This document shows positions 1 to 64,000 of a stretch of 64,000 nt of DNA, one piece after another. The DNA comes from an uncultured Lachnospiraceae bacterium (lineage in GTDB: Bacteria > Bacillota > Clostridia > Lachnospirales > Lachnospiraceae). The stretch lies in the NCBI GenBank assembly GCA_947053345.1, contig CAMRSM010000018.1, forward strand, positions 19,974-83,973, given 5' to 3'. The notes beneath the pieces are model-generated. The model had not been told where the DNA came from. It did no database searches and was given only the letters and a program-made list of their open reading frames with translations. How positions within the stretch are numbered: position 1 is the first letter of the stretch; every line of letters begins with the position of its first letter. The position numbers were made by a program, and so were the translations under genes.

Positions 1-46
1 AATAATGACCATGATTGCTGCTATAATTGCAATGCACTTCACTTTT

Positions 47-523
47 TCACTTTTCTTCACTTGCCGCACCTCCTGCGCCCTTTGCTCTGTAAACTTTCGG
101 ATTTTCCCACGGTTCTTCCCTGCTTATCTTTGGATAGCCCGGAAAACGCAGATAGCTTGAAATCAACCGTTCCGCTTCTTCTGCGCCGTAGCATACCGCC
201 GCACAATACCCCTGCGCCGCCAGTTTTTCCAGCCATTCTTCCTGCGCTTCCGTGGTCTTGTTCCTGCCATACTTCATTTCGATATAAAGCCCGTGGAAGC
301 CGTTCATAGGCACTGGCAAGCATAAGTCCGGCACTCCCGCTTTCACGCCCTGCCGCTTCAAATTTGCCGCTTCCAGCTGGTTTCTGCTGCCGCCGTTCGG
401 CACATGGTAAAGTAGCTTCAATTCCGGGTGCTTCGCTTGCTGCCATCCGCACCACACAATCAATGTTTCCTGCTCTGTGGCTTCACTCCGTCTTCGGTTC
501 TGCTGTCTTGTGTAATATCCCAT
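47..523 (-). CDS. VRR-NUC domain nuclease
   Basis: ORF with LKLLYHVPNGGSRN...KRQGVKAGVPDLCLPVP...GLYIEMKYGRNKTTEAQ, typical of VRR-NUC. Confidence 0.85.
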   Translation of the reverse strand: MGYYTRQQNRRRSEATEQETLIVWCGWQQAKHPELKLLYHVPNGGSRNQLEAANLKRQGVKAGVPDLCLPVPMNGFHGLYIEMKYGRNKTTEAQEEWLEKLAAQGYCAAVCYGAEEAERLISSYLRFPGYPKISREEPWENPKVYRAKGAGGAASEEK

Positions 524-1097
524 TCCCGCTTACCTCCGTTTCGTCAAAGTGTGTTGCCATCATATCCGCAAGATGAAGCATGACAGCCAGCTTGCATTGA
601 TGAAAAGCATTGTCCAAATCATAGCCGCCGCCCTTTGCGTAGAAATCATATTGCCCCATGTGCCAGCGGATAGCCAGCACTTCTTCATCTGTCAAGTGCA
701 TAAACCGCATTATCAGAAATACCGACTTTTCCCCATGCCCTGCCGGAAAGTGCCTTGTTATGTCATAACGTCTGCTTGACCCCTCCGGGGCTTCCTTGTA
801 TGCGTCTATCTTGCACAAGTCATGCAGAAGACCGCAGACCGCCAGCGTTTCCACATTGAATATCTGCGGCGGCTTTATTGCTTCTGCCGCGATAAATGCC
901 AGACGGTGAAAAACATTGATTGAGTGCTTTGCCAGCCCTCCGGGTTCTGCGCCGTGGTGCTTCATGCTTGCCGGGGCTTCAAAAAATCCCTGCCCGCACA
1001 TCCATTGCAGCAAATCCGCTGCGCCGGGTCTGTGTATGTACGTTGTGAAGCATTTTTTATATTCCATTTCAGCCCGTATCATATATTGTGTCGTCAT
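483..1097 (-). CDS. HD-domain phosphohydrolase-like protein
   Basis: HHGAEPGGLAKHSINVFHRL...LAVCGLLHDLCKIDAYK. Internal ATG at 1097 chosen with upstream purine-rich RBS. Confidence 0.7.
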   Translation of the reverse strand: MTTQYMIRAEMEYKKCFTTYIHRPGAADLLQWMCGQGFFEAPASMKHHGAEPGGLAKHSINVFHRLAFIAAEAIKPPQIFNVETLAVCGLLHDLCKIDAYKEAPEGSSRRYDITRHFPAGHGEKSVFLIMRFMHLTDEEVLAIRWHMGQYDFYAKGGGYDLDNAFHQCKLAVMLHLADMMATHFDETEVSGNGILHKTAEPKTE

Positions 1098-1150
1098 GCC
1101 CTTTTCGCTTCCTTTCTGGTGGGCGTGTTTCCACACGCCCTATCAGTTCA

Positions 1151-2095
1151 TCAGTTTTCAGTTTCCAGTTCTTCAAATTCCACATAAGCGGAGCGGAAGC
1201 CAACACTGTAGCTGACGAGGGAACGGGCGTTGCTCAAGAACAACGCACCCAGACCGCCGTAGGAAGTGTGGTGGAAACAGGACCCCCGGAACGGCACGGC
1301 TTCTTCTTCCCCGCTGTCTGCGTATATGTACGCCGTTTCTTCCTCCATATTCTGCGGTACAATGCCCAGCTGCCGCAGGATTTCTGGCACTTCATCCAGC
1401 GCAATTTCCATTTCCTTGAAGCGGCAGCCGTCCCAGTCTTCTTCCGGGGCTTCCGTTGTCACTGTAACGCCGTCCCCTGCTGCCAGATAGATTGTTTCCC
1501 CTGCTGCCGTCTGCGCCCTCTGCCATGCTTCGCTATCCGGGGACAGGTCCGCAACTGCTGCGTCATTGTCCTTTATGTACTCAATCGCACCTTTTGCCAG
1601 CCGCAGCCCTGCAACCATTTCCCAGTTGTCCCCGCACAAATCGCAAACGCCGTCCGGCGTGTGGGTATGTGTCCATGTTACCGGTCCGCTGCCCGTCAGC
1701 GTATGCCCGTAATCGTACTTTTCGCCGCTCTCGCTTTCGTCAAAGTAATATTTTCCCCGTGCCGTGTTGCCGTGCGGAAGCGTCCCGCCCTCTATGCTCT
1801 CATTGTGCAGATATTCCCATTCTGCATTTGTCATCATGTGCCATCCCGGTCCCTTGCTGCGGCAAAGTGCGCTGGCGGCGTTGAAGTCAATGCAGTTCGC
1901 CGCTTTCGCATGCGGGATTGAACACGGAACGCCCTTGACCAGCGTATTTTCATACTTTGAAATATAGATTGCCTTTGCCCTCCTGCCGCAGACTTTAAAA
2001 ACCGGGTCAAGCGGCTTCCCTGCTTCCGGGGTAAACTTCACCATTACAGACGGCAACCCCGCATTGTCGAAAAGTACCACATTTTCATGCTTCAT
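1151..2095 (-). CDS. C-type lectin/FGE-fold protein, candidate DGR variable protein
   Basis: 314 aa with FGE-like segments (YISKYENT..., GWHMMTNAEWEYL, GDNWEMVAGLRLA) and C-terminus FRGSCFHHTSYGGLGALFLSNARSLVSYSVGFRSAYVE, resembling DGR targets. Confidence 0.75.
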   Translation of the reverse strand: MKHENVVLFDNAGLPSVMVKFTPEAGKPLDPVFKVCGRRAKAIYISKYENTLVKGVPCSIPHAKAANCIDFNAASALCRSKGPGWHMMTNAEWEYLHNESIEGGTLPHGNTARGKYYFDESESGEKYDYGHTLTGSGPVTWTHTHTPDGVCDLCGDNWEMVAGLRLAKGAIEYIKDNDAAVADLSPDSEAWQRAQTAAGETIYLAAGDGVTVTTEAPEEDWDGCRFKEMEIALDEVPEILRQLGIVPQNMEEETAYIYADSGEEEAVPFRGSCFHHTSYGGLGALFLSNARSLVSYSVGFRSAYVEFEELETEN

Positions 2096-2130
2096 GTTTG
2101 TTTCCTCCTTGTGTTGTATCTGGTTTATTG

Positions 2131-2490
2131 TTAATTTGATATTGCTTCTTTTCCCGTCCCGGCGTAATACAAAACGCCGTCTTTCTCATATAGCATTATC
2201 AGCCCTTTCAGTGCTGCCAGCGTGATTTCCTCTTTCATGCCCTCTGATATTCCGTATTTCTCACCCAGAAGAATATAGGCGCACCGCTTCAATATGTCCT
2301 GCCCTGCTGCCATGCCCCGGCTGCGCTCCTGCGGCTTGTTATCGTCCAAAACCTCCGTCAAGTACAAATGCACCGTCACGGGCGCAAATCCGCTGTTTAT
2401 AGCCGCTCTGGTCAGTTCTCTTGCATATTCCTTGTTGCGCCGGATTTCGCCCCGGTACGGGCTGCACACATAAAGCAGATTATTTCCCAA
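2131..2490 (-). CDS. DUF4406-like (nucleoside 2-deoxyribosyltransferase-like) protein
   Basis: LLYVCSPYRGEIRRNKEYARELTRAAINSGFAPVTVHLYL. TTG start at 2490 behind AGGAGGTGGCAG. Confidence 0.65.
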   Translation of the reverse strand: MGNNLLYVCSPYRGEIRRNKEYARELTRAAINSGFAPVTVHLYLTEVLDDNKPQERSRGMAAGQDILKRCAYILLGEKYGISEGMKEEITLAALKGLIMLYEKDGVLYYAGTGKEAISN

Positions 2491-2503
2491 CCCCTGCCAC
2501 CTC

Positions 2504-2809
2504 CTATCCGTCAAATTCCAGTTCTTCATCTGCGCCCACGACTGCTGCCGGGGCTGGCGTTTCTTCCTGCTGCCATTCCGCAAGGTCAAGCATGGTCCCG
2601 CACTTGCTGCAATAGTGCCAGTCAGAAGCGACATGGAAGCGGAAGCCGTCTTTTCTGTCCGGGGCAATGTCTGCGTCATAGCAGGAAAACAAATGTTTCC
2701 CGCAGATAGGACAGTAAAAGCTATTCAAATATCCCAGCTGCGGTTGCCCGGTCAATGTCGGCTGCTGCCCTCTCACCCTCCGGGGCTTCCATGCTTTCTT
2801 TTTCTTCAC
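2504..2809 (-). CDS. Zinc-ribbon phage-like protein
   Basis: Two CxxC pairs (FYCPICGKHLF...WHYCSKCGTMLDL). GTG start behind AGGAGGTGGCAG. Confidence 0.55.
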   Translation of the reverse strand: MKKKKAWKPRRVRGQQPTLTGQPQLGYLNSFYCPICGKHLFSCYDADIAPDRKDGFRFHVASDWHYCSKCGTMLDLAEWQQEETPAPAAVVGADEELEFDG

Positions 2810-2850
2810 TGCTGCCACCTCCTGCAATGTGTCCAATTCGGACAACTTAT

Positions 2851-3228
2851 TTATCCGGCGCACCCTTTTTCAAACTGTGCTGTCAGTTCTTCATACTGCG
2901 CTTTAAGGTCTTTTATATTTGCATTTGTTGCGCACTCTGCACACATTTCGTGTTTCTCGCTGTCATACGGGCAGTAGTCCCAGCATATCCTTATTTCTTC
3001 ATCCAGATTGCTTGCCAGCACCCACATTGCAAATGCTATGTCCGAAAACTCTTTCTTGACCTCCGCTGCGGCTGGCTCTTTGACTGCTGCCACTTCCCCA
3101 TCCGTTATGCCGTACTTTGCTTTCAAATCTTTGTACATCCTGCGGGCGGTTTCCTTTTCGCCGCCCACGCCGTTTTCCGCAAGTGCTTTCACCGCCGCCA
3201 GCTTTTTAATCATTGATTCTTTCTGCAA
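2851..3228 (-). CDS. DUF2786-like protein, copy 1
   Basis: MIKKLAAVKALAENGVGGEKETARRMYKDLKAKYGITDGE. TTG start behind AGGAGGTGGAAG. Confidence 0.6.
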   Translation of the reverse strand: MQKESMIKKLAAVKALAENGVGGEKETARRMYKDLKAKYGITDGEVAAVKEPAAAEVKKEFSDIAFAMWVLASNLDEEIRICWDYCPYDSEKHEMCAECATNANIKDLKAQYEELTAQFEKGCAG

Positions 3229-3241
3229 CTGCTTCCACCTC

Positions 3242-4195
3242 CTATCCCTTTTTCCTGCTATATTCTTCAAACCGTTCTACCGTTGCGAAAATCCGTCTAT
3301 TGTTCACCCATCTTTGAAGAAGCCGCACCTTATCCGTGCTTTTCGTATGCTCTTTGTCGTATATCATGACATACGGGTTATATCCCAAATCACGCAGCGT
3401 GTAAATTCGTTCCAAATCCTGCTCATGCGTTGTGTCATAGTTCGTCAGCACGAAAACAATCATCTTTTCCCTGCCCCACCCCGTAATCTCTTTGAAATAC
3501 TTTAGTTTCGGCAGAATAATTTCTCTGTCTTCGTACCGGTCCCATGCAAAGTGAATGGCTTTTACCCTTATTTTCTTTATCAGTTCCGCTTTTTCTTCTG
3601 TCATAATGCGTATGTCAATCCCTTGATTTATGTCCACCTTTGCTTTGCTGTCTATCAGCTGCCACAAAAGGTCTTTCCAATCCGGGCAAGCAATCAAGTT
3701 TGGGTCACATAGCACAATGTTTTTCTGCCCTTTCCAAAATTCTGATATGTTAGCCACTTTCCGTGACTTCTTCCCCTCTTTGCACCCTACATGACAGAAT
3801 TTGCACCCTCTGGGGCATCCCCTTGTCAGAAATCCAAATGCCGTGTCTTTTGTCTGTTCTGGGTATAGCGAATAGTCCGGGTATATGTGTTCTATCTCAT
3901 GCGTCAGTTGTCCGTCTTTCCCTTTTTCAAATATTTCTTCTCCGTCAACCGTCTTTATTGCGTACCCGCTACCGCCCTTTATGACTTCCTTTGCGTTCAC
4001 ATAGTACGGATAGTCCGGCGTAAAGCTAAATACCTTTGACATATACACTTTGCCCATAGGCGGCAGCGGGAAGCCGTGCTTTGTCGGTATGTACCATTCC
4101 ACATTGTCCCCCTGCTTCTTATGCCATGCAGACAATTTCATCAATGGCAAGTTGGGGTATCTGTGACCGTCAACATCTATCAGCCCCACTTCCAT
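3242..4195 (-). CDS. Radical SAM protein
   Basis: GFLTRGCPRGCKFCHVGC (CxxxCxxC) with an N-terminal MEVGLIDVDGHRYPNLPLMKLSAWHK segment. ATG at 4195 behind AAGGAGGTGGCAGGGA. Confidence 0.75.
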   Translation of the reverse strand: MEVGLIDVDGHRYPNLPLMKLSAWHKKQGDNVEWYIPTKHGFPLPPMGKVYMSKVFSFTPDYPYYVNAKEVIKGGSGYAIKTVDGEEIFEKGKDGQLTHEIEHIYPDYSLYPEQTKDTAFGFLTRGCPRGCKFCHVGCKEGKKSRKVANISEFWKGQKNIVLCDPNLIACPDWKDLLWQLIDSKAKVDINQGIDIRIMTEEKAELIKKIRVKAIHFAWDRYEDREIILPKLKYFKEITGWGREKMIVFVLTNYDTTHEQDLERIYTLRDLGYNPYVMIYDKEHTKSTDKVRLLQRWVNNRRIFATVERFEEYSRKKG

Positions 4196-5621
4196 TCCCT
4201 GCCACCTCCTTTTCGACTGCCATAATTCCCCGGAAGACACGAACGGCGCACGGAACGGCAATGCTGTTTCCCAGTGCCGTATATCTCGCATTGTCTGAAA
4301 TCCCTTTGCCGTCTTTTCGCTCCTGCGTCCATCCGTCCGGGAAGCCGTCAAGCCGTTCACATTCAAGCGGGGTCAACCTCCGTACAATGTGCTTTAATAC
4401 CCCCTTGCCCTTTCTCTTTTCTGTCACCAGCGTTTCAGACCCGCCACCGTTATTCCCTCCCGTTGCCCGCAGCGTCCCCACTCCCTCTTTATATCCACCG
4501 TACCCATCCAGACGATATGCCCCGCAGTCCTGCACCACAAGTGAAGTCCCGCCCCTAACCTTTTCTTGTCCCGCTGTTATCGTCCCGGAAACGGTGTCTT
4601 CCTTGAATGTTGACCGCTCCCCGCTTCTGTATAGCTTCGTGTCTGGCACACATACTGCGTGGCGGTCTGCCGTTGTCAGTGTTGGTGCTGTGTCCTCCTG
4701 CATAATGCCCAGCTGGTTTCCACCGTTCTTCCCGGTCCTCCCTATCGCTGCCCCATTCAGCACATACACGGGCAGCATATAAAGCCCCGTTGAAGCACCA
4801 CCGCCGCCGTCCGTTGCTTTCAGTGTCACGCTTTTTTCTGCGTTTATATGAATACGGTCCCCGGTCCTTCCAAAATCAAATGTCATTTGCCCGTCTGCGT
4901 CTTGTTCCATTCCTCCGCTATCCTCTCTAGCAGCGCAATCTTCAAGTCCTGCGGTATCTCCTTTTGTTTCTCCTGCGCCCGGCGCAGAATACCCCAACAC
5001 GCTTTCGCACTCAAAAAGTATTTGTCCGGCACGGTCGTTTCCAAAACTGCATACAAGGAAGATACGTTTTCTTCGCTGGGGTACTCCCCAATATTGAGCG
5101 TCCAGCACCCGCCAAGCTGTACTTCCCCCCCCCCTGCTTCTAACCATTCCGGCTGCTGCCCATCTTCCGCTATCAGGCATTGGAATGTTGGTCTTTGTGA
5201 CTTCTTCAAGCACCCTGCGGAAATCCTGCCCTTTATTGCTTGAAAAAGCCCCCGCCACATTTTCCCAGATAATGTATTTTGGGTATTTTCCATTTGTTGC
5301 GCACCTCATTTCATCAATCACCCGCACCGCTTCAAAGAAAAGCTGCGACTTCTCGCCGTCAAGCCCTTTCTGGTTTCCTGCGGTTGATAGGTTCTGGCAG
5401 GGGCTGCCGAAACTTATAATGTCCACCGGGTCAAGGTCTGCCCCGTTCAGCTTTGTTATGTCCCCCAGTTGCTTTGCTTTCGGGAAGTGCAGTGCGGCAA
5501 TCTCAATGCAGTTCGGTTCAATTTCGCTGGTCCATACCGTCTTTATCCCCACCCCTGCTGCCGCCAGCGGAAATCCTGCGATACCGTCAAACAGACTGCC
5601 CAGCGTCAATCCTGCTGCCAC
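4170..5621 (-). CDS. DNA (cytosine-5-)-methyltransferase
   Basis: C5-MTase motifs: LGSLFDGIAGFPLAA (I), SFGSPCQNLS (IV), IWENVAGA (VI), QRRKRIFLV (VIII), ARYTALGNSIAVP (X). Confidence 0.95.
   Translation of the reverse strand: MAAGLTLGSLFDGIAGFPLAAAGVGIKTVWTSEIEPNCIEIAALHFPKAKQLGDITKLNGADLDPVDIISFGSPCQNLSTAGNQKGLDGEKSQLFFEAVRVIDEMRCATNGKYPKYIIWENVAGAFSSNKGQDFRRVLEEVTKTNIPMPDSGRWAAAGMVRSRGGGSTAWRVLDAQYWGVPQRRKRIFLVCSFGNDRAGQILFECESVLGYSAPGAGETKGDTAGLEDCAAREDSGGMEQDADGQMTFDFGRTGDRIHINAEKSVTLKATDGGGGASTGLYMLPVYVLNGAAIGRTGKNGGNQLGIMQEDTAPTLTTADRHAVCVPDTKLYRSGERSTFKEDTVSGTITAGQEKVRGGTSLVVQDCGAYRLDGYGGYKEGVGTLRATGGNNGGGSETLVTEKRKGKGVLKHIVRRLTPLECERLDGFPDGWTQERKDGKGISDNARYTALGNSIAVPCAVRVFRGIMAVEKEVAGNGSGADRC
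4883..5293 (-). CDS. Candidate overlapping alternative-frame ORF inside the methyltransferase gene
   Basis: 136-codon ORF, shifted by one base relative to the MTase; contains WTLNIGEYPSEENVSSLYAVLETTVPDKYFLSAKACWGILRRAQEKQKEIPQDLKIALL. Runs through the G10 tract at 5125-5134. Confidence 0.35.
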   Translation of the reverse strand: MENTQNTLSGKMWRGLFQAIKGRISAGCLKKSQRPTFQCLIAEDGQQPEWLEAGGGEVQLGGCWTLNIGEYPSEENVSSLYAVLETTVPDKYFLSAKACWGILRRAQEKQKEIPQDLKIALLERIAEEWNKTQTGK

Positions 5622-5624
5622 CGC

Positions 5625-6197
5625 TTACACCTCCCTTGCTTCAATCGCCGCTTTTGGCGGTGTCCTGCCGTCCATCACCATCCGCATGAAAGCAGCCTTT
5701 TTATACTTCCGTTCTTCTTCCTCTGTCAATTCCCTTTCTGGGAAGTCATGCTCTTTATATGCCCTTGCCGTTTTATCCGGGAAAAGGTTGTTCTTCTGCT
5801 TGAAAGCAATCATGAACGCTTCCAGTTCCCTTTTCATTTCCTCCCGGTAAAAGCCGAAAAGCAGTTCTATTTCTGCCGCTTCAAGCGCAGTGCAGACGCA
5901 CCCACGCTTCTTCCTGCGGCTATATTTCCCGGTGTATATGTAGCTTTCGCCGCTCCCGGTCACTTTGTAGAAAATCTGTAAAAGCAATTCTTCTTCAAGT
6001 TTCGTGCCGTATGAAAACCACCGCTTTTCCAGCTGCGCAAGTGCCGCTTCCGCTTCATCCTCTGAAATGTCATACTTCCGGCACAATTCTTCATACATCC
6101 GCAGGGCGGTTTCTTTTTCGCCGCCCACGCCCCTTTCGGCAAGTGCCTTGATTTTTCCCAGCTTTTCAAGCACCTTTTCACGTTGTATCTGGTCCAT
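5625..6197 (-). CDS. DUF2786-like protein, copy 2
   Basis: LEKLGKIKALAERGVGGEKETALRMYEELCRKYDISEDE, similar to copy 1. Confidence 0.65.
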   Translation of the reverse strand: MDQIQREKVLEKLGKIKALAERGVGGEKETALRMYEELCRKYDISEDEAEAALAQLEKRWFSYGTKLEEELLLQIFYKVTGSGESYIYTGKYSRRKKRGCVCTALEAAEIELLFGFYREEMKRELEAFMIAFKQKNNLFPDKTARAYKEHDFPERELTEEEERKYKKAAFMRMVMDGRTPPKAAIEAREV

Positions 6198-6237
6198 GTG
6201 TTTCCCTCCTAAATCTCCAATACTTGCCCCGGATAAA

Positions 6238-6666
6238 TCAAATCACACCCCCTAAATAGCACCACGACTGCGGGGCTTTCTTCACTCCTACTTCCAGCAG
6301 TGACAGCGGTTTTTCATATTCCCGCACATGGGATATATGCCAGCCCCACAAAGGCTTCCCGCTGTCCCCTGCATAGGCTTCCAGCTGTTTCCTTGTCAAG
6401 CAGCTTGCCCGTTCCAGATTGTACGGTGTCCCGCTGTCCTGCGGCGGCAATGCCCATGTGGGAAGCCCCGGCACGGTGTTCAGTTTGTAGAAGCAATCAC
6501 AGACAAATTCACCGACAACGCCCACGCCGCCCGTCACATAGACAAGCACTGTATATGGACCGTTTCCCCGTGGTCTGGTCTTTCGGATTTCAAGCAGCTT
6601 TGCGCCCAGCCTTATTTCCCGCCACCATTCCGGGTGCAGTGATATAATGATTGCACTATATGCCAT
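6238..6666 (-). CDS. ASCH-domain-like protein
   Basis: MAYSAIIISLHPEWWREIRLGAKLLEIRKTRP resembles an ASCH N-terminus. Internal ATG used. Confidence 0.65.
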   Translation of the reverse strand: MAYSAIIISLHPEWWREIRLGAKLLEIRKTRPRGNGPYTVLVYVTGGVGVVGEFVCDCFYKLNTVPGLPTWALPPQDSGTPYNLERASCLTRKQLEAYAGDSGKPLWGWHISHVREYEKPLSLLEVGVKKAPQSWCYLGGVI

Positions 6667-6994
6667 CTTCCCTGCCCTCCGTAAATTCGTTGTCAAGTTC
6701 AATGCGGATATACAGAATGTGCTTCAATTCCTCCACCTTGTATTCCCCAAATTGTTCCACTGGGACCTGCGGCGGCAATGCGTCAATCCTTGTCCAGTCC
6801 CACATCTTTTCAGTTGCCTTGTATGTTTCCATCCCTATCCCGTAACGCTTCACCCTGCGTGTCTTCCTTATCCCTGCATTGTGCGCATTTGCCGCATATC
6901 CTCTGAAAATCACCTGCCCTGCCGCATTTATAATCACAACTCTGTCACTGGGCGTGACTTTCTCTATCGCTTCACTTAACATCATCTTGACCAC
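6656..6994 (-). CDS. Hypothetical phage-like protein
   Basis: ORF in the collinear operon; no recognised family. Confidence 0.5.
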   Translation of the reverse strand: MVKMMLSEAIEKVTPSDRVVIINAAGQVIFRGYAANAHNAGIRKTRRVKRYGIGMETYKATEKMWDWTRIDALPPQVPVEQFGEYKVEELKHILYIRIELDNEFTEGREDGI

Positions 6995-8000
6995 CTCCGT
7001 TCACTGGCTGCGCCCTGCTGCCAGCCTTTCCCTTTCGCTTCCTCCTGCTGCCCGCCGCCGTCTTCTTTGCTGTCTGCTTCTTTGGCTTCTTCTTCCACAT
7101 TTTCAAGTAAATGTGCCACCCGGTCTGTTCATAATAGACTGCTTCGCAGGAAGTTATATTGTAATCTGCATATATCTTCTGAAACTCCGACAATCCCCCA
7201 TCCGCAGACTTCGCCAGCTGTTCAACCTTTGCTTTGCTATACTTGAAATCGTTGCATTTCTCCGTTGGTTCTTCCAGATTGCGGCTGGCTTTCCATAGGC
7301 TCTTGTCTGCCGCTTCCTGCGGCTTGCTGTCCTCCCGCTTTGTTTCTGGGCGTTCCAGATTGCGGCTGGAAGAATACCGTTTCTTTCCCTGCGGGTCTTT
7401 TATGATATACTTACAAAGTCCCTCTATCCCGTTTTCATTCATTTGCAGACGGTCCGCATTGACCCAGCCCATCTTCTCCACGCTGTCCCTATATGCTGCC
7501 GCTTCCGCTTTGTCCGGGCTGTCTGCTTTCTTCCAGTTCACCCGCTGCGCCGTCCACATCATTTCCACTTCGTCACGGTCCATGCCGCCATTCATGATTA
7601 TGTGGTGATGTATTCTTTTCAGCTGCTGCCCGTCCTTTGAAAACTTGTATTCCGTCACTAATATGTATTTCAAAGGTTCAAGACCCAGCTTCTGCCGTCT
7701 GTATGCTATCCGGCGTAAATAGTTCCCCACAATCTTTTCCGCTTCCTCGACTGTTCCGGGCAAGTTATCCACACTATATGTGCATGAAGTGTGCAAATCC
7801 CCAACATGAAAGTTGCCATTCCCTAACTGCACAAGATACCGTTTGGCGTTCTTATCGTTCAAGGCGTTCTGCTTCGGCTTCTTCGCTTTCCTCCGCTTCC
7901 CCCTTTTCCCTCTGGCTGCTTCCTCTGCCTTTTCTGTTCTGGGGATAATATCAACTTCCCTATAATCGGCGCAGTCTGTCTTCTTCTCTCTGATAAACAT
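6972..8000 (-). CDS. HUH endonuclease / phage-type replication initiator-like protein
   Basis: KYILVTEYKFSKDGQQLKRIHHHIIMNGGMDRDEVEMMW (His-rich HUH-like motif) and GLCKYIIKDPQGKKRYSSSRNL. Confidence 0.65.
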   Translation of the reverse strand: MFIREKKTDCADYREVDIIPRTEKAEEAARGKRGKRRKAKKPKQNALNDKNAKRYLVQLGNGNFHVGDLHTSCTYSVDNLPGTVEEAEKIVGNYLRRIAYRRQKLGLEPLKYILVTEYKFSKDGQQLKRIHHHIIMNGGMDRDEVEMMWTAQRVNWKKADSPDKAEAAAYRDSVEKMGWVNADRLQMNENGIEGLCKYIIKDPQGKKRYSSSRNLERPETKREDSKPQEAADKSLWKASRNLEEPTEKCNDFKYSKAKVEQLAKSADGGLSEFQKIYADYNITSCEAVYYEQTGWHIYLKMWKKKPKKQTAKKTAAGSRRKRKGKAGSRAQPVNGGGQDDVK

Positions 8001-8107
8001 ACTGCACTTCCTTTTCCGTCCTCATGCCATACCATACGGCTTTTTGGGTACATCCGCAGGAAGTGCCGGGGTTCTCCCCCTCCACCTATCCATCTATATA
8101 TCCACAT

Positions 8108-8251
8108 CTTACGGAAGTATATACTATACTCATTCTTACGGAAGTATAACTATATATAACTATCGTAGGAATGTTAATACCCCATACAAGCCCGCTTTTG
8201 CGGTCTGAAAACCGCTGTTTTCAAGGGTCTTCCCTCGCTTACGGAAGTATA
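8108..8251. repeat. Three direct repeats CTTACGGAAGTATA (iteron-like)
   Basis: Exact 14-mers at 8108-8121, 8135-8148 and 8238-8251, upstream of the minus-strand Rep-like gene. Confidence 0.85.
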
Positions 8252-8414
8252 AAAACGCTTGCATTATAGCCGCCGATATGGTATAATAGACTCGTTCAAA
8301 AGTTTATAACAAATCGGCTGAAAACCCTTTGCAATTCGCAGTTGTAAAGGGTTTTCGATTTCCCTTTTTGCGGCTCTCCTGCCGCTGCCGTTTCCGGTTC
8401 TTTCACCTCCCTTT

Positions 8415-8969
8415 TTACAGATACGCCGCTTTCGGCTCTCTCAACCCGTCCTTGTCCTTTATAAAGGCTTGTCGGCTGTCCAATTCATCAATGGTCCCTT
8501 TTACCGCTTCCCATGCCCCGCAAAGGTCTAAATATCTGAAAATCAGATTGCAGACCGTTGGAACAATCCACAAAAGGTCATTCTTTGAAAGCCGTCCTAA
8601 CATCCGCAGCCGCTTTTCCTTTTGGCTTTCTTCGTCTTCGTAGTTGTTTTCTCTCTCAAAAAGTATGGAAACATCCGTTTCCGTCAGTGTCAGCGCAACC
8701 GTATTGAACCAGAAAGCCGCTGTTTCCGTTTCTTCGTCTTCCTCTGCGAATTTGCGGGCTTTCCACGGTATTTCATGCCTATAAATATCGTCTTTTATTC
8801 TGCCTATGTCGCACCACAAGTCCCCTGCCGCATTTGCCATTTCCGTTAGAAGTTCGTCATAATATCCGGCATACTCGCTGTTACGGAAACATTTGTTTGC
8901 TCTGCCCTCCATGATTTCATCCACCATGTCAGTGATTGACCACCAATCTAATTGCCTATATAGTCCCAT
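8415..8969 (-). CDS. Hypothetical phage-like protein
   Basis: 184-aa ORF in the operon; no recognised family. Confidence 0.55.
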   Translation of the reverse strand: MGLYRQLDWWSITDMVDEIMEGRANKCFRNSEYAGYYDELLTEMANAAGDLWCDIGRIKDDIYRHEIPWKARKFAEEDEETETAAFWFNTVALTLTETDVSILFERENNYEDEESQKEKRLRMLGRLSKNDLLWIVPTVCNLIFRYLDLCGAWEAVKGTIDELDSRQAFIKDKDGLREPKAAYL

Positions 8970-9295
8970 CCCGTTTCCTCCGTTTCCGGGTTATAGCAAG
9001 AATGTGTTGACCCTACCAGCCACCCGGTCATATCAATGTCAATGTCTGTGCCGTCCGTGCCGTCAGATATGATTTCCATATCCCCGTAAAAGCCCCAGTC
9101 CTCCCCATCCGTTGTATGTATGAGAATATAGCCGCACTGCCGGTCCCGCTCCTGCTGCCGGGCTTCCTGCTGCTTCTGCATTTCCTGCACCGCTTTTTCT
9201 ATCAGCTTTTCTTTCGCATAGCTTCCCGCCGCAAATGCTGCGGCGCAAAGAAGAAGCGTCCCCAGAAGCACCGCCGCCCATTTTATTTTCTTCAA
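8948..9295 (-). CDS. Small membrane-anchored/secreted hypothetical protein
   Basis: N-terminal hydrophobic segment MKKIKWAAVLLGTLLLCAAAFAAGS. Confidence 0.5.
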   Translation of the reverse strand: MKKIKWAAVLLGTLLLCAAAFAAGSYAKEKLIEKAVQEMQKQQEARQQERDRQCGYILIHTTDGEDWGFYGDMEIISDGTDGTDIDIDMTGWLVGSTHSCYNPETEETGWDYIGN

Positions 9296-9780
9296 TCTTC
9301 TGCCGCCTCCTTTTCAATTTCAAATCTTAGTTTCATCTGCGCTGGGTATAGGTCCACTTTTGGCGCACTTCTTCCATTCCAGCGCAAACCACCGCACTCC
9401 CCAACACATTTCCATCCGGCAGCTTTCAAGCTGCTTCCGTTTTCGGATTTTAGAATATATGTAATCAATTTCTTATATCCTAAATTCCTTGCCGCCCTCC
9501 ATGCCGCAGAATATAAAAAGCTACACGCATTTCTTGTCCCATCTGTGCATAGTCTGTTCACTTCAAGCGTCAATCCATTATCAAGGTATCTGCTTACTGG
9601 TCTTCCGACTATCGCCACTCCCACGATTTTTTCACCGTCACTAGCTGCTATGCTGAATTTATGCCCCGCTACTGGCTTGTGGTGTCTGTGGTGTTGTTGA
9701 ACAAACGCATTTGCTTCTTTCAGCGTTATTGGTACTAATTCCAGCAATTTATAATATTTCTCCTTTCTGCACTGCCGCAC
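9292..9780 (-). CDS. XF1762-family-like phage protein
   Basis: PITLKEANAFVQQHHRHHKPVAGHKFSIAASDGEKIVGVAIVGRPVSRYLD, characteristic of XF1762. Confidence 0.75.
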   Translation of the reverse strand: MRQCRKEKYYKLLELVPITLKEANAFVQQHHRHHKPVAGHKFSIAASDGEKIVGVAIVGRPVSRYLDNGLTLEVNRLCTDGTRNACSFLYSAAWRAARNLGYKKLITYILKSENGSSLKAAGWKCVGECGGLRWNGRSAPKVDLYPAQMKLRFEIEKEAAED

Positions 9781-9908
9781 CGCTTTTCTCTGCTAAAAAG
9801 CCGTTGCCCGGAAAACTTGCTATCCATCATCACGCTTTCTAGCTGGCGTGTCCGCTGCCACTCTTGACGCAGTGCGTATTTTCTCCGGGGTTGGCTTCCC
9901 AGATAACG

Positions 9909-9964
9909 AACCGGGCGGGAATTGGACCCGCTCCGCAGTCCTGCGACTGCTGCCCCATCCGGCT
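9909..9964 (-). ncRNA. tRNA-like three-stem structure lacking a D-arm (candidate)
   Basis: Minus strand: AGCCGG...CCGGTT closing stem; GCAGTC-GCAG-GACTGC hairpin; GCGGG-TCCAATT-CCCGC with a T-arm-like 7-nt loop. Confidence 0.3.
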
Positions 9965-9974
9965 TCCAGTCCTT

Positions 9975-10169
9975 TTATCTCCCATATATTGTCTTCTGTG
10001 CTTCGTCTGCCCGGTACGGTGTACCGCTGCGCTTCAATTCATTGTAGATTGTTGCCCGGTGTACCCCAACGCTTTCAGCGATTTCAACCACCCTTATTCC
10101 CTGCATTGTCATAGCCTCAATGCGTTTTCTGTCCTCGTAATTCAAGTTTCGTTTTCCTTTTTTCCTCAA
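9975..10169 (-). CDS. Small helix-turn-helix protein
   Basis: 64 aa: LNYEDRKRIEAMTMQGIRVVEIAESVGVHRATIYNELKRSG (IS30/Hin-like HTH). Confidence 0.6.
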   Translation of the reverse strand: MRKKGKRNLNYEDRKRIEAMTMQGIRVVEIAESVGVHRATIYNELKRSGTPYRADEAQKTIYGR

Positions 10170-10203
10170 TGTCCATCAACCTCCTATTTCATGGCAAAAT
10201 AAA

Positions 10204-10299
10204 AGAACTGCGCCCGGCTCTAAACTCTTGACGCAGTTCTCATATTTCTGTATAAAAAAATGAACTGCGAAAGAGTTTAATAACTCTTGTCGCAATTCA
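10204..10299. repeat. Two adjacent hairpins sharing the AACTGCG...ACTCTTGwCGCArTT motif
   Basis: AGAACTGCG/CGCAGTTCT (10204-10240) and TGAACTGCGAAAGAGTT/AACTCTTGTCGCAATTCA (10261-10299). Confidence 0.7.
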
Positions 10300-10361
10300 T
10301 TTTACAATGAAGCAAGTTTTTTTCCGTTTGATTTGTCTGCGGTAAAACCCTGAAAAAAGAA

Positions 10362-10450
10362 CGGAGAAAGAGGGATTTGAACCCTCGCGCCGGTCACCCG
10401 ACCTACACCCTTAGCAGGGGCGCCTCTTCAGCCTCTTGAGTATTTCTCCT
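10362..10450 (-). tRNA. tRNA-Ser(GCT)
   Basis: Minus strand AGGAGAAATACTCAAGAGGCTGAAGAGGCGCCCCTGCTAAGGGTGTAGG...GGGTTCAAATCCCTCTTTCTCCG; long variable arm, GCT anticodon. Confidence 0.95.
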
Positions 10451-10964
10451 CACCTGAAAATTCGCTACCAAGGTATTGATTTTCATTGCATCATAAACGG
10501 CTTTCCGTCAGTGCATTAGCTAGTGTACCAAAAAACAGTTCTTATGTCAACACCTTTTTTGTTTTTTCTATAATTTTTTTTGCTTCTATATTTTAAACAC
10601 TGTATATGTCACCCTGTACGAAGATTGACACGCCGAATTTCCCGCTTATGACTGAAGCATATGCTGTTTACAAGTTCTGTGTACACACCTCATAGTATAC
10701 AGATATTCCTTTCTTAATTTCAACAAAGCAACATTTGAGCTTCCCATCTCCTCTCCCCCTTCTATCCAGGCACCACTTAAACCAACTCTTCCCGCTGCCA
10801 AAAACATTATCAACACAAAATCTTCCTATCTGATTGCCAAACCACCAAAAAACAGTTAAAATAGAATCATGCAGCAACCAAAAAGAAATCAACTACCTGA
10901 ACTGCCTTACAATCAATTTTAATAAATTGCCTAAGTAATAAAGAAGAAACGAGGAAAAACCACT

Positions 10965-11972
10965 ATGGAAATCCAACCGATCCGCCTTGGAAATATCCTG
11001 CTCCCCTCCAATGTCTTTATGGCACCGTTAGCCGGATACACCTGCTTCCCATTCCGGCAGATGGCGTATAAGCTTGGTGCGGGACTGTGTTTTACGGAGA
11101 TGGTAAGTGCCAACGCGCTGAAATATCAGGACAGGGCAACCAGCCGCCTCCTTTTCTGCCCCGAATATGGCGAGCGCATCCGGGCTGTGCAGCTGCTCGG
11201 CGGCAAACCGTCCGTCATGGAACAGATGGCCTGCAGTGAACTCTTGCAGGATTTCCAGATCATTGATATCAACATGGGATGTCCCGTCCCGAATGTATTT
11301 AAGAGCGGGGAGGGCTGTGCGCTCATGCTTGACATGCCAAGGGCTTCCGCTATCATCCGCGGCTGCAAAAAGAGCGGCAAGATCATCACTGTCAAATGCC
11401 GAACCGGAATTCAGGAAAACCATATGTTCGCGGCGGAATTCGCGCGTATGTGTGAGGATTCCGGCGCGGATCTTGTCACCATACATGGGCGGTCGCGCAG
11501 CATGATGTACAGCGGCATTCCGCATTACGATGAAATCCGGCAGGCAAAAGCCGCCGTTTCCATCCCCGTGATTGCCAACGGCGGTATCTTTTCCGCACAG
11601 GATGCGGACAAGGTCATGGAAGAGACTGGGGCAGACGGAGTGATGATCGGCCGCTATGCACTTGAAAATCCTTTCATATTCAGCGAATTGACCGGAAAAC
11701 CACCTGAAATGAATATTTTGCAATTTTTATTGTATGAGATGGAAATTACATCCTGTTTTTATAACGAAACTTTCACCATCTCCCATATTCGTAAATTGAC
11801 CGCCAACGCCATGAAAAAGCGTAAAGGAACCAAAAAATACAAGGAACTTCTTTACCGTGCCGGAAGTGCGGAGGAATTGGTCGAAGTAATGAAAATGATA
11901 TTTTCCGGGGAAGAAGGCTTTGAATACGCCTTCCACCGACCTTTGCAACTATTCCTTGGCAATAAAAAATAA
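10965..11972 (+). CDS. dus: tRNA-dihydrouridine synthase
   Basis: IRLGNILLPSNVFMAPLAGYTCFPFRQMAYKLGAGLCFTEMVSANAL; DINMGCPVPNVFKSGEG; ANGGIFSAQDA. Confidence 0.9.
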   Translation: MEIQPIRLGNILLPSNVFMAPLAGYTCFPFRQMAYKLGAGLCFTEMVSANALKYQDRATSRLLFCPEYGERIRAVQLLGGKPSVMEQMACSELLQDFQIIDINMGCPVPNVFKSGEGCALMLDMPRASAIIRGCKKSGKIITVKCRTGIQENHMFAAEFARMCEDSGADLVTIHGRSRSMMYSGIPHYDEIRQAKAAVSIPVIANGGIFSAQDADKVMEETGADGVMIGRYALENPFIFSELTGKPPEMNILQFLLYEMEITSCFYNETFTISHIRKLTANAMKKRKGTKKYKELLYRAGSAEELVEVMKMIFSGEEGFEYAFHRPLQLFLGNKK

Positions 11973-12001
11973 GCTTTGTGCTGTAGAAATGAGGTATCTC
12001 C

Positions 12002-15000
12002 ATGACAAATAATTTTAATGCACAGGACGGAACATTTTTATCCTATCAGGGCAGGGAAGAAGCCGTAACAGTACCGGAAGGAATCCACACCATTGCTGAG
12101 GATGCTTTTAAAGCATGCATATCCCTCAAAAAAATCGTACTGCCCCGCAGTCTGCGGCGCATTATGCCGCGGGCATTTAAAGGCTGCCGCAACCTGAACG
12201 AACTTGAAATCCCGGAAGGTGTGTCTTACGTCGGGGAGTATGCGTTCCACCGCTGCCATTCCCTAAAAACCATTTGCCTGCCCGCCTCGGTAGAGGAACT
12301 GGGCAACTGTGCATTCCTTTATTGTGACAGCCTGAGGGAAGTGCACATCCCCGGCGTGCGCCGTCTGGGCAGCCAGGCTTTCCTCAACGATACCTTGCTT
12401 GAAAAAATCACAATTTCAAGAGAACTGGATGAGAGCTGTATCCGGGATGTTTTTACAAGCTGCGGGCGGATATCCAACATTGCTTTTGCCGACGGGACAA
12501 GCTATGCCGTTCCGGATTTGGTCGGGGCAGCGTACACGGACACCCTGCCCTCCGTCATCCGGAAGATTGCGGCAGATGTCCTGACTATGTTTGAACTGAA
12601 CGGAAGCTGCCTCATGCGGTTTCTGACAAACCTGCGTCACGTTGAAATCCCGGAGGGTATCACACACATCGGGAAGAGCTGCTTTTTTGACCGGAGGGGT
12701 ATCCTCTCCGTCACTCTTCCCTCCTCCCTGAAAGAGATTGAAAGCCGTGCGTTCCGCAACTGCATCAGTTTAGAAAAAGTCACCTTTCGGACAGAACAGA
12801 CCGAGATCCATAAAGATGCCTTTAAAAACTGTACCTCGCTAAAACAGCTCATCCTTCCCAATGGACGTGAATTTTGCCTGCAGGGGCTTGCCCCACTGTC
12901 CGGGCAGGAAATCCCGCCACTTGTCCAAACGGTCCGCAGCCAAGTTCTTGGTAACTTCCGCCTCTGCGGGAGTGTTCTCTTAAAGTACCTTGGCAACGAA
13001 TCCCGCGTCATTGTCCCGGATGGTATCACCTCCGTCGCAGAGGAAGCATTTGCCGGAAAAGAAAGCATCGACCGCATTGTTCTTCCGGAAAGTGTCCGGG
13101 GGATTGGGGACGGGGCATTCCGGGGCTGCCTGCTTTTACAGACCATACAGCTTCCCTCCTCACTTCAAAGGATCGGGAAGGGGGCGTTTGAAAACTGTGT
13201 CAAACTGCTGCGTGTCTCCCTGCCGAATTCAATCACGAAACTGGAAAATATGACATTCCGCCGCTGCCGGTCACTGGCCGAAGTCAAACTTCCATCCAAT
13301 CTGCGCGAAATTGGGGAACAAGCATTTTACGCCTGTTCTTCCCTCCGCGGTATAGCATTTCCTGATACCCTCACCTCAATCGGAACAATGTCATTTTACC
13401 GCTGTGCTGCATTGAAATCCGTATTTCTCCCCGAATCCATCCAAAGAATTGGCTGTCTTGCTTTTGCGCAGAGCGGTACTCGGGAAGCCGTGATCTCAGG
13501 GGACGGCAAAGAATTTGGTAATGACCTCTTCGCGGACTGCGCAGGACTTACTTCCTTAGTATGCGGCACGGGTGTCCGCCATCTTCCCGACAAACTGGCT
13601 TTTGGCTGCCCTGCCCTGACGGAAGTAACACTGCCGGACTCGTTGGAATCCGTCGGCAGGGATGTATTCCGGAAAACGCCGTTTTTAAGAAGATGGGTGG
13701 AGGAATTACAACAAACCTTCCTTGCACAGGACGACGGTACTTGTAAAAATGCTTGTTCGGGGAGCCCCTCCCCTGCTGCCAAAAACCGGATTTTCTGGGA
13801 CGGTTCCGGTCTTTCGGGGGAAGTGCGGCTTTCCGGACAGACGCAGATCATCGCGGGAGGTGCTTTTTACGGAAATACAAATGTTACTTCCATTATGCTC
13901 CCGGATACCGTCCGGCAAATTGGCACCGCAGCGTTTAAGGGCTGCTCTTCCCTCACGCAGATCACATGGCCGCACGGGCTCTGTACTGCGGAAGCGGAGA
14001 TATTTTCAGGCTGCACCGCACTTGCCGGCATTGAAAATGCCCCGGCATGGCACCAGATCCATAAACGAGCCTTTTATAATTGCCAAAACCTTACCCATCT
14101 TAACCTAAGAAGCGTAAAATACATCGGTGCGGAAGCATTCGTTCAATGCAGTATTAGGATTTCCCCTGTGGGCAATGCAGATTTTATCGGCGAAAACGCT
14201 TTTATGGAGACCTCTTTTACCACCCTTCCGGAGAACAGTGAACCGCTCTTTCCGGATTTGCTTTCCGCCGACCCTTATATCGAAGTTCCGCCGTTCCACC
14301 CAAACCCTAGAATCATTGGCTCCATCGCAGTGGCAGGCAACGAAGCTTTCGGCGAACTTACAATCCCGGAAGGGACAACAGGAATCGCGCCGTATGCCTT
14401 TTTCCGCAACAAAGGTCTCAAAAAACTTTATCTTCCGCAAAGCCTCCGCTTTATCGGGGAAGGTGCTTTTATCGGTTGCCAAAATTTGGAAGAAGTTATC
14501 TTTTTGGATAATGGCTGCCGGATCGGTGCAAGGGCATTTGAAAAATGTACCAAACTAAAGGAAGTGTCATTGTGCGGCACTTGCCTTGCCAAAGCTGTTT
14601 TCGCCCACTGTACTTCACTGCAAACCGCTTTTTTCAGCGCAGTGCCGGTACTCGGAGAAAGCCTGTTTGAAGGCTGTACCGCGCTGCGGGAATTTTCCAG
14701 TGACCATGATCACCCGGTCACACAAATCAACGCTTCCTGTTTTCGCGGCTGCAGGCAGCTAAACCGCATTGACCTTTCCGGTGTACAGACTATCGCACCT
14801 TACGCCTTTGAAAATTGCGATGCACTGGAAACCATCACGGTTTCCGGCAATATCTTTTTGGATGACCATGCCTTTCAGGACTGCGGCGGCCTTACACAAA
14901 TCCAAATCCTTGGGGATGCTGCGGCATTGTCCCTCCGGGAATACGCATTATCTGGCTGTACCGCGCTGAAATACATCACTGCAGAAAACTGTATATGGGA

Positions 15001-16126
15001 ATTGTCCTGTTACCACGATATCTTCCACGCACCTTTCCCGGAAACCGTGCGGATGATCTTTTCCAGTGCACTTAGCTGTTTTGATATAGAAGCCATGACA
15101 ACGCTCTGCGGTTATCATGGCTGCGGGCGCAGCATAAAAATTCCGCAGGGGATCCGGAGGATTGAAGCAGAAGTATTTTATGACTTTCTGATGCTCGAGG
15201 ACATCCACATCCCGGAAAGCGTGGAATACATCGGTCCGAGGGCATTCCACAAAACTGCCTGGCTGGAAAAACAGCGGTGTTGTTCCCCGGTGGTGACGGT
15301 CAATCATATGCTGGTGGACGCATCCACCTGTACCGGAGAAGTAACGGTGTCGGAAGATACCCGCTTAATCTGCGGCTGGGCATTTGCCAACGGACTACAG
15401 ATCACAAAAATCCATTTTCTCCCGTCATCGCTGAAAGTGGAGCCTTTTGCTTTCCGCAACTGCATTTATTTAGAGGAAATCACTCTTCCGGGGGGTGAAA
15501 CCATCCGGTTACACGGGATCTCGGACCGCAGAAGGGAACTTCCCCCTCTCGCAAAACAGGTTATTGCAGACCGCCTGAACTGCTTTAAAACAGATTCGGA
15601 AGGGGTGCTTGTTGAATGTACCGGAAACATATCAAAATTACTTGTTGCAGACGGGGTCACCGCGATTGGGGCACATGCTTTCCAGGACAGCAATCTCTTG
15701 ACGGAACTCATTCTTCCGGAATCCGTGACGGAAATCCGTACTGCTGCGCTGATGAACTGCAAATGGCTGAAAACTGTCCGCGCAAGCGCGGTTGAAACGA
15801 TCGGCGACATGGCTTTCTCCGCCTGCGGCGTACTGGAAACCGTGGAATTATCGGAAGGATTCACAAAAATCGGTGCAAGGGCATTTGAACATTGCACCTC
15901 ACTGCGGGAAATCCTGCTGCCCGAAGGTATTGAAGAAATCCCGGAACGGGCATTTTTCCGCTGCCACAGTTTGGGGCATATCCACATCCCGTCCACTGTA
16001 AAATACATTGGCAGGGAGGCTTTTGCCTTTTGTGAACAGCTTTCCGTCACTTCCGTCCCTGCCGACGCGGCTGTCGGGGAACGGGCATTTTTCGGAACCA
16101 AAGTAAAGGAACCGGAAACTATGTGA
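12002..16126 (+). CDS. Giant leucine-rich-repeat (BspA-like) protein
   Basis: 1374 aa with many repeats of the type I..GAF.GC.SL..I.LP.SL..I; no obvious signal peptide or anchor. Confidence 0.9.
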   Translation: MTNNFNAQDGTFLSYQGREEAVTVPEGIHTIAEDAFKACISLKKIVLPRSLRRIMPRAFKGCRNLNELEIPEGVSYVGEYAFHRCHSLKTICLPASVEELGNCAFLYCDSLREVHIPGVRRLGSQAFLNDTLLEKITISRELDESCIRDVFTSCGRISNIAFADGTSYAVPDLVGAAYTDTLPSVIRKIAADVLTMFELNGSCLMRFLTNLRHVEIPEGITHIGKSCFFDRRGILSVTLPSSLKEIESRAFRNCISLEKVTFRTEQTEIHKDAFKNCTSLKQLILPNGREFCLQGLAPLSGQEIPPLVQTVRSQVLGNFRLCGSVLLKYLGNESRVIVPDGITSVAEEAFAGKESIDRIVLPESVRGIGDGAFRGCLLLQTIQLPSSLQRIGKGAFENCVKLLRVSLPNSITKLENMTFRRCRSLAEVKLPSNLREIGEQAFYACSSLRGIAFPDTLTSIGTMSFYRCAALKSVFLPESIQRIGCLAFAQSGTREAVISGDGKEFGNDLFADCAGLTSLVCGTGVRHLPDKLAFGCPALTEVTLPDSLESVGRDVFRKTPFLRRWVEELQQTFLAQDDGTCKNACSGSPSPAAKNRIFWDGSGLSGEVRLSGQTQIIAGGAFYGNTNVTSIMLPDTVRQIGTAAFKGCSSLTQITWPHGLCTAEAEIFSGCTALAGIENAPAWHQIHKRAFYNCQNLTHLNLRSVKYIGAEAFVQCSIRISPVGNADFIGENAFMETSFTTLPENSEPLFPDLLSADPYIEVPPFHPNPRIIGSIAVAGNEAFGELTIPEGTTGIAPYAFFRNKGLKKLYLPQSLRFIGEGAFIGCQNLEEVIFLDNGCRIGARAFEKCTKLKEVSLCGTCLAKAVFAHCTSLQTAFFSAVPVLGESLFEGCTALREFSSDHDHPVTQINASCFRGCRQLNRIDLSGVQTIAPYAFENCDALETITVSGNIFLDDHAFQDCGGLTQIQILGDAAALSLREYALSGCTALKYITAENCIWELSCYHDIFHAPFPETVRMIFSSALSCFDIEAMTTLCGYHGCGRSIKIPQGIRRIEAEVFYDFLMLEDIHIPESVEYIGPRAFHKTAWLEKQRCCSPVVTVNHMLVDASTCTGEVTVSEDTRLICGWAFANGLQITKIHFLPSSLKVEPFAFRNCIYLEEITLPGGETIRLHGISDRRRELPPLAKQVIADRLNCFKTDSEGVLVECTGNISKLLVADGVTAIGAHAFQDSNLLTELILPESVTEIRTAALMNCKWLKTVRASAVETIGDMAFSACGVLETVELSEGFTKIGARAFEHCTSLREILLPEGIEEIPERAFFRCHSLGHIHIPSTVKYIGREAFAFCEQLSVTSVPADAAVGERAFFGTKVKEPETM

Positions 16127-16139
16127 GAGGGGAAACTAT

Positions 16140-17201
16140 ATGAAATACCGCAGACTAGGCCTGACGGACTGCCATGTGTCCGAGGTCGGCTTTGGCACCA
16201 TCCCAATCCTAAAAGGAAGCGTTCCCGTCCTGCCGGATTATTACAACTTAGAAGACGATGAGGCACTTGCTGTGATGGAGCACGCTTTCCGTCTTGGCTG
16301 CAATCTGTACGACACTGCGATTGTCCCTGAATATGGAGATGCAGAGATAAAACTTGGAAAATTTGCCGCGCGCATTGGGCGGAGCCGCATCATCATTTCC
16401 GACAAAGCACGCTTTTTTGACGGAAATGAAATGTACCGTGCCGTCCTCAATTCCTGTGAAAATCTTGGCACATATGCAGATATCTACTTTATCCATCAGG
16501 CAGATGCCGCACATGAGGAGGAGATTTTCAAAAAAGGCGGCGCGTTGGATGCACTCACCGAACTCAAAGAAATGGGGAATATCCGTTTCACCGGGATTGC
16601 CTCACATTACTATGACATCCTGCTGCGGGGAGCAAAAGATCCGCGGGTGGATGTGCTGCAGGGCAGCGGTAATCTTTTTGAACGCGGGATGCTTGAGCGC
16701 GTCAAAAAAGAACCCCTCTTCCGCCAAAAGGGATTCTTCGTGAATAAAGTATATGCCGCCGGGCTGCTGCCTGCATTTTTCCCGCCGCATGCCCTGATCT
16801 CTTCCGTTTTGTCCTACCCGGTCTCAAGCGCCTTAATCGGTATCGGAACCTGCGGTCAGGCGGATGCAGCAATGGCACAGGAATACACGGAGTATGTCCT
16901 ACCTCCTTTTACGGAAGTGCTCTCCTCGTTAGAGCGGGAATTTTCCCCCATCCCATGCGACCGCTGCCAGAGATGCCGCTGTCCGCTCGGAACAGAAATC
17001 CATACGGTTTTCCGGCAATACCAGTATTATTTTATGGGAAAGGACTACTGGGCACTGCAGAAACTTGCCCTGGGAATACAGGAAAGCGCAGGGCTGTGCC
17101 GATCCTGTACGGACATGCCCTGCCTTTCCATGTGCCCTGCGGGTATCCGGATCCCGGATGAAATGCAGAAACTAAAACAACTTGTGGATGCCCACTTATA
17201 A
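16140..17201 (+). CDS. Aldo/keto reductase with C-terminal ferredoxin-like Cys cluster
   Basis: MKYRRLGLTDCHVSEVGFGTIPI; C-terminal CDRCQRCRCPLG...CRSCTDMPCLSMCPAGI. Confidence 0.85.
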   Translation: MKYRRLGLTDCHVSEVGFGTIPILKGSVPVLPDYYNLEDDEALAVMEHAFRLGCNLYDTAIVPEYGDAEIKLGKFAARIGRSRIIISDKARFFDGNEMYRAVLNSCENLGTYADIYFIHQADAAHEEEIFKKGGALDALTELKEMGNIRFTGIASHYYDILLRGAKDPRVDVLQGSGNLFERGMLERVKKEPLFRQKGFFVNKVYAAGLLPAFFPPHALISSVLSYPVSSALIGIGTCGQADAAMAQEYTEYVLPPFTEVLSSLEREFSPIPCDRCQRCRCPLGTEIHTVFRQYQYYFMGKDYWALQKLALGIQESAGLCRSCTDMPCLSMCPAGIRIPDEMQKLKQLVDAHL

Positions 17202-17228
17202 CTGCCAGCCGCTTTGTGAAAGGGGAAT

Positions 17229-18860
17229 TTATACCTCCTTCACGTTTGCCGGCTCAATTTTCCCGTTCCTGAGCATAAGAACATGGTCATATTTCTCAAG
17301 CTTTTCCCTGTCCCTCTGATGCGTTACGGTGATCACGGTCTTACCTTCCATACCCAAAATCCCGTCTTCCAGTTCCTTCGCGATCCCCGGATCCAGATTT
17401 GCCGTAAATTCGTCGAGGAGTAAGATCCGGCTGTTACGCAGCAGGGCACGCGCAAGCCCGATCCTCTGTTTTTCTCCGCCGGAAAAATTGCTTCCGTTCT
17501 CATAGATCAGCGTTTCCAGCCCATTCGGCAGACTTGTAACCAATTGCTTTAAGCCCGTACGGGCAGATACATCTTCAAGTTCACCCTGCGTGTAACCTTC
17601 CCGGAACAGAGTAATGTTGTTGCGGATCGTATCGTTGAACAGGAAAGTATCCTGCTTCACCATCGCCACGGATGCTGCCATATTCTCACGGCCTGCTTTC
17701 ACAAGGTCAATATCCCCAACCCGTATATTTCCCGTATAATTCCGGTAAAGCCCCGCCAAAAGATTCAGCAGGGAACTCTTTCCTTCCCCGCTGTTCCCAA
17801 GCAGCAAATAGTGCTTTCCGCTTTCAAAACGGAACGAGCAGTCATTCAAAACCAACTTTTCGCCGTATCCAAACGTAAGATGTTCCAGCACGATATCCCC
17901 GTCCGGAAGTGGTTCCCTAGAGTTGGTTTCTTCCTTCTTCCCTACAAGGATTTTCTCGAAATTCTTTTTCAAAGGCCTTGAAGCATGGAAATTCGCGATC
18001 ACGCTTGGAATGGCAGTAATCGGATAAACAATATTGCCGATCAGATGCCCAAACACAATCGTCATCCCGGCAGAGAACATTCCTTTCTGTGAAAAATATG
18101 CCGCCGCTGCCATAACGATCACGGTTGAGATCATCCCCACAAACTGTCCGACGGATGAGACAAATATCTGGCAGCCCTCACTTTTTCTTTTTGCAGCCTC
18201 CACCTTGCTGTTTTTGTCCCGGTGCTTGTGGATCAGCACATCAATCGTATGGAAGAGGTGGATGGTCGCGAAACCGGTAAAATCGTCTTTGATCTCCGCC
18301 GTGTATTCCTCAAGAGTCCCACTGTATTCTGCCATGCTTTGTTCCAAAGGCTTTGCTGTCAACTTTGTGATTCCGAGTGTCAAAAATGCCAATACAAACA
18401 TTACAAGAAGCATGACCGGCTGTGAATAGATACAAATTGCGCAAGCCACCAAAAGGGAGACGATCAATTCCCCCATTGTCATAAAATTTTTAAAGTATGT
18501 ATTTTCGAAAATGTTGATGTTATTACTTAATTCATTGATATACTCCGCACTGCTGCCGCTTTCATATTCTGTCATATTCCGCAGATAAATGTTTTCGAAC
18601 AGATCGTTTTTCAGTCTCTTCCTTGCGTCAGTAATAACATGGACTTTCAAGATCCGATATCCCGCATCCGACAGAACACAGGCAATAACAAATAAGATAC
18701 TCCACATCAGGGTGGATAATAATTCTTCCCCTCCGCCGGACGCACAGTCAATCAATGCGCTTAAAAAAAATGCAAAAAAAGTCCCGATTGTGCCGCTGGC
18801 AACCAGCAGAAAAATTAAAAGAATAAATATTGCTTTATTTTTTGTTAGGTATTTTGACAT
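17229..18860 (-). CDS. ABC transporter, fused permease/ATP-binding protein
   Basis: N-terminal TM domain; Walker A LLLGNSGEGKSSLL, signature NFSGGEKQRIGLARALLRNSRILLLDEFTANLD. Confidence 0.9.
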   Translation of the reverse strand: MSKYLTKNKAIFILLIFLLVASGTIGTFFAFFLSALIDCASGGGEELLSTLMWSILFVIACVLSDAGYRILKVHVITDARKRLKNDLFENIYLRNMTEYESGSSAEYINELSNNINIFENTYFKNFMTMGELIVSLLVACAICIYSQPVMLLVMFVLAFLTLGITKLTAKPLEQSMAEYSGTLEEYTAEIKDDFTGFATIHLFHTIDVLIHKHRDKNSKVEAAKRKSEGCQIFVSSVGQFVGMISTVIVMAAAAYFSQKGMFSAGMTIVFGHLIGNIVYPITAIPSVIANFHASRPLKKNFEKILVGKKEETNSREPLPDGDIVLEHLTFGYGEKLVLNDCSFRFESGKHYLLLGNSGEGKSSLLNLLAGLYRNYTGNIRVGDIDLVKAGRENMAASVAMVKQDTFLFNDTIRNNITLFREGYTQGELEDVSARTGLKQLVTSLPNGLETLIYENGSNFSGGEKQRIGLARALLRNSRILLLDEFTANLDPGIAKELEDGILGMEGKTVITVTHQRDREKLEKYDHVLMLRNGKIEPANVKEV

Positions 18861-19166
18861 TTTGTTTTCTGTCCTTTCTTTTTTGTTTTATTATATTACC
18901 ATTTTTGATATAATACAAGATAATTCGTCATTTTTCACAAGAGACTTTTATTTGATTCCTTTTATATTATTTTGGCTTTGACTATAAAAAGGAAAATTTT
19001 ACTAGATGTAAATTCCTGATAAAATTTGTAATTGATAAATTGCCCGAAATATGCCAAAATGAAGGAAATGCAAAGATTTTCGTGAGTTAAAACATTAACA
19101 TTTCAACCAAAATACATTTTTATCCGGCCGCGTACATTATTATTTTATTATGAAAGTGAGAATCCT

Positions 19167-20081
19167 ATGAAACTTGAACGCCTCTACGCGATAACTGTAT
19201 ATCTCCTCAACCACGGAAGAACCTCTGCCAGTAATCTGGCAAAACATTTCGAAGTATCCACCCGGACAATCCAGAGGGATATTGACTCCCTCTGTGTTTC
19301 CGGCATCCCGGTCATTGCGGTGAACGGGATCAACGGGGGCTATGAAATCTCCGACCGCTTCCGGATTGACCGGGAACTTTCTACATCCGATGAATATTCC
19401 CTGATCCTGACAGCCCTTCGGGGGCTTGTGTCCGCAACCGAAAATGAAAAAGCGAAAAATACTCTGGAAAAACTGTCGCACGCGGCGAATCCGGATGATA
19501 CCGGAATCATTCTGGATTTTTCCGTACTGCGCGAAGGCGACTATACTATCCTGCAGCAGTTACAGGCTGCCGTGACCCAAAAACAAACGGTCCGTTTCAC
19601 GTACACAAATAACAATAATGAAACAAGGGTGCACCATGTCGAGCCCATTGCCGTCCTATACCGCTGGTATGCGTGGTATCTTCTCGCATATTCCAGAGTT
19701 CGGGACGACTACCGAACCTATAAACTTATACGGATGAGCAATCTGGAGGTTACAGACGAGACTTTCCTCCGGGAACATGAGCCGGCGGATGTAATTTTCC
19801 AGAAGACAAACAAAAAGGATTCCAGAGAATATACTGACGTTCTCCTGCGGTGCAAACAGGCAGCAAAAACACGCGCCATCGAATATTTAAAAGGAACTGT
19901 GACGGAAGAATTACCGGGCGGTGATGTTTTGATCAAAACATGTGTAGTGGAGAATGAACAATTTTGGTTTGGAGCATTGCTGTCTCTTGGTGATGATATT
20001 GAAGTGGTTGAACCGGATACCATACGGCAGCGGGCGATCCAAACCGCAAAAAAAATTTTGGAACTTTACGGAGAATTATGA
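19167..20081 (+). CDS. HTH/WYL-domain transcriptional regulator (YafY family)
   Basis: ISDR..., SNLAKHFEVSTRTIQRDIDSL, and WYL-like RWYAWYLLAYSRVRDDYRTYKLIRM. Confidence 0.9.
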   Translation: MKLERLYAITVYLLNHGRTSASNLAKHFEVSTRTIQRDIDSLCVSGIPVIAVNGINGGYEISDRFRIDRELSTSDEYSLILTALRGLVSATENEKAKNTLEKLSHAANPDDTGIILDFSVLREGDYTILQQLQAAVTQKQTVRFTYTNNNNETRVHHVEPIAVLYRWYAWYLLAYSRVRDDYRTYKLIRMSNLEVTDETFLREHEPADVIFQKTNKKDSREYTDVLLRCKQAAKTRAIEYLKGTVTEELPGGDVLIKTCVVENEQFWFGALLSLGDDIEVVEPDTIRQRAIQTAKKILELYGEL

Positions 20082-20183
20082 CAGACTGTTGTCGTATATT
20101 CCATGCTAGTATGATGGTATCATGTTGTTGGATATCTTTTACGGATACAAACAATACGGCAAAAAATCAATGGAGGTATTTTT

Positions 20184-20744
20184 ATGAACCCTTACGAAAC
20201 ATGTCCCGTATTCGAAAATGAGAATTTTCTCCTGCGGCTTGTGACAATGGATGACGCAGCCGACCTGCTTTCCGTCTATTCCGACGAAAAAGCGGTACCG
20301 CTTTTTAACAGTGACAACTGCAATGGCGACGATTTCCACTACACTACTTTAGAACGTATGCAGCAGGGTATTGAATTTTGGCTGTGGGCGTATAAAAATC
20401 ACAGCTTTGTTCGTTGGTCCATTTTCGACAAAAAAATCGGGAAAGGCATTGGGACAATCGAACTGTTCAACCGCAAGGCAGAAGATTATTTCAATGACTG
20501 CGGGCTGCTCAGGCTCGATTTAAGGAGCGACTATGAGGACACAGAACATATCATGGAAATATTGTCTCTGATTTTGCCGCATACCTGTGAATTGTTTGGA
20601 TGTCAAATGATCGCGACAAAAATCCCACCTTTTGCCGCGGCGAGAAGGACTGCGGCAGCACAGCTTGGCTTTTTGGAGTCGAAAGAGCTCGTGGGCGGGA
20701 AAGATCAGGAAGGGTATGCAGATTATTATGTTATGTGGAAATAA
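20184..20744 (+). CDS. GNAT family N-acetyltransferase
   Basis: ENENFLLRLVTMDDAADLLSVYSDEKAVPLF...GIGTIELFNRKAEDYFNDCGLLRLDL. Confidence 0.75.
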   Translation: MNPYETCPVFENENFLLRLVTMDDAADLLSVYSDEKAVPLFNSDNCNGDDFHYTTLERMQQGIEFWLWAYKNHSFVRWSIFDKKIGKGIGTIELFNRKAEDYFNDCGLLRLDLRSDYEDTEHIMEILSLILPHTCELFGCQMIATKIPPFAAARRTAAAQLGFLESKELVGGKDQEGYADYYVMWK

Positions 20745-20749
20745 TTCTA

Positions 20750-20786
20750 TAAAAAGGCTGTTGCGCTTACACAACAGCCTTTTTTG
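20750..20786. terminator. Rho-independent terminator
   Basis: aaaaaggctgttg-cgcttac-acaacagcctttttt. Confidence 0.85.
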
Positions 20787-20850
20787 TTTCAAAGTCTGTC
20801 ACGACACTATAAAACAATCTTTATCCCTTATCGCAGAGGGTGATTTATGC

Positions 20851-21423
20851 TCACTCCCCATACAGATTTTCCCCTTTGTCATCAATTACCACAATCACCG
20901 GAAAATCCTTCACTTCCAACTTGTATATCGCTTCCGCCCCCAAATCTTCATACGCAACAATCTCTGCTTTTGTGATACATTTTGATAAGAGTGCACCTGC
21001 ACCGCCCACCGCTGCGAAATAAACGGCATGGTTTTCTTTCATTGCATTGATCACAGCTTCGCTGCGCCTGCCTTTGCCAATCATCCCAGTCATGCCGAGC
21101 GAGAGCAGGGTTGGGGTATATTTGTCCATACGGCTGCTAGTTGTCGGACCTGCAGAGCCGATGACCTGCCCCTCTTTTGCGGGAGTCGGCCCAAGATAAT
21201 AAATGGTCTGGTCTTCAATTGGTATTGGCAGTTTGCCTCCTGCCGCCAATGTTTCAGTCATGCGTTTATGGGCGGCATCCCTCGCCGAATAAATTGTTCC
21301 GGTCAGGTATACGTAATCCCCCGCATTTAAACTATGGGCAATTTCCTTTGTGATTGGAAGTGTAAGTTTCTTTTCTGCGTTATTCTTTTCTGAACTGTTG
21401 ATTTTTAAATTGCTATTTTCCAT
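20851..21423 (-). CDS. Fumarate hydratase beta subunit / Fe-S hydro-lyase C-terminal type
   Basis: AGDYVYLTGTIYSARDAAHKRM...IYYLGPTPAKEGQVIGSAGPTTSSRMD...MIGKG. Confidence 0.9.
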   Translation of the reverse strand: MENSNLKINSSEKNNAEKKLTLPITKEIAHSLNAGDYVYLTGTIYSARDAAHKRMTETLAAGGKLPIPIEDQTIYYLGPTPAKEGQVIGSAGPTTSSRMDKYTPTLLSLGMTGMIGKGRRSEAVINAMKENHAVYFAAVGGAGALLSKCITKAEIVAYEDLGAEAIYKLEVKDFPVIVVIDDKGENLYGE

Positions 21424-21796
21424 ATCTTTATTCCTTTCCTGTCTGCTTCAGGTTAACCTGCAATATTAAATTAAATAAAATCACTTGTCAAACAATCTTT
21501 ATTCGTTGAGGGATTCTATCCACGGATCCTTGCGTTTTTCAGATTTTTATCCACGCGCCATACTGCTTTTCAACGGGTTCTACTATATATTCGTCTTTTT
21601 CCCTGCACAATATTTCTTTCTTTCCTATATTTTTTCTCTCCTTTCAAAAAATTCCTGCAATATCAGACCTGCCACTTCACCAGATCTAAGCCCTTAAAAA
21701 CCGCCTATTTGTACGGGCAGGATTGCGCCCTTACTCCTCCTGCAAAAAACAAACAAAATTGATGTCGGATTCCCATATTTTGCGACAGCTTCTTAT

Positions 21797-23410
21797 TTAT
21801 CTTAACCGGAACAATCTGGGCGCAAATTTTCTGCTCATAAAAAACATTACTACAGAGACAGCTGCTATAATACATACCCATGGCAATGCGGCTGTCAAAT
21901 CCCGGCGTACAAATAAAACCAGCAAATAGAAAATACTCTCCAAACAGCCCAAAACTTTAAACAATGGGCTTTTTGCTGTCATATCCACCGAATATGGCTG
22001 TATGGTATAATAAACAATACATTCATACGTTTCCCAAAATATTAAATATGCGATGCACACAACCGATAATTTAACAACCGTACCCACAGGCAGCGACAAC
22101 CCGGAAAGAAACATCATCAGAAAAATGTTTGCTGCGATCGCAGCGGCAGAAAATAAATCTCCGCGCAATAAATTCAGATACCGTTTTAACATACTATTCC
22201 GGATAAATTCCGGGGTCATGATATGGTGATAAAGCATATGTGAATCTATGTTCCGGAAATATATCTGCATCAGGTGCTGTGCAAAAGTCATGGAAGTCGC
22301 AAAGGCAATCAGCAATGGGGAATAATCAAGCACTGTTTCTGAAGTTACCGGAATCCACCCAAAACGGATACCAAGCCCTAATACCACTCCGATTAAAAAT
22401 TGTACAAGCACCTTGTTGCGCTTCTCCCTGCGCAAAATCTTACCAAAACGGTTGAAAAATGCCATTTCCAGATAATTTTCCGGTGTCTCATTTTGATGGG
22501 CATTAAAAAATTCCCTGTTCTGTTCCCATCCGGACTCTAACAGACCGTCTTCTTCCTCCCCGATGGAACCCGACTTCATTGCAATCTGGAATGACACCGC
22601 ACTCTGCCCGGCAAATTTCACCGCAATCCTTCTATAATCCGTATACCGCAGATGATAAATCCAGCAGCACAACGCCAAAGCGGCACTGGCAATGCCCATA
22701 ACAAACATCCACACCGGAGGAATCTGCATATTTTCATACCAACCAAGAAGCGCACCAATATACGCAAGCAAAATAAACGGAAGAACCATCAAGCGACGAG
22801 CCCGCTTACTCGGCAAATGTCCATATTTATGATAACATGACAGATAAACAACATTTCCAAACAGCTTACAAAATATCTTAAAAACTACGATGGACGCTGT
22901 CATTTTCCAATCCCGGAACAAAAAATAAATTACTGGAAAAAGCATCACGCTGGAAAAAAAAGTATTTTTTAATGCTTTGTGACGATAGTAAGATACCGGG
23001 TTCACCATAAAATGATTGAGGAAAGTGTAGTCTTCCGCGGAAGCCTTAAACAGCTCACAGTCCAACACCATGCCGCCGATACATTTTAACAGGATAAAAA
23101 GAATAAAATATACCCCTGCTGTTATTTTTTCGTCTTTCATAATCAAATGGGGAACTATGTAAAGAATAGCCAATGTACCTATATTATTTGCCAACGACGA
23201 TTTGATAAAACCAAAAGCGAGGCTGAACAAACTCCATACTTTTTTTAGCTGGTATCGGCTATACCAAGAATTTTGTACAATCTTTCCCAGAACGGGAAGT
23301 TTGCTCATGAAATATAAAAATGCGTTTACCTGGATCGCCAGGTAGATTTCGCCATAAACTAAAAAATTATTATTTCCCTGCCTTTTTTGGCTTGAATCCA
23401 CTATCCCCAC
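21797..23410 (-). CDS. ABC transporter permease, polytopic membrane protein
   Basis: Many hydrophobic segments; stop of the ATPase gene lies 2 bp away in the same operon. Confidence 0.65.
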   Translation of the reverse strand: MGIVDSSQKRQGNNNFLVYGEIYLAIQVNAFLYFMSKLPVLGKIVQNSWYSRYQLKKVWSLFSLAFGFIKSSLANNIGTLAILYIVPHLIMKDEKITAGVYFILFILLKCIGGMVLDCELFKASAEDYTFLNHFMVNPVSYYRHKALKNTFFSSVMLFPVIYFLFRDWKMTASIVVFKIFCKLFGNVVYLSCYHKYGHLPSKRARRLMVLPFILLAYIGALLGWYENMQIPPVWMFVMGIASAALALCCWIYHLRYTDYRRIAVKFAGQSAVSFQIAMKSGSIGEEEDGLLESGWEQNREFFNAHQNETPENYLEMAFFNRFGKILRREKRNKVLVQFLIGVVLGLGIRFGWIPVTSETVLDYSPLLIAFATSMTFAQHLMQIYFRNIDSHMLYHHIMTPEFIRNSMLKRYLNLLRGDLFSAAAIAANIFLMMFLSGLSLPVGTVVKLSVVCIAYLIFWETYECIVYYTIQPYSVDMTAKSPLFKVLGCLESIFYLLVLFVRRDLTAALPWVCIIAAVSVVMFFMSRKFAPRLFRLR

Positions 23411-23412
23411 CT

Positions 23413-24120
23413 CTATTCTTTCCCTGGTTTTTCCTTCAATGCCTTTATAATATAATCTTCAAACTCCGCCCCATGCAGGTCAAGTTCCTTTGCTACCTCC
23501 AGTATACCCTCGCGCAGCAGTACGATTTCATCGCTCATATCCTGCGCAAGCTGCATAATATGCGTAGCCATCAGAATAATATGCTGATCTTTCATATGTA
23601 AAAGCATTTCTTTAATGTCATGAGATACCACGATATCAAATGACGAAAGAGGTTCATCGAGCAAAATAATTTTTGGATTTCGGATCAGGCAGCATAAGAG
23701 CTGTAATTTATTTTTCATTCCGTATGAATAGTTTTTGATCAGTTTGTGACGATCTTCCTCTTCTATGCGCATTAAATCAAAATACGAATTGATACTTCCT
23801 GAAAGATCCTTTTCCCTGTCTAACTTCACAAAAAAATGGACAAATTCATATCCTGTCAAAAAATCCGGCAGAACCGGCGAAGCCGAAACAATACCGACAT
23901 CCTCAAATGTGAGTGGGCGGCAGATCCCATTTTCCTCTAATACGACCGCACCTTCTTCAAAAATCAATTCGCCGTTGATACATTTAAACAACGTCGTTTT
24001 TCCCGCCCCATTGCGGCCGAGTATACTGTAAATCAATCCTTCTTTAAAGTCACAGCTTGTGTGATTCAAAACGGTTCTATTATTGAATTGTTTATAGATT
24101 TTTTGAATGCGTAGCTGCAT
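23413..24120 (-). CDS. ABC transporter ATP-binding protein
   Basis: YSILGRNGAGKTTLFKCINGE (Walker A); IILLDEPLSSFD (Walker B). Confidence 0.9.
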   Translation of the reverse strand: MQLRIQKIYKQFNNRTVLNHTSCDFKEGLIYSILGRNGAGKTTLFKCINGELIFEEGAVVLEENGICRPLTFEDVGIVSASPVLPDFLTGYEFVHFFVKLDREKDLSGSINSYFDLMRIEEEDRHKLIKNYSYGMKNKLQLLCCLIRNPKIILLDEPLSSFDIVVSHDIKEMLLHMKDQHIILMATHIMQLAQDMSDEIVLLREGILEVAKELDLHGAEFEDYIIKALKEKPGKE

Positions 24121-24239
24121 AGCAGAATGCTCCTTTCATATTTAATTCCAACGATCACCAAAAGAAACGATTATTGTAGAAAATAGTATTTCACCACAGG
24201 TGCAAACAACAAAGCTATCATTGATTTCTGCTTCCCATA

Positions 24240-24873
24240 TTGCATAGGAACATATGGGAGAATTTCCTAACTTCTCTCATCTACATAATGAACCTCTGTA
24301 TGAATCATAGAGCGATCATCCGCAGATGCTGCCTTTACGCATGGAAATCCGACACATGCTCTGCACTCTGCTAATTCCTTCTTCGGTGAATACTATTTCG
24401 CACCACACGGCTCATCCTTACAATGGCAATTGTCGCTATAGCATCCCTCGCAACGCATTCTCCAATCTGTTTTTTTTCCATATTTTACTTGATGAATTGT
24501 CCATAGTAGTCCGCTGTTCTTCACTTGTATGAACATAATCAACACAAAAATCACAACGCTGGCCACTTTGGGAATATATCGCCTTTTCCTTTGGAAAAGG
24601 CTTACGGCCAGGCTTCTTTCGAATTCGTGTGAGTTTTTTAACCTCTTCTAATTGCTCTAAGGTGTTTCCATCAACAAACATCCATTTTCCATCATGATAA
24701 GTTTTTGAGTTATCATGATTATCATGCACGTACTTTGAAAACCTGCTATTCTGTATTTCAAAACATTCACCATCTTTTTTTCCGAAAATAGTAAGAAAAG
24801 TTAATTCATCTTTACTGTTTCCGATTTCCTCCAAACAGTATTTGCCACGCATAAATACTATTATTTTTCGCAT
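24240..24873 (-). pseudogene. Degenerate DUF3788/DUF3795-like cysteine-rich protein
   Basis: MRKIIVFMRGKYCLEEIGNSKDELTFL...KEKAIYSQSGQRCDFCVDYVHTSEEQR. The frame then breaks; the continuation RCEGCYSDNCHCKDEPCGAK*YSPKKELAECRACVGFPC is in another frame with a stop. Confidence 0.65.
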
Positions 24874-25326
24874 GGGTTTGGTAGTCTCCTTTTTGTTTAT
24901 TTCAGCTGATAGGTCTATTTTAACAGGAAAGTCTGAAAAAACACTTAAGGGAGGTCTTAAAAATATCTTAATGGTAGGATGTAAAAAGCGCTTTCTATCC
25001 TGGGGTAATGGCTGCTGTTTCATGGCTGATCTGCTCAAGAATGTTTGTAAAGATATGTCCTTAATATTTTTCTATGATACCGCATACATTCTCTATTTAC
25101 TACTATATAAAGCAAGGTACAGCAACCACCATGCCCCCTATTTCTTATCATTTCAGCGACTTTTTTATTTTCTGTATTTAACCTTTCAAATCGTTTTGCC
25201 TTTCATACAGATTATTGCGATCTTTACAAAAATCTTTTATGCGTTCCAACTGCACTCCCACTTCCTTATCCGTTACATAAAGATAAGTTTCTGCCAGGGA
25301 TGATGAACTGACACAGGTATAATAAC

Positions 25327-25441
25327 CTGACCACATTATACTATGTCGATCCGACATGTTCCCTGCGGGGCATGCACATCATTTGCCAAAGAAATTGTCC
25401 TCCCTCCGGTCGGACGGCAAATCTGCGCTGGTATAAGTCTG
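25327..25441 (-). repeat. 115-bp structured intergenic repeat, copy B
   Basis: Reverse complement aligns along its full length, with one single-base gap, to 48950-49063. Confidence 0.8.
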
Positions 25442-25455
25442 GAATCTGTGTTTTC

Positions 25456-26298
25456 TCAGATTACTCTCCTGACATGTCGGTTCACATGACAACATATATT
25501 TACCGCGACCGGAAGCCCGGCGATATGTGTTGGGTAGGTTTCAATATTTATCCCAAGCGCAGTTGTTCTTCCCCCAAGCCCGCCAGGTCCTAAACCAATC
25601 GCATTGATCTCTTGGAGCAATTCTTCCTCGAGTTTTTTGATATGTGGCATTTCGGACGGCGTATCTAAATTTCTCGTCAAAGCTTTTTTGGCAAGGATAG
25701 CGCATTTTTCAAAATCGCCGCCAATTCCGACACCGACTACCATCGGTGGGCATGCATTTGGCCCGGCAAGTTTAACGGTTTCAATTACCGCCTGCTTGAC
25801 ACCCTCAATACCATCTGCCGGTTTTAGCATGATTACACGGCTCATATTTTCACTGCCAAAACCTTTCGGTGCAATGGTGATTTCCAATGTTTCCCCTGGA
25901 ACGATCTCATAATGGATAATACCCGGTGTGTTGTCCTTTGTATTTTCCCTAAGCAGCGGATCCCCGACAACAGATTTGCGCAGATAACCTTCCCGGTATC
26001 CCTGTCTGATTCCTTCGTTGACTGCATCCCCAAGTGCACTTCCCTCGATGTGCAGATCCTGCCCGATATTTAAAAATACAATTGCCATCCCGGTATCCTG
26101 GCAAATCGGAATCTGCTCGGTTTCCGCAATCTCCATGTTTTCTTTCAGCTGTCCGAGGATTCTTTTTCCAAGTGCGGATTCCTCTGTTTCCCCTGCACAA
26201 AGTATCCTTCCCTTGACATCATCCGCAAGTGTCAAATTCGCCTCGATGCACATTTCTCGCACATTTTTAATGATTTCATCCGTATGGATTGTTCTCAT
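25456..26298 (-). CDS. Fumarate hydratase alpha subunit
   Basis: IPICQDTGMAIVFLNIGQD...PPMVVGVGIGGDFEKCAILAKKAL...GPGGLGGRTTALGINIETYPTHIAGLPVAVNICCH. Internal Met used as start. Confidence 0.92.
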   Translation of the reverse strand: MRTIHTDEIIKNVREMCIEANLTLADDVKGRILCAGETEESALGKRILGQLKENMEIAETEQIPICQDTGMAIVFLNIGQDLHIEGSALGDAVNEGIRQGYREGYLRKSVVGDPLLRENTKDNTPGIIHYEIVPGETLEITIAPKGFGSENMSRVIMLKPADGIEGVKQAVIETVKLAGPNACPPMVVGVGIGGDFEKCAILAKKALTRNLDTPSEMPHIKKLEEELLQEINAIGLGPGGLGGRTTALGINIETYPTHIAGLPVAVNICCHVNRHVRRVI

Positions 26299-26467
26299 AT
26301 ATCCCTCCATTCTGCTGGCATTTGTTGGCCTCTCAAAATTTATTTATCGACAAGGTAGGAATAATTCCCATCCGGGCACATGATGCGATAAAAGCTATTT
26401 TCATTTCCCTGTGTATAACAAAGGCTGCCGGACTCTCCGTAAAAAGTCTGACAGCCCCAAAGTTGCT

Positions 26468-29206
26468 TTATTTTGATTCCTCTTCTTCCTGATCCTTTAA
26501 CGCGCGCTCCACGAGTTTATTGATATCCGATAAATCTTCTTCCTTTAACGGATTTTCCTGCGCAAAGTCCTCTTTGTTTGTTGCATTTGTTTCTTCAGTT
26601 TCTTCGGAAACCCTCATTTTTGTTTCTGTCACCGGCTCAGTTTCCGTCTGCGCGGACGCTTCCGGGTTTTCAGAATCTTCCTCTGCACCCTCCACCGGAA
26701 TATTTTCTTCTGCAAGCTCCTGCTCCAGCTTCTTTAAAATATCTTCCTCATTTGTTGCAGTGCTGCTTTCCCTCACCTTTGCGACACTTGCCACGCGGAT
26801 ATCCTTTTCAGTATCAATATCCATAAGTTTTACACCGGAAGTGATCCTTCCAAGCTTGCTAATCCCGGAAACTAAAAGTCTTATGATAATACCTTCATTT
26901 GTGATAATCATAATCTCATTATCATCATTGACCGCTTTTGCCCCCACCACACTTCCGGTTTTTTCCATAATCTTGTAACATTTTACACCTTTGCCACCGC
27001 GGTGCTGGCAGGAAAATTCCTCCATATCCGTCAATTTTCCATAACCGTTTTCTGAGACAGTCAACATGTACTTTCCCTGAGAATCAATCTGCATCGCAAC
27101 AACCTCATCCTCCGGGGCAAGATTCATACCGATCACACCCATCGAAGTACGCCCTGTACTGCGCACATCCTTTTCATTAAAACGGATGCACATGCCGTCT
27201 TTTGTCATCAGGAAAACGTCCTTATGATTGTTGGTCGTCTTTACTTCGATCAGCTCGTCCTCTTCTTTCAGGCTGATTGCCTGAAGACCGTTTTTACGGA
27301 TATTTTCATACTCCCGTATTTTTGTCTTTTTTACCACGCCTTTTTTTGTCGCCATGAAAAGAAAGCGGTTGTCCTCATATTCTTTGAGTGAAATGACGGC
27401 CGTGATCTTTTCCTGCGGGAGCAACTGCAAAAGATTGATGATCGCAGTACCGCGCGCCGTGCGGGAGGATTCCGGGATTTCATATGCTTTCAGGCGGTAC
27501 ACGCGCCCTTTGTTCGTGAAAAACATGATATAATGATGGTTTGTCGTCATAAACAGATCTTCGATGAAATCTTCATCCAATGTCTGCATACCTTTGATTC
27601 CTTTGCCGCCGCGGTGCTGGCTCTTAAAATTATCAACCGACATGCGCTTGATATATCCAAGTCTCGTCATCGCGATCACAACATTATCATCCGGAATCAG
27701 GTCTTCCATATTGATGTCAAATTCATCATAACCGATGGAGGTTCTGCGCTCATCACCGTATTTTCCGCGGATCACCAGCAGTTCGTCGCGCACAACACCA
27801 AGCAGCACTTTCTCATCCCCCAGGATTTCTTTAAAACGTTCGATCTGCTTTTGGAGATCAGCATATTCACTCTCCAGCTTCTCGCGCTCCAAGCCTGTCA
27901 GCGCGCGCAGACGCATATCGACAATCGCCTGGGCTTGCAGGTCGTCAAGTGCAAAGCGCTCCATCAACCGTTCTTTTGCAATCGGTGTCGTCTTAGAAGA
28001 GCGAATAATACTGATGACTTCGTCAATATTGTCAAGTGCGGTGATCAAACCCTTCAAAATATGGGCGCGTTCTTCTGCCTTATTTAAATCGTACTGCGTC
28101 CTTCTTGTTACGACTTCTTCCTGATGTTTTAAGTAATAATCAAGCATCTGCAGGAGATTTAGTATTTTCGGCTCATTGTTCACAAGAGCCAGCATAATCA
28201 CGCCGAAGGTATCCTGCAGCTGGGTATGTTTATATAATTGATTTAACAGAACTGTCGGGTTTGCGTCGCGGCGCAGTTCTATGACAATACGCATACCTTC
28301 CCGGTTGGACTCGTCGCGCAGCTCCGTGATGCCGTCAATCTTTTTGTCGCGTACCAGTTCCGCGATTTTCTCAATCAGACGCGCCTTATTTACCATATAC
28401 GGAAGTTCAGTCACAACAATGCGGTTCTTTCCGTTTGCCATCGGCTCAATATTCGTAACCGCGCGCACACGGATCTTTCCGCGCCCGGTGCGGTAGGCTT
28501 CCTCGATGCCGCGTGTTCCGAGGATCATTGCACCTGTCGGGAAATCAGGACCTTTTACCACCTCAAGAACTTCCTCCATCGTAGTTTCCTTGTCCTGTAT
28601 CTTATTTTCGATCAGTTTTACAACTGCATTCACGACTTCCCCTAAATTGTGCGGCGGGATGTTTGTCGCCATGCCGACCGCAATACCGGATGTCCCGTTC
28701 ACCAGGAGATTCGGTATCCGGGAAGGAAGCACATCCGGCTCTTTCTCTGTCTCATCAAAGTTCGGCGAGAAATTTACGATGTTTTTCCCGATGTCTGCAA
28801 GCATCTCCATCGAAATTTTACTTAAGCGGGCCTCCGTATAACGCATCGCTGCGGCACCGTCCCCGTCGACGGAACCGAAATTCCCGTGCCCGTCCACAAG
28901 AGGATACCGGGTGGACCAATCTTGTGCGAGGTTGACGAGCGCACCGTAAATGGAGCTGTCACCGTGCGGGTGGTATTTACCCATCGTATCACCGACAATA
29001 CGCGCGCATTTACGGTGCGGTTTATCCGGTCCGTTGTTGAGTTCGATCATAGCATAGAGGATCCTTCTCTGTACCGGCTTTAAACCGTCGCGCACATCCG
29101 GGAGCGCACGTGCCGCAATGACGGACATGGCATACTCGATATAAGAGTTTTCCATTGTCTTTTTCAGATCGACATCGTTGATTTTATCAAATATTGTATC
29201 GTCCAT
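26468..29206 (-). CDS. gyrA: DNA gyrase subunit A
   Basis: [36 protein letters not shown]... Confidence 0.98.
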
Positions 29207-29240
29207 TTATTTCCCCATTTCTGCGCTGAAAACCACGCAA

Positions 29241-31181
<1,941 letters not shown>

Positions 31182-31264
31182 TCATCCTTCCAAATAAATT
31201 TCATAATAAATGTTTTTCGGGTAATACAAACCGATAAATCATTTCTGTCCAAATGACTGTTATT

Positions 31265-32344
31265 TCATATTTCTACACTGCCTTCCGTGACGTGATAAAT
31301 CCGGTCCGAGTGTATCCTCTCTTTTACGAATTCTTCCAGTCCCGTGCAGGTAATGACTGTCTGTATGTTCTGTATGCTGTCAAGCAGCTGCGTCTGCCGG
31401 TTGCGGTCAAGTTCGGAAAGCACATCATCTAACAGTAATACCGGATCCTCCTTGATCGTCCTTTTTACGAGTTCGATCTCCGCAAGCTTTACGGAAAGCG
31501 CCGAAGTCCTCTGCTGTCCCTGTGAACCGAATTTCCGGATATCTTCTCCCCCGAGTAAAAAACTGATATCGTCGCGGTGCGGCCCGCGCAATGTACTTTT
31601 TAATATCAATTCCTTTTCCCGGCTATCCCGCAAGACAGAGAGAAATTCATCCTCGTCCACATTTGGTTCGTAACAAAGCTCCAAACTTTCCTTTCCCTTG
31701 GAAAGATGTTTATGCATCGGTCCGACCAATTCATTGAGATCCCTGATAAAGTTCTTTCTTGTACGGATAATTTTTTTTCCATATTCTGTAAGTTGTTCGT
31801 CCCATACCTGAAGTGTGTCCGTAAGTCTGGGATCAAATCCAATTTGCTTAAGTAGATTGTTTCGCTGTTCTAATATTTTGTTATATTTTGTCAGATCATG
31901 CATATAAATCTTATCCAGCTGGCAAAGTTCCATATCAACCAAACGCCGTCGTTCCGCCGGTCCATCCTTTATAACAGAAAGATCCTCCGGGGAAAACGAG
32001 ATCACATGTAAAAAACCATATAATTCGGATGACTTTTTGACCGGAAGCCCATCAACCGCCACGCTTTTGGCTTTTGCTTTACGGAGGTGCATATCAAGCT
32101 TATGCGGCATTTCCGCCCGCTCTACATACATGCGGATATGGGATTCCTCATCCCCAAACCTTATCATCTCCTTGTCCTTGCTGCCTTTCTGCGATTTGGT
32201 CGTGGCACAGACACAGATTGCTTCCAAAATATTTGTTTTTCCCTGCGCGTTGTCCCCGTAAAGAATATTGACTCCCTTTGAAAACTCAAGAGAAAGCTTT
32301 TCATAATTACGGAAATTGCTCAATTCAAGCGATTTGATTACCAT
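31265..32344 (-). CDS. recF: DNA replication and repair protein RecF
   Basis: MVIKSLELSNFRNYEKLSLEFSKGVNILYGDNAQGKTNILEAI...LLLDDVLSELD. Confidence 0.97.
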   Translation of the reverse strand: MVIKSLELSNFRNYEKLSLEFSKGVNILYGDNAQGKTNILEAICVCATTKSQKGSKDKEMIRFGDEESHIRMYVERAEMPHKLDMHLRKAKAKSVAVDGLPVKKSSELYGFLHVISFSPEDLSVIKDGPAERRRLVDMELCQLDKIYMHDLTKYNKILEQRNNLLKQIGFDPRLTDTLQVWDEQLTEYGKKIIRTRKNFIRDLNELVGPMHKHLSKGKESLELCYEPNVDEDEFLSVLRDSREKELILKSTLRGPHRDDISFLLGGEDIRKFGSQGQQRTSALSVKLAEIELVKRTIKEDPVLLLDDVLSELDRNRQTQLLDSIQNIQTVITCTGLEEFVKERIHSDRIYHVTEGSVEI

Positions 32345-32388
32345 GCTATTGCACCATCTGTCTAAAAAAGGAATAAATTTACATTACT

Positions 32389-32607
32389 TTACATTTTATT
32401 GCTGACAACTTTAAAACTCTTTCCCTCATATTCTACGAGATCCCCATCCACAAGTTTTTTACCCCGCTGGACTGCCGTTTCCCCATTGCATTTTACTTTT
32501 CCCGATGTTATCACTTCTTTTGCCTCCACTCCGGAGTCAACAAGCCCTGCAAGTTTTAGTGCCTGTCCAAGCTTGATAAAATCGTCCTTGATCTGTATGG
32601 ATTCCAT
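32389..32607 (-). CDS. S4-domain RNA-binding protein (YaaA/YlmH-like)
   Basis: DFIKLGQALKLAGLVDSGVEAKEVITSGKVKCNGETAVQRGKKLVDGDLVEYEG between recF and dnaN. Confidence 0.93.
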   Translation of the reverse strand: MESIQIKDDFIKLGQALKLAGLVDSGVEAKEVITSGKVKCNGETAVQRGKKLVDGDLVEYEGKSFKVVSNKM

Positions 32608-32667
32608 CTAAACCATTACCCTTTCCTTACCGAAATGCAATACATTTCGATAAAACATCAAAAATGA

Positions 32668-33789
32668 TCAAATATTTGCTGCATTAAAGTTAACCGGAAG
32701 AATCAGATATATATAGGATTCTTCCTTATCTTTGATAAAACAAGGGGCTTTTGGATTGATCATATAGATCGTGACTTCCTCATCGTCTACCACGCGCAGA
32801 ACATCCATAAGGAATTTCGGATTAAAACCGATCAAGATATCTTTGCCCTCTTTCTTTATATCAATTTCCTCCTTCATTGAACCAATGTTGGAATTGATGC
32901 GCAATTCCATATTATCATCCGTAACACCGACAATAATCGGCTTCTTTTCTGACTCTTTAATCAAAAGAGTGGAACGGTCAATACAATTAAAGAATTCTTT
33001 TTTATTGATCACTATCTTTGTCTCATAATCATTCGAAAGCATCTGGTTGATCTTATAATACTCCCCCTCAATGAGACGGGAAAGTACAAGCGTATCCTCA
33101 AATTCAAAGAGAATATGCTTATCAGTAAAATAAATCGTCACTTCGTCCGCCATCTCACCCGAAAGGATCTTGCTGATCTCGGTCAATGTTTTCCCTGGTA
33201 CAATCACTTTAATATTTCCATAATTTTCCTTTAATTGAATCTTGCGGATGGAAATCCGGTGCCCGTCCAAGGAAACAACACGCAGCTCGGCACCTATGAT
33301 CTCAAAAAGTTCGCCTGTCATAATCTTGTTTGCTTCATTATCCGAAATGGAAAAAACAGTCTGACGAATGACTTCTTTTAATGTAAACTGCGAAAGTACG
33401 ACTGCTTCCTTGCGTTCAATGCGCGGAAGGGTTGGAAACTCATCCGCCGATTTTCCGGCAATGTTAAACTTTGCCTTCTCACATGTGATCGTCATCATGA
33501 ATCTGTCGTCTGTTTCAACGGTAACATCGTTATCAGAAAGCTTACGGATAATTTCGGAGAAAACTTTCGCGTTGATTGCAATAATCTTATTTGTACTTGC
33601 GTCAATGATATCTCCTTTTACGATTGTTTCAATGGCAAGTTCCATATCGTTTGAAACCAGCTTGATATGGTTTTCAGAAACATCAATCACCATACATTCC
33701 AAGATCGGGAGGGTTGTTTTTGAGGAGACAGCCCTTAGTACAATGTTTACACTGTTCAAAAGTTCCGATTTTTTACAAATGATTTTCAT
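32668..33789 (-). CDS. dnaN: DNA polymerase III subunit beta
   Basis: MKIICKKSELLNSVNIVLRAVSSKTTLPILECM...YLILPVNF. Confidence 0.98.
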   Translation of the reverse strand: MKIICKKSELLNSVNIVLRAVSSKTTLPILECMVIDVSENHIKLVSNDMELAIETIVKGDIIDASTNKIIAINAKVFSEIIRKLSDNDVTVETDDRFMMTITCEKAKFNIAGKSADEFPTLPRIERKEAVVLSQFTLKEVIRQTVFSISDNEANKIMTGELFEIIGAELRVVSLDGHRISIRKIQLKENYGNIKVIVPGKTLTEISKILSGEMADEVTIYFTDKHILFEFEDTLVLSRLIEGEYYKINQMLSNDYETKIVINKKEFFNCIDRSTLLIKESEKKPIIVGVTDDNMELRINSNIGSMKEEIDIKKEGKDILIGFNPKFLMDVLRVVDDEEVTIYMINPKAPCFIKDKEESYIYLILPVNFNAANI

Positions 33790-34094
33790 ACCGTGTATAA
33801 CTCCTTTCGGGGAAAATGAGCAATATATATATAAAATATTATCTCGTCGTAGTAATAGGGGGCGTTGATTCGTGTATAACCCCGCAAAAGCTGACAGATG
33901 CTTGCTTTTATGGAAAAAATGGATGTGGATGGAAGGTTCAAAATGCCAGTTTAAGTTAAAATACAGTTTTGAACCTTCTCAGGTTATCCATCGAAGTTCC
34001 ACACGAAAAAAACTCTTTATCCACAAAGGATGTGGACAAGGCCATAAACAATTTTCTATGCGCAGCAGCACAGAGAAAAAATTTTTCCTCCCGC
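33790..34094. promoter_or_regulatory. dnaA-dnaN intergenic region with DnaA boxes (possible oriC sub-region)
   Basis: TTATCCACA at 34017-34025, TGTGGACAA at 34031-34039, plus a 12-bp inverted repeat GAAGGTTCAAAA/TTTTGAACCTTC (33932-33943/33967-33978). Confidence 0.6.
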
Positions 34095-35483
34095 CTATTG
34101 GGTAGGGTTGATTTTCTTTATTAATACATCAATTGTGTTTTTGATGTTGTTTTTATTAAGAGTCAGATCACTTTCGACTTTGTCGTAGCCATGGATGATC
34201 GTAGAATGGTCACGGTTTCCCAAAAGCCGCCCGATGTCCGTGACGGAATTTGTCGTTAGCTTTTTGGATAGATACATTGCGATCTGTCTTGGATAAGCGA
34301 TATTGCGGCTGCGGCTGTTTGAGTAGATGTCATTCTGGGAAATGTTGAAGTGCTCCGCAATGATGTCTACAATATGGTCAACTGTGATCACCTTATTTCC
34401 GTCCGTGGATATCGTATCTTTTAGCGCTTCCTGCGCAAGTTCCAGCGTGAGTTCTCTTTTTTGCAGGGAAGAAAAAGCATTTACTCTGTTTAGGGATCCT
34501 TCCAGGTCGCGGATGTTCGATTTGACATTCTTTGCTATGTAGTCAAGGATTTCGTCCGTGACCTTTGTCGCGCCGATATCATCGCGCCGTTTTTGGAGGA
34601 TCGCCATTCTTGTCTCATAATCCGGCTGCTGGATATCAACGGTCAAACCCCAGTCAAATCTTGAGCGGAGCCGTTCTTCGAGGGTGACCATATCCCTTGG
34701 CGGCTTGTCCGACGAAATGATGATCTGTTTTTTTGCCTCATAAAGTGTGTTGAATGTATGGAAAAATTCTTCCTGTGTGCTTTCCTTTCCTATTATAAAC
34801 TGAATATCGTCAATTAGCAGAACGTCGACATTGCGGTACTTGTTCCGGAATTCTGTCGGTGTTGTATTACTTTTGGATCCGGTTCGGATGGATTCGATCA
34901 GTTCATTCGTAAAACTTTCACTTGTCGTGAAAATAACCCTTGCTTTCGGGTTATGGTCAATGATATAGTGAGCGATCGAGTTCATGAGGTGGGTCTTCCC
35001 AAGTCCTGCCCCTCCGTAGATAAAGAGGGGATTATAAGTTTCTGCCGGAGATTCTGCCACGGCAAGCGAGGCGGCAAGAGCAAATTTATTATTTGGTCCA
35101 GGCACAAAAGTATCAAAAGTATATTTTGGATTTAGGGCTGGATGGTTTACATCAGTGTCCGTGGATTTGTTTTTCGGAAGGGAAGGTGTTTCCACGGTCT
35201 TTTCAATCTGGCTGCTCAAAATGAATTTCAGGTTGTAAAACTTACCGGTAAATTCTGCTATAGCAGTACTGAGAAAAGGTACATATTTTGTCTCAATATG
35301 CTTGATCCCAAGCTGGCCGACGAGCTGGTCGTCCACGCTGAAAATGATCTCATCCTTGGAATCGTCCACCTTATGTACCTTCAATGGCTGTAGCCACATG
35401 CGGTAAGATACCGGCGATACATCATATTCCGTTCTGAGGAATTCCAGTATATCATCCCATTTTTCTTCTACTATCGTGTTCAT
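34095..35483 (-). CDS. dnaA: Chromosomal replication initiator protein DnaA
   Basis: NPLFIYGGAGLGKTHLMNSIAHYI...RNIAYPRQIAMYLSKKLT...NRDHSTIIHGYDKV. Confidence 0.98.
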   Translation of the reverse strand: MNTIVEEKWDDILEFLRTEYDVSPVSYRMWLQPLKVHKVDDSKDEIIFSVDDQLVGQLGIKHIETKYVPFLSTAIAEFTGKFYNLKFILSSQIEKTVETPSLPKNKSTDTDVNHPALNPKYTFDTFVPGPNNKFALAASLAVAESPAETYNPLFIYGGAGLGKTHLMNSIAHYIIDHNPKARVIFTTSESFTNELIESIRTGSKSNTTPTEFRNKYRNVDVLLIDDIQFIIGKESTQEEFFHTFNTLYEAKKQIIISSDKPPRDMVTLEERLRSRFDWGLTVDIQQPDYETRMAILQKRRDDIGATKVTDEILDYIAKNVKSNIRDLEGSLNRVNAFSSLQKRELTLELAQEALKDTISTDGNKVITVDHIVDIIAEHFNISQNDIYSNSRSRNIAYPRQIAMYLSKKLTTNSVTDIGRLLGNRDHSTIIHGYDKVESDLTLNKNNIKNTIDVLIKKINPTQ

Positions 35484-35930
35484 TCACCATTCCCCTTTTT
35501 GTTTCTTTGCATAATATCAGATAGATACATCATATAACAAAATCGGAAATTTTGCAAGTGATAGTCACTTCTTGAAACGCCGCAAATTTTGTTTTATGGT
35601 ACGGGCCGGTGGATAAATGGTGGAATTTCAGTGGAAGAGGCGTTGAACAAGCTGGTTGTGGATAACAAAATAAGCATTATACACGTGGAAAAAAGCCTGA
35701 AATACTCGTAAAATGATGGAATATGGGAAAAATAATAAACGACAACCAAGACATTATCCACATCTTATCAACGAGTCGTGGATAACTTTTAAAAGTTATA
35801 GAAAAACCGTGAAATTTTTATGGCGAATCCAAAGAAAAGACTTGACTTGTCCATATGATGCGAATATAATATTAGGGTGCTATTTAATCGAAAATTGTGT
35901 GCAGACGCATGTTAAGGAGGTGTATTTGTT
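35484..35930. promoter_or_regulatory. oriC region (dnaA-rpmH intergenic)
   Basis: DnaA-box matches TGTGGATAA (35657), TTATCCACA (35754), near matches GGTGGATAA (35608), TTATACACG (35677), CGTGGATAA (35777). Confidence 0.75.
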
Positions 35931-36065
35931 ATGAAGATGACATTCCAGCCGAAGAAGAGATCCAGAGCTAAGGTTCATGGCTTCCGCAAGAGAATGAGTA
36001 CCGCAAATGGCAGGAAGGTTCTGTCCGCCAGAAGGGCAAAGGGAAGACATAAGATTTCTGCATAG
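35931..36065 (+). CDS. rpmH: 50S ribosomal protein L34
   Basis: [44 protein letters not shown], translated from sequence; not in the ORF track. Confidence 0.97.
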
Positions 36066-36184
36066 GTCGCATTATTGTGGCCTATCTTCTCTCATTGGAT
36101 AAAATGTCTGATTCGGATTTGTCTTATAACAAAAATGCCGGATGATTACAAAGCTGCATTGAGTGGCAGAATGAGAGGAAATTA

Positions 36185-36532
36185 TTGTTAAATTCATTAA
36201 AATCAAACAATGAATTTGGTGTTGTTTACAGAAATGGAAAATCCTACGCTAACAAGTATTTGGTGATGTATGCGCTGAAGAATGATTTGAACAAAAATCG
36301 TATTGGTATATCTGTAAGCAAGAAAGTCGGGAATAGCGTAGTAAGGCACCGGGTAACGAGATTGATCAGGGAGAGTTACCGGTTGGGTGAGGCTACATTT
36401 CATACTGGGTACGACATAGTAGTTGTCGCAAGAGCAGGTGCAAGGGGAAAGAATTTTTCTGAGATCGACAGTGCAGTGAAGCATCTCGGAAAGCTGCACC
36501 GGATCATGAAGATGCCGGTGGCAGAAGAATAG
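36185..36532 (+). CDS. rnpA: Ribonuclease P protein component
   Basis: [29 protein letters not shown]; position after rpmH. Confidence 0.95.
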
Positions 36533-36539
36533 AGCCAAA

Positions 36540-36752
36540 ATGAAAAAGGTACTTATTTTTTTCGTTCGGATATACAGAAAATATATATCGCCGTTAAAGG
36601 GTAGGCCGTCTTGTAGATATTTTCCTACCTGCTCTCAGTATGCAATTGAAGCATTGGAAAAATATGGCGCGATCAAAGGAAGTTATCTTGCTTTGCGGAG
36701 GATACTTCGCTGTCATCCTTTTCATAAAGGAGGCTATGATCCGTTGCCATAA
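36540..36752 (+). CDS. yidD: Membrane protein insertion efficiency factor YidD
   Basis: [59 protein letters not shown]. Confidence 0.97.
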
Positions 36753-36800
36753 TTTGATGCTTCAATTTTTTATTTCATTAGTCCAAAGGAGGATTTTTCG

Positions 36801-38255
36801 TTGAATCTTATGTTTTTAACCCAGGTCGGGGGGATTCTGAAACCGTTTGCGTGGGTTTTCGGAATTGTAATGAATGCAATCTATGAATTTGTTAGTCTAA
36901 TGAATATCCATAGCATTGCAGTATGTGTCATTATCTTTACATTTGTAACAAAAATGTTGATGCTTCCGCTTACGATCAAGCAGCAAAAAGCAACCAAGCT
37001 TTCCTCTCAAATGAATCCTGAGATTATGAAAATCCAGGAAAAATATAAAGGGAAAAAAGATGAGGCTTCGATGCGCAAACAGCAGGCGGAGATGCAGGCG
37101 GTATATGAAAAGTATGGTACAACTCCTATGTCAGGCTGTCTGCCGCTGCTGATCTCCCTGCCGATCATGTTCGCCTTGTACCGCGTGATCTATGCGATTC
37201 CGGCATATGTAAATGATATCGGGGAGATGTATGGTACGATTGCCGATCAAATCATGTCGATCCAGGGATATGGACAGGCAATGCTTTCCTTTGTTAAGGA
37301 GAACGGTATAGCAGTAAGTGGATTAAAGCCATTGATTGATGTTGTCAAAGGTGTGGATGATATCACTTACAATATTATCACGCTCACAAAGGAAAATTTG
37401 ATAGATATTATGTACCAGTTTAACACAAGCACATGGGAAGCGTTTCGGAACGTGAATCTTGCGGATGCCGAATCATGGCTTAACACGATTGATATCACAA
37501 AGGTAATCCAGAATTATAGCCTTGGGGTTTCCGTGGAATCCATCCAGCCAGTCGATGTGGCAGGTTTTGTGGCTTTGGTTCCGAATATACAGGAATCTGT
37601 TACGGAAATCATAAGTGTAAATAGCTTTTTGGGTGGACTTAATATTTTGAATGCACCAGGATGGTCCTTTCCAGGTATCATCATTCCTTTGTTAGCAGCA
37701 TTGACGCAGTTCGTGCAGAGTAAGGTAGCAATGGCAGGCAACAAGCAGCAGAATAATGTGGACAATCCGGCGGCCCAAAGCATGAAGATGATGAATTATG
37801 TGATGCCTCTTATGTCGATGTTTTTCTGTGCGATGCTTCCAATTTGTGTGGGCCTATACTGGGTCGCAAGTGCGGTTTTTGGCACAATACAGACGATTTT
37901 TATCAACCGTTACATGGATAAAGTTGACGTAACGGAGTTGATGGAAGCAAATGCGGCAAAAGCAGCAAAAAAGCGTGCAAAAAAAGGGATCACGACCGGT
38001 TCGCAGATGGCGGAGGTGGCAAAAACATCTACAAAATCCATTCAGACAGAAGAATCAAAGAAATTTAATAATGCATATGATTATAAAAATAATCCGTCTT
38101 CTGGTAAAAACTCAAATAAGGGAGCAAAAGCGGGTGAGTATAAACGCAGTGATGTTTCCTACAGTGCGAGCAGCATTTCTGCAAATGCGAATTTGCTGAA
38201 ACGCAATTTTGAGAGACAGAATGCTGAAAATACTGAAAACACGGAAAAAGAATAA
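36801..38255 (+). CDS. yidC: Membrane protein insertase YidC/OxaA
   Basis: YidC/Oxa1 core MLPLTIKQQKATKLSSQMNPEIMKIQEKYKGKKDEASMRKQQAEMQAVYEKYGTTPMSGCLPLLISLPIMFALYRVI. Confidence 0.96.
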   Translation: MNLMFLTQVGGILKPFAWVFGIVMNAIYEFVSLMNIHSIAVCVIIFTFVTKMLMLPLTIKQQKATKLSSQMNPEIMKIQEKYKGKKDEASMRKQQAEMQAVYEKYGTTPMSGCLPLLISLPIMFALYRVIYAIPAYVNDIGEMYGTIADQIMSIQGYGQAMLSFVKENGIAVSGLKPLIDVVKGVDDITYNIITLTKENLIDIMYQFNTSTWEAFRNVNLADAESWLNTIDITKVIQNYSLGVSVESIQPVDVAGFVALVPNIQESVTEIISVNSFLGGLNILNAPGWSFPGIIIPLLAALTQFVQSKVAMAGNKQQNNVDNPAAQSMKMMNYVMPLMSMFFCAMLPICVGLYWVASAVFGTIQTIFINRYMDKVDVTELMEANAAKAAKKRAKKGITTGSQMAEVAKTSTKSIQTEESKKFNNAYDYKNNPSSGKNSNKGAKAGEYKRSDVSYSASSISANANLLKRNFERQNAENTENTEKE

Positions 38256-38336
38256 ACTTTCACTATTTCTGTTTTGGATGGTATCAATTTTGAGTAAGAT
38301 TGTCAGCCGTTTGTACGGCGGAATGAGAGGAATAAG

Positions 38337-39233
38337 ATGGACGAATGGAAAGAGTTTAGTGCTAAAACAGTGGATGAGGCATTGACAGAAGCGTTGATTC
38401 AACTTGGAACGACCTCGGAGAATATCGAATATGAAGTGATTGAAAAAGAAGCAAAAGGTTTTTTGGGTCTTGGAAGCAAGCCGGCAAAAATCCGCGTGAG
38501 GAAAGTCATTAAATCCGTTGAAGATAATGTCGTGGATTTCCTTCATAAGGTTTTTAAGGCGATGAATCTGGAGATTACAGTTGATGTGTCTTATGATCAG
38601 GAAGAGGAGACCGTGAACATCAATCTTGTCGGAAGCGAGATGGGTGTCCTGATCGGGAAGAGAGGACAGACCTTGGATTCCCTGCAATATCTCACAAGTC
38701 TGGTCATTAACAAGAATACAGACGGTTATCTCAAGGTCAAGCTTGATACTGAGAATTATAGGGCAAGACGCAAAGATACTTTGGAGAATCTGGCAAGGAA
38801 CATTGCATCAAAGGTTAAGAGGACACATAAGCCTGTTTCCTTGGAACCAATGAATCCATATGAGAGAAGAATCATCCATTCCGTCCTCCAGAATGACCGG
38901 TATGTTGAGACGCACAGCGAGGGGGATGAGCCATTCCGCAAAGTGGTAGTAACGCCAAAAAGAAATGTACGTGATTACGATAACAATGGTGGATACAATA
39001 ACGGAGGCTACCGCAATGGTTACCGTAACCGTTTCGATAACGGAAGATATGATAACGGCAATGGAATCAAAAAGTATAGTAAAAAGGAATTTCATAAGAA
39101 GTACGGTGGAAATACAAAGGATTACAGTACAGATTACAAGAAAGATTATGCGGCATATCAGGAGCAGAAAGCGGCAGCAAAGCTTGCGGCAGAAAATGTG
39201 GCAAAGGACGAGTCAGTGGATACAGTTGAATGA
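38337..39233 (+). CDS. jag: Jag/KhpB RNA-binding protein (Jag-N, KH, R3H)
   Basis: Jag-N KTVDEALTEALIQLGTTSENIEYEVIEKEAKGFLGLGSKPAKI; KH GVLIGKRGQTLDSLQYL; R3H; then an N/G/Y/R-rich tail. Confidence 0.95.
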   Translation: MDEWKEFSAKTVDEALTEALIQLGTTSENIEYEVIEKEAKGFLGLGSKPAKIRVRKVIKSVEDNVVDFLHKVFKAMNLEITVDVSYDQEEETVNINLVGSEMGVLIGKRGQTLDSLQYLTSLVINKNTDGYLKVKLDTENYRARRKDTLENLARNIASKVKRTHKPVSLEPMNPYERRIIHSVLQNDRYVETHSEGDEPFRKVVVTPKRNVRDYDNNGGYNNGGYRNGYRNRFDNGRYDNGNGIKKYSKKEFHKKYGGNTKDYSTDYKKDYAAYQEQKAAAKLAAENVAKDESVDTVE

Positions 39234-39244
39234 TTATAATGAGG

Positions 39245-39282
39245 AGGTTTCCCGGTGCAGTGAGGGCTGGGAAACCTTTTTC
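39245..39282 (+). terminator. Rho-independent terminator after jag
   Basis: AGGTTTCCC...GGGAAACCTTTTT. Confidence 0.7.
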
Positions 39283-39380
39283 GGATATCGTAAAGAAGAA
39301 AAAAACAGAAAAATAGGAACAATTTGATACATTGTATTTTGATCGGCGATTTTTCGTGGGAAGGAGGATATGTGATATTT

Positions 39381-40775
39381 ATGGAGACAGATACGATAGC
39401 TGCGATTGCAACCGGACTTAACAATGCCGGAATCAGTATAATCCGGGTGAGTGGTGATGCTGCGGTCGAAGTAGCAGACCGCATTTTTTATTCGAGAAAG
39501 GAAGGATTGCATTTAAAAGATGTGAAAACCCACACCATCCATTATGGTATGATAAAGGATGGGGATATTTTTCTGGATGAAGTTCTTGTTTCGGTTATGC
39601 GGACACCAAACAGTTATACGAAGGAAGATGTTGTTGAGATAAATTGCCACGGTGGAATCGTTGTCACAAAAAGAATACTGGAAACAGTGTTAAGAGCCGG
39701 TGCGCGTTTGGCAGAACCAGGTGAATTCACGAAGCGAGCCTTTTTGAACGGGAGAATTGACCTGTCCCAAGCAGAAGCAGTTATGGATATTATACATGCA
39801 AAAAATGATATGGCTGTGAAAAATTCTGTCCGCCAGTTAAGAGGGGATATGCATAAACAAATTTCACAGCTGAGGGATCAGATATTGCACGATATTGCTT
39901 TTATAGAAGCTGCACTGGATGATCCGGAACATATCAGTATGGACGGCTTCCCTGAAAAACTGGAGAGAAATATTTCCGGTTATATGGATAGATTAGATAA
40001 AATGTTAAGAACAGCTGAAAATGGGAGGATGATGAAAGAAGGGATTAAGACGGTTATTCTTGGGAAACCGAATGCCGGAAAGTCATCATTATTGAATTTT
40101 CTAATGGGGGAGGACCGGGCGATTGTTACGGATATTCCAGGTACAACCCGTGATGTTCTGGAAGAAAACGTAGTAATGAATGGGATTTCCTTAAATTTGG
40201 TTGATACTGCCGGAATTCGGTGGACAGAAGATGCTGTAGAAAAGATCGGTGTGGATAAAGCAAGGGGAGCAGCAAATGAGGCAGACTTGATACTTTTTGT
40301 TGTGGATTCCTCTGTTGAGATGGATAGCAATGATGATGAGATATTGGATGCGATTGGCTCGAAAAAAGTAATTGTGGTTTTAAATAAATCTGATTTGAAA
40401 TCTGTTGTTTCCGAAGAAGATATTGTGAGGAGAATGAAACAATTTTCTTTTACAGAAACAGAGGTTATTCGTATTTCTGTAAAAGGGCAGACAGGAATGG
40501 AAGAGTTGGAAAGAAAAATAGCCAGCTTGTTTTTTTCAGGAGAAGTTTCCTACAATGATGAGATTTATATAACAAGCGCCAGACATAAAACAGCATTGAT
40601 GGAGACAAAAAGAAGTCTGGAGCAAGTAATGGAAAGTTTGCGGATGAATATGCCGGAAGATTTTTATTCTATTGATTTGATGAATGCTTATAAGGAGTTG
40701 GGTAGTATCATAGGGGAAGCTGTGGATGAAGATTTGGTAAACATGATTTTTAAGGAATTTTGTATGGGAAAATAG
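39381..40775 (+). CDS. mnmE: tRNA modification GTPase MnmE
   Basis: METDTIAAIATGLNNAGISIIRVSGDAAV...GKPNAGKSSLLNFLMGEDRAIVTDIPGTTRD...FCMGK. Confidence 0.97.
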   Translation: METDTIAAIATGLNNAGISIIRVSGDAAVEVADRIFYSRKEGLHLKDVKTHTIHYGMIKDGDIFLDEVLVSVMRTPNSYTKEDVVEINCHGGIVVTKRILETVLRAGARLAEPGEFTKRAFLNGRIDLSQAEAVMDIIHAKNDMAVKNSVRQLRGDMHKQISQLRDQILHDIAFIEAALDDPEHISMDGFPEKLERNISGYMDRLDKMLRTAENGRMMKEGIKTVILGKPNAGKSSLLNFLMGEDRAIVTDIPGTTRDVLEENVVMNGISLNLVDTAGIRWTEDAVEKIGVDKARGAANEADLILFVVDSSVEMDSNDDEILDAIGSKKVIVVLNKSDLKSVVSEEDIVRRMKQFSFTETEVIRISVKGQTGMEELERKIASLFFSGEVSYNDEIYITSARHKTALMETKRSLEQVMESLRMNMPEDFYSIDLMNAYKELGSIIGEAVDEDLVNMIFKEFCMGK

Positions 40776-40881
40776 AATGGAATATTGTGATATGGATGTT
40801 TAATCCAATTCAACGGAATGTTACAATATTGTAAAGATTATAAATCATTCTTTTTCTATTTTAGAGATGTATGGCTTGGAA

Positions 40882-40897
40882 TGTTTCACGTGAAACA
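40882..40897. promoter_or_regulatory. parS site
   Basis: Exact TGTTTCACGTGAAACA, intergenic mnmE-mnmG. Confidence 0.97.
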
Positions 40898-40963
40898 TTT
40901 TATGTAATGATCGGACATAAACGGAGAATGAAAATCCATTATACATCGAGGTGAGAGGTTGAA

Positions 40964-42886
40964 ATGGCGTATAACTTGATTTACGAGAATTATGATGTCG
41001 TTGTGGTAGGGGCAGGGCATGCGGGGTGTGAAGCGGCATTAGCCTGTGCAAGGCTTGGTCTGGAAACGATTATGTTTACTGTCAGTATGGATAGCATTGC
41101 GATGATGCCATGCAATCCAAATATCGGGGGAACTTCCAAAGGTCATCTGGTTCGTGAAATTGATGCACTGGGCGGAGAAATGGGAAAGAATATTGATAAA
41201 ACTTACATTCAATCCAAAATGCTAAATGTTTCAAAAGGACCTGCAGTACATTCGTTGCGCGCACAGGCAGATAAACAAGATTATACCAATGCAATGCGTG
41301 CGGTTGTGGAAAATACGGAACATCTTACATTGAAGCAGGCAGAAGTGACGGAAATTCTGACAGATGAGAATAAGATTACCGGGGTGAAGATTTATTCGGG
41401 CGGTATTTATCCGTGCCGCGCCGTGATTCTTTGTACCGGTGTATATTTGAAAGCCAGATGTATTTGCGGTGAAATGAGCACTTATACCGGACCAAATGGT
41501 TTACCTGCGGCAAATCATTTGACGGATTCTTTGATTAGACATGGAATTGAAATGTACCGCTTCAAAACGGGAACGCCGGCACGGATTGACAAGAGATCCA
41601 TAGATTTTTCAAAAATGGAAGAACAGTTTGGAGATAAAAAGGTAGTTCCTTTCTCATTTACAAATACCGCAGAAGATATTACAAAGGATCAGGTTTCATG
41701 TTGGTTGACATATACAAATGAAGAAACCCATGAGATCATCCGGGAAAATATATCACGTTCCCCTCTTTTTTCCGGGAATATCCAGGGAACCGGACCAAGA
41801 TACTGTCCGTCCATAGAAGATAAAGTAGTTAAATTTGCTGATAAGGAAAGACATCAGGTTTTCATAGAGCCAGAAGGTAATTATACGAATGAAATGTACA
41901 TTGCCGGAATGTCAAGCAGCCTGCCAGAAGATGTACAAATAAGAATGTACCGTTCTGTTCCGGGCTTGGAAAATGCAAAGATTGTACGAAATGCTTATGC
42001 AATTGAATATGATTGTATTAATCCAATGCAGTTAAAGCCAACGTTGGAATTTAAGGTAATTGAAGGGTTATTTGCGGGAGGCCAGTTTAATGGAAGTTCC
42101 GGATATGAGGAGGCTGCCGCACAGGGGTTAATTGCCGGGATTAACGCTGCCATGAAACTGTTGGGCAAAAAACCAGTTGTACTTGACCGATCACAGGCAT
42201 ATATCGGTGTTTTGATTGATGATCTTGTCACGAAAGAAACACATGAACCTTACCGAATGATGACTTCCCGCGCAGAATACCGTTTATTACTCCGTCAGGA
42301 TAACGCGGATCTCAGATTGACCCGAATTGGGTATCAGGTCGGTTTGATCCATGAGGAGAGATATCAAAAGTTTTTAGAAAAAGAGCTTCTGATAAAAGAA
42401 GAAGAAGAGCGGCTGTTGCACACGGTAGTAGGAGCAACTAAAGAAATGCAGTCATTTTTAAAACAGATTGGAAGCTCTGCGTTGAATAGTGGAATTACTC
42501 TTAGCGACCTGCTAAAACGTCCGGAAATTACCTATGATATGTTGGCACCTTTTGACACGGGGAGAAAAGCTCTTCCGGAGGATGTTATTTTTGAGGCAGA
42601 AATCAATATTAAGTATGAAGGTTATATCAAACGTCAGCTCCGTCAGGTAGAACAGTTTAAAAAGATGGAGGAAAAAAAGATACCGGATGAAATTGATTAT
42701 GAAGCTGTACCGTCACTCCGCATAGAAGCCAGGCAGAAACTTAAAAAGATTCGTCCGGAAAATCTCGGCCAAGCATCAAGAATATCCGGAGTATCTCCGG
42801 CAGATATTTCCGTTCTTCTTGTTTATTTAGAGCATTATAAAAGGAGTATGCAGTGTAATACTAATGTCGATTCGTCATTTGTTTAA
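40964..42886 (+). CDS. mnmG: tRNA uridine-5-carboxymethylaminomethyl modification enzyme MnmG
   Basis: [65 protein letters not shown]. Confidence 0.98.
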
Positions 42887-42901
42887 CAGAATAGAGGTAA
42901 C

Positions 42902-43651
42902 ATGAGAGATAACAGTAAATTTAAAAGAGGATTGGAACAACTGGAAATTGCATTGAACGAAGACCAGTTAAAACAGTTTGAAGATTATTATGATCTATTG
43001 ATTGAATGGAATAAAGTTATGAACCTGACCGCAATAACGGACTACGATGATGTGGTTACAAAACATTTTTTGGACAGTTTATCCATTGTAAAACTGGAAA
43101 ATGTTTCACGTGAAACATCCAAAAACATGCGAAGGAATATAAAACTTCTTGACCTCGGAACAGGTGCAGGTTTTCCCGGAATCCCATTAAAAATTGCATT
43201 TCCTTCTCTGGATGTAGTTTTAATGGATTCGTTAAACAAAAGGATCAATTTTTTAAATGAAGTGATACGTCAACTTTCTTTAAAAGATATATCAGCTATT
43301 CATGGAAGGGCGGAAGAATACGGACGCAAGGAAGAGTTTCGGGAACAGTATGATTGTTGTGTTTCACGGGCAGTCGCAAGATTAGTTTCCTTGTGTGAAT
43401 ACTGTCTTCCTTTTGTCAGGAAAAACGGCTTTTTTATTCCTTACAAGTCGATAAAGTCAGAGGAAGAATTGCAGGAAGCAGAATATGCTATTGGGCAGCT
43501 GGGGGGAAAGTATATACGGCAGGTTTCTTTTATACTTCCGGAAAGCGATGCAGGCAGGGCTTTGTTTTTGATAAAAAAGAATGCAGAAACACCAAAAAAA
43601 TATCCCCGTGCCGGCGGGAAGCCTGCAAGTAGTCCACTGCTTACAAAGTAA
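42902..43651 (+). CDS. rsmG: 16S rRNA (guanine527-N7)-methyltransferase RsmG
   Basis: WNKVMNLTAITDYDDVVTKHFLDSL...LLDLGTGAGFPGIPLKIAFP. Confidence 0.97.
   Translation: MRDNSKFKRGLEQLEIALNEDQLKQFEDYYDLLIEWNKVMNLTAITDYDDVVTKHFLDSLSIVKLENVSRETSKNMRRNIKLLDLGTGAGFPGIPLKIAFPSLDVVLMDSLNKRINFLNEVIRQLSLKDISAIHGRAEEYGRKEEFREQYDCCVSRAVARLVSLCEYCLPFVRKNGFFIPYKSIKSEEELQEAEYAIGQLGGKYIRQVSFILPESDAGRALFLIKKNAETPKKYPRAGGKPASSPLLTK
43102..43117. promoter_or_regulatory. parS site inside rsmG
   Basis: Exact TGTTTCACGTGAAACA, encoding part of NVSRETS. Confidence 0.97.
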
Positions 43652-43759
43652 GTAAAGAAATTCGGAATTAAAATAAAAAATATTGATAAATGAGTGGAAC
43701 AACATGGAGAAAGGTGTTATAATAAACCTTGAAAATACAGCAGGGAATGATGGTGAAAT

Positions 43760-44611
43760 ATGGGGAGAATTATTGCAATAGCAAACCAAAAAGGCGGTGT
43801 CGGTAAGACAACAACAGCGATCAATTTATCCGCTTGTCTTGCGGAGAAGGGAATGAAAGTTCTTGTTATTGATATTGACCCGCAGGGAAATACAACAAGT
43901 GGTCTTGGAATTAACAAAGATGGATTGGAGAATACGATCTATCAGATGCTGATTGATGAATGTTCCATTGAGAAGTGTATGTGTAAAAGCGTAGTTAATA
44001 ACTTGTTCGTACTTCCCTCGGATGTCAATCTGGCAGGTGCGGAAATCGAATTGATCGGTATAGATAACAAAGAATACATATTAAGTGAGAAAGTGGAACC
44101 GATCAAAGAGTTTTTTGACTACATTTTGATTGACTGTCCTCCTTCTCTCAATACATTAACAGTAAATGCAATGACGACTGCGGATTCAGTTTTGGTACCG
44201 ATCCAATGTGAATATTATGCATTGGAAGGGTTATCTCAGTTGATCCATACTATCAATTTGGTCAAGCAGCGCTTAAATAACCGTCTGGAGATTGAAGGCG
44301 TTGTATTTACGATGTATGATGCAAGGACAAATTTATCCCTGCAGGTTGTGGAAAATGTAAGAAGTAATCTGGAACAAAATATTTACAATGCGATAATACC
44401 GAGAAATGTGCGTTTGGCAGAAGCACCAAGCCACGGTCTGCCAATCAGTATGTATGACACAAAGTCAGCAGGCGCGGATGCATATAGGGAATTGGCAGAA
44501 GAAATACTAAAACAAGATGGACGTGGGGAACAGGAGTTACCGGAATTGCCGAAAACAAATAAAGAAGAGAAAAAGAAGAATGAAAAGAAAAAGTTGTTCC
44601 GCCGAAAATAA
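43760..44611 (+). CDS. parA: Chromosome partitioning protein ParA/Soj
   Basis: MGRIIAIANQKGGVGKTTTAINLSACLAEKGMKVLVIDIDPQGNTTSGLG. Confidence 0.97.
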   Translation: MGRIIAIANQKGGVGKTTTAINLSACLAEKGMKVLVIDIDPQGNTTSGLGINKDGLENTIYQMLIDECSIEKCMCKSVVNNLFVLPSDVNLAGAEIELIGIDNKEYILSEKVEPIKEFFDYILIDCPPSLNTLTVNAMTTADSVLVPIQCEYYALEGLSQLIHTINLVKQRLNNRLEIEGVVFTMYDARTNLSLQVVENVRSNLEQNIYNAIIPRNVRLAEAPSHGLPISMYDTKSAGADAYRELAEEILKQDGRGEQELPELPKTNKEEKKKNEKKKLFRRK

Positions 44612-44686
44612 GATGCAATTAAAATAAGAAAATGAGCAGAAAGCAAAACACATAAAATCAATGCATTGATAGAAACGAGGAAAATA

Positions 44687-45577
44687 ATGGCAGTAAAACA
44701 TGGATTGGGAAAGGGATTGGATTCGCTTATCACTTCAAAGCTTGAAGAAAATCCGGCAAAGGGAAGTGTATCCGAAGATGTTTCACGTGAAACATCAATA
44801 AAAATCACACAGTTGGAACCAAATAAAAGCCAGCCAAGGAGACACTTTAACGAAGATTCCTTGCAGGAACTGGCGGATTCAATTAAGCAGCATGGTGTGA
44901 TTGAGCCGTTGATTGTACAGAAAAGAGGAAAGACATATGAGATTGTTGCAGGAGAGCGCAGATGGAGGGCAGCAAGGCTTGCAGGGCTTAAGGATGTTCC
45001 GGTTATAGTAAAAGAATATTCTGATCAGGAAGTTTTTGAAATTGCCCTGATTGAGAATATTCAGCGGGAAAATCTGAATCCAATTGAGGAAGCATTTGCT
45101 TACAAGAAACTGATTGAGGAATTTGGACTGAAACAGGACGATGTGGCAAACCGTGTAGGAAAAAGCCGTGTTGCCGTGACAAATTCTATGCGGCTTTTAA
45201 AACTGGACGAACGCGTGCAGCAGATGCTGGTAGATGACATGATCACAAGCGGCCATGCAAGGGCATTGTTGTCTTTGTCCGATATGGAGCTGCAATATCA
45301 GACTGCCATGAAGATTTTTGATGAGAAATTAAGTGTGCGCGAGGTTGAACGACTGATCAAAAAACTGACGGAAAAAGAACCGGAAAAGCCGGAAAAAAAG
45401 CCACAAGAGCATGAAGCTGTCTATCGTGACTTGGAAGAAAAGCTGAAGACTATCATTGGCAGTAAGGTTACAATTAACCGGAAAGCAAAAGACAAGGGAA
45501 AGATTGAGATTGAATATTATTCTTCTGATGAATTGGAGCGTATCATTGACTTAATGAACCAAATACAAAACAAATAG
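44687..45577 (+). CDS. parB: Chromosome partitioning protein ParB/Spo0J
   Basis: MAVKHGLGKGLDSLI...VAGERRWRAARLAGLKDVPVIVKEYSDQEVFEIALIENIQRENLNPIEEA. Confidence 0.97.
   Translation: MAVKHGLGKGLDSLITSKLEENPAKGSVSEDVSRETSIKITQLEPNKSQPRRHFNEDSLQELADSIKQHGVIEPLIVQKRGKTYEIVAGERRWRAARLAGLKDVPVIVKEYSDQEVFEIALIENIQRENLNPIEEAFAYKKLIEEFGLKQDDVANRVGKSRVAVTNSMRLLKLDERVQQMLVDDMITSGHARALLSLSDMELQYQTAMKIFDEKLSVREVERLIKKLTEKEPEKPEKKPQEHEAVYRDLEEKLKTIIGSKVTINRKAKDKGKIEIEYYSSDELERIIDLMNQIQNK
44779..44794. promoter_or_regulatory. parS site inside parB
   Basis: Exact TGTTTCACGTGAAACA, encoding part of DVSRETS. Confidence 0.97.
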
Positions 45578-45674
45578 GGAAACCAAGAAAGAAAACTTGT
45601 TGTATTCAAGCTTACAGGTAATGCCAGGTATGTATTTTATTTACATTAAGGCACTGCAGAAAAGGGGAGTTTAT

Positions 45675-46190
45675 ATGGATATATTTCAGAAAGCAGGGAT
45701 TGATGCAGGGTATGTGATTTTGGGGTTGTTAGCGGTTGATCTCATATTGATTATTTTGTTTTTGGCTTTGTTTGTCCAACATTCGAAGATGAAAAAGAGA
45801 TATCAGACATTTCTTCAGGGCGAAAGTGGGAGTAGTCTTGAGAAGAGCATTTTGAAAAAGTTTGCGGAGATTGACCGGCTCACAGAAGAAAATGTGAAAT
45901 TGATGGCGGATGTCAAGCAAAATTACAATGATATCCAGACTGCATTTCAGAAGGTTGGTTTAGTGAAATATGATGCTTTTAAAGAAATGGGAGGAAGGCT
46001 CAGTTTTTCCCTCTGTCTATTAGATAATAATAACAACGGGTTCTTGATTACATCTATGCATACGAGAGAGGGCTGTTACACATATTCGAAGGAAATCATC
46101 AAGGGTGAATCCTATGTAGTATTGGCCGAGGAAGAAAAGCATGCACTTGAGCAGGCAAAGGCGAGGGCAGGAACTGAGGAGTTGGAGTAA
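45675..46190 (+). CDS. DUF4446 family protein
   Basis: TM segment, coiled coil, VGLVKYDAFKEMGGRLSFSLCLLDNNNNGFLITSMHTREGCYTYSKEI. Confidence 0.85.
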   Translation: MDIFQKAGIDAGYVILGLLAVDLILIILFLALFVQHSKMKKRYQTFLQGESGSSLEKSILKKFAEIDRLTEENVKLMADVKQNYNDIQTAFQKVGLVKYDAFKEMGGRLSFSLCLLDNNNNGFLITSMHTREGCYTYSKEIIKGESYVVLAEEEKHALEQAKARAGTEELE

Positions 46191-46248
46191 AATAGTAAAA
46201 GGAAAACTGTTTTAAAGTTATTTCCTTTCATAGAATGGGGATTATGAA

Positions 46249-47118
46249 ATGCATAGTTTTTTGAAAGCAATCGGGTATGGAAGTCTAAAAAATCATAAAG
46301 AAGAACAGGCATTGATCCAAACAGCAATTCGGGATGCGCAAGAAAAAAGTATTTTTGCAGACGGGAAAATGCGGATGGCAGAACTTTCTTATGAAGTTGC
46401 GCCGGGGATCGGCATTGTCGTGCGCGGTGAATACGATGCAGAGAATCAGTTTCATATGGAACATTATTTCCCGTATCTAAAAGGAACCACTGTCAGCGCG
46501 CAAGAAGAAATTTTTATCAGCAAGCGGGTCGATACCGATGCCTACACAGGAATGTGCGATGACTTCCGGCTGGGAGTTTCCCTTATCTTCTATTTACAGA
46601 ATGCAGTAGACTACATGAAAGTGGGCAGACGAGGTGAGGGGATGGTTCATCCGGTCGTTGCTACAGGTTTGGCACGCGAAGGGAAAATATTACTCCCGGT
46701 AAAGCAGGACATTCGTGCAGAAAAGATCAACGCGGATCTGACACAGCGATCGAAATTGATCGCGGAAGCAAAAAAGGGGAACCAAGAAGCAATAGAGAGC
46801 CTAACACTTGATGATATTGATTTGTATTCTATGGTTTCGAAAAGGATACAAAAAGAAGACATTTATTCCATCGTGAATACATCTTTTATTCCTTACGGTT
46901 CCGAGTCAGATAATTATACCGTACTTGGGATGATTGAGAATGTCCGGATGGAGGAAAACAGCCAGACTGGGGAAGAGATCTGCATTTTGCAGCTCTGCTG
47001 CAATCTGATGCAATTCGAGGTTTGTATCAATCGGAAGGATTTGTTAGGCGAGCCGCTTGTCGGCCGGCGGTTCCGCGGGATTGTATGGATGCAGGGGCAT
47101 GTAGATTTTAATGCGTAG
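46249..47118 (+). CDS. DUF3881-like protein
   Basis: MHSFLKAIGYGSLKNHKEEQALIQTAIRDA...PYLKGTTVSAQEEIFISKRVDTDAYTGMCDDFRLGVSLIFYLQN. Confidence 0.75.
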   Translation: MHSFLKAIGYGSLKNHKEEQALIQTAIRDAQEKSIFADGKMRMAELSYEVAPGIGIVVRGEYDAENQFHMEHYFPYLKGTTVSAQEEIFISKRVDTDAYTGMCDDFRLGVSLIFYLQNAVDYMKVGRRGEGMVHPVVATGLAREGKILLPVKQDIRAEKINADLTQRSKLIAEAKKGNQEAIESLTLDDIDLYSMVSKRIQKEDIYSIVNTSFIPYGSESDNYTVLGMIENVRMEENSQTGEEICILQLCCNLMQFEVCINRKDLLGEPLVGRRFRGIVWMQGHVDFNA

Positions 47119-47353
47119 AAAAAAATGAGATAGGTCAAGTTATGTGACTGCAAGTGATACTATATTTGCTGAATATTTTTTCGGCAAAGTGTTGCTTGCA
47201 GTCCATATTCGTTACACCTGCTATTTTTATAGCGGAAACGGTATCTCTATAAAAATGGAAATATCTGGATGTTTTGAGCCGCTTGAGAAAATCGCTTTAC
47301 GGATAATATTGTTTGGAAAACAGGGATTTTTCTCTTTTTTGTCATTATATGAA

Positions 47354-47389
47354 AAAAGCATTGAAAAACACAATGTTCTCAATGCTTTT
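47354..47389 (-). terminator. Terminator downstream of tRNA-Arg
   Basis: Minus strand AAAAGCATTGA...TCAATGCTTTTTTC. Confidence 0.7.
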
Positions 47390-47391
47390 AA

Positions 47392-47465
47392 CGTCCCCGA
47401 GACGACTTGAACGTCCGACCTACCGCTTAGGAGGCGGTCGCTCTATCCAACTGAGCTACGAGGAC
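47392..47465 (-). tRNA. tRNA-Arg(CCT)
   Basis: GTCCTCGTAGCTCAGTTGGATAGAGCGACCGCCTCCTAAGCGGTAGGTCGGACGTTCAAGTCGTCTCGGGGACG. Confidence 0.95.
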
Positions 47466-47568
47466 TTACGATGTAACGTATATATTATAGTGAAAAAGCG
47501 CTATAAAGTCAAGTGGAAATTTCGTAAGTTACTAAAATTTTTAAAAATATTTAATTGTGGTAAAAACA

Positions 47569-48789
47569 TTACTCTGCATCGCGCTTCGTCAAATCAAAAA
47601 CTTTAAAAGAATCAACATTCTCCGCATATAGAAATTCGTCTATCATCCCGACACTGTGATAATAGCTGTCATCCAGACGGATTTCCGGAAGGCTCTCTTC
47701 CACCCGCAGGTCAAGCGGAACCAAGATAGTTGCGATGTTTCCGGAGTAGCGGATAAGCGGGAGATAAAGTGTGCTGCCATCCGTCAACGGATAGCCCGCT
47801 GAGACGGAGTCATCATTCGTGTAAGCAATGGACTTTTCTGCCGCCGTCTCACAGTCAATATAGGCCAATCGGCCGCTCTGCACAGAGGTGAGGACATAAC
47901 CATTCCAGCCAATCAGAAAATCGGGCTGTGAAAGACGTGTTGTAAGCAGGTTTTCTTCCCCTGTTATGAGGTTGATACTGATAAAACGGTGTTTCCCATC
48001 CAAACCCGTTATTACATAGGAGAGATAATTCCCATCGCAAGTCATACAATGAATAGTTTCCCCAGGGATTCCCTCATAAAAAGCCGTAATGCTCCCACCG
48101 TCCATATCCGTGCGCATAATATCTGTAGTTGCCTTCCCGTTGTCAGTATAATAAGTGTTGGTATAATATATTTGATTTTTTGCAGCAGTAAAATTGTCCT
48201 GAAAATGCTTTTTGGGATTGGAGGACAAAATACAACAGTCCACATCGGCATCTGTATCATGTAATTCCATTTTAATCAGCATGGAAGGTGTCATTGACAT
48301 TCCGTTCAAATAATCATAATGCGCATAAATAATATTTTCAAGCTGAAACGCCCCGCAAAAATACCATAAATCCGGGTCAGAAAGGTCAATTTCCCCCGAG
48401 GCTACGGATTGGGAAAGGGAAAACTTATAAGATTGCCCTTCGCTGTTGGTCACGGTCACGGTATCGTCATAGTGAAATTCTACAATGTAATCGTTTGTGA
48501 CGACAACCGGGAAGGAGTTGGCATAATTCAAGTACATACATGAAAGATTTGGTTCAGGTATCGGGGTCGGTGACGGAGTTGGTTCCGATGTGGGTGTTTC
48601 ATCCATAACTTCCGCGTTTGAAGGTTCCGGCGCATCCGTTGGGTATTGTGTGGGAACAGGGGCAGAGCTAGGGGTGATCACGGGAGTTAATACCGGGGCA
48701 TCGGGCTCGATCGGATGTTGGCCGGAACATGATGTGAGCAATGTACCCACAATGCAAAGGCAGACCATTTCAAATTTTATTTTTTTCAT
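47569..48789 (-). CDS. Lipoprotein with P/T-rich linker and C-terminal beta-propeller/DUF5050-like region
   Basis: Lipobox LLTSCSG; PTSEPTPSPTPIPEP linker; MRTDMDGGSITAFYEG. Confidence 0.7.
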   Translation of the reverse strand: MKKIKFEMVCLCIVGTLLTSCSGQHPIEPDAPVLTPVITPSSAPVPTQYPTDAPEPSNAEVMDETPTSEPTPSPTPIPEPNLSCMYLNYANSFPVVVTNDYIVEFHYDDTVTVTNSEGQSYKFSLSQSVASGEIDLSDPDLWYFCGAFQLENIIYAHYDYLNGMSMTPSMLIKMELHDTDADVDCCILSSNPKKHFQDNFTAAKNQIYYTNTYYTDNGKATTDIMRTDMDGGSITAFYEGIPGETIHCMTCDGNYLSYVITGLDGKHRFISINLITGEENLLTTRLSQPDFLIGWNGYVLTSVQSGRLAYIDCETAAEKSIAYTNDDSVSAGYPLTDGSTLYLPLIRYSGNIATILVPLDLRVEESLPEIRLDDSYYHSVGMIDEFLYAENVDSFKVFDLTKRDAE

Positions 48790-48949
48790 CTATATCCACA
48801 GCTTTCTGTTGTTAAAAATTATGATAGAACTCGTTGAATATACTATCATAAAAGAGTATCGGAAACAAGGGCAAGTAGATTTTTTGTCAAAACTGTTGAT
48901 TATTAAAGAAAAGCATTTTCTTTTTTTAGATATTATGGTATAATGTCGT

Positions 48950-49063
48950 CAGACTTATACCAGCGCTGATTTGCGGTCCGACCAAAGGGAGGACAGTTTC
49001 ATCGGCAAATCATGTGCATGTCCCGCAGGGAAGCATGTCCGGAGGACATGGTATAATGTCATC
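48950..49063 (+). repeat. 115-bp structured intergenic repeat, copy A
   Basis: CAGACTTATACCAGCGCTGATTTGC...GGCAAATCATGTGCATGTCCCGCAGGGAAGCATGTCCGGAGGACATGGTATAATGTCATCAG; copy B is at 25327-25441 (minus). Confidence 0.8.
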
Positions 49064-49099
49064 AGAAAACATAAAGTAATGATCAAGGAGGAAATTTAC

Positions 49100-50206
49100 T
49101 TGAAGAGCAAGAACATAATTAAAATATTCTACCGGTTGTTTTTTTTGGCATCTCTGTTTTTTTCCGTATTTGTGCTCCTGCAGCTCGGTGACGATTTTAC
49201 AGCGGTAGGGATTGCGGGAATTGTTGTATTGATTGCCGGGTATTTATTTTTTTCACATAATGAAAAGGAAAAGCAGGAGGAAAGGGAACGCGACCGCATG
49301 GAGCTTGACAGGAAGCTCGATGAATTACTCAATGCACAGCGGGCAATTTATACGATAACAAAGCGCAGCGCTGTCAAACTGGAGCAAGAATTCACGGCAG
49401 GCGGCGGGAATTTACAGATTAAAGAACTTCTGGAAAAAACTATTTCTTTGCAGGAGAGGGCTCTTTCCGAAAACAGGAAGCTTGCGGAGATACAGGTAAA
49501 TGCATTAAAGACAGTCGCAAAATATAACAAAGAAAACACAAGGCAGCTAGCCTTAAATATGAACCAGAACATAGACCGTCTTGTCCAGAAATTACAAAGT
49601 TCCACGGCAGAGCTGCAGCATGATATCCATGAGACGACGGAAGCGATTGAGGAAGCGGAGGAATTCTATCAGAGCATGTCGGCAAATATTGCGAGCGCAC
49701 TGGAGAAGCAGGAAGATATGCCGGAAACAGGCGATAAAGCAAGCGTTAATGATGGTGCGGAGATAGCAGCTGAGCCGGAAACGGACATGGAAACGGAAAA
49801 AGCCGGTGAACCGGAGCAGTACATAGAAATGGACGCGACCGATGAACCAATACAGGAATCTGTCCCGGAATCTGGGCAAGAGATTGCTGCTGAACCGGAA
49901 ACAGTGCAGGAAGCTACAAAGCCGCAGCCGAAGAAAGAAGAACTACCGCTGCCGGTGATGGATGACCCTAACAAGAAAATGACTCCGGATGAGATTGCGG
50001 CTCTGTTTGCGTCGATGGGTGCGGCAAATCAGCCGGCATCAGAACCTGTACCAGACCCGATATCTGCCTCGGCACCGGATTCAATCGTGATTCCAGACCC
50101 GGATCCAATCCAGACACCGTCACTTCCTGAAATGGATGATCCGAACAAAAAGATGGATCCGGATGATATTGCAGCATTGATCGCCGCGCTGAATCCGCAA
50201 GAATAA
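49100..50206 (+). CDS. Membrane-anchored coiled-coil protein with repeated MDDPNKKMxPDxIAALxA motif
   Basis: Two TM segments, coiled coil, acidic P/E linker; TTG start after AAGGAGGAAATTTAC. Confidence 0.65.
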   Translation: MKSKNIIKIFYRLFFLASLFFSVFVLLQLGDDFTAVGIAGIVVLIAGYLFFSHNEKEKQEERERDRMELDRKLDELLNAQRAIYTITKRSAVKLEQEFTAGGGNLQIKELLEKTISLQERALSENRKLAEIQVNALKTVAKYNKENTRQLALNMNQNIDRLVQKLQSSTAELQHDIHETTEAIEEAEEFYQSMSANIASALEKQEDMPETGDKASVNDGAEIAAEPETDMETEKAGEPEQYIEMDATDEPIQESVPESGQEIAAEPETVQEATKPQPKKEELPLPVMDDPNKKMTPDEIAALFASMGAANQPASEPVPDPISASAPDSIVIPDPDPIQTPSLPEMDDPNKKMDPDDIAALIAALNPQE

Positions 50207-50241
50207 AGTGTTTGCTATTTGTTAGGACGATAATAAATGCG

Positions 50242-50272
50242 GGGCGTGGCGGTTGCCACGCCCTATATTTTT
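50242..50272 (+). terminator. Rho-independent terminator
   Basis: GGGCGTGGC-GGTT-GCCACGCCC-TATATTTTTT. Confidence 0.8.
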
Positions 50273-50305
50273 TGGGTAAATGAAAAACGGAAGTGATATA
50301 ATCAA

Positions 50306-50507
50306 ATGAGCAAACTGGAGTTTGAACTGTCCCATAGATCTATTGGCGCACCAGTGTTTGTTGAGGATAATAATAGGGAAGAAGTTGATTGGTTTTGGGA
50401 ACAACTGAAAAATAAAGTAACTGTTATAGAGCCGATTCATGATACTCCCTGGGGGGACAAGAAAATTTACAATAGCTAATCCGGACGGAAATGAGTTAGG
50501 TTTCTGT
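50306..50507 (+). pseudogene. VOC (glyoxalase-like) domain fragment, frameshifted
   Basis: MSKLEFELSHRSIGAPVFVEDNNREEVDWFWEQLKNKVTVIEPIHDTPWG, then frame change at GGGGGG to TRKFTIANPDGNELGFCKP. Confidence 0.7.
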
Positions 50508-50772
50508 AAACCGGGGAATATATATAGATAGAGCCGGGTTGGCGAGGGGAAATGGCGGGCGCGGTTGAAGTGTATCAAAGAACTCTGCAGGAAGCGAAAT
50601 AATCTATATGAAAAACAGAAGATTTGAAAGGGAAGAAACACAAGATTGAGAAATCGTCAGAGGATTAGAGTGTTAGAGCATAGCAGAAATCATGTCCTAT
50701 AATTTTGTGCCGTATGGGGTGAGGATGTAGTATAATAAATCAACAGCAAATGAAATGAAAGCGGAGGTAATG

Positions 50773-51699
50773 ATATTGAAAAAAATATCCCTTGATGAAT
50801 TTTTAAGATTGAGAAAGTTAGTTCACCGCAGTGCAAGGCCTCTCGACTATACGAAATGGAAGTTTCTTTTTGAAAATGGCAGCTGCGATGATTTTCTGTT
50901 GGTTTTATCAAGCTACCAAAATGAAGATGGCGGTTTTGGATACAACATTGAGTGCAATAACTGGAACCCAAATTCATCTCCCTATACGGTATGTATTGCG
51001 CTGGATTATCTGGATACAACGGGTGCTTACAAAAGCAGCATAAAAAATAATATCATTGCGGGTATCGTCAAATACCTGAGCTCCGGGGCATATTTCTTGG
51101 ACGACGGCTGGGTGGGGATGCAGGGAATCCCAAGCAATAATGACTTCGCGCATATGCCATGGTTTCATTTCGATTCAAGGAAAGCAGCAGAAGCCGATAT
51201 CGGAGTAACTAAGCGCCTTGCGGACTTCATTCTCAAATATGCAGACGAAGATAGCAATATCTACTGTAAAGCAGAGGGGTTGAAAAAACGGTATGGACAA
51301 TGCGGGCAGGTTCTTCTTAATGGCTATCCCGATTACGATCCAGTAGCATTGAACATTGGAGCATTTGACCCTGCAACATATCCATCCTGGTTGCCGCTAC
51401 CGGTTTATTTTGTAGCTTCACCGGAAAGCAGATTTTATCCGGAGTGCAGACGCACTGTGGATATGAATCTGGACACAATCGTTGACTCGTTGCTCAGCAC
51501 ACACGAGTTTCAGCTTTTTTCTGCCGAGGAACTTGACGCATATGAACAAAGCAATCCTCATCCGGACGGCAAGCGATGGTGTGTGGCTGAACAGACAATT
51601 GGAAACTATTATTGGGGTAGTAATTTTATCATACGCGATTTGGACATACTGAGGAAATTCGGCCGATTGAATTTTGATTTGCCTGTTCTCATACAATGA
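50773..51699 (+). CDS. Hypothetical protein with prenyltransferase/terpene-cyclase-like repeat segment
   Basis: LVLSSYQNEDGGFGYNIECNNWNPNSSPYTVCIALDYLD. Confidence 0.5.
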   Translation: MLKKISLDEFLRLRKLVHRSARPLDYTKWKFLFENGSCDDFLLVLSSYQNEDGGFGYNIECNNWNPNSSPYTVCIALDYLDTTGAYKSSIKNNIIAGIVKYLSSGAYFLDDGWVGMQGIPSNNDFAHMPWFHFDSRKAAEADIGVTKRLADFILKYADEDSNIYCKAEGLKKRYGQCGQVLLNGYPDYDPVALNIGAFDPATYPSWLPLPVYFVASPESRFYPECRRTVDMNLDTIVDSLLSTHEFQLFSAEELDAYEQSNPHPDGKRWCVAEQTIGNYYWGSNFIIRDLDILRKFGRLNFDLPVLIQ

Positions 51700-51966
51700 G
51701 GAGCTAAGGAATGCGCCGTTCAATTAGAGTTTTCTCATAGACCATATAAAATGGTGTTAGCACCATGCAAATAGAGTTGTTGAGAAATAAGTGAATGGTG
51801 ACGAATAGTATATTGCATGTTATCATTTTTACATATTTATATTGCAAGAAAAGTAAATAATTTATATGATGAATTTAAGGAGAAAAGATATGGATTATAT
51901 ATTTGAACCAGTGCATTCTGGGATTAGAAAATTTAAGATAGAAGATATAAAATAAATCTTCATTCT

Positions 51967-52009
51967 CTACAACATACGGTATTTTTCAATTTATAACCGT
52001 ATGTTGTAG
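51967..52009. terminator. Perfect 14-bp hairpin (terminator-like, weak T tract)
   Basis: CTACAACATACGGT ... ACCGTATGTTGTAG. Confidence 0.45.
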
Positions 52010-52138
52010 GATTTAGAATTATTCAACCACCTCTTTGTTTCTAAGCGCAGATCCATGCGGAAAAATTGCCAAAGCGGCATTGCGGCTGCGCATCCGTCGC
52101 ATCAATCAGAAAAAAAATATTGATTGCCTGGTTTGCAC

Positions 52139-53686
52139 TCAATGCGTGATATGGTCATCCGGAAAATCATGGTAGGATCTAAGCCTTGCATCATGCTTGC
52201 GCTTATATGCACGCTTTCGCCTCCGGTGCGGAATCTCGATACGGACAATATACCATCCTGCTAAAAGAATAACAATAGCAGCTACTGCCCCCAGCGCGAC
52301 CGGAAGCCAATGCGGCCCACTTTGGTTTTCGGTTTCTGCCACGGGGTCTTCTTCATCCGTGGCAGGATCTTCTTTTTCCTGGTTGATTGGGACAAAGATT
52401 CCGTTGTCTTCCTTAAACACGATATCCGGGGGGATCATATAACTTGGCCATAACGCTTCAAATTCGGCGCGGGTAAACGGATAATCCGGATTAAAATAAA
52501 TAATATCCGCGAAACCGATGTATTTTCCCGCAAACTGATAGGAAATCTGGCCGATGATATTGTCCCCGTGGACAAATTCTTCAACAGGGGAATAGGTAAT
52601 GGTTTTTGCTGCGTCCGAAAAATTAGCGGAGTTTGGCAACACAACGTTGCTGTTATCCCCAATATGGATCAGGGAGTTTTCGGTATCGGAGAAAGCGGCG
52701 GTCTGGGAGAACAGGGGAGGGAACGAAAGCTCCAGATTTAACTCCGTGTCACGTATGCTGTACAGGGAATAGTTCTCAAAAGCAAAATTCAGCATATTGA
52801 TCGTATCCTCGTAAGCGTGCAGCGCCGTATCCACATGGAGAACGACCGCGACCAGCAAAAGTCCGTCCTTTTCCGCAAAAGTTATGAGCGTTGTCAAGGC
52901 CTCCGTTGTCCCGCCTGTTTTTCCCGCAACTGCATAGTCATAATTCAGTGTTTTGCGGATAAAACGGTGATGGTTCGCGAGCGGGCGGGCTACGTTTTTA
53001 TTGGTTGGGGGAATGGTGTAGGTACGTGTCCCCGCAATTTTGCGGAAATCGGAATATTGGATCGCTGCCCTGCCGATCAATGCCATGTCATAGGCACAGG
53101 TATAGTGCTCCGCTTCGTGTAGTCCGTTGGAATTTATAAAATTGCTGTTCACGCCGCCCAGTTCCTTGACACGCGTATTCATCAGTGCTGCAAACTCCTC
53201 CATCGAGCCGGATGAATGGTTCACCTTGGCGGCGACATGCTCCCCGATGGCATAAGATACTTCGTTGGCAGATTCCAATAACATGCCGTACATTGCGTCC
53301 CGCAGTGTGACCTGCTCACCGGATACCAGACCGATGCGGCTTCCGTATACGTTATGCTCCGCGGCATCGGACATAGTGACAATCTCATTCATGGAGCAAT
53401 TTTCCAGTGCCAAAAGGGCGGTGAGTACTTTCGTGATACTGGCAGGATAGTATGCGGTGTAAATATTCTTTTCGTAGAGGGTAAGTCCTGTTGTGACCTC
53501 CATCACGATTGCGGCATCCGCATACGTGGAAGGTCCTGACGGCCAGACAAAGTCGGTATCAGAGCCGGATTCCTCTGCCTTTACATGAATGTTGGCTGTC
53601 CCGCATGGCGGGAGTATGGTAAATAATAAAGTAAGCAGCAGGAAAAATGCAGTACTTTGAAATAAATGAATCGTGTTCTTTTTCAT
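52139..53686 (-). CDS. D-alanyl-D-alanine carboxypeptidase (PBP5/DacF-like)
   Basis: EKNIYTAYYPASITKVLTALLALE (SxxK), YAVAGKTGGTTEA (KTG); C-terminal TM. Confidence 0.93.
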   Translation of the reverse strand: MKKNTIHLFQSTAFFLLLTLLFTILPPCGTANIHVKAEESGSDTDFVWPSGPSTYADAAIVMEVTTGLTLYEKNIYTAYYPASITKVLTALLALENCSMNEIVTMSDAAEHNVYGSRIGLVSGEQVTLRDAMYGMLLESANEVSYAIGEHVAAKVNHSSGSMEEFAALMNTRVKELGGVNSNFINSNGLHEAEHYTCAYDMALIGRAAIQYSDFRKIAGTRTYTIPPTNKNVARPLANHHRFIRKTLNYDYAVAGKTGGTTEALTTLITFAEKDGLLLVAVVLHVDTALHAYEDTINMLNFAFENYSLYSIRDTELNLELSFPPLFSQTAAFSDTENSLIHIGDNSNVVLPNSANFSDAAKTITYSPVEEFVHGDNIIGQISYQFAGKYIGFADIIYFNPDYPFTRAEFEALWPSYMIPPDIVFKEDNGIFVPINQEKEDPATDEEDPVAETENQSGPHWLPVALGAVAAIVILLAGWYIVRIEIPHRRRKRAYKRKHDARLRSYHDFPDDHITH

Positions 53687-53836
53687 GTTCTATATCAACC
53701 TCAATCGGAATGGTATGGACAATATCGTAACGGTATTTATTATAGAGCATTTTGGAGAAGGACGCAACAGGAAACTTGGGAAAAATCCCCCACCGTGTAC
53801 CTGTGAAGGTAAGATGGGGGATTTGGTATTCATAGA

Positions 53837-54544
53837 TCAATTTTTCTTTGCCTGGCCATAGTAGGCATTTGCACCATGCTTTCTTAGATAGTGCTTGTCA
53901 AGCAGCTCCTGCTGCATCGGTTTGATGGTATTGTTGGAAAGAGCCAGATTATGCCATGCCATAAAGGAAACTTCCTCAAGAACAACTGCATTGTGGACCG
54001 CATTGTGCGGGTCAGTACCCCAAGTGAACGGACCATGGCTGTAAACGAGAACGGCAGGGACATCGTCCGGATTGATGCCGGATTCTTTGAAGCGTTCAAT
54101 GATCACTGTACCGGTCTCTTTTTCATATTCCCCTGCGATTTCTCCTGGTGCCATCTTGCGTGTGCATGGGATCTCACCGTAGAAATAGTCGCCGTGCGTT
54201 GTGCCGAGAGCGGGAACCCCCATGCCCTGCTGTGCCATTGTTGTGGCCCACCGCGAATGGGTATGTACGACACCGCCGATGTTTGGGAATGCTTTATAAA
54301 GCTCTATATGGGTAGGCGTGTCTGAGGATGGATTAAGGTTGCCTTCCACGCGGTTGCCGTTTAAGTCAACCACCACCATGTCTTCTGGTTTCATAATATC
54401 GTACTCCACACCGGACGGTTTGATGACAATAAGCCCCTTTTCGCGGTCGATGCCGGAGACATTGCCCCAGGTAAAGGTGATAAGGCCGTGTTTTGGCAGC
54501 AGCATGTTTGCTTCATAGACTTCCTGTTTTAATTGTTCTAGCAT
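53837..54544 (-). CDS. araD: L-ribulose-5-phosphate 4-epimerase
   Basis: [49 protein letters not shown]...[12 protein letters not shown]. Confidence 0.95.
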
Positions 54545-54613
54545 TTGGTATACATCCTTTCTTTTTTTATTTTAACTGTTGCCGGATCTACCCGGAAAAC
54601 AGTCATGCACAGA

Positions 54614-55723
54614 TCATAAAATGCTGGTATCTGCTGCGGCACCGATAACAGTCAGATCGCGGATGGAGCCGCGTTCATTCAATTTCGGAGCCATGATGAT
54701 GCAGTCCCCGCAGGCCGGGTCGGAGAGTTTTTTTAATATGATCTCTGCCGCATTGTGCCCGATTCCTACGGAAGGGTACACGACGGATGTCAGACCACAG
54801 GATACTGTGTCCGCAAGGGAGGAATCGTCAAAACTTACGACAGAAATATCTTCCGGGACAGACAACGCATGGCGGGTGAAGAGCCTGACCAGCGACGCGG
54901 CAATCTGGTCATTATAGCATACAAGCCCGGTAATCCCGGAAAAACGGGAAAGGAGTACGGTATCAAAATCCCCGGTAAAGAGATACGGGATATCTTCGGT
55001 CGTGTACCAAAAAACAGAGTTTTCCGCGAGCGCAAGCTGTTTATCCCTCATGAAAGCCTGCACCCCTTCATAGCGCTTTATGCCCTGGATATCATCAGAC
55101 TTGAAAATGCCGCCAATGTTTTTGTGTCCGCGGCTGACCAAGGCTTTTGCCGCGATTTTCCCTGCTTCAATATCGTCCATAGTGACATAGGATTCTTTCA
55201 GGCCGTAGTAATACCCGTTCAGGAACACGACCGGGATACCGCGGTCAAAGATTTCCCGGTACAACAGCCTATTGGCATTTGGAAGGGCGGATTTTGTACT
55301 TTCAACTATCAGTCCGTCCACGCCGTTCGCAATCATCTGGCGCAGTGCGTTTTCTTCGTCCGTATAGCGGTTGTGCGTGATGCCGAGTGTCATAGTGTAG
55401 TGCTCCCTGCTCAGCACATCCTCGATGCCGTGGATGATTCCGGGGAAAATATAGTCATCCGGGCAGGTAATGACCACACCGATGCGCTTGGTAGCAGGCT
55501 GCCGGATTTTAGCGGCATGGCGGCTGACATAGGTACCGCTTCCCTGTGCCCGCACGAGAAGATCCTCCGATACCAATATCCCAATTGCCTGCCGTACGGT
55601 CTGACGGCTGTAACCAAATTTTTCGGCAAGTTTATTCTCAGAAGGAATTTTCTTGTTCATGGCAAAGGTTCCATCCATAATTTTTTCCCGAAGCCAGTTG
55701 CTGACATCCTTGTATTTTGCCAT
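54614..55723 (-). CDS. araR: GntR/LacI-type arabinose regulator AraR
   Basis: MAKYKDVSNWLREKIMDGTFAMNKKIPSENKLAEKFGYSRQTVRQAIGIL plus LacI-like effector domain; next to araD. Confidence 0.88.
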   Translation of the reverse strand: MAKYKDVSNWLREKIMDGTFAMNKKIPSENKLAEKFGYSRQTVRQAIGILVSEDLLVRAQGSGTYVSRHAAKIRQPATKRIGVVITCPDDYIFPGIIHGIEDVLSREHYTMTLGITHNRYTDEENALRQMIANGVDGLIVESTKSALPNANRLLYREIFDRGIPVVFLNGYYYGLKESYVTMDDIEAGKIAAKALVSRGHKNIGGIFKSDDIQGIKRYEGVQAFMRDKQLALAENSVFWYTTEDIPYLFTGDFDTVLLSRFSGITGLVCYNDQIAASLVRLFTRHALSVPEDISVVSFDDSSLADTVSCGLTSVVYPSVGIGHNAAEIILKKLSDPACGDCIIMAPKLNERGSIRDLTVIGAAADTSIL

Positions 55724-55915
55724 GATTTCCCCCATTTTGAATAAGTTGTATTTAATTATACTACAAGTTCGAAGTATTGTAAATACAAGGTGAAATAAAT
55801 TTATCTAATTAGTAGCTGATTTTTTAACAATATGGGCTGGTATTTTATGGTATAATGTGTTAAACTATAAATGATCGTGGGAAATTATGCGGAAAGCTGC
55901 AGTAAGGATATAGGA

Positions 55916-56740
55916 ATGAGTGCATTAAAAAGAACGATAATCATAGATAACGACGAGATATCCCGTGAAATAATTCTGTTTTTCGCGGGTACGATTGAAC
56001 GGTTGGATGTCGTCGGTGCTTTTCACAACCCGGGCAATGCAATCAAATATATGCAGAAGAACCCTGTTGATTTGGCAATATTGGATCTTCAGATGCCGGA
56101 GATGGACAGCATTGAGCTTGGATGGAAACTTCATGAAATCAATCCTGCGCTGATGCTGATCTACGCGACAACGGAAAGAGTTGAGATAAGGGACGAACAG
56201 TGTTTGAAGGTGGCGGTATACCTGCCAAAACCATTTAGCCATGAAGGTCTTTTACATGCAGTCAAATCTGCTGAATTATTGGCAAAGCGCAACCAAAAGC
56301 ATATTTATGCGCGGACATTCGGATATTTTGATCTTTTTGTAGATGGGGAGCCCGTTATATTTAAGAGTGCGAAGGCAAAAGAATTGTTAGCGCTCTTGAT
56401 CGACCGGCAGGGAGGTACGGTGACGACCGACCAGATTATCACGGTACTCTGGGAGGACCGCCCGAATGATGAGGCAACCCAAAGCCTGTGCAGCAAGGTC
56501 GTAAAAACATTGAAACGTGAGTTGGATGAATATAAGATCGGGAGCATCCTTATCCAGAAAAGAGGCATACGCAGCATAGATATGAGACAGGTAGACTGTG
56601 ATATGTTCGAACTAATGGAAGGAAGTATAGAGGCAAAAGAACGTTTTTTCGGTGATTATATGTTAGAATATAGTTGGGCTGAGGAGCGTATCCATTCCTT
56701 ATGGGAGAGGGCTCAGAGAATTTCAGGCAGGGATAGTTAA
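55916..56740 (+). CDS. Response regulator with SARP/winged-HTH-like output domain
   Basis: RTIIIDNDEISREIILFF...DLAILDLQMPEMDSIEL; KELLALLIDRQGGTVTTDQIITVLWED. Confidence 0.82.
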   Translation: MSALKRTIIIDNDEISREIILFFAGTIERLDVVGAFHNPGNAIKYMQKNPVDLAILDLQMPEMDSIELGWKLHEINPALMLIYATTERVEIRDEQCLKVAVYLPKPFSHEGLLHAVKSAELLAKRNQKHIYARTFGYFDLFVDGEPVIFKSAKAKELLALLIDRQGGTVTTDQIITVLWEDRPNDEATQSLCSKVVKTLKRELDEYKIGSILIQKRGIRSIDMRQVDCDMFELMEGSIEAKERFFGDYMLEYSWAEERIHSLWERAQRISGRDS

Positions 56741-56838
56741 GTTTCGGAGTTAAAATTCCATTTCGATTCCATTTGTATTCCGGGATGTTATGCTATAGTA
56801 TGTCTCAAGAAAGTCATGCTTAAGGAGGGAATGGAGTT

Positions 56839-57084
56839 ATGTCAGAAAAAATGAGATTTACATATGAACCTTGTTCGGAACATCTTGACTGTTATGGAAT
56901 AAGCTATACCGCATACGGTATTTTTCTGAATAAGAACGGCGAGATGGTCGCGGTGCAGCATGATGTAACGAGGCAGCTTGAGGAAGCGGAACGAATTTGT
57001 AAGCTGTTAAATAAGCATGAGCTTGATCCGGAACAGGCGAAATATGTGATCGAGGATTGTATTGTGGAAGGGTATCTTGTATAA
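56839..57084 (+). CDS. Small DUF6514-like protein
   Basis: YGIFLNKNGEMVAVQHDVTRQLEEAERICKLLNKHELDPEQAKYVIEDCI. Confidence 0.55.
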   Translation: MSEKMRFTYEPCSEHLDCYGISYTAYGIFLNKNGEMVAVQHDVTRQLEEAERICKLLNKHELDPEQAKYVIEDCIVEGYLV

Positions 57085-57190
57085 AGCGGATAGGGGAAAA
57101 GTGGGACAGAGCATCGGTATTCGATGGTTCCGTTTTTTGGGACTTTACAGTTAGCCTGATATACAGACCGATTGTCAGAAGGAAAAGACA

Positions 57191-57226
57191 GACCCTCCGG
57201 CGGCTTGGCAGTGCCGCCGGAGGGTC
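57191..57226. terminator. GC-rich bidirectional hairpin terminator
   Basis: GACCCTCCGGCGGC...GCCGCCGGAGGGTC. Confidence 0.75.
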
Positions 57227-57232
57227 TTGCTG

Positions 57233-59203
57233 TCACGGAAGGTAGAATTCCCGAAGAAGTGTGCTTTCCCCGCTTTCTGTATTGAACCGCAGCAGGAAAG
57301 TATTATACCATTCGTTGTCCGGTACATTACCGGATATTAAGCAATACAGGTTATCCCCCTCCTCCATGATCGGGGTAATGCCGTATGGCTGTATGTGCTC
57401 CGGCAGGGATAATTCGAACGGAATCCAGACATCCTGCTTTTTATCCAGCTGGTACAGCATGCTGCCTATACCGCAATAGGAAGATTGGCCGGAAAACAGT
57501 TGCCCGGTCTGTCCTTCAAAATTCCCATAGTCCGTAACGCTTTTGTCCTCACTGACGCGCAGCAGCGTGAGATTATCATTATTGCCCAACAGCAGCAGGA
57601 TGCCGTCGTCCGCAACACAGTAATTTTCCAGAAAATAGCCCGTACAGCGGTACAATTCTTCGGATCTGCCTGTGTCCAGGTCATGTACATAAAAGATTAT
57701 TTCCCTGTTTCCTGCAAATGCCCGGGTATAGGCCCGGTTCTTATAGAAAAGGAAAAGTCCACCATAATCCCCGGCCAACGAGTACTCCGTCAGGTTTTCC
57801 CCGGAAATGGATACCTTGGTGACGATGCAAGCATCATCGTCCTCGGTCTTGATGTAACTGCAGTACAGGGAATCATCCCGGAGCACCATGTCAAAAATAG
57901 AATAGATTTCCGGTATATCTAATATTTTTTTCTGGTCTGTCCCGTCCAATTTGCAGGAATAGATGGTCAGATGTCCCCCCGTTACGTAATCTATTGTCCG
58001 GTCGATTTCATCCGTGGAGTAGTACAGCCTGTTTTTGTAGATGGCACAATAATTGGTGGTGACCGGCAGGGCAAGACGAGTATCTGAAATCTCATCTTCC
58101 GGGAAATTCATGTACATCGCCCCGCCTGCAAGTGTAAAGTCGCCAAAATATACCGGTGCTTCCTGCGGTTCTGCTGCGCGTTTTCCCGTGTCCGGGATGG
58201 TCATGAAAGCTACGGCACAAAAGACTGCCAGCAAGATGACACCGCACAGGACAATAAGGTTATTTTTTCTTTTCTTCATAATGTTTTCCACCCGCCTTTC
58301 TGTATTGGACTCCCCGAATGCCGGGCCGATGGTCAGACGGCTCTGGCGGCTTGCACAGGAGAGAAGGGTTTTTGCGTAAGCTTTCCGCTCGCTGAGGTCT
58401 GCATGCTCGAGACTGCTCTCATCGCAGAACATTTCCATATCCTGTTCCATAAGCCGGGCAGCATACCATACGAGGGGATTCCACCAGTGAAGGCATACAC
58501 AGATCAGGCTGATTAGCCGCGCCAGCGCATCGTGATGCCGTATATGGGTTCTCTCGTGTAGCAGGATATGTGCTTTTTCCGACTCTGACAGACCGTAAGG
58601 CAGCAGGATGCGGGGCTTTCGGATTCCGATCACAAATGGGGACTGCACCGCTTCACACAGCCAGACATTCCCGCTTTCGCGGATGGCAGTTGCGATCCGG
58701 CGGTGTACCCGCAGATATTGCGCAAAGCAATAAAACAGGACTGCGCCAGTACCCGCCAAATAAAATGTGCACAGAAACCAAAGTAAAACGTCCTTGCTGT
58801 CCGGTTCCGTCTGATTTGCGGTTGGGACTGCGGCCTGTGCAGCGCCGCCCGAGAAATTGCCGGATTCGCCATTGTTAGCGGGAATCCCGGGGATGGGAGC
58901 CGTATCGGCATCCGTGCCGGAAATGTCCATAAGGTCGTGGATGTTTCCTTGCAGTGTTAAGCTTTGTGAGCCGGATCTTTGCCCGCTCCCCAGAAAATCT
59001 GCCGTATCCGGTAAAGCCGGCTGAAGGCTGAACGGGGAACGTATGGAGATCGGGCATAGCAGGCTGATCCCGACAAGTATCCAAAGACTGTAGCTATAAA
59101 CTTTTGGATAGCGTTTCAGGAATGGGCGTACCGCCAAAACAAATAAAATCATAACCGATGCCTGCAGGCTCATGCGCCAAAGCCTTCCTAACATTTCAAT
59201 CAT
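57233..59203 (-). CDS. BlaR1-like M56 family metallopeptidase with C-terminal sensor region
   Basis: ILLHERTHIRHHDALARLISLICVCLHWWNPLVWYAARLMEQDMEMFCDESSL. Confidence 0.9.
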   Translation of the reverse strand: MIEMLGRLWRMSLQASVMILFVLAVRPFLKRYPKVYSYSLWILVGISLLCPISIRSPFSLQPALPDTADFLGSGQRSGSQSLTLQGNIHDLMDISGTDADTAPIPGIPANNGESGNFSGGAAQAAVPTANQTEPDSKDVLLWFLCTFYLAGTGAVLFYCFAQYLRVHRRIATAIRESGNVWLCEAVQSPFVIGIRKPRILLPYGLSESEKAHILLHERTHIRHHDALARLISLICVCLHWWNPLVWYAARLMEQDMEMFCDESSLEHADLSERKAYAKTLLSCASRQSRLTIGPAFGESNTERRVENIMKKRKNNLIVLCGVILLAVFCAVAFMTIPDTGKRAAEPQEAPVYFGDFTLAGGAMYMNFPEDEISDTRLALPVTTNYCAIYKNRLYYSTDEIDRTIDYVTGGHLTIYSCKLDGTDQKKILDIPEIYSIFDMVLRDDSLYCSYIKTEDDDACIVTKVSISGENLTEYSLAGDYGGLFLFYKNRAYTRAFAGNREIIFYVHDLDTGRSEELYRCTGYFLENYCVADDGILLLLGNNDNLTLLRVSEDKSVTDYGNFEGQTGQLFSGQSSYCGIGSMLYQLDKKQDVWIPFELSLPEHIQPYGITPIMEEGDNLYCLISGNVPDNEWYNTFLLRFNTESGESTLLREFYLP

Positions 59204-59306
59204 TGATCCGACACCTCCTATTATAATCTATTGCAATAGACTATAATTAGTTTATCACGGTAGACCAAGAATGTCAATAGGAAACAGCGGTGATTTTTAA
59301 GGATGG

Positions 59307-60058
59307 TCACTGTAAATATTCTAAAAGTGTGTCAATATCCGCGTTGATACAGATGGACTGTGTTTTAATTTCTTGCGGGGCGGCAGCCGCCCCATAATTG
59401 ATGCAGGCGTATACAGCATTTGGGTTTTGGTATGTCATCTGCCAAAACGGGAATTTGATGATTCCCGGGGTATTGCTGCCCACACCCAGTTTCAGGTACA
59501 GGATATGCTGCCCAGTATGGCGGCGCAGAAAGTCACGGTATCTGCCGGCGGCCTTGTGCCAGCCCACGTCCTCCGCAAAACTGGTATCCGCCCGCAGGTT
59601 CATGGACATTGGCGTGCCGCAGATAGGGCAGAGGGGGACAAGATCCGGTGCAATCCGCTGCTTGTCAATCCCGTTTTTTGGAAGCAGTGATCAACATTTG
59701 TTGTCAGAACAAAATAATTTTTGCCCCGCATCACCAACAATAAGTTGTCGTAGACAGGTTTTGGGATGCTTTGGTAACGGTTCGCCAAAATGTAGCGGCT
59801 CCAGTAAGCCCAATGTTCTTCCAAGGTAGGAAATGGGTAAAAGCCAGCAAAATACATATCATGGAAACCATATTTTTTTATAAAGTCCGGAAAGATTTCC
59901 TGAAACCGCCTGTCGGAGTACGTGAAACCTGCGGAAGCGGACAGTCCCGCCCCTGCACCGATGACAATGGCATCCGCGGTTTGGATTTTATCTTTCAGTC
60001 GTTTCGCTTTATTGTAATAATCGCTTGTAGATTCCAAAATCGTTGTCTTTGAAGACAT
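59307..60058 (-). pseudogene. Sir2-family (sirtuin) gene with internal deletion and frameshift
   Basis: ADAIVIGAGAGLSASAGFTYSDRRFQEIFPDF...FVLTTNVDHCFQKTG; continues in another frame as DKQRIAPDLVPLCPICGTPMSMNLRADTSFAEDVGWHKAAGRYRDFLRRH. Confidence 0.8.
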
Positions 60059-60682
60059 TGAATATCACCTCCAGGCTGTTTTTATTTTGTTTTATGAAAT
60101 CTTGTACTGTTTGTATGGCGATTTCTGCCGCCCTCTTGCTCGGAAAGTGGAATTCACCCTTGGAAATGCAGCAAAACGCTATGCATTTTAAATGACGGTC
60201 AGTGGCAATTTCCAGACAGGAACGGTAGCTGGAAGCCAGCAGTCTGCAGTCTTTTTCCGTTACCTTCCTCATATGAGCGGTCCGACGGTATGGAGGATAT
60301 AGCGGCAGGGAAGATTGTAGGCAGCAGTGATTTTCGCCCTGCCGGCTGTTTCCGGCTTTGCCTGCTGTTCCATGATGCGGGAACATTCCAAGCGGAGCTG
60401 TATGCCGGCAGCCGAATGGATCGCGTTGTTGATGCATCCGTGGCAAGGGATAAAGCATCCGAGCATGGTACTGTTGGCAGCATTGACGATGGCATCGGAG
60501 GATATGCGGGTAATATCTTCCTTCCAAAGATAAATACCCTGTTGCAGTGGGGTCATGCCAGACAAAGAAACAATACCTTTTTCTTCCAGCATGGCATGCA
60601 AATATGCGTCTTGTACATTCAAAATTTCTTCCGGGATGGGTTTTGGGGGACGGAATATAAAAGGAAGAATGGTGGGTAACAA
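60009..60682 (-). pseudogene. Macrodomain (ADP-ribosylhydrolase-like) gene, frameshifted
   Basis: ITRISSDAIVNAANSTMLGCFIPCHGCINNAIHSAAG...CRYILHTVGPLI stop; remainder VTEKDCRLLASSYRSCLEIATDRHLKCIAFCCISKGEF in another frame. Confidence 0.8.
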
Positions 60683-60782
60683 AAAAATTAAAATTTTTTA
60701 AAAAAAATGCTTGCATTTTTTTAAAACATGGTATATAATCAATCTTGCGTTGAGGGAAAAGACCTTTTCGCACAACAAATAA

Positions 60783-60855
60783 GCGCGATTAGCTCAGTTG
60801 GTAGAGCACCTGACTCTTAATCAGGGTGTCCAGGGTTCGAGCCCCTGATCGCGCA
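60783..60855 (+). tRNA. tRNA-Lys(CTT)
   Basis: GCGCGATTAGCTCAGTTGGTAGAGCACCTGACTCTTAATCAGGGTGTCCAGGGTTCGAGCCCCTGATCGCGCA. Confidence 0.95.
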
Positions 60856-61069
60856 TGGAAAGTACCAGTTTTGGGGGATTGCCCCCCGGGGCAGGTGCTT
60901 TTTTTTGCTTGTGGGGGGATAGCCTTTCCAGTACATTTATGAAGATGATTTTGTTCTGGAAGGACGGTTTCAGGACAAAATAAAGATGCCTGCAAAGCCA
61001 GTAACCAAGGGCTTCCGCGCATGTTTTACCCTGTAGGTTCAGACCACGTATTACAGGAACGTGGTGTAC
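60814..61069 (+). repeat. Direct repeat copy 1 (tRNA-Lys 3' half plus about 214 bp)
   Basis: 256 bp matching 63278-63533 with two differences seen by eye. Confidence 0.95.
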
Positions 61070-61106
61070 TGGGGCAGGACGGCTGAATGGATCTGCTCAA
61101 TGAGAT

Positions 61107-61160
61107 AAATTTTCTGCAGGTACTACAGCGCTAAAGCACAGCAGCACCTGCAGAAAATTT
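61107..61160. repeat. 15-bp perfect inverted repeat
   Basis: AAATTTTCTGCAGGT (61107-61121) / ACCTGCAGAAAATTT (61146-61160). Confidence 0.9.
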
Positions 61161-61414
61161 CTTGTCCCCTAGAGCATCCCATTCTTATTTCGCCTTCCTA
61201 AGATTTATTCGTTACTCTTTACACCGAGGGAGCGCGCTTTCTGGGATGGGGCAATGGCATAGAACCCCAAAGCACGCACACCAAGAAATCTGGGGATTGA
61301 TACGATGGGGAAGGTATGGACAGTTTCTTCGCGCTATCGCTTGTCAATACACTGGTTCGCTTCGCGCCCTGCGTGTGGGTTTCCGTTGTAAAGCCCGGTA
61401 TGTGTAGGGATGCG

Positions 61415-62086
61415 CTAACCTACCCGCAGGGTATCAGACGGCATTCCCGCGACAGGTAACCCCGGCATATCAACTGCACTAGAGGTTGTACTGCTTTCGC
61501 CGTTCGCCGACTTCTGATAAAAACTATATCGGAGTGATTTTATATACTGGTTAACCACGTAGGAGCAATTATCACACAGCAGCGGAAACCAATCTTCAAA
61601 CCGATCTGACATAGCATAATCAACAAGCTGCCAATACTCGGTAATGTTGTTGTCCCCGACAAAACCTAATATATCACGGATTATGGTATAACGTTCAGAG
61701 GACGACGGGCGGAGCAAACTGGCAAGATCAATACCGCCATGGGCGATAATACTATCTTTGCTATACTGTGCCTTTTCCGGGTTATCCAAATGCGCCATAT
61801 AACGTACAAGCGCCTTTGCATTATGACACCGTTCTGGTATCGGACAGTTAAGCTTGTCTGTGATTTCTTTGACCTGCTCAAACGATTTTACATTGCCAAA
61901 AAGCACAAGGATATGGATATGGGGCTTTTTCGCTTCCCCATTGGCGTTAATGTCCTTGTCATGTAACGGACTCTCTATCCACTCAAGATGCATGTCATTG
62001 ATTATATCCCTCCAATCCGTTGGTGCACTTTCTGGGTATAAAACAAATGTCCAGTTTCTAGTTCTTGTCTGTTTTTCGATAGTCAA
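61415..62086 (-). CDS. Rolling-circle replication initiator, pMV158 RepB-like (Rep_2)
   Basis: RNWTFVLYPESAPTDWRDIINDMHLEWIESPLHDKDINANGEAKKPHIHILVLFGNVKSFEQVKEI (HDKD and HIHI motifs); RYMAHLDNPEKAQY. Confidence 0.92.
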   Translation of the reverse strand: MTIEKQTRTRNWTFVLYPESAPTDWRDIINDMHLEWIESPLHDKDINANGEAKKPHIHILVLFGNVKSFEQVKEITDKLNCPIPERCHNAKALVRYMAHLDNPEKAQYSKDSIIAHGGIDLASLLRPSSSERYTIIRDILGFVGDNNITEYWQLVDYAMSDRFEDWFPLLCDNCSYVVNQYIKSLRYSFYQKSANGESSTTSSAVDMPGLPVAGMPSDTLRVG

Positions 62087-62139
62087 TATCCGACCTCCTT
62101 TTCCAAGATTTGTTGTTTTTAGTTTTCGTGAACACTGAA

Positions 62140-62175
62140 CCCAATAGGGGGGGTCGTAGTCTCCCCCCTATTGGG
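62140..62175 (-). promoter_or_regulatory. Double-strand origin (dso) hairpin with pMV158-type nick sequence
   Basis: Minus strand CCCAATAGGGGGG-AGACTACGAC-CCCCCCTATTGGG; ACTACGACCCCCC matches the pMV158 family TACTACG/AC site. Confidence 0.8.
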
Positions 62176-62184
62176 TGGAACACT

Positions 62185-62448
62185 TTAAACCTCCGTTTTA
62201 CCAAAATTTTTTAGTTCCGGAACTTGGTTGAAAACCTGTGTCATGTTCACTTCAAATAGTCCTGGCTCGTTAACTTGTTCTGCCATGGAATATACAATTT
62301 CATCCAAGAACATAATTTTCATTACTGGAAGCCTATAAAGGCTTTCAATAATCTCCGCGATTTTCTGGTACTTGAATTCATAATTGCCGTCCTGATAATT
62401 CTTGTCCTCAATTAACTGAAAAATCAGGTGCGAGTTTTCATTATCCAT
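62185..62448 (-). CDS. Small element-encoded hypothetical protein
   Basis: 87-aa ORF upstream of Rep on the same strand; no recognised family. Confidence 0.5.
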   Translation of the reverse strand: MDNENSHLIFQLIEDKNYQDGNYEFKYQKIAEIIESLYRLPVMKIMFLDEIVYSMAEQVNEPGLFEVNMTQVFNQVPELKNFGKTEV

Positions 62449-62612
62449 GTAACCTCCATATGTTCGTTTTTCTAAACACGTGCTTTAGATATATAAACAA
62501 TACTACATTTGTAAAGTGTTGTCAATAGTTAATGTTTAAAATATTAAATATTATTTTCAGTTGACTAAACATTAAAAAGCAAATATAATAAATATTGAAA
62601 GGAGAATAAGAA

Positions 62613-62951
62613 ATGATTCGATATTATAAACTATTTGATTTGTTAAACAGAAAGCATATAAAATTATCTGATTTACGAAATATATTGTCATCCGCCACTG
62701 TTGCAAAATTAAGAAAAGGTGCATATATAAGTGGAGAAGCAATAGAAAAAATTTGTCTTTATTTAGAATGTCAGCCCGGTGATATTATGGAAATAACTCA
62801 TGATGAAAAAGAAGATAATGATTTGAAGATGTATACTACAAATAACATTTATGAGATAAATGACGAAGAAAACATAAATTACAAACAAATAAATATTCGT
62901 GATGAAGAAAATGAAATTATTTATCAAGAAAAAAACCAGATGTCGATTTAA
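62613..62951 (+). CDS. Xre/Cro-C1-type HTH regulator
   Basis: YKLFDLLNRKHIKLSDLRNILSSATVAKLRKGAYISGEAIEKICLYLECQPGDIMEI; preceded by GAAAGGAG. Confidence 0.85.
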   Translation: MIRYYKLFDLLNRKHIKLSDLRNILSSATVAKLRKGAYISGEAIEKICLYLECQPGDIMEITHDEKEDNDLKMYTTNNIYEINDEENINYKQINIRDEENEIIYQEKNQMSI

Positions 62952-63027
62952 TTTAATGTAAGAATAATTTTTAAAAAGAAGTTAAGATTTCTAATATCTA
63001 GCACTATTTACCCTATTGTTTCTTGTC

Positions 63028-63111
63028 AACGGGGATTTTGCCCTCTGTACCAGATTCCCGTCTCCCTGCTCCGCAAGGAGGAAATCTGGTACAGAGGGCA
63101 AAATCCCCGTT
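63028..63111. repeat. 29-bp perfect inverted repeat with 26-nt spacer
   Basis: AACGGGGATTTTGCCCTCTGTACCAGATT (63028-63056) / AATCTGGTACAGAGGGCAAAATCCCCGTT (63083-63111). Confidence 0.95.
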
Positions 63112-63277
63112 CCGATTGGCGGCGACCATTACCCGTATGGTAAAGGTCGCCCGGAGGGTCCCACCCTTGCCGCCTACACTATCTGCCGTTTTTGATTCCC
63201 TGCGATGGATGGGCATTCATAAACAGCAGCGTATAGACGCTGCTAATCACGCTGGCAGTAAAATCCCGGAAACCAAG

Positions 63278-63533
63278 CTCTTAATCAGGGTGTCCAGGGT
63301 TCGAGCCCCTGATCGCGCATGGAAAGTACCAGTTTTGGGGGATTGCCCCCCGGGGCAGGTGCTTTTTTTTGCTTGTGGGGGGATAGCCTTTCCAGTACAT
63401 TTATGAAGATGATTTTGTTCTGGAAGGACGGTTTCAGGACAAAATAAAGATGCCTGCAAAGCCAGTAACCAAAGGCTTCCGCGCATGTTTTACACTGTAG
63501 GTTCAGACCACGTATTACAGGAACGTGGTGTAC
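63278..63533 (+). repeat. Direct repeat copy 2 (tRNA-Lys 3' half remnant and flank)
   Basis: CTCTTAATCAGGGTGTCCAGGGTTCGAGCCCCTGATCGCGCATGG... matches 60814-61069. Confidence 0.95.
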
Positions 63534-63582
63534 CATGGGCAGGACAGCTTTTCCCGCAGCTCCCGGCAACGACCAGAAAACC

Positions 63583-63620
63583 AGGAGGGGGTACAGCGGT
63601 AAACCGCCGCACCCCCTCCT
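63583..63620. repeat. 10-bp inverted repeat homologous in position to 61107-61160
   Basis: AGGAGGGGGT (63583-63592) / ACCCCCTCCT (63611-63620) with similar loop motifs. Confidence 0.8.
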
Positions 63621-64000
63621 ACGCATCAGGGATGCTCCGTGGGAAGGGGTTCCCTCCCGGGGTATTGCGGGCTGGGTTTCCATGCTCCGCAAATGGGGCG
63701 GGGACAGCAAAAAACTGCAGACCCAGAAAAAGGCGGGCGGTATTACGCCGAAGGGGCACGCTTTCGGGGGCGGGACAATGGCAGAAAACCCAGGAGCGCG
63801 CACACCAGGAAATCTTAGGTTTGTCCCAACAGGGAGGGCATGGGCAACTTCTCCGCGCTACCGCTTGTCAATACACTGGTTCGCTGCGCCACGACAAACG
63901 CATGAATCCTTCCGTCCTCTTCAACCGATCCGGCACCTGTTTTAAAAAGATAATACTTCTTCCAAATATTTTATCGGACGAAGGCTGATTACGAATCGTT

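Follow-up and report, generated by a model that had tools for sequence, protein, structure and literature searches.

A probable remote second target of a phage DGR in a Lachnospiraceae prophage, with a phased CTG ladder downstream of its variable repeat

The window, i.e., the whole stretch of 64,000 nucleotides that was analysed, corresponds to bases 19974-83973 of contig C18 in a host assembly of 4.13 Mb (82 contigs). It includes part of a prophage whose genes, followed leftward on the minus strand, encode a replication initiator, a methylase, a radical SAM protein, the protein studied here, an HD protein and a nuclease; beyond the nuclease, the translations indicate ParA/ParB-like proteins and terminase, portal, capsid, sheath and tape-measure genes. 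The features on which the argument depends are as follows.

1151..2095, minus strand: putative remote target gene of a diversity-generating retroelement (DGR), encoding 314 aa with a C-type-lectin/FGE fold (open reading frame, AlphaFold2, Foldseek, orthologues in phages with complete DGRs)
1187..1288, minus strand: variable repeat (VR), 102 nt, RGSCFHHTSYGGLGALFLSNARSLVSYSVGFRSA, hypervariable at AAY-derived codons among close relatives
1144..1168, minus strand: four-rung CTG ladder CTGGAAACTGAAAACTGATGAACTG, NCTG at 7-7-8 nt, spanning the stop codon and lying between the VR and the hairpin
1121..1140, minus strand: hairpin/cruciform GGGCGTGT-GGAA-ACACGCCC, 8-bp GC-rich stem and GRNA loop, 46 nt after the VR
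483..1136, minus strand: HD-domain phosphohydrolase-like gene, next downstream of the target; a homologue also follows the target in phage contigs G304 and L024-L026
6972..8000, minus strand: G2P-like replication initiation protein of the same prophage (PF23343, phrog_3584)

The initial annotation placed the gene among early or replication-type phage genes, and its neighbours (the G2P-like initiator, a C5 methylase, an HD domain and a VRR nuclease) agree with this. The translated C-terminus of the 1151-2095 product is the peptide quoted there. An AlphaFold2 model of the protein (pLDDT 85.9, pTM 0.89) was compared with solved structures by Foldseek, and the best match, over the full length, was TaqVP of a Thermus aquaticus prophage (PDB 5vf4; TM 0.84-0.86, E 7e-27), followed in the PDB ranking by Mtd (E 1.7e-4) and then by PvdO and TvpA. 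An FGE/SUMF1 enzyme was rejected as the main reading, as the Pfam FGE-sulfatase score lies below the cut-off (18.9 versus 23.3 bits) and the best fold matches are DGR variable proteins. The model thus assigns the protein to the FGE-subtype C-type-lectin fold and to the DGR variable proteins of the TaqVP/Mtd/TvpA class. By analogy with these homologues, from which the surface position is carried over, the VR would lie on the ligand-binding face, and a randomised face would be displayed by 11 AAY-derived codons together with partly variable neighbours. In IMG/VR, relatives of the protein were found at 91% (L024), 88% (L025/L026), 81% (L027/L028) and 66% (L029) identity. No further copies of the target were found across five relatives from its own genus, and a scan of genome contigs returned nothing above 44%. 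Weak N-terminal matches on contig C9 are not targets; the frame encodes a zinc-ribbon-type protein inside an identical 8.5-kb duplication.

The region first proposed as variable, 1151-1290, does contain the VR, and the repeat proper occupies 1187-1288. The earlier remark that nearly all C-terminal codons end in C or T was borne out, since all eleven variable codons (273 TGT, 275 CAC, 276 CAC, 279 TAC, 286 TTC, 288 AGC, 289 AAC, 293 CTC, 295 AGC, 296 TAC and 297 AGT) are NNC or NNT. That this is more than chance follows from the comparison with L024. Among the 35 VR codons, 14 differ (13 non-synonymous changes and one synonymous), whereas 33 of the 279 codons outside the VR differ, with 13 non-synonymous and 20 synonymous changes. 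The changes within the VR fall nearly all in the first and second positions of NNC/NNT codons, and nearly every predicted AAY-derived codon differs among relatives that are at most 91% identical. Judged from the sequences, this is the signature left by adenine mutagenesis acting on AAY codons, not by ordinary drift. Ordinary synonymous-biased substitution among relatives had been named as the result that would speak against a DGR; the opposite, DGR-style substitution, was seen. Together, the L024 comparison and the TaqVP match (TM 0.86) sustain the original idea that a protein of the C-type-lectin/FGE fold carries a DGR variable region here.

The absence of a reverse transcriptase (RT) from the window, already remarked upon, extends to the whole 4.13-Mb assembly, in which neither a Pfam model nor protein searches found one. 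An A-tolerant pattern search of the same genome for a template repeat (TR) returned only the VR itself. Contig C18 ends 20 kb to the left of the window, within the tape-measure gene. When the 1213-aa tape measure of the related phage contig G304 was used in tblastn, its residues 3-335 were located at C18:5-1003, and the remainder was nowhere in the assembly; thus, the whole tail-DGR-lysis stretch of the phage appears to be unassembled. A contig edge inside the tape-measure gene explains why the RT is missing, and this absence is therefore no evidence of loss. RT and TR, not found in the host assembly, are present in G304 and in a second phage contig, L105. The initial annotation had left three options for the machinery (to the left, acting in trans, or lost). 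Of these, a leftward location within this same phage is the best fit, because in G304 the tail target, the accessory protein Avd, the TR and the RT come after the point at which C18 breaks off.

G304 (IMGVR_UViG_3300037400_000491, 46,222 bp, containing L029) is syntenic with the window prophage and carries the following.

189-635: bAvd (bAvd / DivGenRetAVD over cut-off)
712-813: TR
1065-2165: RT
15218-16171: remote target, then the HD gene
35905-39546: tape measure
45084-46142: tail target

The TR of G304 differs from its remote VR at 15 positions and from its tail VR at 13, and every one of these mismatches (15/15 in the remote VR) falls at a TR adenine. A bAvd gene is also carried by L107. 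The arrangement of one TR, beside Avd and RT, with two VRs was found in six phages (G304, G305, G282, G146, FP_Lagaffe and Dulem virus 37), each with one VR in a tail-module gene and the other in the early or prophage-end region. Across the 12 TR/VR comparisons that they provide, 159 of 166 mismatches are located at adenines of the TR; such adenines account for 21-24 of the 102 positions. The distance from the TR to the remote VR is about 9-37 kb, from ~9.5 kb in Lagaffe to ~37 kb in G282. A prediction that could have failed was also made, in which window-type VRs with AAY restored at the variable codons served as a predicted TR and were scanned against IMG/VR. Four contigs matched, all four with an adjoining RT; the closest, L105, holds a tail-target VR, a TR and an RT. 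Compared with the L105 TR, the window VR shows 14 differences, 12 at TR adenines and 2 elsewhere, and the L025 VR shows 16 adenine mismatches and one other. Thus, as far as the TRs of relatives can tell, the window gene carries the substitutions at TR adenines that are expected of a DGR target, and by sequence it is of the remote type, i.e., the second target of a two-target DGR. The initial annotation saw a single target; the second-target status emerged from the relatives.

In a tree of 30 targets, 15 of them remote, from which the VR had been removed, a branch with support of 100/99 parts the remote targets from tail and other targets. The window target is both encoded in the early region and phylogenetically apart from the tail targets. 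Within a genome, the VRs of both targets share a flavour (RGS-F..TS.GG or RGG-W..G..AGVF), as would be expected when a single TR repeatedly overwrites both. Taken together, the tree and the shared flavour suggest, at the level of sequence comparison, that the remote gene looks like an old, maintained paralogue under shared diversification and not like a recent copy. No description of the remote paralogues as a lineage was found in the literature. Further remote-type targets were noted at L089 6948-8039 (G076) and L087 8104-9243 (G029), with a Cys-rich N-terminus (CTRNC...) and in a non-tail setting beside an SSB-like gene. Contig L090, which is the same contig as L088, has tandem remote-type targets at a prophage end (8673-9662 and 9986-10975) with two VR flavours, one of which matches a TR located elsewhere in that genome, on a different contig (two non-A and six A mismatches).

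Efficient retrohoming of BPP-1 requires a GC-rich hairpin of 7-10 bp with a GRNA loop (Guo et al. 2011, PMC3240598). The window hairpin fits this consensus, has a DNA fold z-score of -3.64, and thus provides the GRNA-loop hairpin of a DGR target; such a hairpin was found after most VRs examined, remote and tail alike, and after no TR. The CTG ladder that separates it from the VR occurs once in the 64 kb, against 0.00 matches expected from shuffles. In 0.84 Mb of phage and flanking DNA, scanned on both strands with a spacing of 7 or 8, there were 18 ladder matches, 17 of which immediately follow a VR on its 3' side. A blind scan of 2.9 million viral contigs for ACTG at 7-7-8 spacing gave 108 stretches. 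In the viral loci examined first, 43 of 71 distinct ladder sites had an upstream VR signature and four more had the hairpin only. Overall, with one mismatch allowed in the hairpin search, 67 of 94 ladder sites had a VR signature and/or a hairpin (57 had both), a fraction that is not fully independent because some of the loci were already known before the scan. When the same letters were spaced 8-7-7, 22 stretches were found, and 3 of 22 sites were at DGR VRs; with scrambled letters (GTCA at 7-7-8), there were 34 stretches, and 0 of 31 sites were at DGR VRs. The 27 ladder sites left unexplained are close in number to the control counts. The NCTG ladder therefore predicts DGR targets. It was not found in BPP-1, Klebsiella KPN U2874 or Pseudomonas Bise and is thus not common to all DGRs; two rungs were seen in VHML, and a TCTG variant in BalMu-1. 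A both-strand pattern scan near the TR and RT detected no complementary ladder. The sequence of the 4-bp BPP-1 spacer can be altered without loss (PMC3240598), and a spacer that carries sequence information would therefore be a real difference. No mention of the ladder was found in the literature searched, whose coverage left out most subscription journals.

Among the closest known systems is that of the Faecalibacterium phage FP_Lagaffe. It, too, has FGE-fold targets together with Avd and RT, and its single TR provides for one target in the tail module and for another, ~9.5 kb distant, in a different module; the second VR has 11 of 11 mismatches at TR adenines. It differs in phage and host and in its remote protein, which is extended at the C-terminus and whose grouping with the window clade is only loose. 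One Lagaffe target gene was described by Cornuault et al. 2018 (PMC5883640), and a 2024 paper reports two VRs for Lagaffe_CP (PMC11792537), so two-target phage DGRs are already known; a close system with a second target in Roseburia phage Shimadzu is known here through its citation in the same paper. What is new is the conserved non-tail (remote) paralogue lineage and the spaced NCTG motif. The Bordetella phage BPP-1 (Mtd) likewise directs adenine mutagenesis into a C-terminal lectin-fold VR followed by a GRNA-loop hairpin, but it has one target, in the tail module, and the hairpin lies 4 bp after the VR with no CTG ladder between them. TaqVP shares its fold with the window protein over the whole length (TM 0.86), whereas the consulted part of its description (PMC6328139) places it beside its own avd and RT and does not mention a remote paralogue. 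The tentaclin DGRs nd4 and nd12 (PMC10743442) also use one TR for two lectin-fold targets, which, however, are of unlike protein architecture, one having its VR near the 5' end.

We consider it highly probable (roughly 0.92) that the window gene is a remote second target of a phage DGR. An intact phage would have its Avd, TR and RT where the tail module ends. Reverse transcription of the TR transcript would introduce errors at adenines, and the resulting cDNA would replace the VR of the nearby tail target as well as that of the distant window-type gene. The landing site would be marked by the 3' end of the VR and the GRNA hairpin and probably also by the phased CTG ladder between them. The phage in the window presumably possesses this cassette too, past the end of the contig, and is presumably still capable of homing. 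It is very unlikely that the prophage has instead lost its DGR and retained the VR as a frozen or decaying relic. The RT is indeed missing from the assembly, and a relic of this kind may be present in G076, whose remote target has an altered VR start and whose assembly gave no RT match, so that orphaned targets may exist. However, the prophage breaks off where a contig ends within a structural gene, and the remaining phage is unassembled; the open reading frame in the window is intact, as are its hairpin and ladder; and in the VR, most variable sites but almost no others differ from those of close relatives. Rewriting in trans by the DGR of another prophage or of the host appears even less probable. 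Such an event would be conceivable, given that retrohoming depends on TR/VR homology and on cis signals and that homing to remote targets clearly takes place in the relatives, but no RT of any kind was matched in the host genome, and the cognate TR is on the same phage in the relatives.

Where the remote target of this phage DGR acts is a separate matter. Its fold, and the analogy with other variable proteins, suggest a second ligand-binding (receptor or surface-binding) protein with about a dozen randomised residues on the binding face, and we lean slightly towards a virion-associated binding protein. At somewhat less than even odds, and compatibly with the DGR reading, the protein may instead act in the lysogen (lysogenic conversion or superinfection control). 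Its position varies, from the middle of the early region in the window to the outermost prophage gene in G282 and the Lachnospiraceae contig L090, and the tail targets are ~13 residues longer at the N-terminus, the alignment starting only at that point; both observations would suit a role in the lysogen. Conversely, the protein is of the same fold family as the tail targets, and no signal peptide or membrane segment was seen in it by eye, which leaves surface display in a lysogen unexplained. As for the ladder, it may act in homing. The wider proposal, according to which it is an unrecognised cis element by which one lineage of DGRs recognises targets at any distance, enabling the tail DGR to diversify a non-tail paralogue, maintained as its own clade in phages of gut Firmicutes, for a purpose other than virion attachment, is tentative, and the odds are against it. 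It is unlikely that the ladder is a by-product of shared protein C-termini. In the window, it does partly encode ELETEN, but across targets it occurs in differing reading frames and often partly or wholly past the stop codon, which indicates that it is kept at the DNA or RNA level, and the nucleotide-only scan, controlled for spacing order and letters, recovered DGR targets.

Large DGR surveys have sought targets near the RT, and Roux et al. 2021 state that their own pipeline would miss remote ones (PMC8144416); a sequence tag independent of the RT would allow such hidden targets to be listed. How DGR cDNA finds its site is so far incompletely understood (PMC12875486), and the ladder, if it is a homing signal, would offer a handle on this step. 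The conserved non-tail lineage poses the question of what a temperate phage gains from randomising a second binding protein.

Several minor observations concern the same genome. Contig C9 of G000 contains two copies of an 8.5-kb stretch that includes an integrase gene (L007 1-8512, L008 334-8845). The copies are 100% identical and ~38 kb apart and could reflect either the duplication of a mobile element or an artefact of assembly. In the window, a radical SAM-type phage protein (3242-4366, phrog_9298) adjoins the C5 DNA methylase gene, and the early region of L091 encodes a similar protein. At the right end of the prophage, 9292-9780 weakly resembles the Mom DNA-modification family, its score of 22.6 bits lying below the cut-off of 27.1. 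The first host-type gene to the right of the prophage, at 10965-11972, is by its sequence what we take to be a tRNA-dihydrouridine synthase (Dus) gene, and the prophage attachment site may lie near it.
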